NCBI RefSeq assembly: GCF_027214025.1
Contig: NZ_JAPWHB010000007.1
Coordinates: 124,001 to 188,000, forward strand
Direction: 5' to 3'
DNA from: Parahoeflea alexandrii
GTDB taxonomy: Bacteria > Pseudomonadota > Alphaproteobacteria > Rhizobiales > Rhizobiaceae
DNA: 64,000 bases
Under the pieces are notes generated by a model that was not told the DNA's origin, searched no databases, and worked only from the letters and a program-made list of their open reading frames with translations. Position numbers and translations under genes: made by a program. Below are positions 1 to 64,000 of this stretch, piece after piece (within the stretch, counting starts at the first letter, position 1; the number at the start of each line of letters is the position of its first letter).

Positions 1-52
1 TTGATTTGGCGCCCGCGACTCGGGCCCTCCGACCCGAAAGGATAGGATAATC

Positions 53-1936
53 ATGACTTCCGCTGACGTCCCCTTCATGCCGGTTCCGTTCATCGAGCGT
101 GACATCGACATCGAGACACGCCAAGACGGTGTTCTGATCGTGAGGAACAGGACTCCGTTGCGATCGCTCGAGGCGCATCTTCCCGCTCTGTTTCGCCGCG
201 CCGCCGAGCGCAATCCGCAGCGGACATGGCTGGCAAAGAGGCCGGCTCCGGGGGCGGACTGGACACGCGTGACCTACGCCCAGGCGCGCCGTGCGATTGA
301 CGGCGCGACCGAGGCTCTGCTGGAGCTGGGCGTTTCGGGCAAGCCCTTGATGATCCTGAGCGGCAACTCGATCGAGCATGGGCTCATCAGCATCGCGGCC
401 ATGCAGGCCCGCATGCCCGTCGCGCCGATCGCGCCGCCATATTCGCTTCGCAGCGCCGATTTTGCAAAGCTGCGCGGCATCATCGATCTGGTCGAACCCG
501 CCGCGGTTTTCGTCCAGAATATCGAGCAATTCCAGAAGGCGCTGGGTGTTTTCGACCTGAACAAGGTGACCGTGATTTGCGCCGAGGGCGAGGTCGAGGG
601 GATCAAGGCGCTGCGCTTCGACGCCATCGCCGCGCGCCAGCCAACGCAAGCCGTCGAGGACTCCATCGCGCAAATCAACCACGACACCGTGGCGAAATAC
701 ATGTTCACGTCCGGGTCCACCAATGACTCCAAGGCTGTGATCACCACACAGAGGATGCTCTGTGCGAATATAGAGATGGGCAATCAAGCCATCGACCTGC
801 CGCTCGACCAGCCGCCGCATTGCACGGTTGACTGGTTGCCATGGCACCACGTCATGGGCGGCAACTCTGTCTTTGGCATGACGTTGGTCAAGGGCGGCAC
901 GCTCTACATCGATGGCGGCAGCCCCACACCTCACGGTATTTCGGAGTCCCTTCAAAACCTTCGCGAGATCTCCACGTCGCGCTTTGCCAATGTGCCAAGC
1001 GGGTTTCAGATGCTGGCCGAAGCAATGGAGCAGGATGAGCATCTGGCGAGGACATTCTTTCGGGATCTTATCTTTGTCGGCTACGGCGGAGCACGGCTGG
1101 CCGATGACACCTACAACCGCTTTCAGGCCCTGGCGGTCAAGTTCAAGGGCCGCAAGATTTCCTTTCTGTCGGGTTTTGGCGCAACCGAGACCGGTCCATC
1201 AGCGATGTATGTCTATTGGACAACCGATGAGACAGGGTTGATTGGCCTGCCGCTGCCTGGGTGTGACGTCAAGTTGTTGCCGCTGGACGAAGAGCGTTAT
1301 GAGGTCCGCGTCCGCAGCCCCGGGATCACACCCGGGTACCTGAAGCGCCCCGATCTGACTGCCGCCGCCTTTGATGAAGAGGGCTACTTCAAGATGGGCG
1401 ACGCCGCTGTTTTCGTGGATCGGTCCCGGCCGGAAGAAGGTTTCCGCTTCGCCGGGCGGGTCAGCGAGGAGTTCAAGCTGCAATCGGGAACATTTGTGCG
1501 CACGGGTGCCTTGCGCGTCAAGGTGGTGGATGCGTTGGCGCCACTTGCCATGGATGCGGTCGTTACGGGGCAGGACAAGTCCTATGTCGGCCTTCTGGTC
1601 TGGCCAAATATTCCGGCGTGCCGTCAGCTGACCGGCATGGCGACCGGCACGGTCGAGGAGTTGCTTGCCGACCCTCGCTTGCGCGCGGCCTTCGCGGAAC
1701 GTTTGGCCGCCTACAATGCCGGCAACCCGGCAAGCAGCATGCGGATTGAGCGGGCCCTGCTGATGGCCAAGCCGCTTTCAATGGATGCCGGCGAGATCAC
1801 CGACAAAGGCTATGTAAGCCAGCGCAAGACGCTGACCAGCCGAAGCGATTGTGTCGAAGAACTCTATCAAGATCCCCCGTCCGGCGCGGTTATCACACCC
1901 AATTCAGAAACAGTGCCAATGAGGGCGATCCAATGA
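53..1936 (+). CDS. Feruloyl-CoA synthetase-like AMP-dependent acyl-CoA synthetase
   Basis: This 627-aa protein is an ANL-superfamily adenylating enzyme that would convert an aromatic (probably hydroxycinnamic) acid to its CoA thioester using ATP. The P-loop-like motif MFTSGSTNDSKAV lies at about residues 220-232, followed by the A5-type segment GFGATETGPSAMY near residue 383 and the GDAAVFVD region near residue 453. Length and the long C-terminal part fit the feruloyl-CoA synthase (Fcs) branch better than short-chain synthetases. The ATG follows a GGATAGGA ribosome binding site. Its stop overlaps the start of the next gene (ATGA), so the crotonase is translationally coupled. A following LigJ/LigB/LigK set supports an aromatic substrate. 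The exact acid is inferred; another aryl- or medium-chain acid is possible. Confidence 0.8.
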   Translation: MTSADVPFMPVPFIERDIDIETRQDGVLIVRNRTPLRSLEAHLPALFRRAAERNPQRTWLAKRPAPGADWTRVTYAQARRAIDGATEALLELGVSGKPLMILSGNSIEHGLISIAAMQARMPVAPIAPPYSLRSADFAKLRGIIDLVEPAAVFVQNIEQFQKALGVFDLNKVTVICAEGEVEGIKALRFDAIAARQPTQAVEDSIAQINHDTVAKYMFTSGSTNDSKAVITTQRMLCANIEMGNQAIDLPLDQPPHCTVDWLPWHHVMGGNSVFGMTLVKGGTLYIDGGSPTPHGISESLQNLREISTSRFANVPSGFQMLAEAMEQDEHLARTFFRDLIFVGYGGARLADDTYNRFQALAVKFKGRKISFLSGFGATETGPSAMYVYWTTDETGLIGLPLPGCDVKLLPLDEERYEVRVRSPGITPGYLKRPDLTAAAFDEEGYFKMGDAAVFVDRSRPEEGFRFAGRVSEEFKLQSGTFVRTGALRVKVVDALAPLAMDAVVTGQDKSYVGLLVWPNIPACRQLTGMATGTVEELLADPRLRAAFAERLAAYNAGNPASSMRIERALLMAKPLSMDAGEITDKGYVSQRKTLTSRSDCVEELYQDPPSGAVITPNSETVPMRAIQ

Positions 1937-2724
1937 CGACAGAGTTTCAGTTCATAGCCGGCGAGTATCGCTCCGGCCTCGCATTCCTGAAGTTGGACCG
2001 CAAAGACAAACGGAATGCCATCAATGATCTGATGATCGAAGAGCTTGGGCAATTCTTCGACAACCTGGCCCCCGAGACGCGCGCGGTTGTGGTGCATGCC
2101 GAGGGCGAGCATTTTTGTGCCGGGCTTGATCTGGTCGAGCGTATGCAAAACCGTTCAACAGATCCGTTGAGCGGCATCAAGCGGTCGCGCACCTGGCACC
2201 GCGTGTTCGACCAAATCGAACATGGAAACGTGCCCGTCATCAGTGTCCTCAAGGGCGGCGTGATCGGCGGCGGGCTGGAATTGGCATCATCGACGCATAT
2301 TCGCATTTGCGAGGCTTCGACTTATTTCCAGCTGCCGGAAGGTCAGCGCGGTATTTTTGTGGGCGGAGGGGCCTCGGTGCGGGTGCCGCGGATCATTGGC
2401 GCGGGTCGGGTCACCGAGATGATGCTGACCGGCCGCCGTCTTGATGCGGAGGAAGGCTGCGCGATGGGGTTGGGCCACTATCTTGTTCCAGACGGGCAGG
2501 GCATGGCGAAGGCCGAAGAACTTGCCGCCTCGGTCGCAAGCAACTCTGCAGTCTCGAATTTTGCGATCATCAACGGTGTTTCCCGGATTGCGGACATGGG
2601 GACCAGCGAAGGATTTTTTGCGGAGTCCGTGCTGGCGTCGATGACGGCGCAGGCCGGAGATTTCAAATCCCGCACTTCGGAATTTTTCGACCAGCGCCGC
2701 CGTACACGTGATGAGCGCAACTGA
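1933..2724 (+). CDS. Enoyl-CoA hydratase/isomerase (crotonase) family protein
   Basis: A 263-aa crotonase-fold protein. The oxyanion-hole segments are visible: HFCAGLDL near residue 56 and GGVIGGGLELA near residue 107, with an acidic EGQRGIF segment near residue 137. In an operon with a feruloyl-CoA-synthetase-like gene it probably hydrates, or hydrates and cleaves, the hydroxycinnamoyl-CoA side chain (Ech-type activity). Sequence inspection cannot separate hydratase from hydratase/lyase. The start at 1933 was chosen because it overlaps the upstream stop in the typical ATGA arrangement; a longer in-frame ORF begins at 1849 but lies inside the upstream gene. Confidence 0.8.
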   Translation: MTTEFQFIAGEYRSGLAFLKLDRKDKRNAINDLMIEELGQFFDNLAPETRAVVVHAEGEHFCAGLDLVERMQNRSTDPLSGIKRSRTWHRVFDQIEHGNVPVISVLKGGVIGGGLELASSTHIRICEASTYFQLPEGQRGIFVGGGASVRVPRIIGAGRVTEMMLTGRRLDAEEGCAMGLGHYLVPDGQGMAKAEELAASVASNSAVSNFAIINGVSRIADMGTSEGFFAESVLASMTAQAGDFKSRTSEFFDQRRRTRDERN

Positions 2725-2797
2725 ACCAATTGAAATCGGGCGTGAAGACGCCGTGGTCGCACAGTTTCACGCGACGCTACCAAGAAGGTAACGACAC

Positions 2798-3808
2798 ATG
2801 GGAAAGATTATCGACTGCCACGCCCACATGGCGGTTCCCACCCAATTGCCCGCCTACAAGGCCGGGTTGCTCTCGCACCGCGGCGCGCATGGGCGCGGTA
2901 AAGTCGGCGCCACCGATGCCGATATTCAAGCTGCGTTCGACCGGGTCGAAATGGCCCCCAAGGGGCATTTGGCCTGCTTGGACGATGCAGGTGTGGACAT
3001 GCAGGTGCTTTCGCCGCGCCCCTATCAGCTGATGCATTCGGAGAAGCCAGCCAAATTGGTGCATTGGTATGTCGAAGAGGTGAATGACCTGATCGCTCGC
3101 CAATGCGCAATGTATCCGGACCGGTTTGTGCCCATGGCGGGCTTGCCTCAGACGGCGGGCGACCCGATCGAGAATGCTCTGCCTGAGCTGGAGCGGTGCG
3201 TGACCGAGATGGGGTTTCGCGGCTGTCTGGTTAATCCAGACCCGTTTGAGAATTCCGGCGAAAAAGCTCCGCCGATGGGCGATCGGTACTGGTATCCCTT
3301 GTACGAAAAACTGTGCGAGCTCGATGTGGTCGGGCATATCCATTCAGCCAGTTCGCGGCTTGTGGACCGGGAGCCGTATTCCCTGCATTTCATCAACGAA
3401 GAAACGACCGCTGTTTATGGTCTTTGCAAATCTACGGTTCTGGACGATTTTCCCGACCTCAAGATTCTTGTCAGCCATGGCGGTGGCGCGATCCCCTATC
3501 AATTCGGGCGCTTCGACAGTGCTTCTGTCCGTCGACCGCCCCGCTTTGCCGATCGCATGCGCAAGCTCTACTATGACACCGTCCTCTACTCGCGGGACGC
3601 TGTCGAGCTTCTGATCAAGGTCGTCGGGCCAGAGCGCTGCTTGTTTGGCGCTGAAATGCCGGGCGTAGGGTCAGCGGTCAATCCTGAAACGAACCTGACG
3701 TTCGACACCATCGTACCCTACATCCGCGAATGCGCCTTCATCTCGAATGACGAAAAAGACGCGATCCTTGGCGGGAATGCGCAGAATCTTTTCAAGATCG
3801 AAGCTTGA
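2798..3808 (+). CDS. ligJ: Amidohydrolase-superfamily 4-oxalomesaconate hydratase (LigJ-like)
   Basis: A 336-aa amidohydrolase-2 family protein. It opens with the metal-binding DCHAHM motif and carries later His motifs (GHIHSASS near 182, SHGGGAIPYQFGRF near 228). The segments NPDPFENSG, DRYWYPLYEK and LFGAEMPGVGSAVNPET resemble LigJ, the hydratase that turns 4-oxalomesaconate into 4-carboxy-4-hydroxy-2-oxoadipate in the protocatechuate 4,5-cleavage and gallate pathways, rather than the ACMSD decarboxylase branch. A LigK-type aldolase that would act on its product lies 5 kb downstream in the same orientation. AAGAAGGTAACGACAC precedes the ATG. Function rests on family resemblance plus context. 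Confidence 0.8.
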   Translation: MGKIIDCHAHMAVPTQLPAYKAGLLSHRGAHGRGKVGATDADIQAAFDRVEMAPKGHLACLDDAGVDMQVLSPRPYQLMHSEKPAKLVHWYVEEVNDLIARQCAMYPDRFVPMAGLPQTAGDPIENALPELERCVTEMGFRGCLVNPDPFENSGEKAPPMGDRYWYPLYEKLCELDVVGHIHSASSRLVDREPYSLHFINEETTAVYGLCKSTVLDDFPDLKILVSHGGGAIPYQFGRFDSASVRRPPRFADRMRKLYYDTVLYSRDAVELLIKVVGPERCLFGAEMPGVGSAVNPETNLTFDTIVPYIRECAFISNDEKDAILGGNAQNLFKIEA

Positions 3809-3859
3809 TGCCGACCATGCAACGCTCGCTTCAGATCCACCGGTGAGGAGAACGCGGCT

Positions 3860-4777
3860 ATGCTGCAGTATTTCGTGAAAAGGCTGGGAATCGCGCTGCT
3901 TGTGGTGTTGACGGTGTCGGTGATCAGCTTCGGCCTGCTCAGGCTGTCCGGCGACCTGGCACAGAACCTTGCAGGTGAGGGCGCGACCCCTGCGCAAGTT
4001 GACGAAATTCGGGTCCTTTATGGACTCGATCGCTCGATGATTGCCCAGTATTTCGATTGGGCGGGCAGCGCGTTGAAGGGTGACCTGGGCCGTTCGCTGT
4101 TTTCGAACGATCCGGTTTTTGAATTGATCACGCACCGATTGCCGGTCACGTTCACATTGGCGGTCTCAAGCTTGCTTCTGGCAATCTGTGTAGCGCTGCC
4201 TTTGGGCGTCTTTGCGGCGGTTTATCGGAACAGCTGGATCGACCGGGCGGCACTGGGTCTGGCGGTCTTCGGCAGCGCCGTTCCGAGCTTCTGGTTCGCG
4301 CTCGTTCTGATCTACGTTTTCGGCGTTCAATTCAGACTGTTGCCAATCTCGGGCAGCACGACTTGGGCGCATTTCATCATGCCAACCGTCACATTGTCGA
4401 CGATGGTTATGCCGCAAATCATGCGACTGACCCGGGGTGGAATGATTGACGCGCTTGATGCCGATTACGTCAAGATGGCATGGGCGAAGGGTCTCAACCC
4501 CATGGCGGTCTTCTTCAAGCATGCGTTGCGCAACGCCTTGTTGCCCGTGGTCTCCCTCGCCGCGGTTTCACTGGGGTTCCTGCTTGGAGGCTCGGTAATT
4601 GTCGAATCTGTTTTTTCGGTCAACGGGATCGGGTCGCTCGCATACGAGTCGATCAAGCGCGCCGACTTTCCGGTCGTGCAATCAATCCTCTTCGTCCTGT
4701 CGTTTGTCTATGTCGTGCTCACTTTGTTGTCCGACCTCATCAACGCGCGGATTGATCCGCGCATCCGTTTGCACTGA
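3860..4777 (+). CDS. Peptide-type ABC transporter permease (DppB/OppB family)
   Basis: A 305-aa inner-membrane permease of the dipeptide/oligopeptide/nickel importer class. It starts MLQYFVKRLGIALLVVL, the usual first helix after a short cytoplasmic start, and has about six hydrophobic segments. The EAA-type cytoplasmic loop is seen around residues 208-225 (YVKMAWAKGLNPMAVFFKHAL). RBS GAGGAGAAC precedes the ATG. It is followed at 12 nt by the partner permease and then two ATPases. No substrate-binding protein lies in this window; it may sit upstream of position 1. Position inside an aromatic operon suggests it imports an aromatic acid or a conjugate, which is unusual for this importer class. 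Confidence 0.88.
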   Translation: MLQYFVKRLGIALLVVLTVSVISFGLLRLSGDLAQNLAGEGATPAQVDEIRVLYGLDRSMIAQYFDWAGSALKGDLGRSLFSNDPVFELITHRLPVTFTLAVSSLLLAICVALPLGVFAAVYRNSWIDRAALGLAVFGSAVPSFWFALVLIYVFGVQFRLLPISGSTTWAHFIMPTVTLSTMVMPQIMRLTRGGMIDALDADYVKMAWAKGLNPMAVFFKHALRNALLPVVSLAAVSLGFLLGGSVIVESVFSVNGIGSLAYESIKRADFPVVQSILFVLSFVYVVLTLLSDLINARIDPRIRLH

Positions 4778-4789
4778 AGGAGTCTCCCC

Positions 4790-5692
4790 ATGTCAAACGC
4801 GCCCGCGCCGTTGGACAACATGGATCTGCCGATGCCCTCGCCCCGTCAGCAAAGCTGGATGATGGCCAAGCACCATGTCGGCCTGCAAATCGGTGCACTC
4901 ATTGTTTTGGTGTTTACGATCTGGGCGGTGTTCGCGCCTTTTCTCGCGCCAGCGGATCCCTACGTTCAGAACCTCGCCAATCGGCTGGCGCCGATGATCT
5001 GGCAGGATGGCGGAAGCTGGGACCACATACTGGGGACCGATGGCTTTGGCCGCGATTTGCTGTCGCGGCTCATTTGGGGCACCCAGGTCACCATGATCGT
5101 GGGCTTCGGAGCAGCCTTCATCTCTGGTGTCGTCGGCACCACGCTGGGCATGCTTGGCGGATATCTGGGCGGCAAAATCGACGCGGCGGTGATCTTTCTC
5201 ATCAATGTCAAACTTGCGATGCCCGGTGTGTTGATAGCCCTGTCGCTGGTGTCGATCTTCGGCGGATCGCTTCTTTCGATAACCATTATTCTGTCACTTC
5301 TGTTCTGGGACCGTTTCGCGGTGGTTACGCGAACCGCGACCCAACAGGTCCGTACGCGCGAGTACATCGCCGCTGCAGAGTGTTCGGGTGCCTCGAAAGC
5401 CTGGATCCTGTTTCGCGAAATTCTGCCGAATATCTCGAACCAGATAATCGTTATCGGCTCGCTGGAAATGGGCATTGCGATCTTGATCGAGGCGGCGCTC
5501 AGCTTTCTGGGGCTGGGAATTCAGCCTCCGACGCCATCTTGGGGAATTCTCGTCTCCGAGGCCCGCGACACGATGTTTTTCAAACCTCACCTTATAGTCA
5601 TTCCCGGTCTGGCCATCTGCATTCTTGTCATTGGCATCAACCTCCTGGGTGACGGCATTCGCGACATCACCGAGCCGCAGGGAAGGAACTGA
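4790..5692 (+). CDS. Peptide-type ABC transporter permease (DppC/OppC family)
   Basis: A 300-aa second permease. A cytoplasmic N-terminal tail of about 30 residues precedes the first helix (VGLQIGALIVLVFTIWAVF), as in DppC proteins. The periplasmic segment HILGTDGFGRDLLSRLIWG near residue 82 is a hallmark of the OppC_N/DppC family, and an EAA loop (REYIAAAECSGASKAWILFREILPN) lies near residue 190 (shown as shape only). GAAGGAGTCTCCCC precedes the ATG. It should heterodimerise with the preceding permease. Confidence 0.88.
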   Translation: MSNAPAPLDNMDLPMPSPRQQSWMMAKHHVGLQIGALIVLVFTIWAVFAPFLAPADPYVQNLANRLAPMIWQDGGSWDHILGTDGFGRDLLSRLIWGTQVTMIVGFGAAFISGVVGTTLGMLGGYLGGKIDAAVIFLINVKLAMPGVLIALSLVSIFGGSLLSITIILSLLFWDRFAVVTRTATQQVRTREYIAAAECSGASKAWILFREILPNISNQIIVIGSLEMGIAILIEAALSFLGLGIQPPTPSWGILVSEARDTMFFKPHLIVIPGLAICILVIGINLLGDGIRDITEPQGRN

Positions 5693-5695
5693 ACC

Positions 5696-6736
5696 TTGGC
5701 CTATGCTTACGAAGCCTGCGGTGAACCCATCCTGAGCGTGCGCAATCTCGAGGTGTCGCTGAAAACCTCGGTCGGCGAGCTCAAGGCAACGCGCGGTATC
5801 TCTTTTGACATCTGTCCCGGCGAAACCTTTGCCATTGTGGGGGAAAGCGGGTGCGGCAAGTCGATCTCGTCGATGGCACTTATGGGGCTGCTGCCGCGCA
5901 TCGCCACGGCGCGCGCCGATCGATGCGTGTTTGACGGGCAGGAGATCCTGAATCTGTCGCGGCGCAAGCTGTCGAATATCCGGGGCAATACCCTGAGCAT
6001 GATCTTTCAAGACCCAATGACCTCGCTCAATCCGGTCTACACGATCGGTGACCAACTGACCGAGGTTTTCCTGCGCCACGGCAAAGGCAACCGAAAGCAG
6101 GCGCGCGAAAGGGCGGTTTTCTTGCTTGAGCGCGTGGGCATCAAGAACGCGGCCGAGCGTCTGGGCGCCTATCCGCACCAGTTGTCGGGCGGCTTGCGGC
6201 AGAGGGTGGTGATCGCCATGGCGATGATGTGCAGGCCCAAGCTTATCATCGCCGACGAGCCCACCACGGCGCTGGACGTTACGGTGCAGATGCGCACCCT
6301 TGCGCTGCTGGCCGAGCTGCAAAGAGAGTTTGGGCTGGCCATCATCCTGATCACCCACGACCTTGGTGTCGTCGCCTCCCTGTCGGACCGGGTCGCAGTT
6401 ATGTACGCGGGCCAAATCGTCGAAACGGCTCCGACCAGGCAGTTGTTCGCGGATCCGACGCATCCGTACACCCAGGGCCTGATCCAGTGCATTCCATCCT
6501 ACGAGCCTCCCAACCCGGATGCGGAACTTCACACGATCCCCGGGATGGTGCCCTCGCTGATCGGCAAGCAGCGCGGTTGCGCTTTTCGCAATCGCTGCTC
6601 TTTGGCCGTCGATGCCTGTGGCGAGGGGGACGAGATCGCCCTTCGCGAACTGGGTGAAGGACATGCTTATCGCTGCCTGCAACCTCATGATGCGCTTGTC
6701 GCCAATTGGCGACTCCTTCAGGGAGAGTCCGCCTGA
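5696..6736 (+). CDS. Peptide-type ABC transporter ATP-binding protein (DppD/OppD family)
   Basis: A 346-aa ABC ATPase. Walker A is GESGCGKS near residue 51, the signature is LSGGLRQRV near residue 163, Walker B is LIIADEPTTALD near residue 184, and the H-loop is ITHDLGV. The C-terminal oligopeptide-ABC extension is present with the Cys-rich CAFRNRCSLAVDAC motif near residue 298, which in OppD/DppD proteins can bind an Fe-S cluster. The start appears to be TTG at 5696 after the AAGGAAC ribosome binding site; no nearby in-frame ATG precedes the conserved region. It overlaps the next ATPase by one base (TGATG). Confidence 0.85.
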   Translation: MAYAYEACGEPILSVRNLEVSLKTSVGELKATRGISFDICPGETFAIVGESGCGKSISSMALMGLLPRIATARADRCVFDGQEILNLSRRKLSNIRGNTLSMIFQDPMTSLNPVYTIGDQLTEVFLRHGKGNRKQARERAVFLLERVGIKNAAERLGAYPHQLSGGLRQRVVIAMAMMCRPKLIIADEPTTALDVTVQMRTLALLAELQREFGLAIILITHDLGVVASLSDRVAVMYAGQIVETAPTRQLFADPTHPYTQGLIQCIPSYEPPNPDAELHTIPGMVPSLIGKQRGCAFRNRCSLAVDACGEGDEIALRELGEGHAYRCLQPHDALVANWRLLQGESA

Positions 6737-7749
6737 TGCTCGATACACACGCTGACACCATCCTCAGCTTGCGGGATGTCGAAGTCACCTTTCCGCTGCG
6801 CAGGGGCCTTTTTTCCAAGCCCGGCGCGTTGCATGCCGTGAACAGGATCTCGCTGGACGTCCAGCGCGGAGAATTTATCTCGATCGTCGGCGAGTCCGGC
6901 TGCGGCAAATCCACGCTTGCGAAAACCTTGCTGGGACTGCAACCAGCCACCGCCGGAACGATCAGCATCAACGGCAAGGATCTGGCGGCCTATTCGCGCA
7001 AGGACCTGGCGCATCAGGTGCAGCCGATTTTCCAGGATCCCTATTCCTCGTTGAATCCGCGCAAGTCGGTGGCCTCCAATATCGCCTTGCCGTTGATCTT
7101 GTCTGAGAACCCGCCGGCGTCCGAGGTTCGCGACCGCGTGCGGGAAATCATGCAGATGGTATCCCTGCCGCAACGGTTTGAGCACACCTACCCCTCGCAA
7201 ATGTCTGGGGGGCAGCGGCAGCGCGTCGCCATCGCCCGCGCCTTGATTACCAAACCCAAGATCCTGATTTGTGACGAACCGACTTCCGCCCTGGATGTCT
7301 CGGTGCAGGCGCAAATCCTCAATCTCCTGCGTGATCTCAGCCGCCGCCTCAATCTGACGTCGATCTTCATCAGCCATGATTTGTCGGTTGTGCGGCACTT
7401 AACCCAGCGTATTGCCGTGATGTATCTGGGCCGCGTGGTGGAATTGGGCGAATCCGAGCAGGTTTTTAACTCTCCGCGTCATCCCTACACGCAACTTCTG
7501 ATCCGCTCGATCCTGCCGCCGGACCCCACTCATCGCCTGCCTACTCTTGTCTGGGACGGTGGCGGGCCAGATCCGACCAACCCACCCGCGGGGTGCCACT
7601 TCAACCCCCGCTGCCGTTATGCCGTCGATCGCTGCCGTGTCGAGTTGCCGGCATTGGTTGAAGCGGACGGTCAGCAAGTCGCCTGTCACGCATGGGCTGA
7701 TCCGGCAAAATGGCGCGCCGCTGGCGGGCAGATTCCACAACTTTCCTGA
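6736..7749 (+). CDS. Peptide-type ABC transporter ATP-binding protein (DppF/OppF family)
   Basis: A 337-aa ABC ATPase that pairs with the preceding one. Walker A is GESGCGKST near residue 51, the signature is [15 protein letters not shown] near residue 155, and Walker B is [12 protein letters not shown]. The C-terminal oligopeptide extension has CHFNPRCRYAVDRC. The start at 6736 overlaps the upstream stop codon and matches the coupled start expected for such pairs; a longer in-frame reading from 6706 lies within the upstream gene. The HPYTQLLIRSILPPDP segment is characteristic of OppF/DppF. Confidence 0.88.
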   Translation: MLDTHADTILSLRDVEVTFPLRRGLFSKPGALHAVNRISLDVQRGEFISIVGESGCGKSTLAKTLLGLQPATAGTISINGKDLAAYSRKDLAHQVQPIFQDPYSSLNPRKSVASNIALPLILSENPPASEVRDRVREIMQMVSLPQRFEHTYPSQMSGGQRQRVAIARALITKPKILICDEPTSALDVSVQAQILNLLRDLSRRLNLTSIFISHDLSVVRHLTQRIAVMYLGRVVELGESEQVFNSPRHPYTQLLIRSILPPDPTHRLPTLVWDGGGPDPTNPPAGCHFNPRCRYAVDRCRVELPALVEADGQQVACHAWADPAKWRAAGGQIPQLS

Positions 7750-7762
7750 AAGGTGAACCAGT

Positions 7763-8776
7763 ATGGCAAAGATCATCGCAGCCATGGCAACAGCTCATGG
7801 ACCTCAATTGCACACGACGCCCGACCAGTGGTTGCTTCGCACTGAATTCGACCGGCGCGCCAAGCACCCCTTTCGCGGCGGGGTCTATTCCTATGAGGAA
7901 CTGCTTGAGTTGCGCAAGGATGAGGGCCTGGCCGAGAAGTCTTCGCCCGAAAGCATGGCCCGCGCGCATGCCCGTTGTCAGGTCGCCATGGGGAAAATGG
8001 CAGACATCTGGGAGGGCCTGGACGCGGATGTCGCGGTTATTTTCGGCAATGATCAGCAGGAAATTTATGGCGACGACCTGAACCCGGTGTTCATGGTCTA
8101 TTACGGCGAAAAGATTCCGCACCACCCGTCATCCGAGGCCGGGCGCGCAATGCTGCCGCCCGGTATCGTCGAGGCCGAACCCGGACACGCGCCGGATCAC
8201 CCGATCGAGCACGGCGGCCAGCCGGATCTGGCGAAACACATCATCGGATCGCTTGTCGCGCGTGAATTCGATGTCGCGGGTTCACCGCAATTGCCCACGC
8301 ACAACCCCAAGAGCACGGGCGTCAGTCATGCGTTCGGGCACATCTACCGGCAGGTGATGCGCGACAAGGTTATCCCCAATGTGCCGATCTACCAGAACAC
8401 GTTCTATCCGCCGAACCAGCCAACGGCGCACCGGGCCTATCGCTTCGGGCAAGCAGTCGGTGACGCGATCCGGAACTGGGACAGCGACTTGAAAGTGGCG
8501 CTGTTCGCTTCGGGCGGGATGACGCATTTTGCCATTGACGAGGATTTCGATCGGCGTTTCGTCCGCGCGCTGCGCGAAAAGGACTCTGAATTCCTCACGT
8601 CAATTCCGCTTGGCGATCTCCAGGCCGGGACATCGGAATTCAAGACGTGGATTTCGCTGGCTGGAGCGCTGGAGGCCGAAGAGGTGGAGATGCACGAGAT
8701 TGACTACATCCCTTGCTATCGCACACCCGCCGGAACCGGAACCGCGCAGGGCATGTATTGGTGGCAGGTCGCCTGA
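7763..8776 (+). CDS. Class III extradiol ring-cleavage dioxygenase, LigB-type catalytic subunit
   Basis: A 337-aa protein of the class III extradiol dioxygenase subunit B superfamily (protocatechuate 4,5-dioxygenase beta, gallate dioxygenase). Likely iron ligands are the N-terminal His in TAHGPQL (residue 12) and a later His; VSHAFGHIYRQV and ASGGMTHF are recognisable family segments. FGNDQQEIYGDDLNP near residue 94 resembles the strand after the first ligand in LigB. The enzyme should open a catecholic or gallate-type ring by O2-dependent meta cleavage. No separate LigA-like alpha subunit and no LigC-like dehydrogenase are seen, which fits a gallate-like substrate giving oxalomesaconate directly. 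The substrate is inferred from LigJ and LigK in the operon. Confidence 0.8.
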   Translation: MAKIIAAMATAHGPQLHTTPDQWLLRTEFDRRAKHPFRGGVYSYEELLELRKDEGLAEKSSPESMARAHARCQVAMGKMADIWEGLDADVAVIFGNDQQEIYGDDLNPVFMVYYGEKIPHHPSSEAGRAMLPPGIVEAEPGHAPDHPIEHGGQPDLAKHIIGSLVAREFDVAGSPQLPTHNPKSTGVSHAFGHIYRQVMRDKVIPNVPIYQNTFYPPNQPTAHRAYRFGQAVGDAIRNWDSDLKVALFASGGMTHFAIDEDFDRRFVRALREKDSEFLTSIPLGDLQAGTSEFKTWISLAGALEAEEVEMHEIDYIPCYRTPAGTGTAQGMYWWQVA

Positions 8777-8794
8777 GGGCGAAAGGGAGACACT

Positions 8795-9448
8795 ATGACC
8801 GACAAGAATATCGAACGCATCCGGAAACTCGATACGGCCACGCTCTCGGATGCCATGGACAAGCTTGGGATCGAGGGGGTTTGCCGCGGGATCAAACCGC
8901 GGGATCAAAACATCGGGTTGGCAGGAAGGGCGTTTACCGTGCTCTATGGGCCGATTGACCCGGTGAAACCGGGTTCCGTGGGGGATTACATTGATGATCT
9001 GCCGCCCGGTACCGTCGTTGTCCTGGATAATGGCGGACGAGAGGATTGCACAGTTTGGGGTGATATCCTGACTGAGGTAGCCAATGCAAAGCATCTTGGC
9101 GGAACCGTGATCGACGGACCATGTCGTGACGTGCATCTTTGCCTGAAACTGGGGTATCCCGTTTATTCGCGCAGCTACTCGATGAAAACGGGCAAAGACC
9201 GGGTTCAGGTGGATGCGACCCAGGTTCCGGTGAATATCGGCGACGCGCGCGTTTGCCCCGGTGATCTGATGCGCGGAGACTCCGACGGAGTGGTAGTGCT
9301 TCCACAAGAGCGAGAGGAAGATATTCTCGCCGCCGCGGAATCGATTGAAGCGACTGAAGAGAAAATCCGTGAGGCTGTACGGGGGGGCAAGGCGTTGCGA
9401 GTTGCCCGCGCCGAATTCGGCTATCATTCGTTACAAACGAAAACGTAA
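8795..9448 (+). CDS. ligK: RraA-family 4-carboxy-4-hydroxy-2-oxoadipate / 4-hydroxy-4-methyl-2-oxoglutarate aldolase (LigK-like)
   Basis: A 217-aa RraA-like class II pyruvate aldolase. The segments TATLSDAMDKLG at residue 13, VVLDNGGREDCTVWGDILTEVA near residue 75 and GTVIDGPCRDV near residue 103 contain the Arg/Asp pair that binds metal and pyruvate enolate in HMG/CHA aldolases. With LigJ in the same operon the likely reaction is cleavage of 4-carboxy-4-hydroxy-2-oxoadipate to pyruvate plus oxaloacetate, feeding the TCA cycle. RBS AAAGGGAGAC lies 5 nt before the ATG. It is the last gene before a strong terminator. Plain RNase E inhibitor function is unlikely given the context. Confidence 0.82.
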   Translation: MTDKNIERIRKLDTATLSDAMDKLGIEGVCRGIKPRDQNIGLAGRAFTVLYGPIDPVKPGSVGDYIDDLPPGTVVVLDNGGREDCTVWGDILTEVANAKHLGGTVIDGPCRDVHLCLKLGYPVYSRSYSMKTGKDRVQVDATQVPVNIGDARVCPGDLMRGDSDGVVVLPQEREEDILAAAESIEATEEKIREAVRGGKALRVARAEFGYHSLQTKT

Positions 9449-9475
9449 GCACGAAGCACCGGAAAACGAAAAGAT

Positions 9476-9502
9476 CCCGGCGAAAGATCGCCGGGGCCTT
9501 TT
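9476..9502 (+). terminator. Rho-independent terminator of the aromatic meta-cleavage operon
   Basis: A perfect 7-bp stem CCCGGCG (9476-9482) / CGCCGGG (9489-9495) with a 6-nt loop AAAGAT is followed by GCCTTTTG. It lies 28 nt after the stop of the LigK-like gene and 80 nt before the end of the convergent iclR-type gene, so it may serve both directions. Confidence 0.8.
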
Positions 9503-9583
9503 GCTGCTGGTTCTTGCGCGATCATGCATGCACGTCCGTGACCCTCACGCCCTGTTGAAAGCCGGGCGGAACAAGGGACGTGC

Positions 9584-10297
9584 TCACACTCGGGGCAAAC
9601 TGTTGGGCTCCACGCCGAGGCGTTCCGATAACGCAATTGCCTCGCGCAGGACGGTGCGAGCGTAGTTCTTGCGTTCCTTGGCGTTGAACCGGCTCTTGGG
9701 GCCGCTGATGGTCAGCGCGCCGACCAGGGCGCCGCCAAGGCCAAAGACCGGCGACGCCACCGCGGCCATGTCTGGGTGTCGTTCGCCCACGGAATTAAAC
9801 ACCAGCGATTCAGGATCAACAGTGTCCGGGAGGCCGTTCAAAAATGCTGTGATGGCTTTGCCGCTGGCGCCTTGCGTTGCTTCGAGAGCGTCACCAACTC
9901 GAACATAATCACGGATCATTTGTGCTGCTTCACTGCGAAACAGACAGATGCGCTTGTCGCCTTCAGGGACATAGAACGAGGCGTTCTCATTTGTTGCGAT
10001 GACAATGCTGTCGAGGACCGGTTGGACATAGGGTTCGAGGTTGAACGAGGCGCGATAGTCCGCCGCCAGTTCCGCCAATTTGGGCCCGAGATTGTAGCCG
10101 CCAATGTCAAGCCGACGCACATATCCAAATGTTTCAAGCGATCCCAGCAACCTGAGAACCGTGCTTTTGTAGAGGCCCGTCCGTTCAGAAATGTCCTTGA
10201 GTGACAGCGGCCGCGCACTGCCGCGAAACGCGTCCAGAATGGACAACGCGCGATCAACGGCGATAACGCCCATCGCAGATTTGGGTCTCTCGCTCAT
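9584..10297 (-). CDS. IclR-family transcriptional regulator
   Basis: A 237-aa IclR-type protein. The N-terminal winged helix-turn-helix covers about residues 10-75 (AVDRALSILDAF, LSLKDISERTGLYKSTVLRLL, GYVRRL), followed by the IclR effector domain (GDKRICLFRSEA, GASGKAITAFL, VASPVFGLGGALVGALTISGP). IclR proteins commonly control aromatic acid catabolism. It lies between the meta-cleavage operon and the gentisate-type genes and could control either. The palindromes at 11614-11630 and 14273-14309 are candidate operators, but binding is inferred only. Direct repeats TCGCCCAG (10305-10312 and 10324-10331) lie just upstream of its start. Confidence 0.9.
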   Translation of the reverse strand: MSERPKSAMGVIAVDRALSILDAFRGSARPLSLKDISERTGLYKSTVLRLLGSLETFGYVRRLDIGGYNLGPKLAELAADYRASFNLEPYVQPVLDSIVIATNENASFYVPEGDKRICLFRSEAAQMIRDYVRVGDALEATQGASGKAITAFLNGLPDTVDPESLVFNSVGERHPDMAAVASPVFGLGGALVGALTISGPKSRFNAKERKNYARTVLREAIALSERLGVEPNSLPRV

Positions 10298-10357
10298 ATA
10301 CTGATCGCCCAGTTTCCTTTTGGTCGCCCAGCGTATAACAGCGTTCAGCTTGGCGGT

Positions 10358-11599
10358 CTATTGACCGGCAACGATGCTCTGGCGATGAAACCATTCGATT
10401 GTGGTTGGTGCGAGTCCAAGCGAAAGCAATATCTCGGTTGTGTGTTGACCAAGTTCAGGCGGCGGCATTTGCGCAGATGGTTCGCTGTCACCCAGTCGAT
10501 AGCCAGCACGTGCCACGCGTGTGCGCTGGCCGCTGGCGTCGGGTTCACCGACGTCTTGCACAAGCCGCCGACTGACAATTTGCGGATGGGCCAAGACCTG
10601 CGGGATACTCAATACCGGGCCAGCGGGCACACCAGCGCGGGTCAACTCCGTCACCCAGTGCGCGACAGTGTTGCTCGCAAGTGCCGCGTTGATCTCGGCA
10701 TTGAGGGCCTCGCGATTCCGTTTGCGGGTCTCGCGTTCGGCAAAGCGCGGGTCCCGCGGCAAGTCGGGCCGGTTCAGAAGGTCGGATAACTTGACGAATT
10801 GCTCGGCTTTGTTGGCGGCGATGTTCAAGGGTCCGTCGGCCGCCATAAAGGTCCCCGAGGGGGCAGCGGTCATATTCTCGTTGCCGAGAGGGGCGGGGTG
10901 TACCCCGGCGGACAGGTAATTGGACACGATCCAACCCATCGAGACGATCGACGAATCGAGCATCGACACGTCGATGAACTGCCCCTGCCCACTCTGACCA
11001 CGCGCGAACAAGGCGGCAAGCGTGGCAAAAGCCCCGGTCAATCCGCCGAGGGTGTCGGCCACAGGATAGCCGACGCGGATCGGCGCGGTTTCGGGTGTCC
11101 CGGTTACTGACATGATCCCTGACATGCCCTGAATAATCTGGTCATAGGCCTGGTTGGATTTCAGCGGTCCGTCCTGCCCGAAACCCGAGATTGCCGTGTA
11201 GATCAATCTCGGGTTCTCTTTGCGCAACGTTTCGTAACCCAGCCCCAGTCGGTTCATGACGCCGGGACGGAAATTTTCCACCAGAACATCGGCGCTGCGG
11301 ACCAGTTTGAGGAAAACCGTGCGCCCCTCATCGCTTTTGAGGTCCATCGCCAAAGATTTTTTCCCGGCATTTTGTGCTTGGAACGAGGCCCCCATCAAAC
11401 GCGCATTCAGCTCAGCCGATGCGCCCAGGCTGCGTGCAAGGTCGCCGCCGTCGGGGTTCTCGATCTTGATCACTTCGGCACCCAGAAGTGCCATCTGATA
11501 GGTGCAGAAAGGGCCGGACAAAACATTGGTCAGATCCAGGACGCGCACGCCGTTCAGAAGCGATGCGGGAGGTAGGGTCGGGGCAGCACCATTCGTCAT
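10358..11599 (-). CDS. CaiB/BaiF-family (class III) CoA-transferase
   Basis: A 413-aa formyl-CoA-transferase-type protein. Diagnostic segments are VRVLDLTNVLSGPFCTYQMALLGAEV (residues 19-44; the GAEVIKIE motif), DVLVENFRPGVMNRLGLGYETL near 108, and the catalytic Asp context QAYDQIIQGMSG near 150. It moves CoA from a donor (often succinyl-CoA) to a carboxylic acid. It shares orientation with the aconitase homogue and faces a gentisate module that includes an HMG-CoA-lyase-like gene. CaiB-family transferases that make (R)-citramalyl-CoA are known from Chloroflexus, so citramalate or malate is my preferred acceptor; this is inference. Confidence 0.85.
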   Translation of the reverse strand: MTNGAAPTLPPASLLNGVRVLDLTNVLSGPFCTYQMALLGAEVIKIENPDGGDLARSLGASAELNARLMGASFQAQNAGKKSLAMDLKSDEGRTVFLKLVRSADVLVENFRPGVMNRLGLGYETLRKENPRLIYTAISGFGQDGPLKSNQAYDQIIQGMSGIMSVTGTPETAPIRVGYPVADTLGGLTGAFATLAALFARGQSGQGQFIDVSMLDSSIVSMGWIVSNYLSAGVHPAPLGNENMTAAPSGTFMAADGPLNIAANKAEQFVKLSDLLNRPDLPRDPRFAERETRKRNREALNAEINAALASNTVAHWVTELTRAGVPAGPVLSIPQVLAHPQIVSRRLVQDVGEPDASGQRTRVARAGYRLGDSEPSAQMPPPELGQHTTEILLSLGLAPTTIEWFHRQSIVAGQ

Positions 11600-11613
11600 G
11601 TGAGACTCTCAAA

Positions 11614-11630
11614 ATTCTATTGAATAGAAT
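11614..11630. promoter_or_regulatory. Palindromic operator upstream of the CoA-transferase gene
   Basis: ATTCTATTGAATAGAAT is a perfect 8-bp inverted repeat around a single central base. A third half-site, ATTCTA, follows at 11634-11639, giving alternating half-sites in a short AT-rich gap of 64 bp. It sits 14 bp upstream of the CoA-transferase start codon. Two related 17-mers occur in the divergent promoter at 14273-14309, which suggests one regulator for both units. Regulator identity (the local IclR protein is the obvious candidate) is inferred. Confidence 0.6.
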
Positions 11631-11663
11631 ATAATTCTACATTATTGATTATCAGGTAGCCTG

Positions 11664-14204
11664 TCAATAAGCCGCGCAGATCTTGTCTCGGACCAGCGCA
11701 AAGACGCCGCCGGCGCGGATCCATGCGAGTTCCGTCGCGGTATCGATGCGGCAGACGCCTTCAACTTCAACTTTCGGCTCCCCCGGCGTCTGCAACACCA
11801 CACGCACGCGACACTGCAACTTGTCCATCGACGCCAGTCCAATAACCGTGATGCGCGTGTCCGGCAGCAAGGCAGCCTCGACCGAAAGGCATGAGGGAAC
11901 TTCGATGGGCACCACGCCGGTTCCGATCAAGTTGGTGCGGTGGATGCGCTCGAACCCGGTGGCTAGAACTGCACGTACGCCCAGCATTTGCGTGCCTTTG
12001 GCTGCCCAGTCTCGTGCAGACCCCATACCGTAGCGGCCACCCGCCAAAACCACTGTCGCGATGCCTTTGCCTCGATAGTGTGTGCTGGCTTCAAAGATAT
12101 CGACAATTCCCAGGCCGGTAACCGCCGTTTTGGGACCCCTATCCGGCGCAAGGCGGTTAAACAGCTGGGGGTGAGCGAACGTCCCACGCATCATAACCTC
12201 ATGATTTGCGCGATAGGCACCGTAAGAGCCAAGACTGCCGGAGCCCGTCGCGCTTTGGACAAGCCGTGCGGCAGGCGAGTTCGGTGCAATGCGTCCTACC
12301 GGCGAGATGTGGTCGGTTGTCACCGCCTCTCCGAGCGCCACCAGAACGCGGGCATCGTGCAGATCCTCCAGCAGATTGCGATGGTCGTCAAAGAAGGGCG
12401 GCGGTTGAATGAAAAGGCTGTCGGCTTTCCACGGGTACAGCGCTCCAGAGGGGGCGGCGAGAGCGTCCCAGCTTGTTCCTGCTTCCGGCGCGGAATAGTC
12501 CCCTAGCGCCATTTCGGCCTTGCGCAACGTTTCCGCTATTAGTTCATCGGTGGGCCACAGGTCGGCCAGGCAGACGTCCTGACCGCCGGACCCCTTGGCA
12601 ATCGCCCCTTGCGACATGTCCGCCGCAAGCGAGCCGGCAAGAGCGGCTATGACCACCAGGGGCGGTGAGGCCAGCCAGTTGCTTTTGATTAGCGGATGAA
12701 TGCGGCCCTCGAAGTTCCGGTTGCCGGAAAGGACCGCACATAGCTCAGCCCCGCTGGCGCGAAGATCCTCTGCTGCGGTCAGCAACTCGCCCGAATTCCC
12801 GACACAGGTTGTGCAACCGAACCCAACGATCTGAAAACCAAGCGCATCAAGGTCATTCTGCAGACCGCTCGCCACAAGCAGCGCAGCGATCCGCCGCGAC
12901 CCCGGTGCGAGCGAGGTTTTGACATGGTCCGGGATGCGCACCCCAAGCGATCGCGCAGCACGGGCAACAAGCCCCGCCGCGATCATGGATTCAGGGTTGG
13001 CCGTATTGGTGCAACTGGTAATGGCCGCAACCGCCACCGGGAAGGGACCCCGCCCTGTTGCAGCCAGGACATCCGGAATTCCGGACAAGGGATGGGTTTG
13101 ATCGGGTCGGCTGGGCCCCGCCATCGACAGGCCAATCGAGGACAGATCGATCTCGATTTCGCGTTGCCAAAGCCGTCTCTCGGTGTCGTCACGCCACAAC
13201 CCGCTTTCTTGTGCGTAAGATGTGTAAAGCTTCAGCTCCTGAGTGCTTCGGCCCATTTGCGCCAAATACGCCAGGGTCACATGATCGACCGGGAAAAGTC
13301 CGCAGATTGCGCCGTATTCCGGTGCCATGTTTGCGATGGCCGCGCGGTCCGGCAGGCTAAGCGCATCCAGGAAGGGTCCGCCGAATTCAATGAACTCGGA
13401 CACCACGCCCTCTTCTCGAAGCATCTTGGTGATCGCCAGAGCAAGATCGGCCGCGGTAACCCCGGACTGGCGTTTCCCGGTCAACACAACCCGCGTCATG
13501 CGCTGAGCTGCCAATCCCAATGGTTGCCCCAGTGCGGCCACCTCGGCCTCCATCCCCCCCACGCCCCATCCCAGAACACCCAGCGCGTTGATCATCGTCG
13601 TATGGCTGTCCGTGCCAACGACCGAGCCGCAGACATGCCATGTCTTATGTCCGGAGACGGGGACCGCGATTCTCGCCAGTTGTTCGAGGTTGATCTGGTG
13701 GCAAATTCCCTGTCCGGGGGGGACCACCCGCAGATTGGCAAAAGCCCCTTCTGCCCACTTGAAGAACCCGTAGCGTTCGACGTTGCGATCCATCTCGGAT
13801 TCCATGTTTCGGATCATCGCGTCCGATGTTCCGCTGTGCTCGACATGCACCGAGTGGTCGATCACGAGATCAATTGGCAACGCCGAGTCAACCCGCTCCG
13901 GGGACAATCCGCGCCGGTCGAGCAGGCTACGCAACCCCGCGAGATCTGCCAGCGCGGCCACACCGGCGGTGTCCTGCATCAGTATCCGGGTTGGCTGGAA
14001 CGGGATTTCTCCGGGATCTTCTCCTCCGCGCAACCACGCTCCCAAGGTGCGCAGAGGCTGCTCCGGATCGGGGCAGAAAGCCGCGACATTTTCGGCCAAG
14101 AGATAAGCGGTCCTGGGCATTTGATGCGGGTCGAGACCGGCTAGTTGCGCGACCTTGGCGGCTGGAGAAATGGACTTATTCGCCAGGTGTCGGGGGGCAG
14201 GCAT
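11664..14204 (-). CDS. Aconitase-family hydratase (AcnA-like, possibly specialised for a pathway acid)
   Basis: An 846-aa monomeric aconitase-superfamily protein, a little shorter than the roughly 890 aa of housekeeping AcnA. The [4Fe-4S] ligands are visible: Cys in AITSCTNTANPESM (near 394) and both Cys in GFGCTTCVGNSGEL (near 463). The N-terminal catalytic segments VIDHSVHVEHSG and VGTDSHTTMINALGVLGWGVGG are intact. The C-terminal swivel domain has GSYGAYRANHEVMMRGTFAHP and GMGSARDWAAKGTQMLG. Because it sits with a CoA-transferase and faces gentisate genes, it may hydrate maleate or citraconate rather than act on citrate. A second copy of ordinary aconitase is the alternative. Confidence 0.85.
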   Translation of the reverse strand: MPAPRHLANKSISPAAKVAQLAGLDPHQMPRTAYLLAENVAAFCPDPEQPLRTLGAWLRGGEDPGEIPFQPTRILMQDTAGVAALADLAGLRSLLDRRGLSPERVDSALPIDLVIDHSVHVEHSGTSDAMIRNMESEMDRNVERYGFFKWAEGAFANLRVVPPGQGICHQINLEQLARIAVPVSGHKTWHVCGSVVGTDSHTTMINALGVLGWGVGGMEAEVAALGQPLGLAAQRMTRVVLTGKRQSGVTAADLALAITKMLREEGVVSEFIEFGGPFLDALSLPDRAAIANMAPEYGAICGLFPVDHVTLAYLAQMGRSTQELKLYTSYAQESGLWRDDTERRLWQREIEIDLSSIGLSMAGPSRPDQTHPLSGIPDVLAATGRGPFPVAVAAITSCTNTANPESMIAAGLVARAARSLGVRIPDHVKTSLAPGSRRIAALLVASGLQNDLDALGFQIVGFGCTTCVGNSGELLTAAEDLRASGAELCAVLSGNRNFEGRIHPLIKSNWLASPPLVVIAALAGSLAADMSQGAIAKGSGGQDVCLADLWPTDELIAETLRKAEMALGDYSAPEAGTSWDALAAPSGALYPWKADSLFIQPPPFFDDHRNLLEDLHDARVLVALGEAVTTDHISPVGRIAPNSPAARLVQSATGSGSLGSYGAYRANHEVMMRGTFAHPQLFNRLAPDRGPKTAVTGLGIVDIFEASTHYRGKGIATVVLAGGRYGMGSARDWAAKGTQMLGVRAVLATGFERIHRTNLIGTGVVPIEVPSCLSVEAALLPDTRITVIGLASMDKLQCRVRVVLQTPGEPKVEVEGVCRIDTATELAWIRAGGVFALVRDKICAAY

Positions 14205-14248
14205 GATGGCTCCTATCGATGATTGCGATCACGGAATGTGCCGGGGCG

Positions 14249-14309
14249 TTGACAATAGCCGTGTTTTGTCATATTCCGTTGAGAAGAACAAGGTTCTATC
14301 TAACAGAAT
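14249..14309 (+). promoter_or_regulatory. Divergent promoter with two tandem operator-like repeats
   Basis: A TTGACA -35 box at 14249-14254 and a TATTCC -10-like box at 14272-14277 are separated by 17 bp and drive the FAH-dioxygenase unit. The -10 overlaps the 17-mer ATTCCGTTGAGAAGAAC (14273-14289); a second 17-mer, GTTCTATCTAACAGAAT, lies at 14293-14309, exactly 20 bp (two helical turns) further on. Both match the perfect palindrome at 11614-11630 at 12 to 13 of 17 positions. The arrangement fits repression of the promoter. The aconitase gene starts just to the left, so the same sites may act on both units. Confidence 0.6.
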
Positions 14310-14320
14310 GAGGGAAGCGC

Positions 14321-15205
14321 GTGAAACTCGCCCGTTTTGATAAAGACCGCATCGGTGTGGTCGTCGATTCGAATATTTTCGATGTGACGGACGCTGCTGG
14401 TGTCGATCCAATGGAATGGCCGCCGGTTGGCGCCACGCGTTTGATCGCAGACTTTGAAAAAATGCGGCCTGCGCTTGAACGCGCGGCTGCGGAAGCTGCG
14501 CCGATCCCGCTTTCCCAGGTCATCTTGCGCACGCCTGTGCCTTGGCCGAACAAGGTTGTCGCCTTCCCGGTCAATTATCATGCCCACGGTGCGGAGATGG
14601 GTGCGGGATACCGCGCGACCAACCAGGGATTTTTCCTGAAGCCCAACTCTTCGCTATCGGGTGCCGGCGAGCCTGTTGTGCTTCCTGAGACGCCAGGTCG
14701 AGAAGTTCACCACGAAAGCGAACTTGCGATTGTTATCGGCAAGACCTGCCGCAACGTCGCCGCCGAAGATTGGCAAGACTATGTCTTTGGGTATTCCTGC
14801 CTGCTCGATATGGTCGTTCGTGGTCGTGAAGAGCGTGTGGCGCGCAAGGCATATGACACATTCTGTCCCGTCGGCCCGTGGATCACCACGGCAGACGAGG
14901 TGCCGGACCCGTCGAATTTGCGCATGCAGCTCTGGGTCGATGGCGAATTGCGCCAGGACGCCAATACCCGTGATCTTGTCCTGAACATCCCCGGCATGAT
15001 CGCAATGGCTTCGGCGGTCATGACCCTCTATCCCGGCGACATCATTGCGACAGGAACGCCTGAGGGCGTCGGTCCCGTCAAGCCCGGCCAGACCATTCGC
15101 ATCACCATTGATCACTGCGGTGAAATGAATGTGCCGGTGATTCAGGGGCAGGGGGGATCAACCGAGATTTTCAAGGATCCATATCAACTGGTGAAAAAGA
15201 CATGA
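14321..15205 (+). CDS. Fumarylacetoacetate hydrolase (FAH)-family protein, probable acylpyruvate hydrolase
   Basis: A 294-aa FAH-superfamily enzyme starting at GTG, 7 nt after a GAGGGA ribosome binding site. The core contains the metal-binding acidic triad context EVHHESELAIVIGK (near 128-140) and the C-terminal signature LYPGDIIATGTPEGVGPVKPG (near 228-248). An acylpyruvate such as maleylpyruvate or fumarylpyruvate, made by the gentisate dioxygenase encoded next (4-nt overlap, ATGAGC), is the natural substrate. Products would be pyruvate plus maleate or fumarate. No glutathione-dependent isomerase gene is seen, so direct maleylpyruvate hydrolysis is favoured, but this is inference from context. 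Confidence 0.82.
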   Translation: MKLARFDKDRIGVVVDSNIFDVTDAAGVDPMEWPPVGATRLIADFEKMRPALERAAAEAAPIPLSQVILRTPVPWPNKVVAFPVNYHAHGAEMGAGYRATNQGFFLKPNSSLSGAGEPVVLPETPGREVHHESELAIVIGKTCRNVAAEDWQDYVFGYSCLLDMVVRGREERVARKAYDTFCPVGPWITTADEVPDPSNLRMQLWVDGELRQDANTRDLVLNIPGMIAMASAVMTLYPGDIIATGTPEGVGPVKPGQTIRITIDHCGEMNVPVIQGQGGSTEIFKDPYQLVKKT

Positions 15206-16152
15206 GCAACTCAGTGAACAGCCCGCAATCGTTGGATGATCTCTACGCCCGGTTTGATGGAATGCACATGGAAGGGGGGTGGCACCGCAAGTTCCCCGCC
15301 TTGTGGCCCGAACCCGAGGAGAACTTCCTCCCCCACGCCTGGCATTATGCCGAGGTCCACCCTGTCCTCGACGCGGCGGGTTCCCTGGTCAGCACCGAGT
15401 TCGCGGAGCGCCGCAACCTGACCATGCGCAACCCGGCCCAGGGAAACCGCTACGCAACGGTCCGCACGCTGGTTGCGGCCTATCAGATGGTCAAGCCCGG
15501 CGAGATCGCGAAATCACACCGACATACGCCGAATGCGCTGCGGCTCATCCTTGATGGCCGCGGCACCAGCACCACGGTGAATGGGAATCGGGTCGAGATG
15601 CGTCCCGGCGATGTCTTGTTGACGCCGAACTGGGCGTGGCACGCGCATGAGAACGCCGGGAGCGAAGACTGCTATTGGCTCGATTTTCTCGATGTCCCGA
15701 TGGTTCATCTGTTGGAACCCATGTTCTTCGAGCGGCACCCTGACGGCCTGGAAAGTCACGTTGAGGATGTCGACAGCTCGCCTGTTGCCTTCCGTTGGGA
15801 AGACAGCCTGGCTGGTCTCGAACGCAGCCAAGATGACGCTGGCGGCCTTTGCGCAGCACAAATCGAGCTTGGTGACCCAGCGCTCGAAACGGTGCGCCTG
15901 TACATGCAACGCCTTGTGCCGGGGGCCACCCGCACGATGCGAACGACGGCCAACAGCATCTTTGCTGTCGTCGAAGGTCACGGGCAAACCGTGATCGGCG
16001 ACACTGTTCTGCCCTGGGCGCGCGGCGATGTGATCGCGCTGCCTGCGTGGCGCGCTTATCGACACGAGGCCGAGACAGACTCTGTCTTGTTGCGTGTGAC
16101 CGACAAACCCGTGTTCGAGAAACTGGGCTGGTTGCGCGAAGAAATCGCCTGA
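15202..16152 (+). CDS. Gentisate 1,2-dioxygenase-like bicupin
   Basis: A 316-aa bicupin. The first cupin has the iron-binding motif KSHRHTPNALRLILDG (near 98-113) and the distal His in NWAWHAHENAG near 145; the second cupin near 225-305 is less His-rich, as usual for gentisate dioxygenases. The enzyme opens gentisate between C1 and C2 with O2 to give maleylpyruvate. An FAH-family hydrolase is just upstream and a 3-hydroxybenzoate 6-hydroxylase-like monooxygenase just downstream, which completes a gentisate route. Length is slightly below the usual 340-370 aa. Salicylate or hydroxynaphthoate 1,2-dioxygenases are close relatives and cannot be excluded. Confidence 0.82.
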   Translation: MSNSVNSPQSLDDLYARFDGMHMEGGWHRKFPALWPEPEENFLPHAWHYAEVHPVLDAAGSLVSTEFAERRNLTMRNPAQGNRYATVRTLVAAYQMVKPGEIAKSHRHTPNALRLILDGRGTSTTVNGNRVEMRPGDVLLTPNWAWHAHENAGSEDCYWLDFLDVPMVHLLEPMFFERHPDGLESHVEDVDSSPVAFRWEDSLAGLERSQDDAGGLCAAQIELGDPALETVRLYMQRLVPGATRTMRTTANSIFAVVEGHGQTVIGDTVLPWARGDVIALPAWRAYRHEAETDSVLLRVTDKPVFEKLGWLREEIA

Positions 16153-16193
16153 CTGCCTTCCTGCCCACCTGTCTCACAGACAAAGGTTCAGCC

Positions 16194-17393
16194 ATGTCTC
16201 ATTCTCCTCCCATTCTGATCGCCGGTAGCGGCATTGGCGGAGCCTCGGCCGCTTTGGCGCTGTTGAAAAAAGGCTTCGATGTCGAGGTCTATGAACAAGC
16301 CCTCGAATTGACCGAAGTCGGCGCCGGTGTGCAAATCAGCCCCAATGGCGCCCGCTCTCTGGACGCACTCGGCGTGTTTCAGGAGCTCAATGCCCTTTCG
16401 TGCAAGCCGGAGAAAAAGCAGTTCCGACTGTGGAACACCGGCCGCTCGTGGCCAATGTTTGATCTCGGCGACGCCGCGATGACGAGCTACGGTTACCCCT
16501 ATTTGACCGTGTACCGCCCCGACCTCTTGAACGTTTTGGTCGATGGTGTGCGTGCGCTCAAACCCGATGCCGTGCATCTGGGAAAACGCGCGACCGGCTT
16601 TTCGCAAGATGCCGATGGAGTGACGCTCACGCTTGAAGACGGCTCGACGGCGCGCGGGGCCGCGCTTATCGGAGCGGACGGCGTGCGCTCCCGTATCCGC
16701 GAGCAAATGTGGGGTGGGGCGAAACCCGCATTTTCGGGCATGATCACGTGGCGCGCCGTCATCCCTATGGAGCGTCTTCCCGAAAGACTGCGGGCGATGG
16801 TCGGAAATACTTGGATCGGACCGGGCGGCCATGTGGTCACCTATCCGCTGCGCGGGGCGAGACTGCTCAATTTCGTGGCCACGATTGAACGACAGGACTG
16901 GCGCGAAGAGGGCTGGAACATCCCAGGAACGCCCGAAGAGTGTGCCAGAGATTTTGCCGGGTGGCACGCGGATATCCACGAGATCATCAGCTGTGCTCCG
17001 AGCCTGCTGAAATGGGCCTTGATGGGACGCGATCCCATGCCCGCCTGGACAAAGGAACGTGTCACGCTTCTGGGCGACGCCTGCCACCCGACACTGCCCT
17101 TTCTCGCCCAGGGTGCGGTCATGTCGATCGAGGATGGGGTTGTCATGGCTCGCTGCGTCGAAGCCGAAAACGGCGATCTTCCCGCCGCGTTCAAGCGCTA
17201 CGAGGCGGCACGAATCGATCGCACCCGCCGCATGGTGCTTGGTGCGCGCGACAACACCGACCGGTTCCACTCCAGCGAGTTGGGCACCGAAGAAGGAGCA
17301 CAGGTCTATTTGGAACGTGAGTGGGGGCGTGCCCCGATTCAGGAGCGCTATCACTGGCTCTATCAGTATCAGTCCGACACGGTCGCGATCTGA
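16194..17393 (+). CDS. FAD-dependent aromatic monooxygenase, 3-hydroxybenzoate 6-hydroxylase / salicylate hydroxylase type
   Basis: A 399-aa flavoprotein hydroxylase. The N-terminal GXGXXG motif is ILIAGSGIGGASAALAL (residues 7-23), the DG motif is GADGVRSRIREQMWG near 158, and the GD motif is VTLLGDACHPTLPFLAQGA near 286. Next to gentisate dioxygenase the likely job is para-hydroxylation of 3-hydroxybenzoate (or a methylated analogue) to gentisate using NADH and O2; salicylate hydroxylase is the close alternative. The start at 16194 was chosen over an in-frame upstream start at 16047, which would overlap the dioxygenase gene by over 100 bp and precede the FAD fold with unrelated residues. 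Confidence 0.82.
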   Translation: MSHSPPILIAGSGIGGASAALALLKKGFDVEVYEQALELTEVGAGVQISPNGARSLDALGVFQELNALSCKPEKKQFRLWNTGRSWPMFDLGDAAMTSYGYPYLTVYRPDLLNVLVDGVRALKPDAVHLGKRATGFSQDADGVTLTLEDGSTARGAALIGADGVRSRIREQMWGGAKPAFSGMITWRAVIPMERLPERLRAMVGNTWIGPGGHVVTYPLRGARLLNFVATIERQDWREEGWNIPGTPEECARDFAGWHADIHEIISCAPSLLKWALMGRDPMPAWTKERVTLLGDACHPTLPFLAQGAVMSIEDGVVMARCVEAENGDLPAAFKRYEAARIDRTRRMVLGARDNTDRFHSSELGTEEGAQVYLEREWGRAPIQERYHWLYQYQSDTVAI

Positions 17394-17414
17394 GCCCGCA
17401 TTGAGGAGACACCC

Positions 17415-18371
17415 GTGTCCGACTTGCCGAAGTCCGTTTACCTGAACGAAGAAGGCCCGCGCGAGGGATTTCAGATCGAAGCGGCGACGATCCCGACCGC
17501 TCGTAAGATCGAGCTGGTCAACCGCCTCGCGCAGACCGGGTTGCGCCACATTCAAGTGGCCTCGTTCGTGAACCCGCGTGCGGTGCCGGGCATGGCCGAT
17601 GCCGATGCCGTCGTGCAGGGATTTCAACCGGTCCCGGATGTGCATTTCACCGCGCTTTGGCTGAACGAGAGGGGCTTTCAGCGCGCGCTTGCGCATGCTG
17701 ACCGTTTGACACTAAATGGATCGCTGAACCTGTACGCCTCGGACGCGTTCCTGATGCGGAATCAAAACCGCGTTCCAGAGCAGCAGCGTGCAGCGCAGCA
17801 TGAGCTTATCGCCATGTATCAGCAAGCTGGCGTCAAAGTGAAACGCGGCTTCATTACGGCTGCCTTTGGCTGCAACTTCGAGGGTGACATTCCCGTCAGG
17901 CGGGTCGTTCAGCATGTTGGTGACTTGCTGGCAATCGCCGATGAGCACGGCGAAACGATCGATCACATGGGGTTGGGTGACACGATGGCCTGGGCCACCC
18001 CGGAAAGTATCAAGCGTGTTGTCGGCGGCATTCGCGAAGCGCATCCCGATCTGGAGCTCTTGTTGCATTTGCATGATACGCGCGGCTTGGGAATCGCGAA
18101 CGCCTATGCCGGTTTGGAAATGGGTGTGCGGATGTTTGACACGGCCGTCGCGGGCCTCGGCGGCTGCCCGTTTGCTGGGCATTCCGGGGCCGCGGGGAAT
18201 GTGTGTACCGAGGACCTTGTTTTCATGTGCGAAGAAATGGGAATCGAGACCGGCGTCGACCTGGACGCTCTCATTGATTGTGCTGTGCTGGCAGAGTCCA
18301 TTGTGGGCCACGCCTTGCCTGGCTCAGTTCTGCGTGGTGGTGGTCTGCGAAAGTATCGGCAACAACAATAG
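17415..18371 (+). CDS. HMG-CoA lyase-family protein, candidate (R)-citramalyl-CoA or malyl-CoA lyase
   Basis: A 318-aa DRE-TIM metallolyase. Seen are the N-terminal GPREGFQ motif (residues 14-20), the HIQVASFVNPRAVPGMADA segment near 47, HMGLGDTMAWATP near 178, LLHLHDTRGLG near 211 and GGCPFAGHSGAAGN near 248 with the catalytic Cys. HMG-CoA lyases cleave 3-hydroxyacyl-CoA to acetyl-CoA plus a keto compound, and the (R)-citramalyl-CoA lyase of Chloroflexus belongs to this family. With the CaiB transferase and aconitase homologue nearby, it may cleave (R)-citramalyl-CoA to acetyl-CoA and pyruvate. RBS GAGGAGACACCC precedes the GTG at 17415. Ordinary leucine-degradation HMG-CoA lyase is less likely here. 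Confidence 0.8.
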   Translation: MSDLPKSVYLNEEGPREGFQIEAATIPTARKIELVNRLAQTGLRHIQVASFVNPRAVPGMADADAVVQGFQPVPDVHFTALWLNERGFQRALAHADRLTLNGSLNLYASDAFLMRNQNRVPEQQRAAQHELIAMYQQAGVKVKRGFITAAFGCNFEGDIPVRRVVQHVGDLLAIADEHGETIDHMGLGDTMAWATPESIKRVVGGIREAHPDLELLLHLHDTRGLGIANAYAGLEMGVRMFDTAVAGLGGCPFAGHSGAAGNVCTEDLVFMCEEMGIETGVDLDALIDCAVLAESIVGHALPGSVLRGGGLRKYRQQQ

Positions 18372-18466
18372 CTGACGCTTGGAGCCTTGGTCTTGCGGCG
18401 GCTCTGGGTCAGCAGGTCGAGAATGAAGCCATCCTGGGGGCGGAGCAAGAGCCGTTCCCAGCGAAA

Positions 18467-19287
18467 GGCTCTGTCGCAAACCGTAATTTTTGGTCACGAA
18501 GGGAGGCGTCATTGCTGGCTGTCAAGCGGCCAGAATTTCGAATTGGTTAGCGATTGAAAGACGAGGATTATAGACAAACCTCGCCTGTCGCTTTCGCATC
18601 ATGTGGACCAATTCGATGCCGTCGAGAATGATCCGGGCACTTGCCATCGACTTGAAGCCGAGCATAGAGCGGACCCGGCGTTTGGTGCGCCGATGATCCT
18701 GCTCTATCCGGTTATTGAGATACTTGCTCTTGAAGATGCGAATTGGTTTCGCTGAACGTCGCGTCATGTCGCGGAGACGGTCTTCAAGATCGCAGGAAAC
18801 AATTGCCTCGTGATTTGTCTGGCTGCCGTCGACGGTGATGCGATCCGAGCGGCCATGGCGTGCAAACGCCTTTCGAAGAAAACGCTTTGCAGCCGACAGA
18901 TCACGATGTTCGCTGAAGAAGAACTCGACCGTATCGCCAACACTGTCGATGGCACGGTAGAGATACATCCATTGGCCGCGCACCTTGATGTAAGTCTCGT
19001 CGAGATTCCACTTGCCAGCAACGACACGTTTGCGTTGGTGGAAACAATCCAGCAACTGCGGCGAAAAGTGTATAATCCAGCGGTGCACAGTCGAATGATC
19101 AACGCTCAGACCGCGTTCGGCCATCATCTCTTCGAGATCACGCAGGCTGAGATCGGAGGCAAGATACCAGCGTACGCACAGCAAGATGACCGACTGGTCG
19201 AAATGGCGGCCTTTGAACATTGAGAGCTCCCGGAAATATCGAGAGATCATTATCGGTCGCCGGTTAGCAAGAGTTTGCGACAGATCC
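18467..19287 (-). mobile_element. IS6-family insertion sequence (complete, 821 bp)
   Basis: The left end GGCTCTGTCGCAAAC starts at 18467, and the right end, read inward, is GGATCTGTCGCAAAC, ending at 19287; 14 of 15 bases match. Length of 821 bp and a single reverse transposase fit the IS6 family. The 8-bp flanks differ (CAGCGAAA at 18459-18466, GTCCAACT at 19288-19295), so no target duplication remains. The 95 bp between the HMG-CoA-lyase-like stop and the left end hold no recognisable gene. Confidence 0.88.
18522..19220 (-). CDS. IS6-family transposase
   Basis: A 232-aa DDE transposase reading from MFKGRHFDQ. Characteristic segments are SVILLCVRWYLASDLSLRDLE, GLSVDHSTVHRWI (helix-turn-helix region), the first catalytic Asp in WNLDETYIKVRG, the second in ITVDGSQ, and the final Glu in YLNNRIEQDHRRTKRR. 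The reading frame stays open for 86 codons upstream but those residues lack family resemblance and pass the right terminal repeat, so the ATG at 19220 was chosen. It appears intact and could be active. Confidence 0.9.
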   Translation of the reverse strand: MFKGRHFDQSVILLCVRWYLASDLSLRDLEEMMAERGLSVDHSTVHRWIIHFSPQLLDCFHQRKRVVAGKWNLDETYIKVRGQWMYLYRAIDSVGDTVEFFFSEHRDLSAAKRFLRKAFARHGRSDRITVDGSQTNHEAIVSCDLEDRLRDMTRRSAKPIRIFKSKYLNNRIEQDHRRTKRRVRSMLGFKSMASARIILDGIELVHMMRKRQARFVYNPRLSIANQFEILAA

Positions 19288-19502
19288 GTCCAACTCTCTT
19301 CTCTTTCGGTCTTTGGCATTTCCAGCCCGAAAGCTCCGCCTTCGGGACAGCACGGAACCGATCTCCCCAGGAAAACATTCATCGCTGTGTCCGCGGCCGA
19401 AGAGCCATTCAAACGTTGTATCAGCGGCGCTCTACGCTCTCCCTGCCGGGCGCGATCCTCAACTGGAGTGGTATGCAAAGTTCAAGAACGTTCCACAAGC
19501 TG

Positions 19503-19533
19503 TTGACACCGGGCCACCTCTTCCAGCCATATC
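19503..19533 (+). promoter_or_regulatory. Probable promoter of the riboswitch-nrdAB transcript
   Basis: A consensus TTGACA at 19503-19508 is followed after about 18-19 bp by CATATC (19528-19533). Transcription from here would begin right at the 5' side of the cobalamin riboswitch. The 200 bp between the insertion sequence and this site contain no supported gene. Confidence 0.5.
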
Positions 19534-19537
19534 TTGT

Positions 19538-19712
19538 GTGTGGTTCCGGCGATTCGCGTCGTCGGCTAAGACGGGAATTCGGTGAGCGCTAAGCAAAGCC
19601 GGAGCTGCCCCCGCAACTGTAAGCGAAGAGCCCGTGTCCAATGACGCCACTGGGAGCAATCCCGGGAAGGCTGGACAGGGCGATGACCCGCGAGCCAGGA
19701 GACCTGCCACGC
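19538..19712 (+). promoter_or_regulatory. Cobalamin riboswitch controlling nrdAB
   Basis: The conserved core elements occur in order: GGGAATTCGGTG at 19573-19584, CTGCCCCCGCAACTGTAAGC at 19605-19624, CCACTGGGA near 19648, GGGAAGGC near 19664, and the B12 box AGCCAGGAGACCTGCC at 19694-19709. Adenosylcobalamin binding should switch expression off. A 17-nt element, CGGGCGGGGTGCCCCGG (19727-19743), follows and is repeated exactly after the second riboswitch at 23994-24010. It controls a B12-independent ribonucleotide reductase, which fits repression when B12 is plentiful. Confidence 0.93.
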
Positions 19713-19802
19713 ACTGAAGACGACCACGGGCGGGGTGCCCCGGGGGATCGCTCCGCTGAGCCGTGCGTGCGCGGCTGACAGCATGCGACCGCCTGGCCTT
19801 TG

Positions 19803-19821
19803 CCCCTTTTCAACAAAGGGG
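19803..19821 (+). promoter_or_regulatory. Hairpin sequestering the nrdA ribosome binding site
   Basis: CCCCTTT (19803-19809), loop TCAAC, AAAGGGG (19815-19821) forms a 7-bp stem that contains the nrdA Shine-Dalgarno AAAGGGGAG; the ATG follows at 19829. This is a plausible translational expression platform for the upstream cobalamin riboswitch. Confidence 0.6.
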
Positions 19822-19828
19822 AGACTAC

Positions 19829-22660
19829 ATGTCGCAGACCATTTCGCCGGATATGCCGGCAAATTTACAGCATAACCGCCCACTCCCGGCTTCGACTGAG
19901 GCTGGTGCGGCGTATCGCGTTATCCGGCGGGAAGGGAATGTCACGCCGTTCGATCCCGGCAAGATCAACGTTGCCATGGGCAAGGCCTTTCTAGCCGTTG
20001 AAGGACAGGATGCAAAAACATCGACCCGCATCCACGAGATTACCGAGGACCTGACGATTGAGGTCGTCGGCGCATTGACCCGACGTGCCACCGAGGGGGT
20101 CGCGTTCCACATCGAGGATATCCAGGATCAGGTGGAATTGGCCCTGATGCGTGGCGGCCATCACAAGGTTGCCCGTGCCTATGTTCTGTATCGCGAGCAG
20201 CACAGCCAGGAGCGTGCAGCGGCACTGGAGGCACAATCGGCGAAAGCTGCAAAGCTTGCCATCAACGTCACCATGCCTGACGGCAAGAGGCAACCGCTTG
20301 ATGAAGGCCGCCTTGCCGCGGTGGTCGCCGAAGCCGTTGACGGCCTGACCGACCTGGACGGCGGAAAAATCCTGATGGAAATCCACCGCAGCCTTTATGA
20401 TGGCATAACCGAAGGCGAGTTGGAGCTTGCAGCGGTTCTGGCAGCGCGCTCCCTCGTCGAACAGGAGCCTGATTACTCACGTGCGACCGCGCGGCTGCTG
20501 CTCGACAAGCTGCGTCGCGAGGCGCTGAGCCACGTCTTCGGCGAGCCGCGCCAGTGCACTCAGAGTGAAATGACTGAAACCTATCCGGCCTATTTCCGGG
20601 CCTACCTTAAGACAGGCATTGCGACCGACCGCATCAGCTCTGAACTCGCCGAGTTCGATCTGGAGCGCATCGCCGCCGCGTTGAAGCCCGAACGCGATCT
20701 CGCCTTCCAGTATCTAGGCCTGCAGACACTTTATGACCGCTACTTCCTGCATGAAGGTGGCGTTCGCTTCGAATTGCCGCAGGCCTTCTTCATGCGCGTG
20801 GCAATGGGATTGGCGATCCGCGAAGATGATCGCGAGGCACGCGCCATCGAGTTCTACAGCCTAATCTCCTCGTTTGACTTCATGTGCTCGACTCCAACTT
20901 TGTTTAACGCCGGCACTAACCGGCCGCAGCTTTCATCCTGCTTCCTGACGACGATTTCCGACGACCTCGACGGCATCTTCAAGGGCGTGAAGGACAATGC
21001 GTTGCTGGCAAAATACTCCGGCGGGCTCGGCAACGACTGGACGCCTGTGCGCGGACTTGGGGCGCATATCAAGGGCACCAACGGCAAGAGCCAGGGCATC
21101 GTGCCGTTCCTCAAGGTTGCGAACGATACGGCGATCGCCGTCAACCAGGGCGGCAAGCGCAAGGGCGCGGTCTGTGCCTATCTCGAGACTTGGCATGTCG
21201 ACATCGAGGAGTTTCTCGAGCTGAGAAAGAACACCGGCGACGACCGCCGCCGCACCCATGACATGAACACCGCCAACTGGGTGCCTGATCTGTTCATGCA
21301 ACGTGTTGAGGCTGACGCTGAATGGACGCTCTTTTCGCCGGACGAGACGCCGGATTTGCACGATCTCTACGGGACGGAATTCAAGACGGCCTACGAAGCC
21401 TATGAGGAGAAGGCGCGCGCCGGACTGCTCAGGGTTTCAAAGCGAGTACGCGCGGTGGATCTGTGGCGGCGCATGCTGACCATGCTGTTCGAGACTGGCC
21501 ATCCGTGGATCACCTTCAAGGATCCGTGCAATATTCGCTCGCCGCAGCGCCACGCCGGTGTCGTGCATTCGTCCAACCTATGCACTGAAATCACACTCAA
21601 CACATCGAAAGACGAGGTTGCCGTGTGCAATCTCGGATCCGTCAATCTGGCTGCGCACGTCACCGAAACCGGCCTCGATCATGACAAGCTTGCTGGTACA
21701 GTGAAGACAGCGATGCGCATGCTCGACAATGTCATCGACATCAATTTCTACACTATTCCGGAAGCGCGTAACGCCAATCTGCGGCACCGTCCGGTCGGGC
21801 TCGGCCTGATGGGCTTCCAGGACGCGTTGCAGACCTTGCGCCTGCCTTATACCTCAAAAGAGGCGATCGCCTTTGCCGACGAGAGCATGGAAGCGATCAG
21901 CTATCACGCCATCGCGGCCAGTTCCGACCTCGCCGCCGAACGCGGCCGCTACGGGAGCTTCGAGGGATCGCTGTGGAGCCAGGGCACCCTGCCGATCGAT
22001 TCCGTCAAGCTGCTGGGCGACGCCCGCGGTGTCGAGTTCGATACGTCGTCGCGGTTCGACTGGGTCGGTCTGCGTGAAACTGTGAAACGCCAAGGGATGC
22101 GCAATTCCAACACGATGGCGATCGCACCGACCGCGACTATCTCGAACATCTGCGGTGTCAGTCAGTCGATCGAGCCGGCCTACCAGAACCTCTATGTCAA
22201 ATCGAACATGTCGGGCGATTTCACGGTGGTGAATGCCCGCCTCGTGCATGACCTCAAGGCACGCGGTCTGTGGGACCAGGTGATGATCTCCGACCTGAAA
22301 TACTTCGATGGTTCGCTCGGCCCGATCGACCGGATTCCGTCCGATCTGAAGGCGCTTTACGCCACCGCCTTCGAGATCGACTGGTCGTGGCTGATCTCAG
22401 CTGCCGCTCGCCGGCAGAAATGGATCGACCAGGCGCAATCGCTCAATCTTTACGTGGCACACCCCTCTGGGCGGACGCTCGACGCGCTCTACCGCGCGGC
22501 ATGGGCAAGCGGTCTGAAAACGACCTATTACCTGCGCTCCTCCTCGGCCACCCATGTCGAGAAATCCACGCTGAAAACCACCGACGGCAAGCTCAATGCG
22601 GTCAGCGCGGGACCTTCCGCCTGTTCGATTGACGATCCGGATTGCGAAGCCTGCCAGTAA
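19829..22660 (+). CDS. nrdA: Class I ribonucleoside-diphosphate reductase, alpha (catalytic) subunit
   Basis: A 943-aa NrdA. Two N-terminal ATP-cone-like domains are seen (about residues 28-120 and 148-235), then the barrel. Catalytic residues sit in QLSSCFLTT (active-site Cys), [12 protein letters not shown] (Asn, radical Cys, Glu) and [11 protein letters not shown] (partner Cys). The C-terminal tail ends in CEACQ, the shuttling Cys pair. It reduces ribonucleotides to deoxyribonucleotides with the NrdB radical cofactor. The start at 19829 follows AAAGGGGAGACTAC; an upstream in-frame start at 19763 would place coding sequence inside the expression platform. The operon is under a cobalamin riboswitch, so it likely backs up a B12-dependent class II enzyme encoded elsewhere. 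Confidence 0.95.
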
Positions 22661-22670
22661 GGAAACAACA

Positions 22671-23768
22671 ATGCCAAACCTCGAAAAGAACACTGCAACC
22701 GCCGAACCGCCAGCCGACACGACGGGTCTCGGAGAGATCGAGCGTGGCGGTGCCCGCGTCACCGTGGACGAGAAGCGGATGATCAACGCCCGAGCCGACG
22801 TCAACCAGCTGTTGCCGCTGAAATACAAGTGGGCATGGGAGAAATATCTCGCCGCCTGCAACAATCACTGGATGCCGACGGAAGTCTCCATGCAGGCCGA
22901 CATCGCTCTGTGGAAATCGCCGGATGGGCTGACCCCAGACGAGCGGCGCATGGTCATGCGCAATCTTGGCTTCTTCGCAGCTTCCGAGAGCCTCGTTGCG
23001 AATAACATCGTGCTGGCGATCTATCGCCACATCACCAATCCCGAATGCCGTCAGTATCTGCTGCGACAGGCCTTCGAGGAGGCGGTGCACACGCACACCT
23101 TCCAGTACATCGTCGAAAGTCTCGGCCTCGATGAGGGCGAATTGTTCAACATGTATCGCGAAGTGCCGTCTATCACCGACAAGGCGGCCTGGGCGCTGAA
23201 TCATACGCAGATGCTGGAAAACGCAGATTTCCGCACCGGCACACCGGAAACCGACCGCGAGTTCCTACGCGACCTCGTCGCCTTCTACGTCGTCTTCGAG
23301 GGGATGTGGTTCTACACCGGCTTCGCGCAAATCCTGTCGCTCGGCCGGCGCAACAAGATGGTCGGTATCGCCGAGCAATACCAGTACATCTTGCGCGATG
23401 AATCGATCCACCTGAATTTCGGCATCGACGTCATCAACCAGATCAAAGCCGAAAACCCGCATCTCTGGTCTAAGGCCTTCCAGGAGGAGGTGCGTACCAT
23501 GCTGCGTGACGCCGCCGAACTGGAGGCAGCCTACGGGCGCGAGACGATTCCGCGCGGCATGCTCGGCCTGACGGCGGAGCTATGCGAGCAATACATGCGC
23601 TTCATCGCCAACCGGCGCTGCGCCCAACTTGGCCTTGCGCCTGTTTATGAACCGACGGAGAACCCGTTCCCATGGATGAGCGAGACGATGGATCTGAAAA
23701 AGGAGAAGAACTTCTTCGAGACCCGCGTCATCGAATATCAGAACGGAGGCGCCTTGAGCTGGGATTGA
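22671..23768 (+). CDS. nrdB: Ribonucleoside-diphosphate reductase beta subunit, subclass Ic (Mn/Fe type)
   Basis: A 365-aa NrdB starting 10 nt after nrdA with a GGAAACAACA spacer. Candidate metal ligands are Glu106 (SESLVANN), Glu137 and His140 ([10 protein letters not shown]), Glu210 (VVFEGMWFY), Glu244 and His247 (RDESIHLNF). The residue aligned with the E. coli radical Tyr122 is Phe144, and the first ligand is Glu instead of Asp. Both features define subclass Ic, known from Chlamydia trachomatis, where a Mn(IV)/Fe(III) centre replaces the tyrosyl radical. The cofactor assignment is inferred from these positions. Confidence 0.93.
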
Positions 23769-23802
23769 CCCGCCGATAAAAACCCTGGACTATCCACCAC
23801 GA

Positions 23803-23974
23803 TGGTTTCCGGATCGCGGCGACGCGGACCGGATGAAAAGGGAACACGGTGCGGGCTTGCCCAATTCCGTGACTGCCCCCGCAACTGTAAGCGGCGAGCG
23901 AACCCGGACGATCCACTGGCCGAGAGGCCGGGAAGGACCGGGCGAGCGGCGACCCGCAAGTCAGGAGACCTGCC
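23803..23974 (+). promoter_or_regulatory. Second cobalamin riboswitch, downstream of nrdB
   Basis: Core elements in order are GGGAACACGGTGC at 23840-23852, GACTGCCCCCGCAACTGTAA at 23871-23890, CCACTGG at 23913-23919, GGGAAGG at 23930-23936 and the B12 box AGTCAGGAGACCTGCC at 23959-23974. The 17-nt element CGGGCGGGGTGCCCCGG follows at 23994-24010, identical to the copy after the first riboswitch, and directly precedes AAAGGA, the ribosome binding site of a short ORF starting at 24024. It begins only about 35 nt after the nrdB stop. Confidence 0.92.
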
Positions 23975-24023
23975 ATCGAACATCAACTCGAACCGGGCGG
24001 GGTGCCCCGGAAAGGACGTGAGC

Positions 24024-24143
24024 ATGGCAGACCGGCTTGAACGCCTGACATCGCTACCTGTTCCGCGGCCCCGCATGTTGCGCGGAGGGCGCCATGAATT
24101 TTGGTATCGATCTCACACTTCATCAGTTGCAATCCCGGGCTAG
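24024..24143 (+). CDS. Short ORF directly behind the second cobalamin riboswitch (39 aa, unknown)
   Basis: A 39-codon ORF begins MADRLERLTSLPVPRPRML 9 nt after an AAAGGA ribosome binding site that abuts the riboswitch platform. It overlaps the next ORF (24094) in another frame. I do not recognise it. It may be a leader peptide that couples translation of the 102-aa ORF to the riboswitch, or it may be chance. No domain, signal peptide or membrane segment is visible. Confidence 0.4.
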   Translation: MADRLERLTSLPVPRPRMLRGGRHEFWYRSHTSSVAIPG

Positions 24144-24402
24144 CTCGCCGGAACGGGCGAAGGAATATGGCCAGCTCGGCTACATGCAGTGGCTCGGCAG
24201 CCTGCCGGCGGATGGGTGCTACCGCATGGCGGCAGTGCGCGCCTATGCGACGGCCAAGCCGATCATGCGGACCGACCCGGCCGTGGCGGAATTCTGCCGG
24301 CTTCTGATCGTTTCCCTGGAAAAGCCGCTGGCGCCGCTTGATCTCGCCTTGCCGAAGCCGAGGCGGCGCGGCGGAGCCCGGGAACGGCGAATGTCGCTTT
24401 AA
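24094..24402 (+). CDS. Hypothetical protein downstream of nrdAB and a cobalamin riboswitch (102 aa)
   Basis: A 102-aa ORF with ATG after GCGGAGGGCGCC. The first 75 residues look like a compact helical protein (LTLHQLQSRASSPERAKEYG, LGYMQWLGSLP, MAAVRAYATAKP, AEFCRLLIVSLEKPL), and the C-terminus is Arg-rich. I recognise no family. Its position behind a riboswitch that matches the nrdAB one suggests a role when B12 is short, perhaps with the reductase. Gene status is probable because of codon use and the ribosome binding site, but function is unknown. Confidence 0.6.
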   Translation: MNFGIDLTLHQLQSRASSPERAKEYGQLGYMQWLGSLPADGCYRMAAVRAYATAKPIMRTDPAVAEFCRLLIVSLEKPLAPLDLALPKPRRRGGARERRMSL

Positions 24403-24748
24403 CAGCCGCGCGGTTCAGGCCGGGCGCACTGGCCGCCCTGTGCAGGTCCGTCGTCGCACCGAGCCGGGCTCCCCAAAGCTGGAGCACAGCAAGTAGCGCG
24501 ATGGCGGCGGCGCACAAGATGCCCTGTTAGATTGTGAATGCCGCAATAAAGGGGTGGCCGCGCTCAACGCCATGATGTCGAACCGCCTGGACGGCGCGCC
24601 CAATGGGGACGCCGACCAGGCGGCGGCAAACGCCGAAAGACCCGTCAGGGTGCCCCGGCCAGTGCCGCCAAGCGCGTCGCACTGGCGAGCACCAGGTTGA
24701 ACAGGAAACCCTGTGCAGTGGGACAACCGGTGTCTAAAAGAAACGTCA
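24403..24748. other. Non-coding or decayed gap between the nrd operon and gbcB
   Basis: No ORF here has a convincing start, ribosome binding site or family resemblance. A reverse-strand hydrophobic stretch around 24460-24530 could be the end of a decayed membrane protein, but frames are broken throughout. The gap separates the forward nrd unit from the convergent gbcAB unit. Confidence 0.4.
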
Positions 24749-25831
24749 TCAGATATCGATTTCCACCGTGCCGACCGGGTTGGAGCAGCAGGCGAGGATA
24801 TAGCCCTCCTCGATGTCCTCTTCCGAGATGCCGCCATTGTGCACCATCAGCACTTCACCGGCCTGCTTCTTCACCTTGCAGGTCCCGCACAGCCCGAAGG
24901 TGCATCCCGACGGGATGTTAAGGCCTGCTGCCTTGGCGGCGGCCAGCACGGTGTCGGTTTCGGCGCATTCGATCTCGACGTCCGAAGCGGAGAACCTGAT
25001 CCGGGCGACTGCGCCCGCGTCTGGCATTTCGATCTCCGGCGGGCGGGCCTCGGCCTCTGTCATTGCCGGTGCCTGGAAACTTTCCTGGTGATAGCGGTCC
25101 ATGTCGAAGCCAAGATTGGCGAGATACTCGCTGACCGCGCGCATGAAAGGCTCCGGGCCGCAGCAGAAGACCTCACGGTCCAGATAATCGGGCGCCATCA
25201 GACCGAGCATGAGTTGGTTGAACATGCCCTCGTAGCCGGTCCATGCCTTGAATTCATCCGGTTGCTCGACGACGAATTTGAGCTTTATGCCCGGCACCCG
25301 GCTCGCCATGTGATCAAGCCGTTCGCGGAAGATGATTTCCGACGGACGGCGCGCGCAATTTATGAAGACGATGTCGGAGGCGGCGCCGAGATCGAAGAAC
25401 CAGGTCGTCATCGACATCATCGGCGTGACGCCCGAACCGGCCGAGATGAACAGGTATTTGTCCGATGGATGGTTCTGGAAGCTGAACACGCCGGCGGGAC
25501 CGAACGCCTTGAGCTTCATGCCAGGGCGCAGATTGTCGAGCATCCAGCGCGAGCCGATGCTGCCCGGCTGCGCCTTGATCGTGATCGAGATCGATACCGG
25601 TCGCGATGGCGACGAGGAGATCGTGTAGGTGCGGTGCAGCGGGCCGTCCGGCAGCGGCAGCTCGAGCGTCAGGAACTGTCCCGGCGCGTAGTCGAACCAC
25701 GCACCCGAAGGAGCCCGGAAGCAGAAAGTGGCCGTGTTCGGAGTTTCCGGAATGACCATGACGCATTCCAACAACTCGTCGTCCCGCCAGGGCGCGTGGC
25801 CTTGTGGGCCGGGTGTGTGATGGATCGTCAC
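24749..25831 (-). CDS. gbcB: Glycine betaine monooxygenase reductase subunit (GbcB-like)
   Basis: A 360-aa hybrid reductase. The FAD-binding ferredoxin-reductase domain has the HRTYTISSSPS motif near residue 71, and the NAD domain has FISAGSGVTPMMSM near 129 and VFCCGPEPFMRAV near 229. The C-terminal plant-type [2Fe-2S] domain has IPSGCTFGLCGTCKV and a last Cys in YILACCSNPVG. It should pass NADH electrons to the GbcA Rieske oxygenase. I place the start at GTG 25831, 4 nt after the gbcA stop, giving a family-typical length. Longer in-frame readings run back into gbcA. Confidence 0.85.
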   Translation of the reverse strand: MTIHHTPGPQGHAPWRDDELLECVMVIPETPNTATFCFRAPSGAWFDYAPGQFLTLELPLPDGPLHRTYTISSSPSRPVSISITIKAQPGSIGSRWMLDNLRPGMKLKAFGPAGVFSFQNHPSDKYLFISAGSGVTPMMSMTTWFFDLGAASDIVFINCARRPSEIIFRERLDHMASRVPGIKLKFVVEQPDEFKAWTGYEGMFNQLMLGLMAPDYLDREVFCCGPEPFMRAVSEYLANLGFDMDRYHQESFQAPAMTEAEARPPEIEMPDAGAVARIRFSASDVEIECAETDTVLAAAKAAGLNIPSGCTFGLCGTCKVKKQAGEVLMVHNGGISEEDIEEGYILACCSNPVGTVEIDI

Positions 25832-25835
25832 CGCG

Positions 25836-27071
25836 CTACTCCGCCGCCACGGCTTCGGCCGGCTGCAGCCGCAGCAAGGTCCTGTCGCAATACCAGTCGA
25901 CGAACTGGATGACGCCGTCCTCGTGCAGTTGCGAGTAGGGCCCCGGCTCGTAGGCGGGCGAGTTGATGCCTGCCTGGTTGTCCTCGACCACCTGCCTGTC
26001 CTCGTCATTGGTGGCGAGCCAGACCTCGGTCAACCGCTTGAGGTCGTAATCGACACCCTCGACCGCGTCTTTGCGCACGATCCATTTGGTCGTGACCTCG
26101 GTGGTGGTCGGGCTCAGCGGCAGCACCCGGAAAACGACAGCGTGGTCGCCGAGGAAATGGTTCCAGCTGTTCGGATAGTGGAAGAAGAGAAGGGAGCCGG
26201 CGTCGAAGAACGGCATCCGGCCGAGCGGCTTCGCACAGCCCCGCTTCGAGTCCATCGTGTAGCTTTCGGCGTTGTTCAGCAGCGGCACGCGCGCCAACCG
26301 CCATTGCGACGTCGGATGGATGAGGAAGCGTGACGGAAGGCCGGCCGCCTCGCAGCGCTGCCAATGCCGTTCGACTTCGTCGTCGACTACCCCATCGCGC
26401 GGAGCCGTGATCGTCGGTTTGTCAGAGAATGTCCGGCACAGGCTCGGATGATTGCCGCCGCAATGATAGCACTCGCGATTGTTCTCGATCACCAGCTTCC
26501 AGTTGCCGTTTTCAATGATGGTGCTCTCGAAGGCGACCTTGCCGCCATTGAGATCATGAGGAGCGAGATAGCGGCCGAGTTCGTCGCCAAGCGGCTCGAA
26601 GTCGGGCGCCTCGGCGGCGACGCAGACGAACACCAAGCCGCCCGCCTCGCGGCAATGCACCGGCTTCAGCCCGTGCGCCGCCGCGTCGAAGTCGGCACCC
26701 ATGTCGCGGGCATAGAGCAACCTCCCGTCGAGCTCGAAGGTCCATTGGTGATAGGGGCAGACGAGTTTCGGCGCCGAGCCTTTGACCGCCGAACAGATGC
26801 GCTGGCCGCGATGACGGCACACATTGTGGAAGGCGCGGATCGCGCCATCGCCGCCGCGGACGATCAGCACCGGATAGGCGCCGATCTTCATCGTGACATA
26901 GCTTCCGGTCTTCGGGACCTCGCAGGCCGGGATGGCGAACAGCCATTCGCGATAGAACAGGTTCTCGAGATCCATCTCGTAGATGTCGGGATCGGTGTAG
27001 AAGGGGCGCGGCAGGCTGTAGCCTTCCCGTCTTCCATACAACATGGCCAGTGCATCGGCATTGCTCGGCAT
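25836..27071 (-). CDS. gbcA: Glycine betaine monooxygenase, Rieske oxygenase subunit (GbcA-like)
   Basis: A 411-aa Rieske non-heme iron oxygenase. The Rieske ligands are Cys85, His87, Cys105 and His108 (CRHRGQRIC...CPYHQW). The mononuclear iron site lies in ENNRECYHCGGNHPSLC near residue 200. With GbcB it would demethylate glycine betaine to dimethylglycine, releasing formaldehyde, using O2 and NADH. The start at 27071 has a GGAGTGTCTTGCG leader; the upstream in-frame extension is unlike the family. A cobalamin riboswitch lies 120-290 nt upstream on the same strand, which is unexpected for this enzyme. Related substrates such as stachydrine or carnitine-type betaines cannot be excluded. Confidence 0.85.
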   Translation of the reverse strand: MPSNADALAMLYGRREGYSLPRPFYTDPDIYEMDLENLFYREWLFAIPACEVPKTGSYVTMKIGAYPVLIVRGGDGAIRAFHNVCRHRGQRICSAVKGSAPKLVCPYHQWTFELDGRLLYARDMGADFDAAAHGLKPVHCREAGGLVFVCVAAEAPDFEPLGDELGRYLAPHDLNGGKVAFESTIIENGNWKLVIENNRECYHCGGNHPSLCRTFSDKPTITAPRDGVVDDEVERHWQRCEAAGLPSRFLIHPTSQWRLARVPLLNNAESYTMDSKRGCAKPLGRMPFFDAGSLLFFHYPNSWNHFLGDHAVVFRVLPLSPTTTEVTTKWIVRKDAVEGVDYDLKRLTEVWLATNDEDRQVVEDNQAGINSPAYEPGPYSQLHEDGVIQFVDWYCDRTLLRLQPAEAVAAE

Positions 27072-27197
27072 CGCAAGACACTCCAAAATCCGCGCGCGGC
27101 GGGACCGGATCTTACGGATGACAAACGGGACCGTTCGCGGACCGGCCGCCAGCGCCTGTCCACGACTCGCCCCCACCGCCACCCGCGGTTTGACGTC

Positions 27198-27359
27198 GCC
27201 TGAAGGCTGGTTTCCGGGCTCGGGATTCACGGAGCGCGACGCCTTCTCGGACGCTGGTGTCCAATGGCAATTGCCGCGCTCTATTCCCTTACCGTTGCGG
27301 GGGCAGCGCCGGTTTTTCACCGGCTTCCCAATTCTCCCGCCTTGTGGGCGGGCACCTTC
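27198..27359 (-). promoter_or_regulatory. Third cobalamin riboswitch, upstream of gbcAB
   Basis: Read on the reverse strand, the core elements occur in order: AAGGTGCCC near 27357, GGGAAGCCGGTG at 27327-27316, CTGCCCCCGCAACGGTAAGG at 27305-27286, CCATTGG near 27266, and the B12 box GAGCCCGGAAACCAGCC at 27221-27205. Its sequence differs from the two riboswitches at nrdAB, so it is not a recent copy. About 125 nt of leader without an obvious terminator hairpin separates it from gbcA. Confidence 0.92.
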
Positions 27360-27594
27360 GGCTTGATTTCAAGCTAGCCGATTTCCCGGGCGGCACAGCC
27401 GGAAAATGCGTCATGGGCGGTTCCCATTCCGACATCGGAGGCCTGCAAGTCGCTTTGTGACAACGACGAGGATGCGGACGCCTTGCGAGCGGGAGACCAA
27501 CCCTGCACAATCGTGTTGTTTCTGGATCCGAACGCGAAGCGACAGAAGAGAGGGCACCAGAAGATTCCCGGCTCTACAACGCTTCGGTGTCGCT

Positions 27595-28092
27595 TCAGAG
27601 ATGCGCGGCAAGGCTGCCAAACTGTCCCCGATGATACAGAAGTGGCCTTGCGTCCGGGGCGTAGTCCAGATGCCTGACCTGTCCCAGGAAAAGGACATGA
27701 TCCCCCGCCTCGACCTCGCGGGCGACATCGGCCACCAGAAGGGCTGCAGCGCTGCGCAGGGTGGGCAAACCATGGCGGTCCTGGAACAGGTTCGTCAGTG
27801 TATCGTCAGGCCGTCCGGCGAAATGCATGGCATGGGGGCGCATATCCTGAGTGAGTATATTCACCGCAAAACGGCATGATTTCCGGATCTTGCCCAGCAT
27901 CCTGGATCGGCGGTCCAGCGAGATGGAGATCAAGGGCGGATCGAGCGACACCGACATGAATGCACTGACCGTCATGCCGTGATCGCCTTCGCTTGTGCGG
28001 GTGGTGATGACCGTGACGCCGGTGGCGAACCGGCCGCAGCAGTCGCGCAGGGCGCGCGGGTCGATATGCTCGAGAACTGCTGTGTCGGGCAT
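27595..28092 (-). CDS. Flavin reductase-like FMN-binding protein
   Basis: A 165-aa flavin reductase domain protein (HpaC/split-barrel type). Typical segments are CGRFATGVTVITT near 17, GMTVSAFMSVSLDPPLISISL near 39, FAVNIL near 73 and the closing LLYHRGQF. It would reduce FMN or FAD with NAD(P)H and hand it to a partner oxygenase. It is the last gene of the mesX-mesD unit, 117 nt after mesD. Because MesD needs oxygen and MesX, a flavin supply role is plausible but inferred. The ATG at 28092 follows GGAAGACGACCCC; a TTG 18 nt earlier is the alternative start. Confidence 0.8.
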   Translation of the reverse strand: MPDTAVLEHIDPRALRDCCGRFATGVTVITTRTSEGDHGMTVSAFMSVSLDPPLISISLDRRSRMLGKIRKSCRFAVNILTQDMRPHAMHFAGRPDDTLTNLFQDRHGLPTLRSAAALLVADVAREVEAGDHVLFLGQVRHLDYAPDARPLLYHRGQFGSLAAHL

Positions 28093-28209
28093 GGGGTCGT
28101 CTTCCGTCAAATGGTGATTCTGGTGCAGACCAGGGCCGGTCCACGGTCAGGGGTCCCTTGGCAGTATTGGCGAGGCGCAGAATGCGCTCGCTGCACTATG
28201 CGCCAGACC

Positions 28210-29253
28210 CTACTCCGCAGCGAGCGGGGTCGAGAGTTCTCTGCGGATGATCTCGGCACCTGCGCTCAGGGCGTTGAGCTTGCCTCTGGCGACCGCGCGT
28301 GAAAGCGGCGCCATGCCGCAGTTGGTGCAGGGATAGAGCTTGTCCGCATCCACGAACCGAAGCGCCTTGCGCAAGGTGTCGGCGACCTCCTCCGGCGTTT
28401 CGATGGTGTTGCTTGCCACGTCGATGGCGCCGACCATCACCTTCTTGCCGCGCAGGAGTTCGATCAGGTCGATCGGGACATGCGAGTTGTGGCATTCCAG
28501 CGAAACCAGATCGATATTGGAGGCCTGAAGTCTGGGGAAGGTTCGTTCGTACTGACGCCATTCCGATCCCAGGGTCTTTTTCCAGTCGGTATTGGCCTTG
28601 ATGCCGTAGCCATAGCAGATATGAACGGCCGTCTCGCAATTGAGCCCTTCGATCGCCCTTTCCAGGGTGGCAACGCCCCAATCATTCACCTCGTCGAAGA
28701 ACACGTTGAAGGCAGGTTCGTCGAACTGGATGATGTCCACGCCGGCGGCTTCGAGCTCGCGGGCCTCCTGATTGAGGATGGTGGCGAACTCCCAGGCGAG
28801 TTTCTCGCGACTGCGATAGTGGGCGTCATAGAGCGTATCGATCATGGTCATCGGCCCCGGCAGCGCCCATTTGATCGGGCTGTCGGTCTGCGCGCGCAAG
28901 AATTTTGCATCCTCCACGAAGACCGGCTTGTCGCGGGAGACTGGTCCCACAACGGTAGGGACACTTGCATCGTAGCGGTCACGGATCTTTACGGTTTCGC
29001 GCTTTTCAAAATCGACGCCGGTCAGATACTCGATAAAGGTGGTGACGAAATGCTGGCGGGTCTGTTCACCGTCAGAGACGATGTCGATCCCGGCGCGCTG
29101 CTGCTCGGAAAGGGTGACGCGCAACGCGTCCTGCTTGCCCTCGACCAACGCTTCACCCTCAAGCTTCCAGGGCGACCAGAGCTTTTCGGGCTCGGCGAGC
29201 CAGGAAGGTTTGGGAAGGCTGCCGGCAGTCGATGTGGGAAGTAATCTGGTCAT
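28210..29253 (-). CDS. mesD: Core-MetE-type, folate- and B12-independent methionine synthase (MesD-like)
   Basis: A 347-aa protein matching only the C-terminal catalytic half of MetE (full MetE is about 750 aa). Seen are LLPTSTAGSLPKP at the start, GIDIVSDGEQTRQHF near 54, DIIQFDEPAFN near 196, and zinc-site residues in LECHNSHVPID and YPCTNCGMAPLSRAVA. The neighbour is a DUF1852 protein, the pairing that defines the MesD/MesX system described for aerobic bacteria, in which methionine is made without folate or cobalamin from an unidentified methyl donor. It is co-oriented with mesX (29-nt gap) and a MetR-like regulator. Confidence 0.88.
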   Translation of the reverse strand: MTRLLPTSTAGSLPKPSWLAEPEKLWSPWKLEGEALVEGKQDALRVTLSEQQRAGIDIVSDGEQTRQHFVTTFIEYLTGVDFEKRETVKIRDRYDASVPTVVGPVSRDKPVFVEDAKFLRAQTDSPIKWALPGPMTMIDTLYDAHYRSREKLAWEFATILNQEARELEAAGVDIIQFDEPAFNVFFDEVNDWGVATLERAIEGLNCETAVHICYGYGIKANTDWKKTLGSEWRQYERTFPRLQASNIDLVSLECHNSHVPIDLIELLRGKKVMVGAIDVASNTIETPEEVADTLRKALRFVDADKLYPCTNCGMAPLSRAVARGKLNALSAGAEIIRRELSTPLAAE

Positions 29254-29282
29254 TGAGTTTACCTTGTATTTCTTGAGGCAGA

Positions 29283-30260
29283 TCAGGCGGCGAACCGGGC
29301 GGACCATGCGTCCAGAACGGCCCGATGCGGCTTGATGAAGTGGTCTTCGGCAAATTTGCCTTGTTCAACGGCCAGTTGGCTGCGCTCTTGCCGATCGTAG
29401 ACGATCCGGGTCAGCGAATGATCCTGATGTTCCAGGCTCGGCCGATAGCATTCGCCCGCGGCGGAATTGGCGTTGTAGATCTCGGGCCGGTAGATTTTCT
29501 GGAATGTCTCCATCGTGGCGATGGTCCCGATCAGCTCCAGATTCGAGTAGTCATTGAGCAGATCCCCGAAGAAGTAAAAGGCCAGCGGCGCCGCGCTCTC
29601 CGGGGGCATGAAGTAGCGGACCCGCAGCCCCATTTTCCGGAAATACTGCTCGGTCAGGGAGCTTTCGTTCGGCTGGTATTCGAAGCCCAGAACCGGGTGG
29701 CGATTGGCTGTTTGCCGATAGATCTTGTTGTGGGAGACGCTCAGGCAGATCACCGGCAGCTTGCCGAACCGCGCGGTGTAGGCGTCGGAGGACACGAAGC
29801 TCTTGAACAGCTTGCCGTGCAGATCGCCGAAGTCGTCGGGAATGCCGAAGCCGGTCTGACCCCTGTTGTATTCCGGCAGCCGCACGCTGAAGTCGTAGTC
29901 CCGCACATAGGAAGAGAAGTTGTTCCCGACGAGCCCTTCGATGCGCGCATCGGCCTTGCGGTCGAGGATCGTCGTCTTCAACACCTCGATGGCCGGAAAG
30001 GCGTTGCCCGAACCATCGATATCCAGATCGACGGAAACGATGTCCAGTTCAACACCGTAACGATCGCCATCGGGATTGTCCCACAGCGCAAGGCTGTTGA
30101 AACGGTTGTCGATCATCCGCAGCGCATTGCGCAGATTCTGCTTTCGATTCTCCCCGCGCGCAAGGTTGGCGAAATTGGTGGTGAGCCGGGTGCCGTCGGC
30201 GGGCCTGTAATCTTCGTCGAACCGAATGCTTTTGATCGAAAAGGTGAAGTCCGGGGTCAT
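29283..30260 (-). CDS. mesX: DUF1852 protein MesX, partner of MesD
   Basis: A 325-aa protein recognised as DUF1852/MesX. Characteristic stretches are FSIKSIRFDEDYRPADGTR near the start, TNFANLARGENRKQNLRNAL, RNALRMIDNRFNSLALWDNP, and ELIGTIATMETFQKIYRPEIYN near the end. MesX is reported to be required together with MesD and oxygen for methionine synthesis; its chemistry is unknown. No signal peptide or membrane segment is visible, so it is cytoplasmic. The gene lies 155 nt downstream of the metR-like gene, and a 19-nt palindrome (30344-30362) lies 84 bp before its start. Confidence 0.87.
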   Translation of the reverse strand: MTPDFTFSIKSIRFDEDYRPADGTRLTTNFANLARGENRKQNLRNALRMIDNRFNSLALWDNPDGDRYGVELDIVSVDLDIDGSGNAFPAIEVLKTTILDRKADARIEGLVGNNFSSYVRDYDFSVRLPEYNRGQTGFGIPDDFGDLHGKLFKSFVSSDAYTARFGKLPVICLSVSHNKIYRQTANRHPVLGFEYQPNESSLTEQYFRKMGLRVRYFMPPESAAPLAFYFFGDLLNDYSNLELIGTIATMETFQKIYRPEIYNANSAAGECYRPSLEHQDHSLTRIVYDRQERSQLAVEQGKFAEDHFIKPHRAVLDAWSARFAA

Positions 30261-30343
30261 TTGAGGTCGTGTCCTGGCTGAGGGGCAATGCTTGCTGTAT
30301 GCCCGAGCCAGAGCATGAATAAAAATGACTTCTCCTCAGAAAG

Positions 30344-30362
30344 GCATGACACTGAGTCATGC
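30344..30362. promoter_or_regulatory. Palindromic MetR-type operator upstream of mesX
   Basis: GCATGACACTGAGTCATGC is a perfect 7-bp inverted repeat with a 5-nt spacer and fits a LysR-type T-N11-A box. A near copy with the same 6-nt arms and spacing lies before the regulator gene at 31292-31310. Position 84 bp upstream of mesX suits an activator. Confidence 0.65.
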
Positions 30363-30415
30363 GAAGGGCGCTGTAGTCAAACACTGAAAGGGTGGATCCG
30401 GCCGAAGGTAGCCCT

Positions 30416-31288
30416 TCAGATCTGAACGGTCTCGGCCAGCCGTATGAAGCCTTCCAGATAGCTGGCAGCCATGCCTTCGCGATGGCCCAGATGAATGGAC
30501 TTGGCGATCCCCTCGCCAATCCGTACGCTCTTCACCCCCTTGGCCCCGCGTAACAGCCAGTCGGGGGTCGCACTGACGGCGCGGCCCGACGCCACCAGCC
30601 GCAACATCAGATCGGTCGTCTCCACGGTGCGGTGACGGCGCGGCAAGGCATTCGCAGGGACAAGGAATCGGGTGTAGATATCCAGCCTTTCGCGGGCGAC
30701 GGGATAGGTGATCAGGATCTCGCTTGCCAGATCCTCGGGCACGACCCGCGACTTTTGCGCCAAGGGGTGGGTTTCGGCCACAGCCAGAACCAGTTCGTAA
30801 TCAAAGACAGGCTTGTATGTGAGCCCCGGACGTTCGATCGGATCGGGAGTGACGAGAATGTCGATTTCATGGCCCAGGAGCGCAGTCAGGCCGCCGAACT
30901 GGAAGGCCGTGGTCACATCCAGCTCGACATCGGGCCATTCCGCCAGAAACGGGTCGACCACCCGCATGAGCCAGTCCTGGCAGGGATGACACTCCATCCC
31001 CACCCGGATGGCGCCGCGCCGGCCGCGCGCATAATCCTCCAGCACCGTCGCGCCATGCTCAAGCTGTGGCAGCACCCGATGCGCCAGCCCCAAGAGATAC
31101 TCTCCCGTAAGCGTCAGGCGCAGCTTGTGCCCCTCGCGCTCCCAGAGCTTGACGTCATGACGCGCCTCGAACCGCCGGATCGCATGACTGACCGCCGATT
31201 GTGTCAGGCAGAGCTTGTCGGCGGCCTGGGTCAGGCTGCCGGTCCGGTCAATCTCGCGCAGGATGGCCAAAGGTTGGATATCGATCAT
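30416..31288 (-). CDS. metR: LysR-family regulator, MetR-like
   Basis: A 290-aa LysR protein. The helix-turn-helix covers residues 1-60 (SLTQAADKLCLTQSAVSHAIRRFE), and the effector domain includes IRVGMECHPCQDWLMRVVDPFL, close to MetR proteins that sense homocysteine. It heads the metR-mesX-mesD-flavin reductase unit. The ATG at 31288 was chosen because the conserved MIDIQPLAILREIDRTGSL start matches the family; the in-frame extension upstream is not conserved and covers the operator. Methionine-pathway regulation is supported by the neighbouring methionine synthase. Confidence 0.85.
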   Translation of the reverse strand: MIDIQPLAILREIDRTGSLTQAADKLCLTQSAVSHAIRRFEARHDVKLWEREGHKLRLTLTGEYLLGLAHRVLPQLEHGATVLEDYARGRRGAIRVGMECHPCQDWLMRVVDPFLAEWPDVELDVTTAFQFGGLTALLGHEIDILVTPDPIERPGLTYKPVFDYELVLAVAETHPLAQKSRVVPEDLASEILITYPVARERLDIYTRFLVPANALPRRHRTVETTDLMLRLVASGRAVSATPDWLLRGAKGVKSVRIGEGIAKSIHLGHREGMAASYLEGFIRLAETVQI

Positions 31289-31291
31289 TGA

Positions 31292-31310
31292 GCATGAGTC
31301 CTTGTCATGT
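31292..31310. promoter_or_regulatory. Second copy of the MetR-type operator, at the metR start
   Basis: GCATGAGTCCTTGTCATGT shares both arms (GCATGA and GTCATG, same spacing) with the palindrome before mesX. It covers the AAGGA ribosome binding site of metR, 4 bp from the start codon, so the regulator probably represses itself here. Confidence 0.6.
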
Positions 31311-31509
31311 ATCTTCGGCGTAATCCTAATCCACATCATGATCAACCGTGGCTGCGATACTTCCGAGGGCCGCTTCGGCTATCCCCGCACCTGCAGCGCG
31401 CGATCATTCGGTTGGGCCATTTCGAGGAAGATGATTTCTGCGAAGAGGAATAGGCACACGGGCATCGTAAACTTGACGGCAACGAGGGCAGACAATGCCG
31501 CCGGCCTAT

Positions 31510-32015
31510 TTCGCCGGTCATGCTCGGACGGTTTTCGCCCACGGGTTCATCGCCGCTGAACGCAATTCGCAATAATGCTTGGAGGGATGTTGTGGCGCGG
31601 GATGTGGAACAGGTTGGCATTGGGTCATGGATGGAGACAAAACGCTGTAGATGTCGCTGTGACTTGCAGCGTTTCATGATCCTCACTCACGGCGATCGTC
31701 CCTGGCATTTCGGCGGCTTTGAACGAGAACCTCCAAGACTAAACCGTCCTGATCACCTGCGCGCCACGGCCAATGCTTCTTGCCACGGATTGAAACAACG
31801 GCTTTATCCAGATGTCACTTGTCCCCAAGCCGGCCGGATGATCGACGCCGGATGTCGTTGGCAAAGGTGCAGCCGAATTTCTCCGCCCACATCCGGACGG
31901 TTTGGTGCGAGACAATGATCCCGCGGGCAGCAAGCCCTCGACCATTCGCAGGCTGAGAGTGAACCGGAAACAGAGCCACACGGCGTGGGCAATGTTCGAC
32001 CTTGACCCCGTCACA
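31510..32015 (-). pseudogene. Decayed IS6-family transposase (frameshifts and internal deletion)
   Basis: On the reverse strand, pieces of one transposase are found in order but in different frames. They are HAVWLCFRFTLSLRMVEGLL near 31960, ARGIIVSHQTVRMWAEKFG near 31900, LGDK followed by a stop then HLDKAVVSIRGKKHWPWRA near 31800, DQDGLVLEVLVQSRRNA near 31740, and MKRCKSQRHLQRFVSIHDP near 31660. The central catalytic part is missing. This is a different IS6 subgroup from the intact copy at 18.5 kb. Confidence 0.75.
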
Positions 32016-32139
32016 GCCCGAGGCGGCCAGTGCCAGGTCGAGGGTGTCAGTGAAGTCGTCCACTTTTACGCTGGTGCATGGCTTCCCCCTCTCATCGTTT
32101 GCATTGCAAACGACTGCCGGGCAATGGGACGATGATGTA

Positions 32140-32330
32140 TCGCGAGGCGATCGGCATGGTCAATCTTGTTGTGGGACGCCGTGAACTCGGAGCCGCGACC
32201 CTGGCTGAGGCGGCGGCCGCGCCGCCCTTCGCGCTGCGACTGCTGAAGCGGTCGCTGAATCGAACCTTCGATGTGCGGGGCATGCGGTCGGCGCTGGAGG
32301 CGGATTTCGGCGATGCAGACACCAGATGTC
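32140..32330 (+). pseudogene. C-terminal fragment of an enoyl-CoA hydratase (crotonase)
   Basis: The segment REAIGMVNLVV followed by APPFALRLLKRSLNRTFDVR matches the end of crotonase-family proteins, with a short internal deletion around the LAEAAAA stretch. The N-terminal two thirds, with the catalytic site, is absent and the fragment lies between two transposase remnants. It is not functional. Confidence 0.65.
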
Positions 32331-32585
32331 AGGTTCAATCGCCGCCGTTTTCCGCCGCAAATCGTTGCTCACGCAGTTTGGCTTTACCCGCGGTTCAATC
32401 CGAGCCTGCGTGAGGTTGAGGAAATGCTGCTTGAGCGTGGGATCGACGTTTCCCATGTGACGGTCCGTCGCTGGATCGCCAATTTCGGCCCCCAGATTGC
32501 ACGCAACCTGCGACGACGGCAGGCTTGACCCGACGATGTTTGGTCTCTGGACGAGGTCTTCGTGAAAATTCTTGGCCCGGGCCGT
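32313..32585 (+). pseudogene. Truncated IS6-family transposase, N-terminal part
   Basis: MQTPDVRFNRRRFPPQIV, AHAVWLYPRFNPSLREVEEM and GIDVSHVTVRRWIANFGPQI form an IS6 transposase N-terminus. An in-frame TGA at 32526-32528 interrupts it, after which WSLDEVFVKILGPGR continues the catalytic domain before sequence resemblance ends near 32580. The break abuts the 3' end of the convergent HIU-hydrolase-like gene. Confidence 0.8.
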
Positions 32586-32588
32586 GTG

Positions 32589-32939
32589 TCACGAAGACCA
32601 CCAGCCAGAAAAGCTGTTGGGGGAGAGCATTACCGGCAGGTGGTAGTGTCCTGATCGCTCGGGGAGGGTAATCCGCACGGCAACCTCGTCAACAATTTGC
32701 GGGCCGCTGCGAGGGATGTTTCTACCCTCCCAGAATGCGCGACTACGGATGACAAGTTCAAGCGCGCCATCGTCGGCTATGGCCTCTGTCGGGATCTCGG
32801 CCTGAAGTCGCCCTCCCGCGTCGGTCACGCCCGAGAACAGCAATGTGCCATCACAACGATTGCAGAGGGAAAGCCCGACACCGGCGGCATGTGTGCCGTC
32901 GGTGCCATTCAGGACATGGGTGGTGAATTTGAGCGTCAT
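32589..32939 (-). CDS. 5-hydroxyisourate hydrolase-like (transthyretin-related) protein with altered C-terminus
   Basis: A 116-aa transthyretin-like protein. TTHVLNGTDGTHAAGVGLSL at residues 5-24 has the expected N-terminal His motif (HVLN), and HYHLPVMLSPNSFS near 98 matches the last strands. The family's invariant C-terminal YRGS is missing; the protein ends SGWWSS, exactly where a truncated IS6 copy begins. The authentic end may therefore have been lost and activity reduced. It overlaps the next upstream gene (ThDP enzyme) by 4 nt, so the two are coupled. Known enzymes hydrolyse 5-hydroxyisourate in purine breakdown, but no other urate genes are here. Confidence 0.7.
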   Translation of the reverse strand: MTLKFTTHVLNGTDGTHAAGVGLSLCNRCDGTLLFSGVTDAGGRLQAEIPTEAIADDGALELVIRSRAFWEGRNIPRSGPQIVDEVAVRITLPERSGHYHLPVMLSPNSFSGWWSS

Positions 32940-34666
32940 TCGATCGAAGCCTTGTCGCGTTTGTCGGATGTGGCGGCGATGATCGGGCTGATCACGCCTC
33001 GGGTTTTCACGTTGATGCAGGCGGGTTTGCCACTTGCCATGCCGCGGCGCACTGCACCGGCGATGTCCTCACGCCGCGTGACCAGCTCACCATAGCCGCC
33101 CAGCCCCTCCACCATCTTGTGAAAGGGGATGTCGCGGAAGTCGGTAGCAACATGGACGCCATTGGCAAACAGCCGCTCCTGCTGCTGGCTGATCGCGTCG
33201 AGCCCCTCGTTGTTGTCAATCACCACCGTGATCGGCAGCCCCTCCTGAAAACAGGCTTCGATCGAAAGCCCGCCCGCCAGGAATGCACCGTCGCCCGAGA
33301 TCAGCACCACATTCGTGACCGGATCAAGCCGCTTGGCCGACATGGCAAAGGGCACGCCGCAGCCCAGCATCGAGTTGATTCCGGGGTTGAGCATCCCTTT
33401 GAGCCGCCCACCGTGCCAGCCATGCATGTTCACGGCTATCTCCGTCCAGAAATGGGTGTTGCCTCCGTCGAAGACGAGCCAGTCATCCGCCCCCATGGCT
33501 TTCTGCACCTCAAGTGAAAGATGAAGGGGATGCACCTTGCGACCCTCGGCAGCATCTTTCTCGGCTTCGGCGGCCAGATCGGCCTCCCACCGGGCAACCC
33601 ACTCGCCCCGGCGTGCACGCTGCTGGTCGAACCACGCCCCCCAGCTGCGCCCGAGCCCTGCCAGTGACTCGCAGAAGGCACCGGGATCGCTCAGCAGCAG
33701 CATGTCGGCCGAGCGGTTGAATTCCAGTTCTTCATGACTGCCGTTCACGCAGATCACCCGCGTCGAGGCCGGCAGGAAGGGCGGGTTGCCAAAATTCATC
33801 GTGTTGTCGAGCCGCGCGCCGATCATCAGCACCAGGTCGCTTTCCATGATCGCCGGTTTGGAGGGCGGATACTGGTGAAAATCGGCCAAACCCATCCAGG
33901 GTTCGGCGTCCTCGCCCATCAGTTTGCGATGGCCCGGCTGGCCGAAAACAGGCAGGCGCAGATTGCGCGCCACGCTCTCCAGTTGCGCCTCGGCTCCCGC
34001 CCACCATACGGAATGGCCGGCAATGATAACCGGCCGCTCGGCGGCGCGCAGCGCCCCGAGTACAGGCTCAAGTGCGTCGGGCGCGGGCCAGGCGCGAGCC
34101 GTGGCGCGCGTGCCACGATTGAACGGGCGCTCTTCCAGCCCCGCATCCTCGGCGAAAGAGGAGAACATGATATCGACCGGAATGCTCAGGTGCACAGCCC
34201 CGGGATAACCCGAGGTTGCCATCGTCCAGGCCCGGTCGACATACTCACGGATCCGAGCGCCATCGCGCACCCGCACCGAGTATTTGACAAGCGGCGCGGC
34301 GATGGCCACGTCGTCAATCTCCTTGAAGCCGCCCGCATTTTCTCGCTTTAGCGTCGAGGAGGAGGTGATGAAGAGGATCGGGCTGCGCTCGCCCAGTGCT
34401 TCCATCATGGCAGGGACGGTATTGGCGAAACCTTCGGGTCCGACGAAGCAGACGGCAGGCTTGCGGGTAAGCCGCGTATGACCATCCGCCAGGTGTCCGG
34501 CCACCTGTTCATGCGGTGTGTTCACCACCGGGATCTGGCATTCCATCATCCCTTCGAGCGCGGGGTTGCAGAAGCCTCCCGCCAGCGTAAAGATGTGCTC
34601 GATCCCCTTTTCCTTGAGCGCGCGCGCCAGGATCGCGCCGCCGCGAAGGCGTTGTATCTCGTTCAT
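32936..34666 (-). CDS. Thiamine diphosphate-dependent enzyme (acetolactate synthase-like), substrate unknown
   Basis: A 576-aa ThDP enzyme. The N-terminal PYR domain has the catalytic Glu in NTPHEQVAGHLADGH near residue 52; the middle domain is Rossmann-like (PVIIAGHSVWWAGAE); the PP domain has the GDG-N motif ISGDGAFLAGGLSIEACFQ ending VVIDNNEG near 500-520. It belongs to the acetolactate synthase / benzoylformate decarboxylase / Xsc group and could decarboxylate a 2-oxo acid or cleave a C-C bond. It neighbours TctCAB and an HIU-hydrolase-like gene. The start at 34666 follows AAGGACAGACCGAA. The substrate cannot be named from sequence. Confidence 0.8.
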   Translation of the reverse strand: MNEIQRLRGGAILARALKEKGIEHIFTLAGGFCNPALEGMMECQIPVVNTPHEQVAGHLADGHTRLTRKPAVCFVGPEGFANTVPAMMEALGERSPILFITSSSTLKRENAGGFKEIDDVAIAAPLVKYSVRVRDGARIREYVDRAWTMATSGYPGAVHLSIPVDIMFSSFAEDAGLEERPFNRGTRATARAWPAPDALEPVLGALRAAERPVIIAGHSVWWAGAEAQLESVARNLRLPVFGQPGHRKLMGEDAEPWMGLADFHQYPPSKPAIMESDLVLMIGARLDNTMNFGNPPFLPASTRVICVNGSHEELEFNRSADMLLLSDPGAFCESLAGLGRSWGAWFDQQRARRGEWVARWEADLAAEAEKDAAEGRKVHPLHLSLEVQKAMGADDWLVFDGGNTHFWTEIAVNMHGWHGGRLKGMLNPGINSMLGCGVPFAMSAKRLDPVTNVVLISGDGAFLAGGLSIEACFQEGLPITVVIDNNEGLDAISQQQERLFANGVHVATDFRDIPFHKMVEGLGGYGELVTRREDIAGAVRRGMASGKPACINVKTRGVISPIIAATSDKRDKASIE

Positions 34667-34799
34667 TTCGGTCTGTCCTTCTTCGGTTCCGGTGTCCGTG
34701 TTTGGGCACGGCGATGCCGTTCGGGCCTTGGCTCGATGTTCAGATATGTCGGTGGAACGCGGCGCTGCGGGTCGGCACTGCCGCGGCACAGAGTGCAGA

Positions 34800-35774
34800 T
34801 TACTGTGGCTCGACGCCTGCGGCCTTCATCACCGCGAGGTTGTTCTTGAGCTGCTTGTACATCTCGGTCGTCGCGCCGGCGGCATCGACATAGTCGATCG
34901 GGGCATTCATGCTGGCGGCGACCTTGGCGAAACCTTCGTTTTCGGCGACCTTGGCCAAGGTCAGAGAGAGCTTCTCCAGCACCTCGACCGGAACGCCCTT
35001 GGGGGTGATCAGCACAGTCTGCATATCCATTCCGATCGGCAGGCCAAGTTCGCCGATCGTGGGTACGTCGGGGCTGCCAACGTTGCGTTCGGTCGTCAGC
35101 GCAGCGATCACTTTCATCTTGTCGGGATAGCGGTGATGTACCCCGCCGGAATAGGCTAGCATCGCCTGTTCCCCCAGCATGGCGTTCACCATCCCCGGCC
35201 CGCCATTCACCGGCATGATCTCGATGTCGATCCCGTTTGCACGCGCAATCTCGTCGGCGAAAACGCGGGTCGTGGCCGACAGTGCGGCATAAAGCATGCC
35301 TGGATGTTCCCTGGCGTACGTCACCATGCCCGCGTAATCGTCAAACGGGGCGGATGCGGACGCGACCAGCGCGATGTCGAAGCGGGTCAACATCCCGGCA
35401 TAGTCAAAATCGTCGATACTGAAAGGCACCTGCTTCATCAATGCGGGCGAGAGCGTGATCGTCTGGCTGGGGTTGAACATGATCGTGTAACCATCCGCGG
35501 GCATGGCCTTGAGTTGTGCCAGTGCTACACCTCCGGCAGCGCCGGCCTTGTTGATCACGTTCACCGGTTGGCCGAGTTCTTCCGCGATGGCCTGCGCCAC
35601 GGCACGGCCCAGAAGATCACTCTGTCCCCCGGGGTTGAATCCGATCAGCATCGAAATGGGTTTTTCCGGCCATTCGGCCAATGCCGGCGTGGCGACGGCT
35701 CCCACGGCTAGGCCGAGCGCCAGTGTCGTGGTTGCGGCAAGGCGTTTCAGTGTTCTATCGAGACTGTGTTTCAT
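34800..35774 (-). CDS. tctC: Tripartite tricarboxylate transporter substrate-binding protein (TctC/Bug family)
   Basis: A 324-aa periplasmic binding protein. A signal peptide covers about residues 1-33 (hydrophobic TTLALGLAVGAVATPALA, cleavage after ALA). Mature-chain Bug-family markers are EWPEKPISMLIGFNPGGQSDLLGR and VINKAGAAGGVALAQLK. It delivers a carboxylate ligand to the TctAB membrane complex. RBS GGAGGAACAAACCC precedes the ATG. It follows tctA by 16 nt and precedes the ThDP enzyme by 133 nt, so all probably form one transcript. The ligand is unknown; Bug proteins bind small carboxylates. Confidence 0.9.
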   Translation of the reverse strand: MKHSLDRTLKRLAATTTLALGLAVGAVATPALAEWPEKPISMLIGFNPGGQSDLLGRAVAQAIAEELGQPVNVINKAGAAGGVALAQLKAMPADGYTIMFNPSQTITLSPALMKQVPFSIDDFDYAGMLTRFDIALVASASAPFDDYAGMVTYAREHPGMLYAALSATTRVFADEIARANGIDIEIMPVNGGPGMVNAMLGEQAMLAYSGGVHHRYPDKMKVIAALTTERNVGSPDVPTIGELGLPIGMDMQTVLITPKGVPVEVLEKLSLTLAKVAENEGFAKVAASMNAPIDYVDAAGATTEMYKQLKNNLAVMKAAGVEPQ

Positions 35775-35790
35775 GGGTTTGTTCCTCCGT

Positions 35791-37290
35791 TTATCGGGTT
35801 GAGGCCGGACGGCGCGCCGCGCCTTGGCCAAAGCGCCAGACCGCCAGTGCGGTCAGCACGAAAAAGACGATGGCCAGCGGATGCGCCACCAGGTTGGCTG
35901 GATCGCCTTGCAAGATCTGGATGGATTGCCGCAGACTCAGCTCCACCGCCGGGCCGACGACGAAGCCGATCAGGAAATTCACCACCGAGAAGCCGAAGCG
36001 CACCATCAGTACGGCTAGCATGGCGAATGCCAGCATCACGTAGATGCCGAAGGCGCCGCCGCCCTCGATCCATGCGCCGATGACGCAGAGAAACAGCACG
36101 GTGGGAACGATCACGCGGATCGGCACTCGCGTGACCATGGCGAAGAAACCCTGGAATACCAGTCCGATGACCAGTAGGCCCATACTGGCCGCGATCATCG
36201 CCGCATATATGCCCCCAACGAGGCGCGGTTGCTGCGAAAACATCAGTGGACCCGGGGTTAAGCCGTGCAGCATGAAGGCGCCGATCAGGATCGCTGCGAT
36301 CACGCTACCGGGAATTCCCAGCGCAAACAGCGGGATCAGGCTCGCCGGCACCACCGCGTTGTCAGCGCTTTCGGCCGCGGCCACGCCCTCGATCGCGCCT
36401 TTGCCAAAGCGCTCGGGCGTCTTCGAGCGGCTGCGTGCTGCGCCGTAGGACAAAAAAGAGCCCACGCTGGCACCCAGACCGGGCAGGATACCCACGATCA
36501 CGCCGATGCCTGTGCCCCACAAAATCGAGGGACCGGCGCGGCGCCAATCCGCGCCTGTCACGCGGTTGTCGTCGCGGTCCTTGCCCATTGTGATCTCACG
36601 GGTCTCACGATCTATTTCGTGGCGTCGCCCCGCCTGTAGGATCATTTCGGCCACCGCGAGCATCCCGATTGCCATCGGGACCAGGGGGATGCCGTCATAT
36701 AGCTGGTAGAGTCCGAAGGTCATGCGTGGCAGCCCGGATTCTATTTCCAATCCCACCGTCGCCAAAAGAATGCCCAGCAACGCCGCGATGATTCCCTTGG
36801 GCAGGGATTTGGCCGAGAGCCCGCCTACAAAAGTGAGTGAAAAAAGCAGGATTGCTAAGATGTCCACCGGCCCGATCAGCAGTGCAAAGGATGCGATCGG
36901 CTCGGCGAGGACGACAAGCGCGAGAGTGGAGGCGAAGTCTCCTATCACCGATGCAAAAAGTGCCATCTTCAACGCCTTGCCGGCCTTGCCCTGCCGCGCC
37001 AGCGGATAGCCGTCCAGTGCGGTGGGGGCCGATGACGGCTCACCCGGCACGTTGAGCAATATCGCCGAAACGGCGCTGCCAGCGGCGCTGCCCTTTGCAA
37101 TTCCGATCAGAAAAGCGATGGCCGCCAGCGGCTGCAAGCTGAAGGTCAGCGGAATAGCGATGGCAACTGCCGTGGCCTTTCCAAGCCCTGGCAGCGCGCC
37201 CACGAGATAGCCGATGGCCACCCCGGCCAGGATCCAGCCGGCAATGGTGAGCGAGAAGATATCGGCGAAGCCGAGGAAAAGCTGTTCCAT
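35791..37290 (-). CDS. tctA: Tripartite tricarboxylate transporter large permease TctA
   Basis: A 499-aa membrane protein with about 11-12 transmembrane segments. The two TctA signature repeats are seen: GALPGLGKATAVAIAIPLTF near residue 31 and GILPGLGASVGSFLSYG near 270. Gly/Pro-rich loops such as ILLNVPGEPSSAPTALDGYP are typical. It is the main translocation subunit of a sodium- or proton-driven carboxylate importer. The start at 37290 was chosen by homology (MEQLFLGFADIFS); a much longer in-frame ORF (from 37689) overlaps tctB out of frame and is not supported. Confidence 0.92.
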   Translation of the reverse strand: MEQLFLGFADIFSLTIAGWILAGVAIGYLVGALPGLGKATAVAIAIPLTFSLQPLAAIAFLIGIAKGSAAGSAVSAILLNVPGEPSSAPTALDGYPLARQGKAGKALKMALFASVIGDFASTLALVVLAEPIASFALLIGPVDILAILLFSLTFVGGLSAKSLPKGIIAALLGILLATVGLEIESGLPRMTFGLYQLYDGIPLVPMAIGMLAVAEMILQAGRRHEIDRETREITMGKDRDDNRVTGADWRRAGPSILWGTGIGVIVGILPGLGASVGSFLSYGAARSRSKTPERFGKGAIEGVAAAESADNAVVPASLIPLFALGIPGSVIAAILIGAFMLHGLTPGPLMFSQQPRLVGGIYAAMIAASMGLLVIGLVFQGFFAMVTRVPIRVIVPTVLFLCVIGAWIEGGGAFGIYVMLAFAMLAVLMVRFGFSVVNFLIGFVVGPAVELSLRQSIQILQGDPANLVAHPLAIVFFVLTALAVWRFGQGAARRPASTR

Positions 37291-37301
37291 GCCCAGCGCC
37301 C

Positions 37302-37745
37302 TCAACCCACCGTCGTGCCCAGCACGACATAGATTAGCAGGTAGCCCAGCAGAAGAATCCCTGCAGCTTGGGCAGCAAGCATCAAGGGCTTGCGCTCGCC
37401 CATGATCAGGGCCGCGCCGATCACCAACATCGCTCCGCCACCCAGCGGGCCAATCACCGGAAGAAGCCAGAGAGAGATCAGGATGATCCCAGGAACAGTG
37501 ATGAAGGCCGCCGCTTCGTGCTTCGAGAGGTGAAATGGCTCCCCAGCTCCCCGCCACAGCCCCTGCGCAGCGATCAGGAGGCCAAGAAGCCCGATTCCAA
37601 CGAGCGCGATCTGCGGCACGAGGCGCGGGGAAAGCATGCCGGCAAAACCCGCTGGGATCTGTGCGGGAACAATGAAGAACAGCCCCCATGCTGCAATGAT
37701 CGCCAGCACTCCCCCGATGATGGTGCTTGTCCTGTCCATCCTCAC
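37302..37745 (-). CDS. tctB: Tripartite tricarboxylate transporter small permease TctB
   Basis: A small hydrophobic protein of about 147 aa with four predicted membrane segments (IIGGVLAIIAAWGLFFIV, LVGIGLLGLLIAAQGLW, AFITVPGIILISLWLLPVIG, AGILLLGYLLIYVVLGTTV). It is the accessory membrane subunit of the TctABC system. I place the start at GTG 37745, seven bases after GGGGAGGA; ATG 37739 is the alternative. It is the first gene of the tctB-tctA-tctC-ThDP-HIU unit. Confidence 0.82.
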   Translation of the reverse strand: MRMDRTSTIIGGVLAIIAAWGLFFIVPAQIPAGFAGMLSPRLVPQIALVGIGLLGLLIAAQGLWRGAGEPFHLSKHEAAAFITVPGIILISLWLLPVIGPLGGGAMLVIGAALIMGERKPLMLAAQAAGILLLGYLLIYVVLGTTVG

Positions 37746-37885
37746 CGATGTCCTCCCCTGCTGCGCCCGCACGCCTCCACGCGCGCTATGCCGTTTTCAA
37801 ACATATCCGATAGGCCGAGCCCTGTTGAAATACCATTTTTTGCGCGTACTATACCTAATAAGCATAGCGTAAGAGGGGAGGCGCC
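37746..37885. promoter_or_regulatory. Divergent promoter region between tctB and the LysR gene
   Basis: An 8-bp inverted pair CGCTATGC (37784-37791) and GCATAGCG (37862-37869) frames the AT-rich centre of this 140-bp gap. This is the expected place for LysR binding between a divergently transcribed regulator and its target operon. The pairing is seen in sequence; its role is inferred. Confidence 0.45.
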
Positions 37886-38821
37886 ATGAACTTCAAACTT
37901 CACCAGCTGAAATGCCTTCAAACCGTGGCTGATTCAGGAAGCTTCCTTGCCGCATCAAAGGAGTTGGGCGTAGCACAGCCCGCGCTCTCCCGGAAAATCG
38001 CCGAGTTGGAAAAGCTTGTCGAACAGCGCCTGTTCGAGCGGAGTTCACAGGGTGTCACCCTGACCGCGGCGGGCGAACGGTTTCTGCGCCACGCCCGGCT
38101 GATCCTGCAGCAGGTGGACAGGGCCGAGCGCGAGATGGAACTCGAACGTACCGATGCCTCCGTTGAGGTGAATTTCGTTGTTCCGCCGACGTTGAGCCTG
38201 TTTGTCGCTGCACCGCTGGTTAAAGCGGTGGCGACAGATTACCCCAACATCCGGGTGCGCTGCCACGAAACTCATTGGGACAATGCCCGTCAGATGATGG
38301 AGAGCAACGGTGCCGATCTGGCGCTTGTGACCAATGGCCATGCATTCAAGGGATGTCATGCCGAAACCTGCGCGCGCGATCGTGTCTATTTTGGCGGCCG
38401 TATTGATGAGAGGTTTCACGGCCATGCCCCAATGGATTTCGCCGAGGCCTGCGAGATGCCTCTGGTGTTGCCGGGGCCAAACTTCCTGATCCGGCGCGTC
38501 CTCGAAGAGGCGGCGCGTAAACGTGGACTGCGGCTGAACATACGCCATGAGCTGAACTCGGGACCTCTGCTGGCCTCCTACCTTGAGGAAGGGCTCGGTT
38601 ACACGATCTCGATCTGGCAGACCTTCTTCGAAGGGGTCGCCCGTGCTCGAATGTTTGCCCGACCTTTGTCGAACCCCGAATTCGAGCGAGACCTCACCAT
38701 CATCTCTGCTGGATGGGACGCTCCGGATCCGGCGATCGGGATCGTGCGCCGCTATCTCCGCAACCGTGTAAGGGAGCTGCTCCGGACTGGCATACTCAGG
38801 GGTGCGATCGAAGCCTCATGA
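37886..38821 (+). CDS. LysR-family regulator of the Tct operon
   Basis: A 311-aa LysR protein. The helix-turn-helix is at residues 1-62 (GSFLAASKELGVAQPALSRKIAELEKL, LFERSSQGVTLTAAGERFL), followed by a periplasmic-binding-like effector domain from about residue 92. It is divergent from tctBAC and so is the likely regulator of that transport unit. RBS AGGGGAGGCGCC precedes the ATG. The effector is probably the transported acid or a product, which is unknown. Confidence 0.88.
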   Translation: MNFKLHQLKCLQTVADSGSFLAASKELGVAQPALSRKIAELEKLVEQRLFERSSQGVTLTAAGERFLRHARLILQQVDRAEREMELERTDASVEVNFVVPPTLSLFVAAPLVKAVATDYPNIRVRCHETHWDNARQMMESNGADLALVTNGHAFKGCHAETCARDRVYFGGRIDERFHGHAPMDFAEACEMPLVLPGPNFLIRRVLEEAARKRGLRLNIRHELNSGPLLASYLEEGLGYTISIWQTFFEGVARARMFARPLSNPEFERDLTIISAGWDAPDPAIGIVRRYLRNRVRELLRTGILRGAIEAS

Positions 38822-39479
38822 AGGCAGGGGATAGCGTCGCCTGAAGCGAAATTGCAAAACGTGGCACAACCGAAATCCCACAACCTGCTTGAGCCATTCA
38901 ACCCATTCCGCACAAATTGGAGGCTTCATAGAGGGCTTTTTTATACTATTAAATCGTACATACAATTTTCGTAGCTAACTAATTCATTATAAAATATTAG
39001 AGAGATAGGAGAAAACTGAACCACCACTGCGTGATATACTGACAGTTTTGTTGTTTATAACTTTTGATATGGTTGAAGAAATTGTATGGGTGTATTTCAC
39101 GGATAATTGAAACTGGTATTCAGTTATGTGTTATTGACCGGTTTTTCTGGATCTGGATTCACAAATTTCAATTGCGATCCGATTTGTTGAGCGAAGGTCT
39201 CGGTTAGTGTCCGAAAGCAAGGGGATTCTCGCGGGGCAGAGTCAATCATGGGGACGATGTCCTCTCCGTATTATTCGGTTCATCTTGTGCATCGGGGCGG
39301 CTCGCGCATTATCCGTCGGTTGGCATTCTCTATGCCGCCGCGCTCCCGAGCGGGCACCGTCCGGGTATGACAACGATCGGGATAATGCGTGCGGGTGTCC
39401 AGTTGTGCCTTCATATGTTGCATCCCAACTTTATTCCCAATCCGCCTCATACTTGCCGATGAGTGGAGTCAAAACGCGA
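38822..39479. other. AT-rich non-coding region
   Basis: No supported gene lies here. Positions about 38935-39180 are strikingly AT-rich against the GC-rich surroundings, with stretches such as TATACTATTAAATCG and CATTATAAAATATTAG. The part from 39190 to 39479 returns to normal composition; its forward ORFs lack ribosome binding sites and family resemblance. It separates the LysR gene from the end of the convergent racemase gene. Confidence 0.5.
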
Positions 39480-40292
39480 TCAGATCATGTCTTCACCCGC
39501 GGCCGGGAACAGTCCCAGGCTCGCGCGCGCATTCGCAAGAGCCTCCGGCTCCGGCGGACGCAGGGCGTTTGCGCGGCTTTTCACATACCCGCAGCGGCCG
39601 GCGGTATCGACCATGGCTTCGAGGGATTTGAGACCGATCGCCGAGGAATCCAGGACCGGTACACCTGTCCCGGGCACTTCGAGATAGCCGGAAGAACGCA
39701 ACAGCGGCCCATAATAACCGCATCCGACAATGATGACTTCGGCGCCGTCGGCGATGCACTCGCGTGCGGTAAGCTCGAAACGCGGGATGAATTCGGCTCG
39801 CGGGTCTTCCGCCGAACGGCACAACAGTTCGGTATCCGACACCGGGGAAATGCTGCGCACCGGCCAGTGGATTGCCCGCTGCGACAGACCGTAGGAGATA
39901 AGATCGTTCTCGATGGAATCGGCTGTTTTCGGCGATACAGTCACCACCGCAAAGCGGCGTCCCATGGTCAGCGCCCACAGCATTGATTGTTCGCCGACGG
40001 AGGCAACCGGGACCGAGAGTATTTCGCGGGTTTCCCAGAGCGCGTCGTTCCAGCAACCCAGGAAGATCCCGTCGATACCATCCGCTTCAGCCCGGATCGC
40101 CGCCTCGATCATGTGGACCGAGTTCAGATGCTCGGCATAAAGCGAACGGGTGAAGTTGCCGCTTGCCGGCAGGAAGCGGAATTCGAGCTGGCAATCTGGC
40201 CGCAGGACCGGCAGGATCGATGCCTCGATCCTGCCCCACAACCGTTCCAGTCTCTCGATCCTTGTGGTCGGATGGATCCAACACAGACGCAC
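39480..40292 (-). CDS. Asp/Glu/hydantoin racemase-family protein
   Basis: A 270-aa protein of the Asp/Glu/hydantoin racemase superfamily, which uses two Cys residues as acid and base. Candidate Cys are in GIFLGCWNDALWETRE near residue 79 and VIIVGCGYYGPLLRSSG near 190. The N-terminus (RLCWIHPTTR) resembles hydantoin racemase starts. It is the last gene of the seven-gene reverse operon, 35 nt after ridA. It may racemise an amino acid or related intermediate, or act as a maleate-isomerase-like enzyme; the substrate is unknown. The GlyCys contexts differ from classic aspartate racemases. Confidence 0.75.
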   Translation of the reverse strand: MRLCWIHPTTRIERLERLWGRIEASILPVLRPDCQLEFRFLPASGNFTRSLYAEHLNSVHMIEAAIRAEADGIDGIFLGCWNDALWETREILSVPVASVGEQSMLWALTMGRRFAVVTVSPKTADSIENDLISYGLSQRAIHWPVRSISPVSDTELLCRSAEDPRAEFIPRFELTARECIADGAEVIIVGCGYYGPLLRSSGYLEVPGTGVPVLDSSAIGLKSLEAMVDTAGRCGYVKSRANALRPPEPEALANARASLGLFPAAGEDMI

Positions 40293-40327
40293 CGTTCATC
40301 TCCTATCACGACCCGAGGACGACGCTG

Positions 40328-40720
40328 TCAATCGGCGCAGCCGATGACGGCGACCGCGGCAATCTCAACCTTGACGTCAGGAACCGGAAATTGCACCACC
40401 AGCGCCGCATTGGTGGGGAGAATGTCGCCGAAAATCTCGCCGAGAACCGGACCGATGGTCTGGAATATCTCGGCTGAGGTGACATAGGTCGTGATCTGCA
40501 CAACCTCCTTCAAGCTGGCGCCGGCCCGGGCGAGCGCGGGCTCGATGTTGCTGATCACCTGCCGAAGCTGCACGACAGGATCGGGATCACACACGCCCGT
40601 GGCATAGTCGATGCCGACCGTGCCGGAGACGTAGACTGTGTCGCCCACCTTGACTGCGCGGCTGTAGCCGAACGCTTTTTCGAAAGTGGAGCCGGAAGAG
40701 AAGTTCTCGCGTTTGGTCAT
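40328..40720 (-). CDS. ridA: RidA-family enamine/imine deaminase
   Basis: A 130-aa YjgF/YER057c/UK114 protein. TVYVSGTVGIDYATG, the QLRQVISNIEPALARAGASL helix and VVQITTYVTS are characteristic. The family's C-terminal catalytic Arg is not obvious: the segment usually reading ARAAV is AALVVQFPVPDVKVEIAAVAV here, so it may belong to a RidA subgroup without deaminase activity. RidA proteins hydrolyse reactive enamines or imines formed by amino-acid enzymes. It overlaps the upstream DUF3830-like gene by 4 nt. Confidence 0.82.
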   Translation of the reverse strand: MTKRENFSSGSTFEKAFGYSRAVKVGDTVYVSGTVGIDYATGVCDPDPVVQLRQVISNIEPALARAGASLKEVVQITTYVTSAEIFQTIGPVLGEIFGDILPTNAALVVQFPVPDVKVEIAAVAVIGCAD

Positions 40721-41622
40721 TGTGTCCTCGATGGCTGGAGAAGGTCGCTGCGCCCTAATGCGCGTTTGGTGAGTTCATTGGCGGCAAACCACGGAATGTG
40801 GATATCCACCCAGTTCGACATGCGGCTGCAGTACAGAATGAGTTCGGCGAGAAGCTCCTGAAGCGGAACATCGCCCGTCTCGATCAGGGCGATGGCGTCC
40901 TGCAGCACCGCCTCGCTCTGGCTCAGATGGCAATAATGACCGATGCGGGAAATGCCCAGATGCAGTGTGTTGAGCGCAATCGCGCGGCGCGCGGCATCAT
41001 CGTACAAGCCTGGCTGCGACCAGATCTGCCAGAGGCTTTCCTGCACGAAACGGAAATAGCCGTCGGCGGTCGCCATTGGGCCGAAAGGTATATTGTGGCC
41101 TGTATTGGCGAGCATCCGGTCGATTTCTGCCGGCTCCTCCTGCCATGCCAGCTGTCGGGCCCGTCTTATGCGGTCCCATGGTGTATCGGCGCCCGGCAGG
41201 GGCGGCGTGATAGACGGCGGGGCGTCCTTAAGGCGCAGATCGGCCGCAAACAGTTTCGAACCGGCCTCGCGGCGCTGTCGTTCGGCATAGGTGCGCAACC
41301 AGCCGATGCCGCCGTTCAGACGGCCGAGATAGGTGACTGCAGCTGTCTCCGCCTGCAATTCGTCGTAGATGATCTCGAGATACTGCCGGTCCGGATAATA
41401 GAGGAACGATCCCGGCGGCAGTTGGTGAATATTGGTGCCTTCCTCGAGGCCGGCGAGGATCGGGCTCGGCCAGTAGATGTGGCAACCGGCGATCTTGGCG
41501 CAATGGATCGTCACGCTGGCCGGGAGCCAGGCCGTCAGCTGATCGAGCGTGGGTGAACCGGGACGGTCGACGAGTTCGATTTCATGCTCCTGTCCTTCGC
41601 AGGCAAAAATCAGTGTGCGCAT
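40717..41622 (-). CDS. Two-domain protein: DUF3830/cyclophilin-like N-terminus and unknown helical C-terminus
   Basis: A 301-aa protein. Residues 1-90 (MRTLIFACEGQEHEIELVD, LPASVTIHCAKIAGCHIYWP, QLPPGSFLYYPDRQYLEIIY) resemble the DUF3830 cyclophilin-like domain often found with amidohydrolases and ABC importers. Residues about 170-290 are helical with a His/Cys-containing GISRIGHYCHLSQSE and end WVDIHIPWFAANELTKRAL. I do not recognise this half. The ATG at 41622 follows GGAAGGATGAACCA. The gene lies between a P5C-reductase-like gene and ridA in a tightly packed operon. Function unknown. Confidence 0.65.
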   Translation of the reverse strand: MRTLIFACEGQEHEIELVDRPGSPTLDQLTAWLPASVTIHCAKIAGCHIYWPSPILAGLEEGTNIHQLPPGSFLYYPDRQYLEIIYDELQAETAAVTYLGRLNGGIGWLRTYAERQRREAGSKLFAADLRLKDAPPSITPPLPGADTPWDRIRRARQLAWQEEPAEIDRMLANTGHNIPFGPMATADGYFRFVQESLWQIWSQPGLYDDAARRAIALNTLHLGISRIGHYCHLSQSEAVLQDAIALIETGDVPLQELLAELILYCSRMSNWVDIHIPWFAANELTKRALGRSDLLQPSRTQ

Positions 41623-41626
41623 TGGT

Positions 41627-42442
41627 TCATCCTTCCCTCCCAAGTTCCACGCCGCGATCCCGCGCCGCGGTTGCCGCGCGAAACATCAGTTCGGTCAGCG
41701 CGCCATCGTGCATCAGCACCGACAATGCAGCTTGCGTGGTGCCGTTGGGGCTGGTCACTTGCTCGCGCAGCAGTGTCGGCGTGGTCATCGTATCCTGCGC
41801 CATGCGGCCCGCGCCAGCGACGGTCTGCTTGGCCAGAAGTTCCGCCGTCTCGTCGGGCAATCCGAGACGGCGGCCGGCTTCGGCCAATGCTTCGATGAAA
41901 TGGAAGACATAGGCCGGACCGGAACCGGAAATCGCCGTAACCGCATCCATCAGCGCCTCATCGTCGATCCAGGCCACGGCGCCCGAGACCGCCATCAGCG
42001 TTTCGGCCAGATGGCGAACGGATTGCGGCACCTCGGCCGCCGCGCATAGCACCAGCATTCCCTCGCCGATCGCAGCCGGCGTGTTGGGCATGCAGCGGAT
42101 AAAAGGCGCCGGCTGGCCGAGCGCAGCCTGCATCGTCGCGAGCCGGACCCCGGCGGCCAGCGACAGGAACGCCGCTTGACGCTCGGCCAAGCCGCTACAT
42201 TCGGTCAGAACCGACGCCACCATCTGCGGCTTGACCGCCAGCACGACCAGATCGGGCCGCAATGTCTCAGCCAACTCGGCGGCCGACGAAACAGCATGCG
42301 CGCCGGCCGATTGCGCGCGCTCTCGGAAGTCTGCGAATGGTTCGACAACATGAACGTCTATTTCGGAGCCCTGGGTCAGCCAGCCTCTGAGCATGGCAAA
42401 GCCCATGTTTCCCGCACCGAAGAGAAGGATGGTCGGGCTCAT
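41627..42442 (-). CDS. Pyrroline-5-carboxylate reductase-family protein
   Basis: A 271-aa ProC-like enzyme. The NAD(P)-binding start ILLFGAGNMGFAMLRGWL, the segment VLAVKPQMV near 70, FIRCMPNTPAAIGEG near 114 and the C-terminal signature SGSGPAYVFHFIEALAEAG with TVAGAGRMAQ are all present. ProC reduces 1-pyrroline-5-carboxylate to proline. Here it sits with RidA, a racemase and a 2-oxoacid dehydrogenase, so it may instead reduce or oxidise a cyclic imine from a catabolic substrate. It overlaps the E2 gene by 4 nt (ATGA). Confidence 0.85.
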   Translation of the reverse strand: MSPTILLFGAGNMGFAMLRGWLTQGSEIDVHVVEPFADFRERAQSAGAHAVSSAAELAETLRPDLVVLAVKPQMVASVLTECSGLAERQAAFLSLAAGVRLATMQAALGQPAPFIRCMPNTPAAIGEGMLVLCAAAEVPQSVRHLAETLMAVSGAVAWIDDEALMDAVTAISGSGPAYVFHFIEALAEAGRRLGLPDETAELLAKQTVAGAGRMAQDTMTTPTLLREQVTSPNGTTQAALSVLMHDGALTELMFRAATAARDRGVELGREG

Positions 42443-43752
42443 GGCCTTGTCTCCGTGCTGGCAAAATGATCACGCAGGATCTTGGCAACCACTTCGGGCT
42501 TTTCCAGATGCGGAACGTGTCCGGTCGTTGCGAGCAGATGCAGCGCGATCTCGCCCGGTACCGACAGCGCCTGCTGCCAGGGCAGGATCGCATCCGCCTT
42601 TCCCCAAATCGTGCGCGTCGGGCAGGTCAGGCGCTCGAGCGCGGCGCGCAGGTCGAAGCTCTGGGTCGAATCCGGAAACAGGTCTCGCGCCATCTGCCGC
42701 TGGGCGGCGCGCTGATCCGGATCAGCTCTCGAAGCCATCGCCGCGCGAACGAAGTCGTCGCCGATAATCTTCGGATCGGCGACCATGTGGCGCAGCCACG
42801 GCCCAAGGCTTACTGGCGAGGAGGCGCCCGCGAAACCTTCAATGAAATCGCCGTCGATCCGCGGACCGAGACCGGCCGGCGCGATGAGAGCCAGCGAAGC
42901 GATCCGCTTGGGGCGAATGTCGGCAAGGGCAAGCGCGCAGGCGCCGCCCAGCGAATGGCCGACGAGGTGGACGGTGGGCAACTGCAGATCGTCGAATGCG
43001 ATTGCAATCTCGCGGGCAAGCTCGGAAAAAGAAGTCATGCGCCGCCGCGGCGACTTGCCGTGATTAGGGAGTTCGAGCCGGAGTACGGGCCGTTGCCGCG
43101 CCAAATCGCGCTCGATTGGCGACCAGGATGGGCCATCCGCGCCGAATCCGTGAATCATTACGACGGGAATGTTCCCGGGTGCCCCGCTGCGTATGACGTT
43201 AAGCCGGCCGGCTTCGTCGGCGGGCAGGGCGGTTGCGGGAGTCCGCGACATGTTCGGGCCACCGTCCAAGACCTGTGTGGAGGCGAGATCGCGCAGCTTG
43301 ATCCGCCCGGACGGGCTGCTCGCGCGGACAGCGCGTAGATCAATGCCCATCGACCGCGCGCGAACACGCGCCGCCGGGCTCGCTACGATCCGCCGAGCCG
43401 ACGCGGCGCCGGCGGAACTGATCTGTTCGCGTACGATGGGCTCCGGTTTCGCCAGGGCGCCTTCGGTCGCGCCCTTCGCCTCAGCCTTGGCCTCGAAGGC
43501 GGTGTCTTCGGCGGTCGTGCCGATCAGGCCGAGCACGGCGGACAATGGCACTTCCATACCCGGTTCGGCGAAGATTGCGGTCAGGAATCCATCCACAGGC
43601 GCCGGAATTTCAGTTGCCGCCTTGGCGGTCTCGACAGTCACCAGCGTGTCGCCGGCGGTGACTGTCGCACCCGGCTCGACCGACCATTCGAGAACGACCA
43701 CGTTCTCCATGTACTCGCCGCCGGCAGCTTCGACCCTAACTGGTGTCGCCAT
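42439..43752 (-). CDS. acoC: Acetoin-dehydrogenase-type E2: lipoyl domain fused to alpha/beta-hydrolase domain
   Basis: A 437-aa E2 of the AcoC kind. The N-terminal lipoyl domain (residues 1-80) has the lipoylation motif TVETAKAATEIPAPVDG; a peripheral subunit-binding domain lies near 122-155 (VASPAARVRARSMGIDLRAV). The C-terminal 250 residues are an alpha/beta hydrolase with nucleophile elbow GHSLGG near 265 and closing GKADAILPW and TGHVPHLE. This architecture accepts the acyl group from E1 and passes it to CoA in acetoin dehydrogenase systems. The start at 43752 is the homologous MATPVRVEA. No E3 gene is adjacent. Confidence 0.85.
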   Translation of the reverse strand: MATPVRVEAAGGEYMENVVVLEWSVEPGATVTAGDTLVTVETAKAATEIPAPVDGFLTAIFAEPGMEVPLSAVLGLIGTTAEDTAFEAKAEAKGATEGALAKPEPIVREQISSAGAASARRIVASPAARVRARSMGIDLRAVRASSPSGRIKLRDLASTQVLDGGPNMSRTPATALPADEAGRLNVIRSGAPGNIPVVMIHGFGADGPSWSPIERDLARQRPVLRLELPNHGKSPRRRMTSFSELAREIAIAFDDLQLPTVHLVGHSLGGACALALADIRPKRIASLALIAPAGLGPRIDGDFIEGFAGASSPVSLGPWLRHMVADPKIIGDDFVRAAMASRADPDQRAAQRQMARDLFPDSTQSFDLRAALERLTCPTRTIWGKADAILPWQQALSVPGEIALHLLATTGHVPHLEKPEVVAKILRDHFASTETRP

Positions 43753-43765
43753 CTCTCTATCCCTC

Positions 43766-44743
43766 TCAGGCCAGAACGCGCCTGGCTGCTTCGGCGATCC
43801 GGGCGGCATTCGGGATCACCGCGGCTTCCAGCGGTTCGGAATACGGGATCGGCATGTCCGGCATCGCCACGCGGGCGACCGGCGCATCGAGATCGTCGAA
43901 ACAATGATCCATGATCGTGGCCGACAGCTCGGCCGCGTAGCCGCAGAAGGTCCAGCCTTCATTAACCACCACCGCGTGATGGGTCCTGGCGATCGAGGCC
44001 TTGATCGACGCGAGATCGAGCGGCCGCAGGGTCCTGAGGTCGATCACCTCGGCGTCTATGCCGTCTTTGGCGAGCTGGACAGCGGCGGCTTCCGCCTCGA
44101 TCACCATTTTCGAGGTTGCGAAGATCGATACGTCTCGGCCCGGACGGACCAGGCGAGCCTTGCCGAGCGGGACCAGTTCGTCCTCGCCGTCGGGCACTTC
44201 GCCGCGCATATTGTAGAGCAGCTTGTGCTCCAGGAAGATCACCGGCTGCGCATCCCGGATCGCAGACTTGAGCATGCCCTTGGCGTCGGCCGGAGTCACC
44301 GGGGCGACGACCTTGATGCCGGGAATGTGGGTGAGGAAGGAATCAAGGCTCTTGGCGTGTTGCGCGCCGGTGCCCACACCGCCACCGCCCTGGGTGCGCA
44401 GCACGAACGGCATTTCGACTTGCCCTTCCCACAGATACCCAAAGACCGACGCCTGGTTGACCAGCGCATCCATGCAAAGCGGAATAAAGTCGGCATACAT
44501 GATCTCAAGGATTGGCCGCGTGCCGGTCATCGCAGCGCTGACCGCCATGGCGGTCAACGCCTGTTCGGAAATCGGCGTATCGCGCACGCGGCTTTCTCCG
44601 AATTCCTCCATCAGACCGCGTGACACCTTGAACACGCCGCCATAACGGCCGATATCCTCGCCGAACATGAAAACACTCGGGTCGCGGCTCATTTCTTCGC
44701 GCAGCGCCGCATTGAGCGCCTCGGCATATCGCATCATCGCCAT
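43766..44743 (-). CDS. acoB: 2-oxoacid/acetoin dehydrogenase E1 beta subunit
   Basis: A 325-aa transketolase-type E1 beta. Typical segments are MRYAEALNAALREEMSRDP, VFMFGEDIGRYGGVFKVSRG, RVRDTPISEQALTAMAVSAA and the C-terminal VVVNEGWTFCGYAAELSA. It pairs with E1 alpha in decarboxylating or cleaving a 2-oxo acid or acetoin using ThDP. It lies 2 nt after E1 alpha, so both are translated together. Substrate is unknown; acetoin and branched 2-oxo acids are both possible. Confidence 0.88.
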   Translation of the reverse strand: MAMMRYAEALNAALREEMSRDPSVFMFGEDIGRYGGVFKVSRGLMEEFGESRVRDTPISEQALTAMAVSAAMTGTRPILEIMYADFIPLCMDALVNQASVFGYLWEGQVEMPFVLRTQGGGGVGTGAQHAKSLDSFLTHIPGIKVVAPVTPADAKGMLKSAIRDAQPVIFLEHKLLYNMRGEVPDGEDELVPLGKARLVRPGRDVSIFATSKMVIEAEAAAVQLAKDGIDAEVIDLRTLRPLDLASIKASIARTHHAVVVNEGWTFCGYAAELSATIMDHCFDDLDAPVARVAMPDMPIPYSEPLEAAVIPNAARIAEAARRVLA

Positions 44744-44745
44744 GA

Positions 44746-45714
44746 TCAGATCTCCGCGTAGGCGCCGCTGGGGCGGTGGAACTCAAAGGTCGGAAACGGA
44801 TCCGACAGGGCGAGGTCGAAGGCCGCCTGGATATCGGTCTCGGCCTCGGAGGCGATGTCAGAAACAGCCTTGTCACCGATCAGCGCGCCCAGGGCCTTGG
44901 CCGACACGAGGATCGGATCGCGTTCGCGCCAGGGCGCCATCTCTTCGTCGGACTGGTAGCCGCCCATGTCTGAAGTGGAAAATCCCTGCATGCGGTAGGT
45001 CTTGGCCTCGATAAGGGTTGCCCCTTCGCCGCGCCGCGCCCGTTCGGAAGCCTCGGCAACCGCCCGATAGACAGCGACCGCGTCATTGCCGTCGATCTTT
45101 AGCCCGGGCATGCCATAGCCGGCGGCGCGGATGAAAAGGTCCTCGACGGGCGACTGCACCTCCTGCCTCACCGTCAGGCCGTACTGGTTGTTTTCCAGAA
45201 GAAAGATCACCGGAAGCTTCCACAGTCCGGCCATGTTCATCGCTTCATGCGCAATCCCGGTCTGCGCCGCGCCGTCGCCAAACACCGCCATGGCAACCCG
45301 GTCCTGCTTGAGAACCTGGATCGACAAGGCCATTCCGGCGGCGGCCGGAATGCCGGCGCCGACGATGGCGTTGCCGCCGATCATCCCGATCGAGGCGTCG
45401 CCGAGCAGCATATGACCGCCGCGGCCGCCGCAATACCCTGTCTCGCGCCCCATGATCTCGGCCACGATACGGCGCGGCTCCATTCCCTTGCCAACATAGA
45501 CATGGTGTCCGCGGTGGGTGGTGCAGACATAGTCGCTTGTATTCAGCGCCATGCAGGAGGCGACGCCGACTGCTTCCTGACCATCGCACCGGTGCAGGGG
45601 GCCGCGCGTCTTGCCCTCCTTCGCCATAACGCCAAGAATCTCCTCGAGGCGCCGCGTCAGGATCATCCTTCGGTGAATTTCCCTTTGTTCTTCGACGGAT
45701 GGCGAGTTCTTCAT
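44746..45714 (-). CDS. acoA: 2-oxoacid/acetoin dehydrogenase E1 alpha subunit
   Basis: A 322-aa E1 alpha. The ThDP motif is VFGDGAAQTGIAHEAMNMAGLW followed by LENNQYG near residues 145-180, and GRGGHMLLGDASIGMIGGNAIVGAGIP near 95-122 is characteristic of the AcoA/PdhA group. It is the first gene of the reverse operon E1a-E1b-E2-ProC-DUF3830-RidA-racemase, and its promoter region faces the aap genes. Shortness (322 aa) fits AcoA-type enzymes. Confidence 0.88.
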   Translation of the reverse strand: MKNSPSVEEQREIHRRMILTRRLEEILGVMAKEGKTRGPLHRCDGQEAVGVASCMALNTSDYVCTTHRGHHVYVGKGMEPRRIVAEIMGRETGYCGGRGGHMLLGDASIGMIGGNAIVGAGIPAAAGMALSIQVLKQDRVAMAVFGDGAAQTGIAHEAMNMAGLWKLPVIFLLENNQYGLTVRQEVQSPVEDLFIRAAGYGMPGLKIDGNDAVAVYRAVAEASERARRGEGATLIEAKTYRMQGFSTSDMGGYQSDEEMAPWRERDPILVSAKALGALIGDKAVSDIASEAETDIQAAFDLALSDPFPTFEFHRPSGAYAEI

Positions 45715-45736
45715 TTCAAGGCTCCAGCGCGATATT

Positions 45737-45746
45737 TGATATTACA
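45737..45746. promoter_or_regulatory. TGATAT-type motif before the E1alpha operon
   Basis: TGATATTACA matches the perfect palindrome TGATATATCA found at 52249-52258 in 8 of 10 positions. It lies 23 bp upstream of the E1 alpha start in the AT-rich divergent region. A GntR-family gene in the forward unit is the natural candidate to bind it. Confidence 0.4.
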
Positions 45747-45920
45747 TGTATCGAAATTTGCGACCTACGCAAGCGAAAATATCTCGCCTTGAATCCGCGT
45801 TTGGATCGATACGTTTTGGCGTTCTGGAAGAAAAAATAATAAAAACAGTAATATAGATATTTTGTGATGTCTGTGCGTACTTGCCGGTGTATTTTTTCTG
45901 GACTCCGCGCTCTCTTTGTG

Positions 45921-45930
45921 TGTTATATCA
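45921..45930. promoter_or_regulatory. TGATAT-type motif before aapJ
   Basis: TGTTATATCA differs from the palindrome TGATATATCA (52249-52258) at one position and overlaps GATATCAC immediately after. It lies 54 bp upstream of the aapJ start. Shared use by the local GntR regulator is inferred. The rest of 45715-45983 is AT-rich promoter sequence without a gene. Confidence 0.45.
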
Positions 45931-45983
45931 GATATCACGGCATCGCCATGATGGGAACGGCTTCTTAGCAAGGGAGAGTTGGA

Positions 45984-47018
45984 ATGAAAGCGATAGGTAC
46001 AATCGCACTCGGCGCCACGGTATTGCTGTCGGCGACCGCAGCGCAAGCGGGTTTCGGGGACACACTCAAGACCGTGAAGGAAAGGGGCGCGCTCTCGTGC
46101 TCCGGCCACAACGGCACCTACCTCGGCATGGCCGAGGTCGATGACAAGGGCAACTGGAAGGGCTTCGACATCGACATGTGCCGTGCTGTGGCCTCGGCGA
46201 TCTTCGGGACGCCTGAAGGTCATTTGAAGATTCAGTCGACCAGCTGGGAACAGCGGTGGCCGTCGCTTCAGTCGGGTGAACTGGACTTGGTTATCAAGTC
46301 GTCGGGCTGGACAATGAGCCGCGACACTGACACGGCGCTGCAGTTCTCGCGGCCCTATATCATGGCTGCGATCAGCTACGCCACGCACGCCGAGAACAAC
46401 GCGCAGTCGATCAAGGACATTGACGGCGGCACGTTGTGTGTCCAGTCGGGCACCACGCTGGAGCGCTATGCGACCGATCACGCGGCATCCAATGGCTACG
46501 AGCTGGAGGTCGTGCCGTTTGACTCCACCGAAGCGGCAAAGGCCGCTTTCCTTTCCGGACGTTGCGACGCTTATGTGGAATGGGACTTGCAGATCGCGGT
46601 CATGCGCGCCACCGAGGTTGAAAACCCGGAGAGCATCGCCATCCTGCCGGACGTGCTGTCGGCCGAGCCGGTGGCAATCGTCATGCGTCAGGGCGATGAC
46701 CAGTGGATTGACGTCGCCAACTGGGTCGGGTCGATCCTCATTCAGGCCGACGAGGCCGGCGTCACCTCCGCTAATGTCGATGAGATGAAAGCCAATCCCC
46801 CGACTCCAGCCATCGCCACCATGCTCGGCGTCACGCCTGGCGTCGGCAAGCGCCTCGACCTGTCGGATGACTGGGCCTACAACGTCATCAAGAACGTCGG
46901 GAACTATAACGAGATCTGGGAGCGCAATCTTGGCGAGGGGTCGGCCTACAAGTTGGCGCGCGGCGTTAACGGCCTTATCAGGAATGGCGGCATCATGTAT
47001 TCGCTGACCATGGACTGA
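45984..47018 (+). CDS. aapJ: General L-amino-acid ABC transporter substrate-binding protein (AapJ-like)
   Basis: A 344-aa periplasmic binding protein. The signal peptide is residues 1-22 (MKAIGTIALGATVLLSATAAQA). The mature part has the family-3 SBP features VKERGALSCSGHN, WKGFDIDMCRAVASAIFG and TLCVQSGTTLERYA typical of AapJ/BztA. It feeds the AapQMP importer encoded next. GGGAGAGTTGGA precedes the ATG. A strong stem-loop after its stop may raise its level relative to the membrane proteins. The exact amino acid is unknown; Aap systems are broad. Confidence 0.92.
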   Translation: MKAIGTIALGATVLLSATAAQAGFGDTLKTVKERGALSCSGHNGTYLGMAEVDDKGNWKGFDIDMCRAVASAIFGTPEGHLKIQSTSWEQRWPSLQSGELDLVIKSSGWTMSRDTDTALQFSRPYIMAAISYATHAENNAQSIKDIDGGTLCVQSGTTLERYATDHAASNGYELEVVPFDSTEAAKAAFLSGRCDAYVEWDLQIAVMRATEVENPESIAILPDVLSAEPVAIVMRQGDDQWIDVANWVGSILIQADEAGVTSANVDEMKANPPTPAIATMLGVTPGVGKRLDLSDDWAYNVIKNVGNYNEIWERNLGEGSAYKLARGVNGLIRNGGIMYSLTMD

Positions 47019-47035
47019 TCCATGGTTCAAACCTC

Positions 47036-47063
47036 CGGCCGACCGGAAATCCGGTCGGCCGGG
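47036..47063 (+). other. Intercistronic stem-loop after aapJ
   Basis: CCGGCCGACCGG (47036-47047), loop AAAT, CCGGTCGGCCGG (47052-47063): a perfect 12-bp stem 17 nt after the aapJ stop. No T-run follows, so it is more likely an mRNA-stabilising or partially attenuating hairpin than a full terminator. Confidence 0.7.
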
Positions 47064-47094
47064 TCGAGCCCAACCGCGTCGAACGGATCGCGCC

Positions 47095-48255
47095 ATGAAG
47101 TCATTGCTCGCCAGCCGAAAAGCTCGTGCCTTCTTACTGCAGGCGGTATTCCTGATCGCCATAGTCGGCGTGCTCGCTGGTGCCTACGTCCAGGGCAGCC
47201 GAAACATCGCGGCGAGAGGTATAACGTCGGGTTTCGAGTTTTTGACGCGCACCACCGGCTTCAATGTGGGATTCAAGCTGATTGACTACAGCGGCTATGA
47301 CAGTTTCGCGCGGCTGATCCTTGTGGGGCTTTTGAATACGCTTTTCCTGGGTCTCCTCGGAATTGTCGCGGCGAACATCGTCGGGCTGGTCGTCGCCATG
47401 CTGCGCACTGCACGCAATCCAATCCTGAACTTGCTTGGTACGATCTATATTGAGATCTTTCGTAACATTCCGATGATCCTGCAGGTCGTTTTCTGGTACG
47501 CGCTGCTAACGCATTTGCCGCCGCCCAAGGAAGCGCTGCAAGGGCTGGGAAGCTTCATCTCGTCGCGCGGCACCTACATCCCAGGCCTTAATGTATCTGC
47601 GGAGTTTGCTGCGATCTCCTGCGCCATCGCGCTGGCTGCGGTTATGGGAATTGTCACCGTCTCAATGTCGCGGAAGCTATCGCGGCTCAACTCCGCTCGC
47701 CTCATTCGCTGGGCCATCGCTCTTTTCGCGGTGTGCGCGGTTGCTCTCACGCTCGCCCTCGGACATGAAGATGGCACGCCGCTGATGTCGATGCCCGAAC
47801 TGCGCGGCCTCAATATCCGTGACGGCATACGCATACCTCCGGAATTCCTTTCGCTGCTGATCGGCATGGCGATCTATGGCGGCGCCTATATCGCCGAAAT
47901 TATCCGGGCGGGCTTTCTTTCGGTCGGCAAGGGCCAGGCGGAAGCGGCCCAGTCGCTGGGCCTGACTCCGTGGCAGGTCTTTAGTCGCGTACGCCTGCCG
48001 CTCGCCATCAGAGCTGTGCTGCCGACGCTGATCAACCAATATGTCTGGCTGTTCAAGGCGACGACGCTCGGCATCGTGGTCGGCTACACCGACTTCTTCG
48101 CTGTCATCTCGGTTTCGATCAACCAAGCTGGACAGACGCTCGAATTGATCGGCATCCTCATGCTCGGCTTCCTGATCATGAACAACACCATCGCGTTCCT
48201 CCTCAATCGTGTGAACGACGCTATCGCCCTTAAGGGCAGCCAGCTCCGGTCGTGA
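47095..48255 (+). CDS. aapQ: General L-amino-acid ABC transporter permease (AapQ-like)
   Basis: A 386-aa permease with about eight hydrophobic segments. The HisM/GlnP-type conserved loop is GFLSVGKGQAEAAQSLGLTPWQVFSRVRLPLAIRAVLP near residues 272-310 (described, not quoted in full), and GLLNTLFLGLLGIVAANIVG near 78 begins the core. The long N-terminus and the insertion between helices are typical of AapQ/BztB. It pairs with AapM. Confidence 0.9.
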   Translation: MKSLLASRKARAFLLQAVFLIAIVGVLAGAYVQGSRNIAARGITSGFEFLTRTTGFNVGFKLIDYSGYDSFARLILVGLLNTLFLGLLGIVAANIVGLVVAMLRTARNPILNLLGTIYIEIFRNIPMILQVVFWYALLTHLPPPKEALQGLGSFISSRGTYIPGLNVSAEFAAISCAIALAAVMGIVTVSMSRKLSRLNSARLIRWAIALFAVCAVALTLALGHEDGTPLMSMPELRGLNIRDGIRIPPEFLSLLIGMAIYGGAYIAEIIRAGFLSVGKGQAEAAQSLGLTPWQVFSRVRLPLAIRAVLPTLINQYVWLFKATTLGIVVGYTDFFAVISVSINQAGQTLELIGILMLGFLIMNNTIAFLLNRVNDAIALKGSQLRS

Positions 48256-48264
48256 GGAACCAAC

Positions 48265-49344
48265 ATGTCCGTTGACACTCTTTCCCCCCTCCCTGGCCGT
48301 AAGCAAAGCCTGCTTTCGCGGTTGTTTTCGCGCCCTCTCGATGTCGTCATTTCGGTCACTGTCCTGCTGTTTGCCGCAAGCGTGCTCTGGCAACTGTCCA
48401 AATGGGCGATTATTGACGCGGTCTGGACCAGCCCGGACGCGACGTCGGAAGTTTGCCGGGGCGTGTCGGGCGCCTGCTGGGCGGTGATCGATGTGCGCTG
48501 GCGGCTGATCGTCTTCGGCCTCTTTCCCTATGAGGAACAATGGCGCTCCAGTCTTGCCTGCATCGTGATGGTCATCGTCGCCATCCTGTCATGCGTGCCG
48601 ATGTTCTGGACCGCAATTCGCCTTTCCGCGCTCTGGATCGTGGGATTTTCGATCTTTTATGCTCTGATGGCGGGCGGCGTCCTCGGCCTCACGCCGATCG
48701 CTCCGGACAAATGGGGCGGCCTGACGTTAACCGTGTTCATCTATGCGGCGGGAATGCTCATCGGCATGCCGATGGCCATCGCGCTTGCGCTGATGCGGCG
48801 CGCCACGCTTCCCGTCATCGCCAGGACCACGGGCATAATCATCGACAGTGTCCGGTCACTGCCGCTCATCACCATCTTGTTCACGGCCGCGCTGGTCCTT
48901 CCCTTCGTCCTGCCGGAATGGCTGCTGGGTGACAAGATCTGGCGCGTGATCCTGGGCTTCGCCCTGTTCTTCGCGGCCTATGAGGCGGAAAACATCCGCT
49001 CGGGCATCCAAGCCCTTCCGTCCGGGCAGGAGGAAGCAGCGCGCGCGCTCGGGCTGACCTACTGGCAACGCACCAGCCGTATTATCCTGCCGCAGGCGCT
49101 GCGCAACGCCTTGCCGCCGACGATCAACCAGTTCGTCATCAGCTTCAAGGAAACTTCGCTGATCGTTATCATCGGCTTCTTCGACGTCATGGCATCCGGC
49201 AAGGCGGCCTATGGCTCGGGCGAATGGTCGTTCGCCTGGGTTGAGGTCTATGTCTTCGTCGCCCTGATCTATTTCATCTTCGTCTTCAGCCTTTCCCGCT
49301 ATGGCGCTTATCTCGAGCGGCGTTTGCGCGTGGGCCAACACTGA
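48265..49344 (+). CDS. aapM: General L-amino-acid ABC transporter permease (AapM-like)
   Basis: A 359-aa permease, 9 nt after aapQ. Several extra N-terminal hydrophobic segments precede the HisM-type core, as in AapM/BztC. The EAA loop contains [20 protein letters not shown] near 251 and [18 protein letters not shown] near 274. It forms the membrane heterodimer with AapQ. Confidence 0.9.
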
Positions 49345-49364
49345 CCACCGTACCGGGGACAATC

Positions 49365-50105
49365 ATGAGCGAAACCGCCATCCAGATCCGCAACATGAAC
49401 AAGTTCTTCGGAACCTTTCATGTGCTCAAGAACATCAACCTTGAGGTCGCCGCCAGCGAGCGGATCGTCATCTGCGGTCCGTCAGGATCCGGCAAGTCGA
49501 CGCTCATCCGCTGCATCAACCGGCTTGAGGAGCACCAGGACGGTTCGATCAACGTGCTGGGGACGGAGCTTGATGACAATGTCTCCCATATCGATCAGAT
49601 CCGGCGTGAGGTCGGCATGGTCTTCCAGCATTTCAACCTGTTTCCGCACCTGACCGTTCTGGAAAACTGCACTCTTGCTCCAATGCTGGCTCGAAAAACT
49701 CCACGCGGCGACGCCGAGGCGGCGGCTATGAGGTATCTCGAAAGGGTTCGCATCCCTGAACAGGCCGCGAAGTTTCCCGGCGAGTTGTCGGGCGGACAGC
49801 AGCAGCGCGTCGCCATCGCGCGGGCGCTGTGCATGGCGCCGAAGATCCTGCTGTTTGACGAACCGACCTCGGCGCTCGATCCGGAGATGATCAGCGAGGT
49901 GCTGGACGTGATGGTCTCGCTTGCCAAGGATGGGATGACCATGATCTGCGTCACCCACGAAATGGGTTTTGCGCGCCAGGTGGCCGACAGGGTCATCTTC
50001 ATGGACAAGGGCGAGATCGTTGAGGAGGGAGCCCCGGCCGATTTCTTCGGCGCACCCCGTAACGAGCGCACCCGGCAATTCCTCAACCAGATTCTGTCCC
50101 ATTGA
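49365..50105 (+). CDS. aapP: General L-amino-acid ABC transporter ATP-binding protein (AapP-like)
   Basis: A 246-aa ABC ATPase of the polar-amino-acid class. Walker A is GPSGSGKST near 39, the Q-loop [15 protein letters not shown] near 85, signature [15 protein letters not shown] near 142, Walker [13 protein letters not shown] near 165, H-loop [14 protein letters not shown]. It powers the AapQM permease. GGGGACAATC precedes the ATG. Confidence 0.93.
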
Positions 50106-50121
50106 AACCAGGGAGACCTAC

Positions 50122-50877
50122 ATGACCGTTACTCTAATCACCGGAGCGGCCAGCGGCATCGGACTTGCCGTGGCGCAAAAACTAGCCGCAGAAGGATGCG
50201 GGCTGGCGTTGGTCGATCGCGACGGCGACAAGCTTGAGGCCGTCGCCGCGGGCCTCAAGGGCGCTGCTGAGGTCCGGATCTATCGGGGGGATGTCACCGA
50301 CGCCGCACAGGTTTCCGAGACGGTCGAGGCAGTGATCGCCGATTTCGACCAGATTGATGGTCTCGTGACGTCCTCTGGCATCGTTCGCGTTCGTCCATCG
50401 TTCGAGGTATCTGCGCAGGAATTCCGCGACCACCTGGAAGTCAATGTCACGGGTTCGTGGTTCTATGCCCAGGCGGTCGGCCGCCAGATGGCAGCGCAAA
50501 AGACAGGAAGCATTGTGATGATCGGCTCGGTCTACGGCATTGGCGGCGCGCCGGATCGCGCAGCCTATTGCGCTTCCAAGGGCGCGGTCCACAATCTGGT
50601 CCAGGCTCTTGCCGTCGAGTGGGGTCCGCTCGGGATCCGAGTCAACGCTGTGGCGCCGACGGGGGTCCGCACCCCCATGGTGCAGAATCTCATCAACAAC
50701 GGACAATACAATCTCGCCGGTGTCAGGGGTCGCACGCCGCTTGGCCGTCTCGCGGAAGCGGACGAGATCGCCGAGGCATGCGCCTTTCTGCTTTCGGACA
50801 GGTCGCGCATGATCACGGGCGATATTCTCAGGGTCGATGGCGGATGGGCCGCCAACGGATACACTTTCGCCAACTGA
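50122..50877 (+). CDS. Short-chain dehydrogenase/reductase
   Basis: A 251-aa classical SDR. The nucleotide motif is TGAASGIG at residues 7-14, the active site has Ser in IGSVYGIGG, and the catalytic pair is YCASK near 153; GDILRVDGGWAANGY closes the fold. The Asp after the second strand (LVDRD) points to NAD preference. It follows aapP by 16 nt, so it likely oxidises a hydroxyl-bearing intermediate of the imported compound, or acts as an acetoin/diacetyl reductase-type enzyme given the AcoABC-like operon opposite. The start at 50122 follows GGGAGACCTAC. Confidence 0.85.
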   Translation: MTVTLITGAASGIGLAVAQKLAAEGCGLALVDRDGDKLEAVAAGLKGAAEVRIYRGDVTDAAQVSETVEAVIADFDQIDGLVTSSGIVRVRPSFEVSAQEFRDHLEVNVTGSWFYAQAVGRQMAAQKTGSIVMIGSVYGIGGAPDRAAYCASKGAVHNLVQALAVEWGPLGIRVNAVAPTGVRTPMVQNLINNGQYNLAGVRGRTPLGRLAEADEIAEACAFLLSDRSRMITGDILRVDGGWAANGYTFAN

Positions 50878-50891
50878 AGGAGGCTGGGAGC

Positions 50892-51419
50892 ATGGAAGAC
50901 CATCACCGCCAGTCCAAATCCGTCCGGTTTCGCACGATCGCGCTGGATGAATGTCTTGGACTTGCCCGCAAGCTGCAGGCAGATGGCAAGCCCTGGCACT
51001 CGCATGTGCTTTCGCCAGGTTGCCGCCAGAACCCGCAACCCGATGTCTACGCCGTCGTGATCGAGGACGACGACGCGGGCATCGCCTACATGGCGAAGGG
51101 TGACGACCAGTTTCCCGAGGTCGACAAGGATCTTGTCAGGATGCTGCATGGCGACGACATCATCGACGCGAGCAAGTTAACGCCTGATCCGCCCGCATCA
51201 GCGCTGCTCGATCAGCTCAGGGGGCTGCAGGAACGCCGTATCCCCTGGCATCATCACATGCATTTCCCGAGTTGCGTCTTCAATCCGCATCCAGGAGAAT
51301 GGGCGATCTCGGTCGAAGCGCCGGGCCAATTCTTCTCGGAAGCCTATCCCTCAGAACCGGTCGACGTATTGCGGCAGGTTGAGGTCATGTATTTCTCCAA
51401 TCTCGATTCCTCGTCATAA
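50892..51419 (+). CDS. Conserved-looking hypothetical protein with His/Cys motifs (175 aa)
   Basis: A 175-aa soluble protein of no family I recognise. Two similar His/Cys segments stand out: KPWHSHVLSPGCRQNPQPD near residue 33 and IPWHHHMHFPSCVFNPHPGEW near 115 (each W-H-x-H...SPGC or FPSC...NP-P). The internal similarity suggests a duplicated motif that could bind metal. It starts 14 nt after the SDR gene with AGGAGGCTGGGAGC as ribosome binding site and is followed by the GntR gene. A role in the same catabolic unit is inferred only from position. Confidence 0.7.
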   Translation: MEDHHRQSKSVRFRTIALDECLGLARKLQADGKPWHSHVLSPGCRQNPQPDVYAVVIEDDDAGIAYMAKGDDQFPEVDKDLVRMLHGDDIIDASKLTPDPPASALLDQLRGLQERRIPWHHHMHFPSCVFNPHPGEWAISVEAPGQFFSEAYPSEPVDVLRQVEVMYFSNLDSSS

Positions 51420-51495
51420 ATCGGCAAGAGATTTCGTCATGCCGGCAAAATCCGTTATTACAAAAGAACATCACACCCGCCCTGGAAGGTTACGC

Positions 51496-52203
51496 ATGGC
51501 AACTATGACCGATGCACTTGAAAGTCTGACCCCGATTGGGCGCTCCGACACGCTGGCCCAGAAAGTGCGTACCCAATTGAAGGAGGCGGTCATGGCTGGC
51601 CGTTTCGCTCCGGGCGAGAAACTCACGATCCGCAGCATCGCCGGTGCGTTGGAAGTCAGCCTCACGCCGGCGCGCGAGGCGCTCTACAACCTCGCTTCGG
51701 AGGGTGTTTTGGAACTCAGACCCAACGGTTCCGTCTATGTGCCGGAATTGACCATGGACCGGATCGCCGAACTGACAAAGATACGTATTGTATTGGAGAG
51801 CCTGGCGGCCCGCGAGGCCGTGACGCGCGCCAGCAATGACGAGATCGCCAATATCGTCGCCCTTAATGAAAACCTGATCCAGCGGCACGAGCAGCAGGAC
51901 TACTCGGCGCTTATCTCGCTCAACTGGCAGTTCCATTTCACGCTGTACCGGGCCAGCCGAATGGAAACGCTGGTGCGGATGATCGAAAGCTGTTGGCTGA
52001 TGACTGGCTCGTATCTCAATGTGATCTATCCCCAGTTCGCCGAGGTCAGCGAAGGTATCACAAACCACCAGCAAATCGTTCGGGCGCTTGAGAGACGCGA
52101 CGGCGACCGTGTCGCCGCCGCCATCACGACGGATATCAATCTCGTCTCGGACGCGCTCATCAGTTCGATCAAGCAAACAGCCAAACCCGAGCAGGACGGT
52201 TAG
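51496..52203 (+). CDS. GntR-family (FCD subclass) transcriptional regulator
   Basis: A 235-aa GntR protein. The N-terminal winged helix (LAQKVRTQLKEAVMAGRFAPGEKL, GALEVSLTPAREALYNLASEG) is followed by an all-helical FCD effector domain with possible metal ligands in LNWQFHFTLYRAS and a later His (NHQQIV). FCD regulators usually sense small carboxylates. The start at 51496 has a GGAAGGTTACGC site; ATG 51439 in frame is an alternative. It lies among the catabolic genes and is the likely reader of the TGATATATCA-type sites. Confidence 0.87.
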   Translation: MATMTDALESLTPIGRSDTLAQKVRTQLKEAVMAGRFAPGEKLTIRSIAGALEVSLTPAREALYNLASEGVLELRPNGSVYVPELTMDRIAELTKIRIVLESLAAREAVTRASNDEIANIVALNENLIQRHEQQDYSALISLNWQFHFTLYRASRMETLVRMIESCWLMTGSYLNVIYPQFAEVSEGITNHQQIVRALERRDGDRVAAAITTDINLVSDALISSIKQTAKPEQDG

Positions 52204-52248
52204 ACCATCCGGTGCAGCAATGCGACGCCGATGCGTTGTTTGAAATTT

Positions 52249-52258
52249 TGATATATCA
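52249..52258. promoter_or_regulatory. Perfect palindrome TGATATATCA between the GntR gene and the oxidase gene
   Basis: A 10-bp perfect palindrome in the 102-bp gap upstream of the DadA-like gene. Near copies lie before aapJ (45921-45930) and the E1alpha operon (45737-45746). Candidate GntR operator. Confidence 0.5.
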
Positions 52259-52305
52259 TGCAACAGAAAGGGCGCGCCGCGCCCTGCCACAGGAAAGACC
52301 ACGGA

Positions 52306-53610
52306 ATGGTGAACATCGATGCGACCATGCGGGGCGTGCATTGGGCCGCGATAAGTAAGGAAGCGCCATTCACCGAGGACAGTTCGAACCAGAAGGCCGA
52401 GTACGACATCGCCGTAGTTGGCGGTGGGTTCTGCGGTCTTTCCATCGCGCTGCACGCCGCCAGTGCGGGCCGGTCTGTCGTGCTGCTCGAAGCTGGGACC
52501 ATCGGCTGCGGCGCCTCGGGCCGAAACGGCGGCATCGTGGTGCCGCATTTTCCCGGCGCGATGACTGCCGACGATGTTGTTCAGGTTTTGGGCCGGGAGC
52601 GCGGGGAACGTCTGGCCAAACTTGTGGCCGACGGGCCGGGCTTCGTCTTCGATCAGATCCGGGAATTGGGTATTGCTTGCGATGGGGAGCAGAACGGCTG
52701 GCTCCAGCCGGCCCATTCCGAGAAGTCCCTCGCAAAGGTCAGGCGGGTGCATGAATCCTGGGTCGCGCGGGGCGTTGATGCCGAGTGGATCGATGCACAA
52801 GGTGTGGCCGAGATGACCGGAGCCAGCGGTTATCTGGGTGGCTGGCATCGAAAGAGCGGTGGCACTGTCAATCCCTACGCACTCGCCCAAGGGCTTGCCC
52901 GCGTGGCGCGGGAGCGCGGTGCCGATATTCGCCAACACGTTGTTGTCGGAAGTATCCTAAAGGACGGCGCGGCGCAGGTTCTGAGCACTTCTGTAGGGGA
53001 GTTTCGGGCCAGAAAGGTGGTGATTGCGACGAACGCCCACACGCCATCGCTCTATCCAGGCCTCGCCCAATCGGTAATCCCGGTTCTCCTTTTTCACGGC
53101 TTCACGCGGCCGCTCGACGATGCGGAGAAACGCACGGTCCTGCCCACGCGCGTTTGTTTCACCGATTTGAGGAAGTCCGGCGGTTTCTCGAGATTGAGCT
53201 CTGACGACCGGGTAATCATCGGTGGCGCGATTTTCAGGCCGTCCAACCATCGGGCTTACAGCGAGTGGCATAGTGCGCGCCGGCTCGCCGAGTTGTTCCC
53301 GCATCTCGGTGGCATCCACGTGGAAAGTTTCTGGGAAGGCTGGTGCGCCCTTACCGATGCCTATCTGCCGGCCATTCAGCGATTGGAGCCGAACGTCTAT
53401 TCGGTCATCGGCTTTTCCACCCGCGGCGTCGCCCTTGCGCAGACACTGGGCCGGGAGTTCGCGCAGTTCCTGTGCGAAAACAAGACCGAAACGGAGATGC
53501 CGGTTCGCGTCGGGCCAGTTCTTCCCATTTCAATGCAGCCGATCAAGGCTTTCCTCGGCGGCTTTGCATTCCCAGCCTATCAATTGCGCGATGCATTGCG
53601 CCTGACCTAA
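52306..53610 (+). CDS. FAD-dependent amine/amino-acid oxidoreductase (DadA/DAO family)
   Basis: A 434-aa DAO-family flavoprotein. The dinucleotide motif is DIAVVGGGFCGLSIALHAASAG near residue 32, followed by VVLLEAG and GCGASGRNGGIVVPHFPG near 66-83, which is typical of GSH-cleaving-free DadA and gamma-glutamylputrescine-oxidase-like enzymes. The C-terminal GFSTRGVALAQTLGREFA binds the cofactor. It would oxidise an amine or D-amino acid to an imine, a plausible substrate source for the RidA and P5CR-like proteins of the opposite operon. The start at 52306 follows AGGAAAGACCACGG; 52258 is an in-frame alternative that overlaps the palindrome. Confidence 0.83.
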   Translation: MVNIDATMRGVHWAAISKEAPFTEDSSNQKAEYDIAVVGGGFCGLSIALHAASAGRSVVLLEAGTIGCGASGRNGGIVVPHFPGAMTADDVVQVLGRERGERLAKLVADGPGFVFDQIRELGIACDGEQNGWLQPAHSEKSLAKVRRVHESWVARGVDAEWIDAQGVAEMTGASGYLGGWHRKSGGTVNPYALAQGLARVARERGADIRQHVVVGSILKDGAAQVLSTSVGEFRARKVVIATNAHTPSLYPGLAQSVIPVLLFHGFTRPLDDAEKRTVLPTRVCFTDLRKSGGFSRLSSDDRVIIGGAIFRPSNHRAYSEWHSARRLAELFPHLGGIHVESFWEGWCALTDAYLPAIQRLEPNVYSVIGFSTRGVALAQTLGREFAQFLCENKTETEMPVRVGPVLPISMQPIKAFLGGFAFPAYQLRDALRLT

Positions 53611-53628
53611 CACAAGAGGAGAGACAGT

Positions 53629-54372
53629 ATGAGCCATATGGAGGGCAAGACCGCTGTTATACTTGGCGGCACGGGCGGGATCGGCAGCGCGGTTACGCGG
53701 CGGCTTGCCGCGGCAGGCTGCAAGGTCATCTCCGCCTCGGTGGATGCGGAGGAAAAGCGATCCGCCCTTGAAGCGGAGACGGGTGCCATCTGCGCCTATC
53801 TCGACGTGCGGGACCGCGAGGCGGTTGTCTCGATGCTCCGACCGCTGGCTCCAGATTACCTCGTGCTCGCCCATGGCGCGCTTGGACGCACCGGGACCCT
53901 CTTCGACCAGCCAGCAGAGAGCGCCCGGCGTCTGGTCGATGTAAATATCCTGGGTGTGCAAAACTGTCTTGAAGCCGTCGTTCCCGCGATGATCGCGCGC
54001 AATGACGGACATGTCGTGATGATCGGTTCGGTCGCCCTGTATCCGAGCGTCGGCCAGCCGATCTATTCGGCCACCAAGGCCGCTGTCCACTCGATGGCGA
54101 GGAACCTGCGCATGGAACTCTTCCCCCATCGCGTCCGCGTTACGGAAATTCGCCCTGGGCGCGTCTCGTCAGGCATGCATGCCGAAATGTTCGAAGGTGG
54201 CTACGAAGAAGCAAAGCGCCGACTATATGATCCAGTCCATTGCCTTACGCCGGATGAAATCGCCGAAGGCATCATCTGGGCCCTTTCCAAACCGGCGCAT
54301 CTTTGCGTGGCCGAACTCGAAATCCTTGCCACCGAGCACGTCATTGGCGGCGTCAGATACAACGGTATTTGA
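53629..54372 (+). CDS. Short-chain dehydrogenase/reductase (second of the unit)
   Basis: A 247-aa SDR. The cofactor motif is GGTGGIG (residues 13-19), the catalytic Ser is in VMIGSVALYPS and the YSATK motif is near residue 146. C-terminal GRVSSGMHAE and PDEIAEGIIWALS are typical of the NADP-type SDR group near serine 3-dehydrogenase/YdfG. It follows the DadA-like gene by 18 nt with an AGAGGAGAGACAG site. Substrate unknown; probably a hydroxy-acid or carbonyl intermediate of the imported compound. Confidence 0.83.
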   Translation: MSHMEGKTAVILGGTGGIGSAVTRRLAAAGCKVISASVDAEEKRSALEAETGAICAYLDVRDREAVVSMLRPLAPDYLVLAHGALGRTGTLFDQPAESARRLVDVNILGVQNCLEAVVPAMIARNDGHVVMIGSVALYPSVGQPIYSATKAAVHSMARNLRMELFPHRVRVTEIRPGRVSSGMHAEMFEGGYEEAKRRLYDPVHCLTPDEIAEGIIWALSKPAHLCVAELEILATEHVIGGVRYNGI

Positions 54373-54419
54373 ATAATGGGATGGTGCCGTCCTCTCCAAT
54401 TCGTTGCTTTCGGCAGCAC

Positions 54420-54720
54420 GATCTTGACACATTGCGTTGCCATTGGGAGAGGGTGGCAACCATCCCACTTATTCACCCCAATATGACGACGGCGCTCTGC
54501 AGCGCCGACACGATCTTCTTGCCATCGTCGATGGACAATCCGATGTCGCCGTAGAAAAGGTTCTTTGAGCTCTTGTCGCTGCGGGCGTCCTTTCGGCACG
54601 TGTCGCCAGGTTCGTTCCTGCCCTCAATCATGATCGTCCGTTCCACCGCCATCGCTTTGTCCCCGATCAAAACGATTGTGATGGACTGATCGAGCCTGAC
54701 AACCCGTATCCGGCCCCAGA
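54420..54720 (-). pseudogene. Fragment of an ISKra4-type transposase (N-terminal part)
   Basis: The reverse-strand ORF at 54473-54670 reads AMAVERTIMIEGRNEPGD and GLSIDDGKKIVSALQSAVV, which resembles the N-terminal region of ISKra4-family transposases. It ends abruptly near 54473 and no catalytic domain follows. The 396-bp gap between the SDR and betI holds nothing else I can support apart from an imperfect inverted repeat (GGGATGGT near 54380 and ACCATCCC near 54460). Confidence 0.5.
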
Positions 54721-54768
54721 GAAATTCCGGTCCCGTGAGATAAGCAGGACGCGAGACACTTTCGTAGA

Positions 54769-55371
54769 TCAGCGAGCATCGAGCCCGCTTGGCTCGTCGC
54801 TGCAGGTGCTTTTCACAAAAGCCAGAACCATGTTGTATGCATCTTCATCGGTCAGAGTTGCATTTCTCTGCGCCTTCTTAACCCAGAAGCCATCGACCAT
54901 GGCAACCGTCTGTTGAACGAGAGACCGAGCTTCATCCCGGCCTTTGAGTTTGACGAACTCACGAGTCAGATTCTGCTCGAACCGCCGTCTGTTGACATGT
55001 TCGAGACGCGCCAACTCGCTCGAATGCGGCGCCTGAGCCCAGAAATGCAGCCAGGTTATGCAAATATCGGTTCTGAAAATATCGGGGTGGAAATTGCTCC
55101 GCAGGATCGCTGCCAGCCTTTCGGCGGGTGAATCCGCCTCATTGAGGCTGGCGACCATCTTCCGGCGGATATCGCGCAGGAGGCTGCGCATGGCTTCCTC
55201 AAGAAGGTTCTGCTTTCCGCCGAAATAATAATGGATATTGCCGGTGGACAGCCCGGCATCGGCGCAAATCCGGGCAACCGTGGTGTCTTGATAGCCGTAT
55301 TTGTGAATGCAGTTGAGTGTGGCTTCCACTATTTTCTGCCTTCGGTCGGCGTCTATTGGCTTTCTGCCCAT
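54769..55371 (-). CDS. betI: TetR-family choline-responsive regulator BetI
   Basis: A 200-aa TetR protein. The helix-turn-helix covers residues 8-55 (RRQKIVEATLNCIHKYGYQD, ARICADAGLSTGNIHYYFGGK), and the C-terminal half (LHFWAQAPHSSELARLEHVNRRRFEQNL) matches BetI. In known systems BetI represses bet genes until choline is present. It is the last gene of the betB-betA-ABC-betI unit. The start at 55371 (MGRKPIDADRR) was chosen by homology over a 22-codon extension. Confidence 0.88.
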   Translation of the reverse strand: MGRKPIDADRRQKIVEATLNCIHKYGYQDTTVARICADAGLSTGNIHYYFGGKQNLLEEAMRSLLRDIRRKMVASLNEADSPAERLAAILRSNFHPDIFRTDICITWLHFWAQAPHSSELARLEHVNRRRFEQNLTREFVKLKGRDEARSLVQQTVAMVDGFWVKKAQRNATLTDEDAYNMVLAFVKSTCSDEPSGLDAR

Positions 55372-55422
55372 CTCGTATTCAATCCGCTTCTGCCGTTGTC
55401 CGATAATGGCTTTGCAAACACC

Positions 55423-55454
55423 AGGTCCTGTAGACAATTATGGCCACAGGACCT
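55423..55454. promoter_or_regulatory. Inverted repeat at the permease/betI junction
   Basis: AGGTCCTGT (55423-55431) and ACAGGACCT (55446-55454) form a perfect 9-bp inverted repeat with a 14-nt spacer, overlapping the permease stop codon and 52 bp before betI. It may be a processing or attenuating hairpin in the operon mRNA or an internal operator for betI. Confidence 0.5.
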
Positions 55455-57534
55455 AAAGGCCAAGTGCCTGCTTGCTGCTCCGGCTCATGCCCTGGAGTAT
55501 GCGATCCGTGGTGATCGCCACCAGCGCAATGGAGAGGCCTGCGATCAGTCCAAGCCCGCTGTCAGCCTTGCCCAGAGCGACATAGACCTGCTGGCCAAGC
55601 CCCCGCGTACCCACCAAGGCGGCGATGACGAGCATGGACAGCGCGCAGATCACCGTCTGGTTCAAACCTAGCATGATTTCCGGCACAGCCTGGGGCATTT
55701 TCACCCACCACAAAAGTTGACCCTCGGTGCAGCCCGCCGCACGGCCCGCTTCGACACTGGCGACCGGCACCGACCGCAAGCCATGTTCCGTGTAACGGAT
55801 CGCCGGAACCAGCGCATAGGCGATCACGACAATCAGCGCGGTAAACTCGCCAACCTGGAACAGCATCAGGAACGGGATCAGATAAACGAATTGCGGCATG
55901 GTCTGAAGCGTGTCGTTGACCGGGCGGATCGCTTTCGAAACCCATTCCACCTCCGCTGCGACGGTGCCGATCGCCATGCCGAGAGGGAAGGCGAGCAGGA
56001 TCGCCGCACCGCACAATGCAGCCGAGAACATGGCTGGTTCCCACAGTCCATTCAAGAGGATGAAGATCATTGTTGCCAAGGCGAGCGCCGCGGTTCCGGC
56101 CCCGCCCGCGGCGTAGGCGAGCATCGCGATCGTGCAGACGAACACCGGCCAGGGAATGCCAATCGTACCATAGTAGAAAAGCACTCCCCAAATGGCAATG
56201 AAGATGGCGCCGGTACGGGAGCCGGAGCCGAGCGCCAGCGCAGACCCGGCGGCTATCAAGCCCGCGTAGGCGATACGCAATGCCGGCGTGAACTCGATAC
56301 CCCAACTGTAGGGGCTGACAGCCTGATCCAGCCCGATCCGCAAAGGCAGAAGGAAGAAGAACAGCCCCGCCCGTTTGAGGCTTTCGAGCGCGCCTGATGT
56401 GCTGGCGATAAATGTATCGAGGGCGGTGGTAATCTGCCCGGTGAAGTCCCAGACCCATTCCCGCGGATAATAATGCAGCTGCTCGATGAACAACGAGGGC
56501 GGCAAGATGATCACGATCACAGCAAGAGCCGCCAGTCCATGGGGATGCCGCCATCTACCGGGGCGCGCATCCGCCGGCGCCGCGGTTTCCGTTTTGGCAA
56601 AGTTCAGACTGATCCGGTCTATCAGCATAGCCATCAGCGCAATCACCAGACCGGCGATCAGGCTCGGTCCGAATTGTGCCTTGCGCATCGTGTTCAGCAC
56701 CGCCCAGCCGACATCATCCGATCCACCGATAATCGCCGCGATGATAACCATGGACAGTGCCGCCATCGTCGTCTGGTTCATGCCGATCTTCATCTGCGGC
56801 AACGCGGCCGGGATTTGAACCCACCAAAGCAGCTGGCGGCGATTGCAGCCGCAGATCAATCCTGCCTCAGAAATCTCGGGCGGGACCCTTTGAAGGCCGA
56901 GTATCGTGTTGCGAACCATCGGCGGTATCGAAAAGATCATGCTGGCGATAAGGCCGACAACGGGACCGAACCCGAACAGCAGCAGGATGGGAATGAGATA
57001 GGCGAAGGCCGGAAGCGTCTGCATCACGTCAAGCAGTGGCTGCATCACCGAATTCAACCATTTGTATCGATAGCACAGAATGCCGGCCTGGACGCCAAGA
57101 ACAACCGACAGCGGCACTGCCACGCCGACAAGGGCGAGCGTATTCATGGAACGCTCCCAGTATCCGGTCACCGCCACATAGGCGAGCGACACCACCGTGA
57201 AGACCGCCAGTGGCAGGCCGCCGGCCCGGTGAGCGACAATAACAAACAAGCAAAATGCAACCGGCCACGGCGTCCAGGCCAGAACGCCGCGCGTCACGTT
57301 CAGCAGGAATCCCAGGATGGTGCTGACGACGTGCAGCGGTCCGGATAGCTTTGGCACGAGCCAGTTCATTGCGGTGTTGACCTGGTCGGCGATCCCGAAC
57401 GTCCACTCCTTGGGAAAGCTGCCGATCCACTCACTGGTATTGGCCTGCCGAAAACAGATCACGCAGATCGCAACGCAGATCACCCAGAAAGCCCCCGACC
57501 GGAGCCCGCGCCAATCGCCTGTGGACGCTCTCAC
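55453..57534 (-). CDS. Choline/glycine betaine ABC transporter permease, fused tandem (double) permease
   Basis: A 693-aa protein made of two ProW-type permease modules in tandem. Module 1 has its EAA-like loop in SEAGLICGCNRRQLLWWVQIP near 246 and module 2 in SVEAGRAAGCTEGQLLWWVKMP near 600 (not quoted beyond this). Each has six or more membrane helices and a similar N-terminal segment (FPKEWTFGIADQVNTAMNWL; YPREWVWDFTGQITTALDTF). Single ProW is about 350 aa, so this is a fusion that can form the whole membrane domain alone. It overlaps the ATPase gene by 4 nt. Confidence 0.87.
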   Translation of the reverse strand: MRASTGDWRGLRSGAFWVICVAICVICFRQANTSEWIGSFPKEWTFGIADQVNTAMNWLVPKLSGPLHVVSTILGFLLNVTRGVLAWTPWPVAFCLFVIVAHRAGGLPLAVFTVVSLAYVAVTGYWERSMNTLALVGVAVPLSVVLGVQAGILCYRYKWLNSVMQPLLDVMQTLPAFAYLIPILLLFGFGPVVGLIASMIFSIPPMVRNTILGLQRVPPEISEAGLICGCNRRQLLWWVQIPAALPQMKIGMNQTTMAALSMVIIAAIIGGSDDVGWAVLNTMRKAQFGPSLIAGLVIALMAMLIDRISLNFAKTETAAPADARPGRWRHPHGLAALAVIVIILPPSLFIEQLHYYPREWVWDFTGQITTALDTFIASTSGALESLKRAGLFFFLLPLRIGLDQAVSPYSWGIEFTPALRIAYAGLIAAGSALALGSGSRTGAIFIAIWGVLFYYGTIGIPWPVFVCTIAMLAYAAGGAGTAALALATMIFILLNGLWEPAMFSAALCGAAILLAFPLGMAIGTVAAEVEWVSKAIRPVNDTLQTMPQFVYLIPFLMLFQVGEFTALIVVIAYALVPAIRYTEHGLRSVPVASVEAGRAAGCTEGQLLWWVKMPQAVPEIMLGLNQTVICALSMLVIAALVGTRGLGQQVYVALGKADSGLGLIAGLSIALVAITTDRILQGMSRSSKQALGL

Positions 57535-58400
57535 TTGAGGTCCGCCCCGGCAGCGCCGCGGATCATCAGGCCCTCGCGTGCATCGCGGGTGAACTCCTCG
57601 ACATACTCATTGGCCGGGTTTTCAAGGATTTCGCGGGGCGCGCCGATTTGAACGATCTCCCCGCCTTTCATGATCGCGATGCGGTCGGCCAGGCGCACTG
57701 CCTCGGAAATATCATGGGTCACGAAGATGATTGTCTTGTGCAGCGACGATTGCAGATGAAGAAACTGGTTCTGCATTTGCCGCCGGATCAGTGGGTCGAG
57801 TGCGGAAAAAGGCTCATCGAGAAACCAGATATCAGGATTGCCCGCCAATGAGCGCGCAATGCCGACCCGCTGCTGCTGTCCACCGGAGAGCTGGCGCGGA
57901 TAGGAATTTTCTCGCCCGTCCAGTTCCACCAGACGCATCATGTCACGCGCGCGCTCATTGCGTTCAGTCAGCTCGATGCCCTGCACCCTGAGCGGAAAGG
58001 CGATGTTTTCAAGAACGGTGAGGTGCGGCATCAGACCGAAATTTTGAAACACCATCCCCATCTTGTGGCGGCGGAATTCAATCAGTTCGCGGGGCGATTT
58101 GGCCGTGAAGTCTTCGCCGTCGATCAGGATCTCGCCCATGGTCGGCTCCACAAGGCGGGACAGGCAGCGCAGCGCCGTGGACTTTCCGGAGCCCGACAAT
58201 CCCATGAGGATAAAGATCTCGCCCCGCATCACGTCAAAGCTGACATTGGCGCAGGCCGCCAGGCCATGCAACTGCCGGACACGCTCCATCACGGCAATTG
58301 TGTTGCCGGAACCGGCTCCGGACCGGGTCGCCTCAAGAGCATCGTGCGGACCGTAGGTCTTCCAAAGATTGCGGCATGACAGTTTGACGCTGGTGTTCAT
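57531..58400 (-). CDS. Choline/glycine betaine ABC transporter ATP-binding protein (ProV/ChoV-like)
   Basis: A 289-aa ATPase of the ProV class. The Walker A is GLSGSGKST near 68, signature [15 protein letters not shown] near 170, Walker [13 protein letters not shown] near 192, H-loop [14 protein letters not shown]. The N-terminal lead (CRNLWKTYG) is typical of ProV. The usual C-terminal CBS domains are absent, as in ChoV-type importers that are not osmoregulated. It powers the fused permease. Confidence 0.9.
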
Positions 58401-58428
58401 GATTTACCTGACACTCCCCGCATAAGAC

Positions 58429-58458
58429 GACGACTGGCCGCAGCCGCGGCCAGTCGTC
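58429..58458 (-). other. Intercistronic stem-loop after the choline/betaine binding protein gene
   Basis: GACGACTGGCCGC (58429-58441), loop AGCC, GCGGCCAGTCGTC (58446-58458): a perfect 13-bp stem 10 nt after the SBP stop on the reverse strand and 28 nt before the ATPase start. No T-run follows. It resembles in placement the hairpin after aapJ. Confidence 0.7.
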
Positions 58459-58468
58459 AATTCCCGCG

Positions 58469-59437
58469 TTACTGTTTCATGGCCGCGTCGATCCAACCCT
58501 GCCAGCGTGCCTGGTTGACATCCATCCAGGCCGCAAGGACGGTGTCGATGTCCTTGCCTTCGGAATCGATGTCACGCATCCAGGCAATCTCGTCGGTGTT
58601 GGTGATCGTCATCTGCTCGAGCAGACGATAGGCCGCCGGCCACTCCTTCTTCATTCCAACCCAGGCAAGTTTCATGATTTCACCGCGCTGCCAGTCGCAG
58701 TCATAAACCGCATCCGGATTGATGCCCACTTTCGGATCGTCATAGCAGCCTTCCTGATAGGGCGGCAAAGCGACAGGGGTGAGTTCGGCGACCGCGTGCA
58801 CCCAGTGCGGCGACCAGAACATGACGAGCAACGGACGGCCGCTCTTCTCGGCGCTGGTGATCTCGGCAACCAATGCGCCTTCACTGCCCGCGGGAATGGA
58901 AACCAGCGGCAAATCCAGCGCCTTGATGCGATCCGCATTGGTCGTGCCCCAATCGGCGGGATAGTCGAGCAGCCGCCCGGTCGGGAAAGTTTCGGGAACT
59001 GCCAATGCCTGGGCGCAATCCTTCAACGCCGTCCAGTCCGGCAACCCGGGGCAGGCCTCGCCCGCAGCCTTGTTGTAGTACCAGGTCTCGACAGGATCGA
59101 GACCGAGCGCGCCGATCTTCTCCACATTCCCGGACGCCATGGCCTTGGGATAATGCTCGCCGGTGTTTGAACTCCAGACTTCAAGTGAAGCGGTTATCGT
59201 TCCGTCTGGAATGGCAAGGAACTGCGTGTAGGTGCCGGAGGTCACAAATTCGACGGTGTAGCCCATCTTCTCCAGAAGCTTGGCTGCGATTTTTGTCACA
59301 GCCTGCTGCCCGGTCCATTCCAGCATGGCCAGCTTGATAGGGCTCGTGCTTTCCGGCACGGCGGGCGCCGCCAGGGATGGCGTCGTCGCCAGCGCCATCG
59401 TCAGCGCCGTTGCAAGTCCAAGAATTCGGTGTTTCAT
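58469..59437 (-). CDS. Choline/glycine betaine-type ABC transporter substrate-binding protein
   Basis: A 322-aa ProX/OpuAC-family binding protein. The signal peptide is about residues 1-24 (MKHRILGLATALTMALATTPSLAA). Aromatic residues suited to bind a quaternary amine occur in LAMLEWTGQQAV, SLEVWSSNTGEHYPKA and VETWYYNKAA, as in betaine SBPs. It lies between betA and the transporter ATPase. The start at 59437 follows TAGGAGAAATTTG. Choline is the likely ligand because betBA are in the same unit; glycine betaine is possible. Confidence 0.87.
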   Translation of the reverse strand: MKHRILGLATALTMALATTPSLAAPAVPESTSPIKLAMLEWTGQQAVTKIAAKLLEKMGYTVEFVTSGTYTQFLAIPDGTITASLEVWSSNTGEHYPKAMASGNVEKIGALGLDPVETWYYNKAAGEACPGLPDWTALKDCAQALAVPETFPTGRLLDYPADWGTTNADRIKALDLPLVSIPAGSEGALVAEITSAEKSGRPLLVMFWSPHWVHAVAELTPVALPPYQEGCYDDPKVGINPDAVYDCDWQRGEIMKLAWVGMKKEWPAAYRLLEQMTITNTDEIAWMRDIDSEGKDIDTVLAAWMDVNQARWQGWIDAAMKQ

Positions 59438-59491
59438 CAAATTTCTCCTATTTCCGTATCAGTTCCGATGGTTATCCACTTTCTTGCAGTT

Positions 59492-61141
59492 TCAGTTGTA
59501 TCGCAGCCCCGTTTGAGTTTCGGGGGAGAATACGGCCACATGTTCAGGCGGAAGCGGGCTTCTGCCTCGTATGGCATCGGCGATCTTTTCGGCGATCATG
59601 ATGGTCGGCGCATTGGTGTTGCCGCTGACAATATCGGGCATGATCGAAGCATCGACCACGCGGAGCCCTTCAACTCCGCGCACCCGGGCTTGTTCGTCCA
59701 CCACCGACCTCGGATCCATTCCCATCCGGCAGGATCCCACCGGATGATAGGCGCTTTCCACGCGGCGCCGGATGAAGGCATCGATCTCCTCGTCGCCGAC
59801 GATGTCCGCTCCCGGTTGCAATTCCCGCCCGCGATAGGGATCGAAGGCCGGTTGGCCAATGATGTCGCGCGTCAGGCGGATACCCGCGCGGAATTCCATG
59901 CGGTCTTCCTCCGCCTCCAGATAGTTGAAGAGGATCCCGGGCACGGCCAGAGGGTCCCGGCTCTTGAGCGACACACGCCCTCGGCTCTTTGGCCGCATCG
60001 GTCCGACATGCGCCTGGAAACCGTGTGACCTGACCGGGTTCTTGCCGTCATAATCCACGGCGACCGGCAGGAAATGAAATTGCAGGTCCGGATGTTGGGA
60101 CCGATCCGACAGTCTCGCAAATCCGCCGGTCTCGAATTGGCAGGACGCCCCCGGTCCGCTCCGCCGGAGCAGCCACTCGATCCCGACCCTGAGCTTGCCC
60201 AGGGGCCGCGTCAACGGATAGATCGATACCGGCTGCGTGCATTCATGCTGCACATAGACCTCAAGGTGGTCCTGCAGATTTCGCCCGACATCGGGGGAAT
60301 CGACGCGCACGGCAATCCCGTTTTCAAGCAGATGATCCGCGGGTCCGATTCCGGACAGCATCAGCAGTTGAGGCGAGTTGATTGTGCCGCCGCACAGGAT
60401 GATCTCGCGCCGCGCGGTTGCCCGACGGGCGTTGCGTCCGACTAGGAAATCGACGCCAGCGGCTCGCCCCTCCTCAAACCGCAGACCGGTCGCATGTGCG
60501 CGGGTGACCACCTCAAGATTCTGGCGTTTCATGGCCGGGCGCAGAAAAGCGCGCGCCGTACTCTCGCGCACACCATCGCGAATGGTCATGTCCATCGGGC
60601 CGGCGCCTTCCTGCCGGAACCCGTTCTGGTCATCGGTAAAACCAAGCCCCGCCTGCCGGCCGGCTGCGAGCCAGGCCTTGTGTAGCGGATTGGCCATTGC
60701 TTCGCGGTGAACGGCGAGTGACCCACCTTCGGCATGATAGGCATCCGCACCCAACTCACGGTGCTCGGAGCGCTTGAAATAGGGAAGCACGCTGGCATAG
60801 TCCCAGCCGCTCAGCCCATATGAGGCCCAGCGGTCGTAGTCATTTGCATGGCCGCGCACATAGGCCATGCCGTTGATGGATGAGCTGCCACCCAGAACAC
60901 GGCCGCGCGGGCAATACATCCGCCGGCCGTCGAGATAAGGCTCAGGCTCGCTCCAATAGGCCCAGTTGAAGCGCGTGCCTGAAAGCGGGTAGGCGAGCGC
61001 TGCCGGCATGGAAAGGAAAATGGAGCGGTCCTTGCCGCCTGCTTCCAGCAGCAGAACGGTAAACTTGCCGTCTTCACTCAGGCGATTTGCGAGTACGCAT
61101 CCGGCGGAACCGGCGCCGACAATGATGTAGTCAAACTGCAT
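59492..61141 (-). CDS. betA: Choline dehydrogenase
   Basis: A 549-aa GMC oxidoreductase. The FAD motif GAGSAGCVLANRLSEDG is at residues 8-24; GMC signatures are RGRVLGGSSSINGMAYVRG near 81 and CGGTINSPQLLMLSGIGP near 252. The catalytic His lies in YHPVGSCRMG near 467, with the matching Asn in SGNTNAPT. It oxidises choline to betaine aldehyde at the membrane. It is followed on the reverse strand by the transporter genes and preceded by betB, 35 nt away. Other GMC alcohol dehydrogenases are similar, but context supports BetA. Confidence 0.9.
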   Translation of the reverse strand: MQFDYIIVGAGSAGCVLANRLSEDGKFTVLLLEAGGKDRSIFLSMPAALAYPLSGTRFNWAYWSEPEPYLDGRRMYCPRGRVLGGSSSINGMAYVRGHANDYDRWASYGLSGWDYASVLPYFKRSEHRELGADAYHAEGGSLAVHREAMANPLHKAWLAAGRQAGLGFTDDQNGFRQEGAGPMDMTIRDGVRESTARAFLRPAMKRQNLEVVTRAHATGLRFEEGRAAGVDFLVGRNARRATARREIILCGGTINSPQLLMLSGIGPADHLLENGIAVRVDSPDVGRNLQDHLEVYVQHECTQPVSIYPLTRPLGKLRVGIEWLLRRSGPGASCQFETGGFARLSDRSQHPDLQFHFLPVAVDYDGKNPVRSHGFQAHVGPMRPKSRGRVSLKSRDPLAVPGILFNYLEAEEDRMEFRAGIRLTRDIIGQPAFDPYRGRELQPGADIVGDEEIDAFIRRRVESAYHPVGSCRMGMDPRSVVDEQARVRGVEGLRVVDASIMPDIVSGNTNAPTIMIAEKIADAIRGRSPLPPEHVAVFSPETQTGLRYN

Positions 61142-61176
61142 CCGGTTCCGTTCCCCGTTTCATCCACGCCGCAGGC

Positions 61177-62643
61177 TCATGCAAAGGCATCGGCTATGTC
61201 CCCGGTGCGCACGAACACGCTTTTCAGCTGCGTGTAGTGGTCAATGACGGCCTTGCCGTTTTCCCGGCCGAGACCGGATGCCTTGTAGCCCCCGAACGGC
61301 ATCGAAATCGGCAGATCATGATAGGAATTGATCCAGCAGGTTCCCGCCTGAAGTCTTGCCACCACACGATGCGCGCGCGAGATGTCACGCGTGAAGACAC
61401 CTGCGGCAAGACCGTAGGGTGTCGCATTGGCGCGAGCGATCACCTCGTCTTCGGTGTCGAACGGCAGCACAGACATGACCGGGCCGAAAATTTCTTCCCT
61501 GACATGCGCCATTTGATCTTCCGAGTCTGCAAAGACCGTCGGTTCGACAAAATAGCCATCCGCCAATGCGGGATCGGCAGGCCTGCCGCCGCCACAGACC
61601 AGCCGGGCGCCGGAGGCCTTCGCGGCCTGGATGTAAGCCATGACCTTTTCAAAATGCTCGGAGGAAATCAGAGCGCCGACCCGGGTTTCGGGATCCATGG
61701 GCGCGCCGATCCGCAAGCCGCGCGTTCGAACAGCCAGTTGCTCCAGGAAGGGCTCGTAGAGGCCCCGTTGGACAAAGACGCGCGTCCCGTTCGCACAGAT
61801 TTCCCCCTGGGTGAGGAAATTGGCCAGCATCGCCGCGCGGACGGCGATTTCCACATCGGTATCGTCGAAAATGATCAGTGGCGACTTTCCACCAAGTTCG
61901 AGCGTAACCTCCTTGAGCGATGACGCCGCGCCCGCCATGACCTTCTTGCCGGTCGAAGCCTCGCCGGTGAGCGACACCTTGCCAATATCCGGATGCGCAG
62001 TCAGCATCGCCCCGACGCGGCCATCGCCCTGAACCACGTTGAAGACGCCATCCGGGACACCTGCCTCGGTGTAGATCTCGGCCAGTTTGGGGGTGCTCAA
62101 CGGTGTCACTTCCGAGGGTTTGAACACCATGGCATTGCCGCAGGCGAGCGCCGGCGCCGACTTCCACATCGCGATCTGGATCGGATAGTTCCAGGCGCCT
62201 ATGCCGGCGCAAACCCCGATCGGCTCGCGTCGTGTGTAGGCGAAGTTTTCTCCGTAGTTCAGGTACTCGCCGCTGATCGAGGGGGAGACTCCTGCAAAAT
62301 ACTCGATGCACTCAACACCGGTAACGATGTCGACGGTTTCTGCTTCCCGAATGGGTTTTCCGGTGTCCAGAACCTCGAGTTCCGCCAGTTCCCGGTTGCG
62401 CTGGCGCAAAATGGCCGCGGCGCGCATCATGATGCGCGCACGCTCCTCGGCCGCCATCGCTGCCCAGATCTTCTGGCCGCGAATGGCGGACGCCACGGCA
62501 TGGTCAACATCGGCCTGAGACGCCGACTGGACTGAACAGATCACCTTGCCGGTCGCGGGGTTGATCGTCTCGAAGGTTTCTCCTGAAGTGGCGTCCGCAT
62601 ACCGTCCATCGATATACAGTTTCTGAACAGCCATTCCGCTCAT
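61177..62643 (-). CDS. betB: Betaine aldehyde dehydrogenase
   Basis: A 488-aa aldehyde dehydrogenase. Catalytic Glu is in [16 protein letters not shown] near 253 and catalytic Cys in [14 protein letters not shown] near 286; [20 protein letters not shown] near 150 and the closing [16 protein letters not shown] fit the BetB group. It oxidises betaine aldehyde to glycine betaine with NAD(P)+. It is the first gene of the choline unit, with GGGGGAAACGGCA before its ATG. A tandem TTGCAC-type operator lies 70-110 bp upstream. Confidence 0.9.
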
Positions 62644-62712
62644 TGCCGTTTCCCCCGAGCATCACGTTGCGGCGGGCCACGAGCCCATCCTTGAGGACAG
62701 GATAAGCAATTC

Positions 62713-62752
62713 TTGCACGTTCATGCAAACTTTTTCTTGCACAGTTGTGCAA
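62713..62752. promoter_or_regulatory. Two TTGCAC-N4-RTGCAA operator repeats in the betB/dehydrogenase divergent promoter
   Basis: TTGCACGTTCATGCAA (62713-62728) and TTGCACAGTTGTGCAA (62737-62752; perfect 6-bp arms) lie 24 bp apart in the 186-bp gap between betB and the divergent dehydrogenase gene. A regulator bound here could control both. No LacI- or similar gene is adjacent, so the cognate protein is unknown; BetI is possible. Confidence 0.6.
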
Positions 62753-62829
62753 TTCACATATCTTGCCCTCGATCTCGGCTCCGGAAACACTCCCGGACGC
62801 CCTTCATTCGCAACAGGGAAACGGACGAC

Positions 62830-63741
62830 ATGCGTATCGGATTTATCGGACTTGGAACCATGGGAGGGGCGGCATCCCTGAACCTTATCAAGGGCGGGCA
62901 TGAGTTGACCGTCTGCGATCTTGATCGCGAGCGCGCCGTGGAGCACATCGTGCTCGGCGCTAAATGGGCCGATACCCCGGCCGAGGCCGTCAAGGGCGCG
63001 GATGTCGTCTACACGATGGTGTTCGGCCCCAGGCAAATTGAAGCGGTCGTTCGGGGCGAGAACGGAATCCTGTCCGCGATCGGACCGGGCCAGGTCTGGA
63101 TCGACATGACCACCAACGATCCCGAACTCGCCAGGGCGCTGGCGCGTGATGTCGAAGCCAAAGGCGGCCGGGCCATCGATGCGCCGGTGACCGGCGCCGT
63201 GGACGGCGCCCGTAATGGCGACATGACGCAATTCGCCGGTGGGGACGAGGCCACCGTCGAGCGGCTGCGCCCGATGATGGAACTCATGGGTCCGGTCCAC
63301 TACATGGGGCCGAACGGGACCGGCTGCATCACCAAACTGGCCAGCAATCAATTGTGGGCCATTCATGCCACCGCGATGGGTGAGGCTCTTGTCATGGCGG
63401 TGAAATCGGGCGTCGACCTGGCAAGGGCATGGGAAGCGCTGAAGATAGGCGCTTCAAACAGCTGGTGCATGCATCATGACGCGCCATCCGTGTTCCAGGG
63501 TCACTACGACCCCTCCTTCACGCTGGATCTTTGCATGAAGGACCTGGGCCTGATTGTCGGCGCCTGCGATGCGGCGCAAACCGAAGCCAGCGTCACACGG
63601 CTGGTGCACGACCGGTTCCGAAAGGCTCACGAGACCTATGGCGGCGACAAGGGTGAACTCCATGTCGTCAAGCTCGAGGAAGATGCCGCCGGACTGGCAT
63701 TGCGGATGGACGGCGACTGGGTCCCGCATTGGCAGAAGTAG
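62830..63741 (+). CDS. Beta-hydroxyacid dehydrogenase (3-hydroxyisobutyrate dehydrogenase family)
   Basis: A 303-aa protein. The NAD motif RIGFIGLGTMGGAASLNLIKGG is at residues 2-23, the substrate motif IDAPVTGAVDGARNG near 116 is the DxPVSGG equivalent with an altered end (VDGA for GG-A), and GTGCITKLASNQLW near 164 holds the catalytic Lys. It would oxidise a beta-hydroxy acid to a semialdehyde or reduce it back. Divergent from betB, it shares the promoter region and may act on a choline-derived or unrelated metabolite. The start at 62830 was chosen by homology; no strong ribosome binding site is seen. Confidence 0.83.
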   Translation: MRIGFIGLGTMGGAASLNLIKGGHELTVCDLDRERAVEHIVLGAKWADTPAEAVKGADVVYTMVFGPRQIEAVVRGENGILSAIGPGQVWIDMTTNDPELARALARDVEAKGGRAIDAPVTGAVDGARNGDMTQFAGGDEATVERLRPMMELMGPVHYMGPNGTGCITKLASNQLWAIHATAMGEALVMAVKSGVDLARAWEALKIGASNSWCMHHDAPSVFQGHYDPSFTLDLCMKDLGLIVGACDAAQTEASVTRLVHDRFRKAHETYGGDKGELHVVKLEEDAAGLALRMDGDWVPHWQK

Positions 63742-63788
63742 ACGAGACCGCATGAGGGAATTGTCATGTCTGGATGGCGCAATAGAAG

Positions 63789-64000
63789 ATGAATGTCATA
63801 GTCGAGTCGGTCGGCAAAGACAGCGTCGGGAAATCGCAGTCACCGAACGCATTTTAGAGAGAGCGCGGACCGATGACTTCGGCCTGTCCCTGGAGGAAAG
63901 CAAGGCAATGCAACGCCGCCTGCGACAGGAGTCTACGCAAGTTTGAGGTCGATCAGGCCAGCCAGCACGATCGGAAATGTCACGACTCGACCGTCTTCAC
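63789..64000 (+). pseudogene. Frameshifted ISKra4-family transposase remnant at the window edge
   Basis: MNVIVESVGKDSVGK (from 63791) and, in another frame, REIAVTERILERARTDDFGL with LSLEESKAMQRRLRQES, match the N-terminal region of ISKra4-family transposases, broken by at least one frameshift and a stop at 63946. It continues to the window end, so the rest is unseen. A second remnant of the same family lies at 54.4-54.7 kb. Confidence 0.6.

Follow-up and report, generated by a model that had tools for sequence, protein, structure and literature searches.

A pair of ribonucleotide reductases, NrdAB and NrdJ, controlled by a cobalamin riboswitch is known from other bacteria. The corresponding riboswitch logic for metE and metH is described in the available text of PMC9600662. 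For methionine synthesis, the available part of PMC7857596 reports that MesDX works independently of cobalamin. Betaine demethylation has a B12-dependent route, MtgBCD, which the accessible portion of PMC12478193 reported in 2025 as a major ocean route, and for which it suggests that one MtgC may serve several MtgB-like paralogs; the same text names bacteria with GbcAB that lack MtgBCDE, and aerobes that lack GbcAB.

Here, a 12-kb stretch of the window (the full 64,000 nucleotides analysed, from Parahoeflea alexandrii) was compared across about a hundred genomes. In this stretch, cobalamin riboswitches precede nrdAB, a small orphan ORF and genes for a GbcAB-like Rieske demethylase, and mesX, mesD and a flavin reductase gene adjoin these. 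We consider it likely that the segment is a B12-independence island of cobalamin-free, O2-dependent substitutes (NrdAB, MesD/MesX and GbcAB), of which NrdAB and GbcAB would be repressed by riboswitches while cobalamin is plentiful.

Riboswitches and genes of the island

Three cobalamin riboswitches within 12 kb had been proposed in the initial annotation, and the Rfam covariance model RF00174 recovers all of them far above its gathering score of 31.5, each match spanning the full model (positions 1-189). Riboswitch 1 (19524..19725, + strand; 131.8 bits) lies ahead of nrdA, riboswitch 2 (23786..23991, +; 135.6 bits) ahead of the small ORF, and riboswitch 3 (27188..27374, −; 127.6 bits) ahead of gbcA, about 117 nt from its inferred start. 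The whole 5.54-Mb genome contains seven RF00174 matches, three of which fall inside this one 8-kb part of the window, so that their clustering is not due to chance. Judged by sequence, the three are predicted to be corrinoid-binding regulators of nrdAB, gbcAB and the small ORF.

Downstream of riboswitch 1, nrdA (19829..22660, +) encodes the large subunit of a class I ribonucleotide reductase with an ATP cone (Pfam; NF005544, 1645.9 bits, cut-off 965), and nrdB (22671..23768, +; start codon inferred) the small subunit (NF005550, 671.0 bits, cut-off 309). Both exceed the NCBIfam equivalog cut-offs, in agreement with the class I enzyme originally read there.

The small ORF behind riboswitch 2 (24094..24402, +) encodes 102 aa with a C-terminal R-R-G-G-x-R-x-R-R motif and has no Pfam or NCBIfam match. 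Relatives are found in G010, G025, G135, G603 and Cereibacter; a riboswitch lies directly upstream of the family member in the window, G010, G025, G135 and two Cereibacter plasmids and is absent for G603, the Cereibacter record H21 standing outside this count. A class-wide search of 385 genomes yielded one clear new member (G603), matches in G479 (E 0.007), G579 (E 0.005) and G095 (E 1e-3) being treated as chance. The family is undescribed and sits mostly behind cobalamin riboswitches. Of the two unknown small ORFs initially assigned to the riboswitch set, this one is a member of a genuine family. The second most probably corresponds to a leader ORF of 39 codons (24024..24143, +) that overlaps the first, a weak candidate recognized by eye with a counterpart at the same place in G010.

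Riboswitch 3 points at gbcA, which bears out the earlier placement of GbcAB in the riboswitch set. The gbcA-like gene (25836..27071, −; ATG at 27071 inferred from an upstream GGAG) encodes a Rieske oxygenase of the betaine N-demethylase family, and the adjacent gbcB-like gene (24749..25831, −; GTG start inferred) its reductase; Pfam identifies Rieske and ring-hydroxylase alpha domains in the former and FAD, NAD and 2Fe-2S domains in the latter. The best NCBIfam models are GbcA (NF058607, 542.5-542.9 bits, cut-off 670) and GbcB (NF058606, 392.6 bits, cut-off 500), yet both proteins fall below the curated equivalog cut-offs, and nine relatives score only 495.6-534 bits against the same GbcA model. 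Among solved structures, the GbcA-like protein matches 3n0q at 612.1 bits and Stc2 (3vca) at 565.9 bits. The substrate is probably glycine betaine or a close quaternary amine.

The remaining operon comprises mesX (29283..30260, −; DUF1852, a putative oxygenase partner of MesD; Pfam MesX, 587.4 bits), mesD (28210..29250, −; NF006589, 693.5 bits, cut-off 392) and the adjoining flavin reductase gene (27595..28110, −; Pfam Flavin_Reduct, 134.6 bits), with a MetR-like LysR regulator beside mesX (30416..31285, −; best NCBIfam model MetR PRK15421, 197.7 bits, cut-off 382). The MesD family score and the adjacent DUF1852 gene together identify MesD/MesX, as the first reading of a core-MetE methionine synthase had it. 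Its inclusion among the riboswitch-framed genes did not hold: no riboswitch stands ahead of mesX-mesD-flavin reductase, and riboswitch 3 lies 3' of this operon and points away toward gbcA, which argues against control by it. Similarly, model R1 finds no convincing riboswitch at the Paracoccus mesDX locus L013 (best 9.8 bits).

B12-dependent counterparts and the association with MtgC

The window's own genome (G000) encodes the B12-dependent class II enzyme NrdJ. It also contains MtgB, MtgC, DUF1638, MTHFR, MtgD, RamA and MtgE-like proteins encoded close together near cobQ-cobW-cobN, and this grouping of an MTTB, a B12-binding and a pterin-binding protein together with a RamA-type activator marks a putative MtgBCD betaine methyltransferase. 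At E 1e-15, G000 and its congeners G046 and G139 each have one MtgC, and no MetH-type B12 domain is found in any of the three. MesD is the sole PF01717 match, that is, the sole MetE-type gene, in G000; the two congeners have no PF01717 match and thus no MesD, and no close GbcA (best E 4e-30 and 2e-31). Since a single corrinoid protein, MtgC, takes part in both methionine synthesis and betaine demethylation in Ruegeria, the bacterium studied here would carry two neighbouring substitutes for it.

An intact riboswitch, defined as at least 75 bits with model R1, stands directly ahead of the Rieske gene at 27 of 80 loci, the best 80 of at least 586 confirmed relatives from named genomes, and at 14 of 29 loci in the window's family (199 genomes searched, 157 with any match, the 29 best non-own loci used); these are best-scoring loci, not a random sample, and the frequencies are not population estimates. 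Most intact calls rest on R1, with one-by-one Rfam rescoring of intact ones covering L031, L039 and the plasmid and G035/G042 loci. Both plasmid records with gbcAB that were examined likewise have an intact riboswitch directly ahead of the Rieske gene.

Among these best-scoring loci, MtgC is present in 41 of 42 genomes with an intact gbcA riboswitch compared with 33 of 67 without. MtgC states are assigned to all rows other than L058, L008, L009 and two PDB sequences, L064 taking that of the L036 genome (same assembly). Within the window's family the figures are 14/14 and 1/15 (Fisher p 2e-7, kinship ignored). When every above-threshold riboswitch match is counted as present, they become 43/46 versus 31/63 overall and 14/16 versus 1/13 in the family (p 2e-5). 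Independent pairs, chosen greedily on a midpoint-rooted FastTree gene tree, are concordant in ten cases and discordant in one (sign test p 0.012); L049 is classed as not intact, and counting it as intact gives 42/43 and pairs of 11:1. General absence of cobalamin riboswitches from MtgC-less genomes is ruled out as an explanation, since all 35 genomes without detected MtgC carry at least one somewhere.

The island also recurs. In G035, riboswitches stand ahead of metE, gbcAB and nrdAB within 10 kb, and riboswitch-metE occurs in G175 as well. At five further riboswitch-gbcAB loci there is a class Ib nrdF, accompanied by nrdE in four. Together with the NrdJ and MtgBCDE counterparts, this co-conservation, including the riboswitch-Rieske arrangement at the 27 and 14 loci above, supports the initial proposal of a functional unit for growth without cobalamin. 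It also bears on the reading that the genes are chance neighbours in a plasmid patchwork assembled by IS elements. The contig carries repC, the island probably sits on a plasmid (a repABC plasmid or chromid), an IS240-like DDE transposase ORF at the left edge (18522..19478, −; Pfam DDE_Tnp_IS240, 132.7 bits) borders the nrdA riboswitch, and the plasmid matches listed, 20 of 103, each cover at most a quarter of the island; set against the second three-riboswitch island and the recurring gbcAB-nrdF neighbourhoods, chance assembly is very improbable.

Because the intact riboswitch tracks MtgC, and in view of the G035 island, GbcAB looks like a stand-in for MtgBCD that needs no B12, the role that MetE plays toward MetH. 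That GbcAB would belong to the B12-shortage response, as sequence comparison suggests, is new and the best-supported conclusion here. An alternative is that its riboswitch has nothing to do with MtgBCD and that GbcAB makes formaldehyde or C1 units, or has a methionine-sparing role, during B12 shortage. The gene neighbourhoods give this some footing: gbcAB adjoins mesDX here and an apparent split metH in Cereibacter and in L056, and shares its locus with class Ib nrd genes elsewhere. Such a role predicts neither the link to MtgC nor the lack of a riboswitch in sister lineages that have no MtgC, and MesDX functions in E. coli without added GbcAB, according to the available part of PMC7857596, which leaves this explanation improbable. 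When neighbours were clustered over 32 loci (L049, L052 and 30 with an intact riboswitch), gbcB alone proved near-universal, the counts resting on a rough custom ORF caller.

Exceptions and the choice of substrate

MtgC does not predict the riboswitch. Of the 33 genomes that have MtgC and no intact riboswitch, 16 belong to a clade of 18 Rieske rows that lacks riboswitches altogether (of 17 rows tested there, 16 are MtgC-positive), 4 to the clade of the window itself (L033, L041, L045 and L052) and 13 to other branches. Rfam scores are 32.0 bits for L049 (part of the model), 31.8 for L052, 56.3 for L140, 61.3 for L147 and 82.3 for L039; riboswitches in altered or remnant form stand in two genomes without MtgC (L140 and L147) and in two with it (L049 and L052), so decay does not clearly follow MtgC loss. 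L056, a MAG, has the riboswitch and no MtgC was found in it. A second, riboswitched Rieske copy does not explain the exceptions, as 29 of 32 genomes hold a single close copy (E 1e-100), the set comprising 31 whose analysed locus is riboswitch-free and L052's G212, with L049's genome outside it. Roseibium aquae (G204) has one riboswitched and one riboswitch-free copy, and no riboswitch precedes the additional copies in G229 and G230.

In the riboswitch-free clade, 8 of 18 loci show an OYE-family neighbour within 6 kb, compared with 0/18 and 0/12 in the two riboswitch-bearing groups, as counted with the same rough ORF caller, so the substrate of that clade may differ; the GbcA-model score does not separate it from the others and does not indicate the substrate. 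These neighbours bear on a variant of the stand-in reading, in which the Rieske enzyme demethylates proline betaine (stachydrine) or another quaternary amine and is B12-repressed because its task is also carried out, with B12, by an MttB-family paralog that charges MtgC. The closest relatives of solved structure include Stc2, five PF06253 matches (one partial) are present in G000, one of which adjoins an OYE-family enzyme, and several paralogs may share one MtgC, as suggested in the portion of PMC12478193 noted above. With OYE neighbours confined, in this comparison, to riboswitch-free loci, and GbcA as the best NCBIfam model, we regard this variant as possible though rather unlikely.

Proposed response and relation to described systems

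Under the stand-in reading for betaine, the three aptamers would bind cobalamin when it is plentiful and keep the expression of nrdAB, gbcAB and the small ORF low, probably through a hidden ribosome site in the case of gbcA, and would release expression as cobalamin falls. NrdAB would then replace class II NrdJ, MesD/MesX with the flavin reductase would replace the MtgCDE methionine synthase, and GbcAB would replace betaine demethylation by MtgBCD; we infer that MesDX acts in the same response despite having no riboswitch. On balance we favour, with some reserve, the broader claim that the isozyme pairs governed by cobalamin riboswitches include, besides MetE/MetH and NrdAB/NrdJ, a further one in which the oxygenase GbcAB substitutes for the corrinoid MtgBCD; that two neighbouring substitutes serve for one corrinoid protein; and that a modular cassette, partly plasmid-borne, turns a genus tied to B12 for methionine into a B12-optional one and adds a B12-repressed small protein. 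If so, a set of Alphaproteobacteria would use betaine by a B12 route or by an oxygen route depending on how much B12 is available, which would change the link between B12 limitation and betaine turnover and extend the B12 regulon by an isozyme pair. It would also give uncharacterised Rieske demethylases of the GbcA-like family a testable role and expose a small protein family mostly behind cobalamin riboswitches.

Compared with described systems, the nrdAB/nrdJ part is ordinary: riboswitch 1 and NrdAB are in the window, NrdJ is in the same genome, and nothing essential differs. The window shares MesX, MesD and a nearby flavin reductase with the system in the accessible text of PMC7857596, and differs in that mesDX adjoins riboswitch-gbcAB and a MetR-like regulator and has no riboswitch of its own. 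As with metE/metH, a cobalamin riboswitch would keep the B12-independent isozyme off for as long as its B12-dependent counterpart works; here, however, the reaction would be betaine demethylation and the substitute an oxygenase, with formaldehyde as the expected product, rather than a methyltransferase. Family and reductase partner are those of the GbcAB glycine betaine monooxygenase and the Stc2 stachydrine demethylase, whereas the window's pair, a putative demethylase, lies below the curated GbcA and GbcB cut-offs and has a cobalamin riboswitch ahead. The families of Ruegeria pomeroyi MtgBCDE, as given in the available text of PMC12478193, recur in G000 (MTTB, B12-binding, pterin-binding, RamA-type activator, DUF1638 and homocysteine methyltransferase). 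Unlike the bacteria named in that text, 40 genomes besides G000 have both MtgC and a GbcA-like gene that an intact cobalamin riboswitch precedes.

Layout and genomic setting of the island

The initial annotation described a cobalamin-sparing island with three cobalamin riboswitches, and full-length Rfam matches were recovered at all three sites that it named. Two of the riboswitches stand before nrdAB and a 102-aa open reading frame (ORF), and the third, on the minus strand, before a gbcA-gbcB-like two-gene unit for a Rieske oxygenase and a reductase, which genes for a LysR-type (MetR-like) regulator, MesX, MesD and a flavin reductase adjoin on the same strand. The genome (5.54 Mb in 68 contigs) holds seven cobalamin riboswitches; of the four outside the island, one lies amid cobQ, cobW and cobN, and the others precede a nitroreductase-family, a CbiX/ferredoxin-like and a CbiM-like gene, respectively. 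A riboswitch-preceded protein at locus L022 (8530-9402) joins a CbiX-like domain to a thioredoxin-like ferredoxin domain. The 240-kb contig of the window carries repC and is therefore probably a repABC plasmid or chromid. An IS240-like transposase lies at the island's left edge (18522-19478), and short ORFs on its right side (31739-32528), with no Pfam match over the cut-off, look by eye like remnants of similar elements.

B12-dependent counterparts are encoded elsewhere in the genome. Class II NrdJ lies on a contig other than that of the window, and contig C21 encodes MtgB (MTTB), the B12-binding MtgC, a DUF1638 protein, a methylenetetrahydrofolate reductase, the pterin-binding MtgD and RamA. 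Nearby are cob genes and a gene for an MtgE-like homocysteine methyltransferase. A search with MtgC (E 1e-15) found exactly one B12-binding relative per genome, both here and in two congeners. MetH-type relatives, which many other genomes show at ~35% identity, were absent from all three. PF01717 matches MesD alone in this genome, and the congeners have neither a PF01717 match nor a close GbcA. These searches suggest that the genus relies on MtgC to make methionine; in Ruegeria, B12-dependent betaine demethylation centres on MtgC as well (PMC12478193). Given these counterparts, and the lack of close GbcA and PF01717 matches in the congeners, the island looks like an accessory acquisition covering three cobalamin-dependent functions.

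Riboswitches upstream of the Rieske gene and MtgC

In both gbcAB-bearing plasmid records examined (Cereibacter and Gemmobacter) the Rieske homologue has a riboswitch in front. For the 80 best-scoring of 586 confirmed relatives from named genomes, a covariance model built from 19 riboswitches gave 39 matches in 1.55 Mb, all with E 9e-12 or better, of which 28 lie directly upstream of the Rieske gene. Seven of these 28 loci were among the sources of the model itself; a plain core motif, used before the model, had already picked up 27 of them, and Rfam confirmed the remaining one (L031). Removing L049, a remnant by Rfam (32.0 bits, partial model cover), leaves 27 intact riboswitches (at least 75 bits with the covariance model) in this sample. 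L052 likewise holds a remnant (31.8 bits by Rfam). Within the Rhizobiaceae, 14 of the 29 best loci outside the window's own genome have an intact riboswitch, and two of one genus, L140 and L147, carry altered forms with changes in the invariant core (Rfam 56.3 and 61.3 bits). The riboswitch label, with L049 and L052 counted in, is spread over several well-separated branches of a tree built from 85 Rieske sequences and requires 12 changes, against a shuffled mean of 25.9.

Presence of this riboswitch is associated with MtgC, scored as present at 76% identity or more with E below 1e-75, one partial match (G248) included; other hits reached 32-37% identity and E 5e-32 or worse, except for one additional fragment from a genome already scored as positive. 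Across the 109 rows of known state, MtgC occurs in 41/42 with an intact riboswitch and 33/67 without. The corresponding counts are 14/14 and 1/15 in the Rhizobiaceae (Fisher p 2e-7, kinship ignored) and 8/9 and 4/16 in the window's own Rieske clade (p 0.004, kinship ignored). If any above-threshold match is counted as a riboswitch, the figures become 43/46 versus 31/63 overall and 14/16 versus 1/13 in the family (p 2e-5, kinship ignored). Independent pairs, chosen greedily on the gene tree, were concordant in ten cases and discordant in one (sign test p 0.012). All 35 genomes without detected MtgC have a cobalamin riboswitch somewhere and therefore still sense cobalamin.

An intact riboswitch implies MtgC, the one such row without detected MtgC being a metagenome-assembled genome (L056), while the reverse implication fails. 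The 33 MtgC-positive rows that lack an intact riboswitch comprise four from the clade to which the window's gene belongs (L033, L041, L045 and L052), 13 elsewhere and 16 in an 18-row Rieske clade with no riboswitch at any locus. Enzymes of the latter clade may act on another betaine. An OYE-family protein, presumably resembling N-methylproline demethylase, neighbours 8 of its 18 loci and a TetR-regulator lookalike (by eye; no NCBIfam match) 7 of 18, and neither was seen in the two riboswitch-bearing groups (18 and 12 loci); GbcA model scores fail to separate the clade from these groups. In the window's own genome, an MTTB paralog (L015) adjoins an OYE-family protein of the same kind on contig C50 (L023); the pair may serve to break down a different betaine with the help of B12. 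Riboswitch decay is not evidence by itself, because altered or remnant forms occur in two MtgC-less genomes (L140, L147) and two MtgC-positive ones (L049, L052) alike.

The inferred gbcA start (ATG at 27071, with GGAG upstream) lies ~117 nt beyond the aptamer. Repression at the ribosome site seems likelier than termination, since the gbcA strand showed nothing resembling a terminator in a simple scan. The whole leader is more stable than shuffles (z -3.0), a value that includes the aptamer and so says little on the expression platform.

The small ORF family and recurrence of the island

The riboswitch-preceded small ORF (24094-24402) has no match in Pfam or NCBIfam. Its relatives occur in G010 (76% identity), G025, G135, G603 and Cereibacter plasmids, and a cobalamin riboswitch lies directly upstream of the copies in the window, G010, G025, G135 and two Cereibacter plasmids, but not of that in G603. 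The window's ORF and those at L111, L112, L113, L115, L116 and L154 belong to an undescribed family of ~86-102 aa, mostly riboswitch-preceded, with R-R-G-G-x-R-x-R-R near the C terminus. The ORF is divergent from a split metH in G010 and from cobyric acid synthase genes in Cereibacter; a tentative guess for its product is a small accessory protein acting when B12 is low.

The island's design recurs in another genus of the Rhizobiaceae (G035), where riboswitches precede metE, gbcAB and nrdAB within 10 kb. The metE is full-length (TIGR01371, 1126.7 bits), identity with the window is 59% and 55% for gbcAB and 75% and 85% for nrdAB, and the arrangement is that of the window with MetE replacing MesDX. 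Class Ib nrdF occurs in the riboswitch-gbcAB loci L037, L047, L056, L075 and L086, accompanied by nrdE in all but L037 (one protein of each named by NCBIfam, the others by clustering); L056 also has a split metH. A Methylocella plasmid combines riboswitch-nrdAB with riboswitch-metE. An extra riboswitch lies in the stretch analysed at 6/27 intact loci versus 2/53 others (L052, L082). Among Cereibacter plasmids, L008 has cobalt transport genes, a split metH and riboswitch-gbcAB, and L115 and L116 have cobalamin-synthesis genes with the small ORF; between them these plasmids carry B12 supply and substitute genes.

Relation to known systems

The island is real, and the riboswitch-MtgC association and the recurrence in G035 support the proposal that it is a unit for growth without cobalamin and that GbcAB belongs to its B12-shortage response. 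In searches of open-licence PubMed Central, no listed paper links a cobalamin riboswitch with glycine betaine, Rieske, betaine monooxygenase or gbcA by title or abstract start, and 'riboswitch' and 'gbcA' co-occur only in PMC12478193, where the riboswitch is named in the title of a cited reference. The nrdAB part of the island is ordinary and MesDX is already known; the proposed role of GbcAB, to replace MtgBCD under riboswitch control, is new as far as the literature searched shows.
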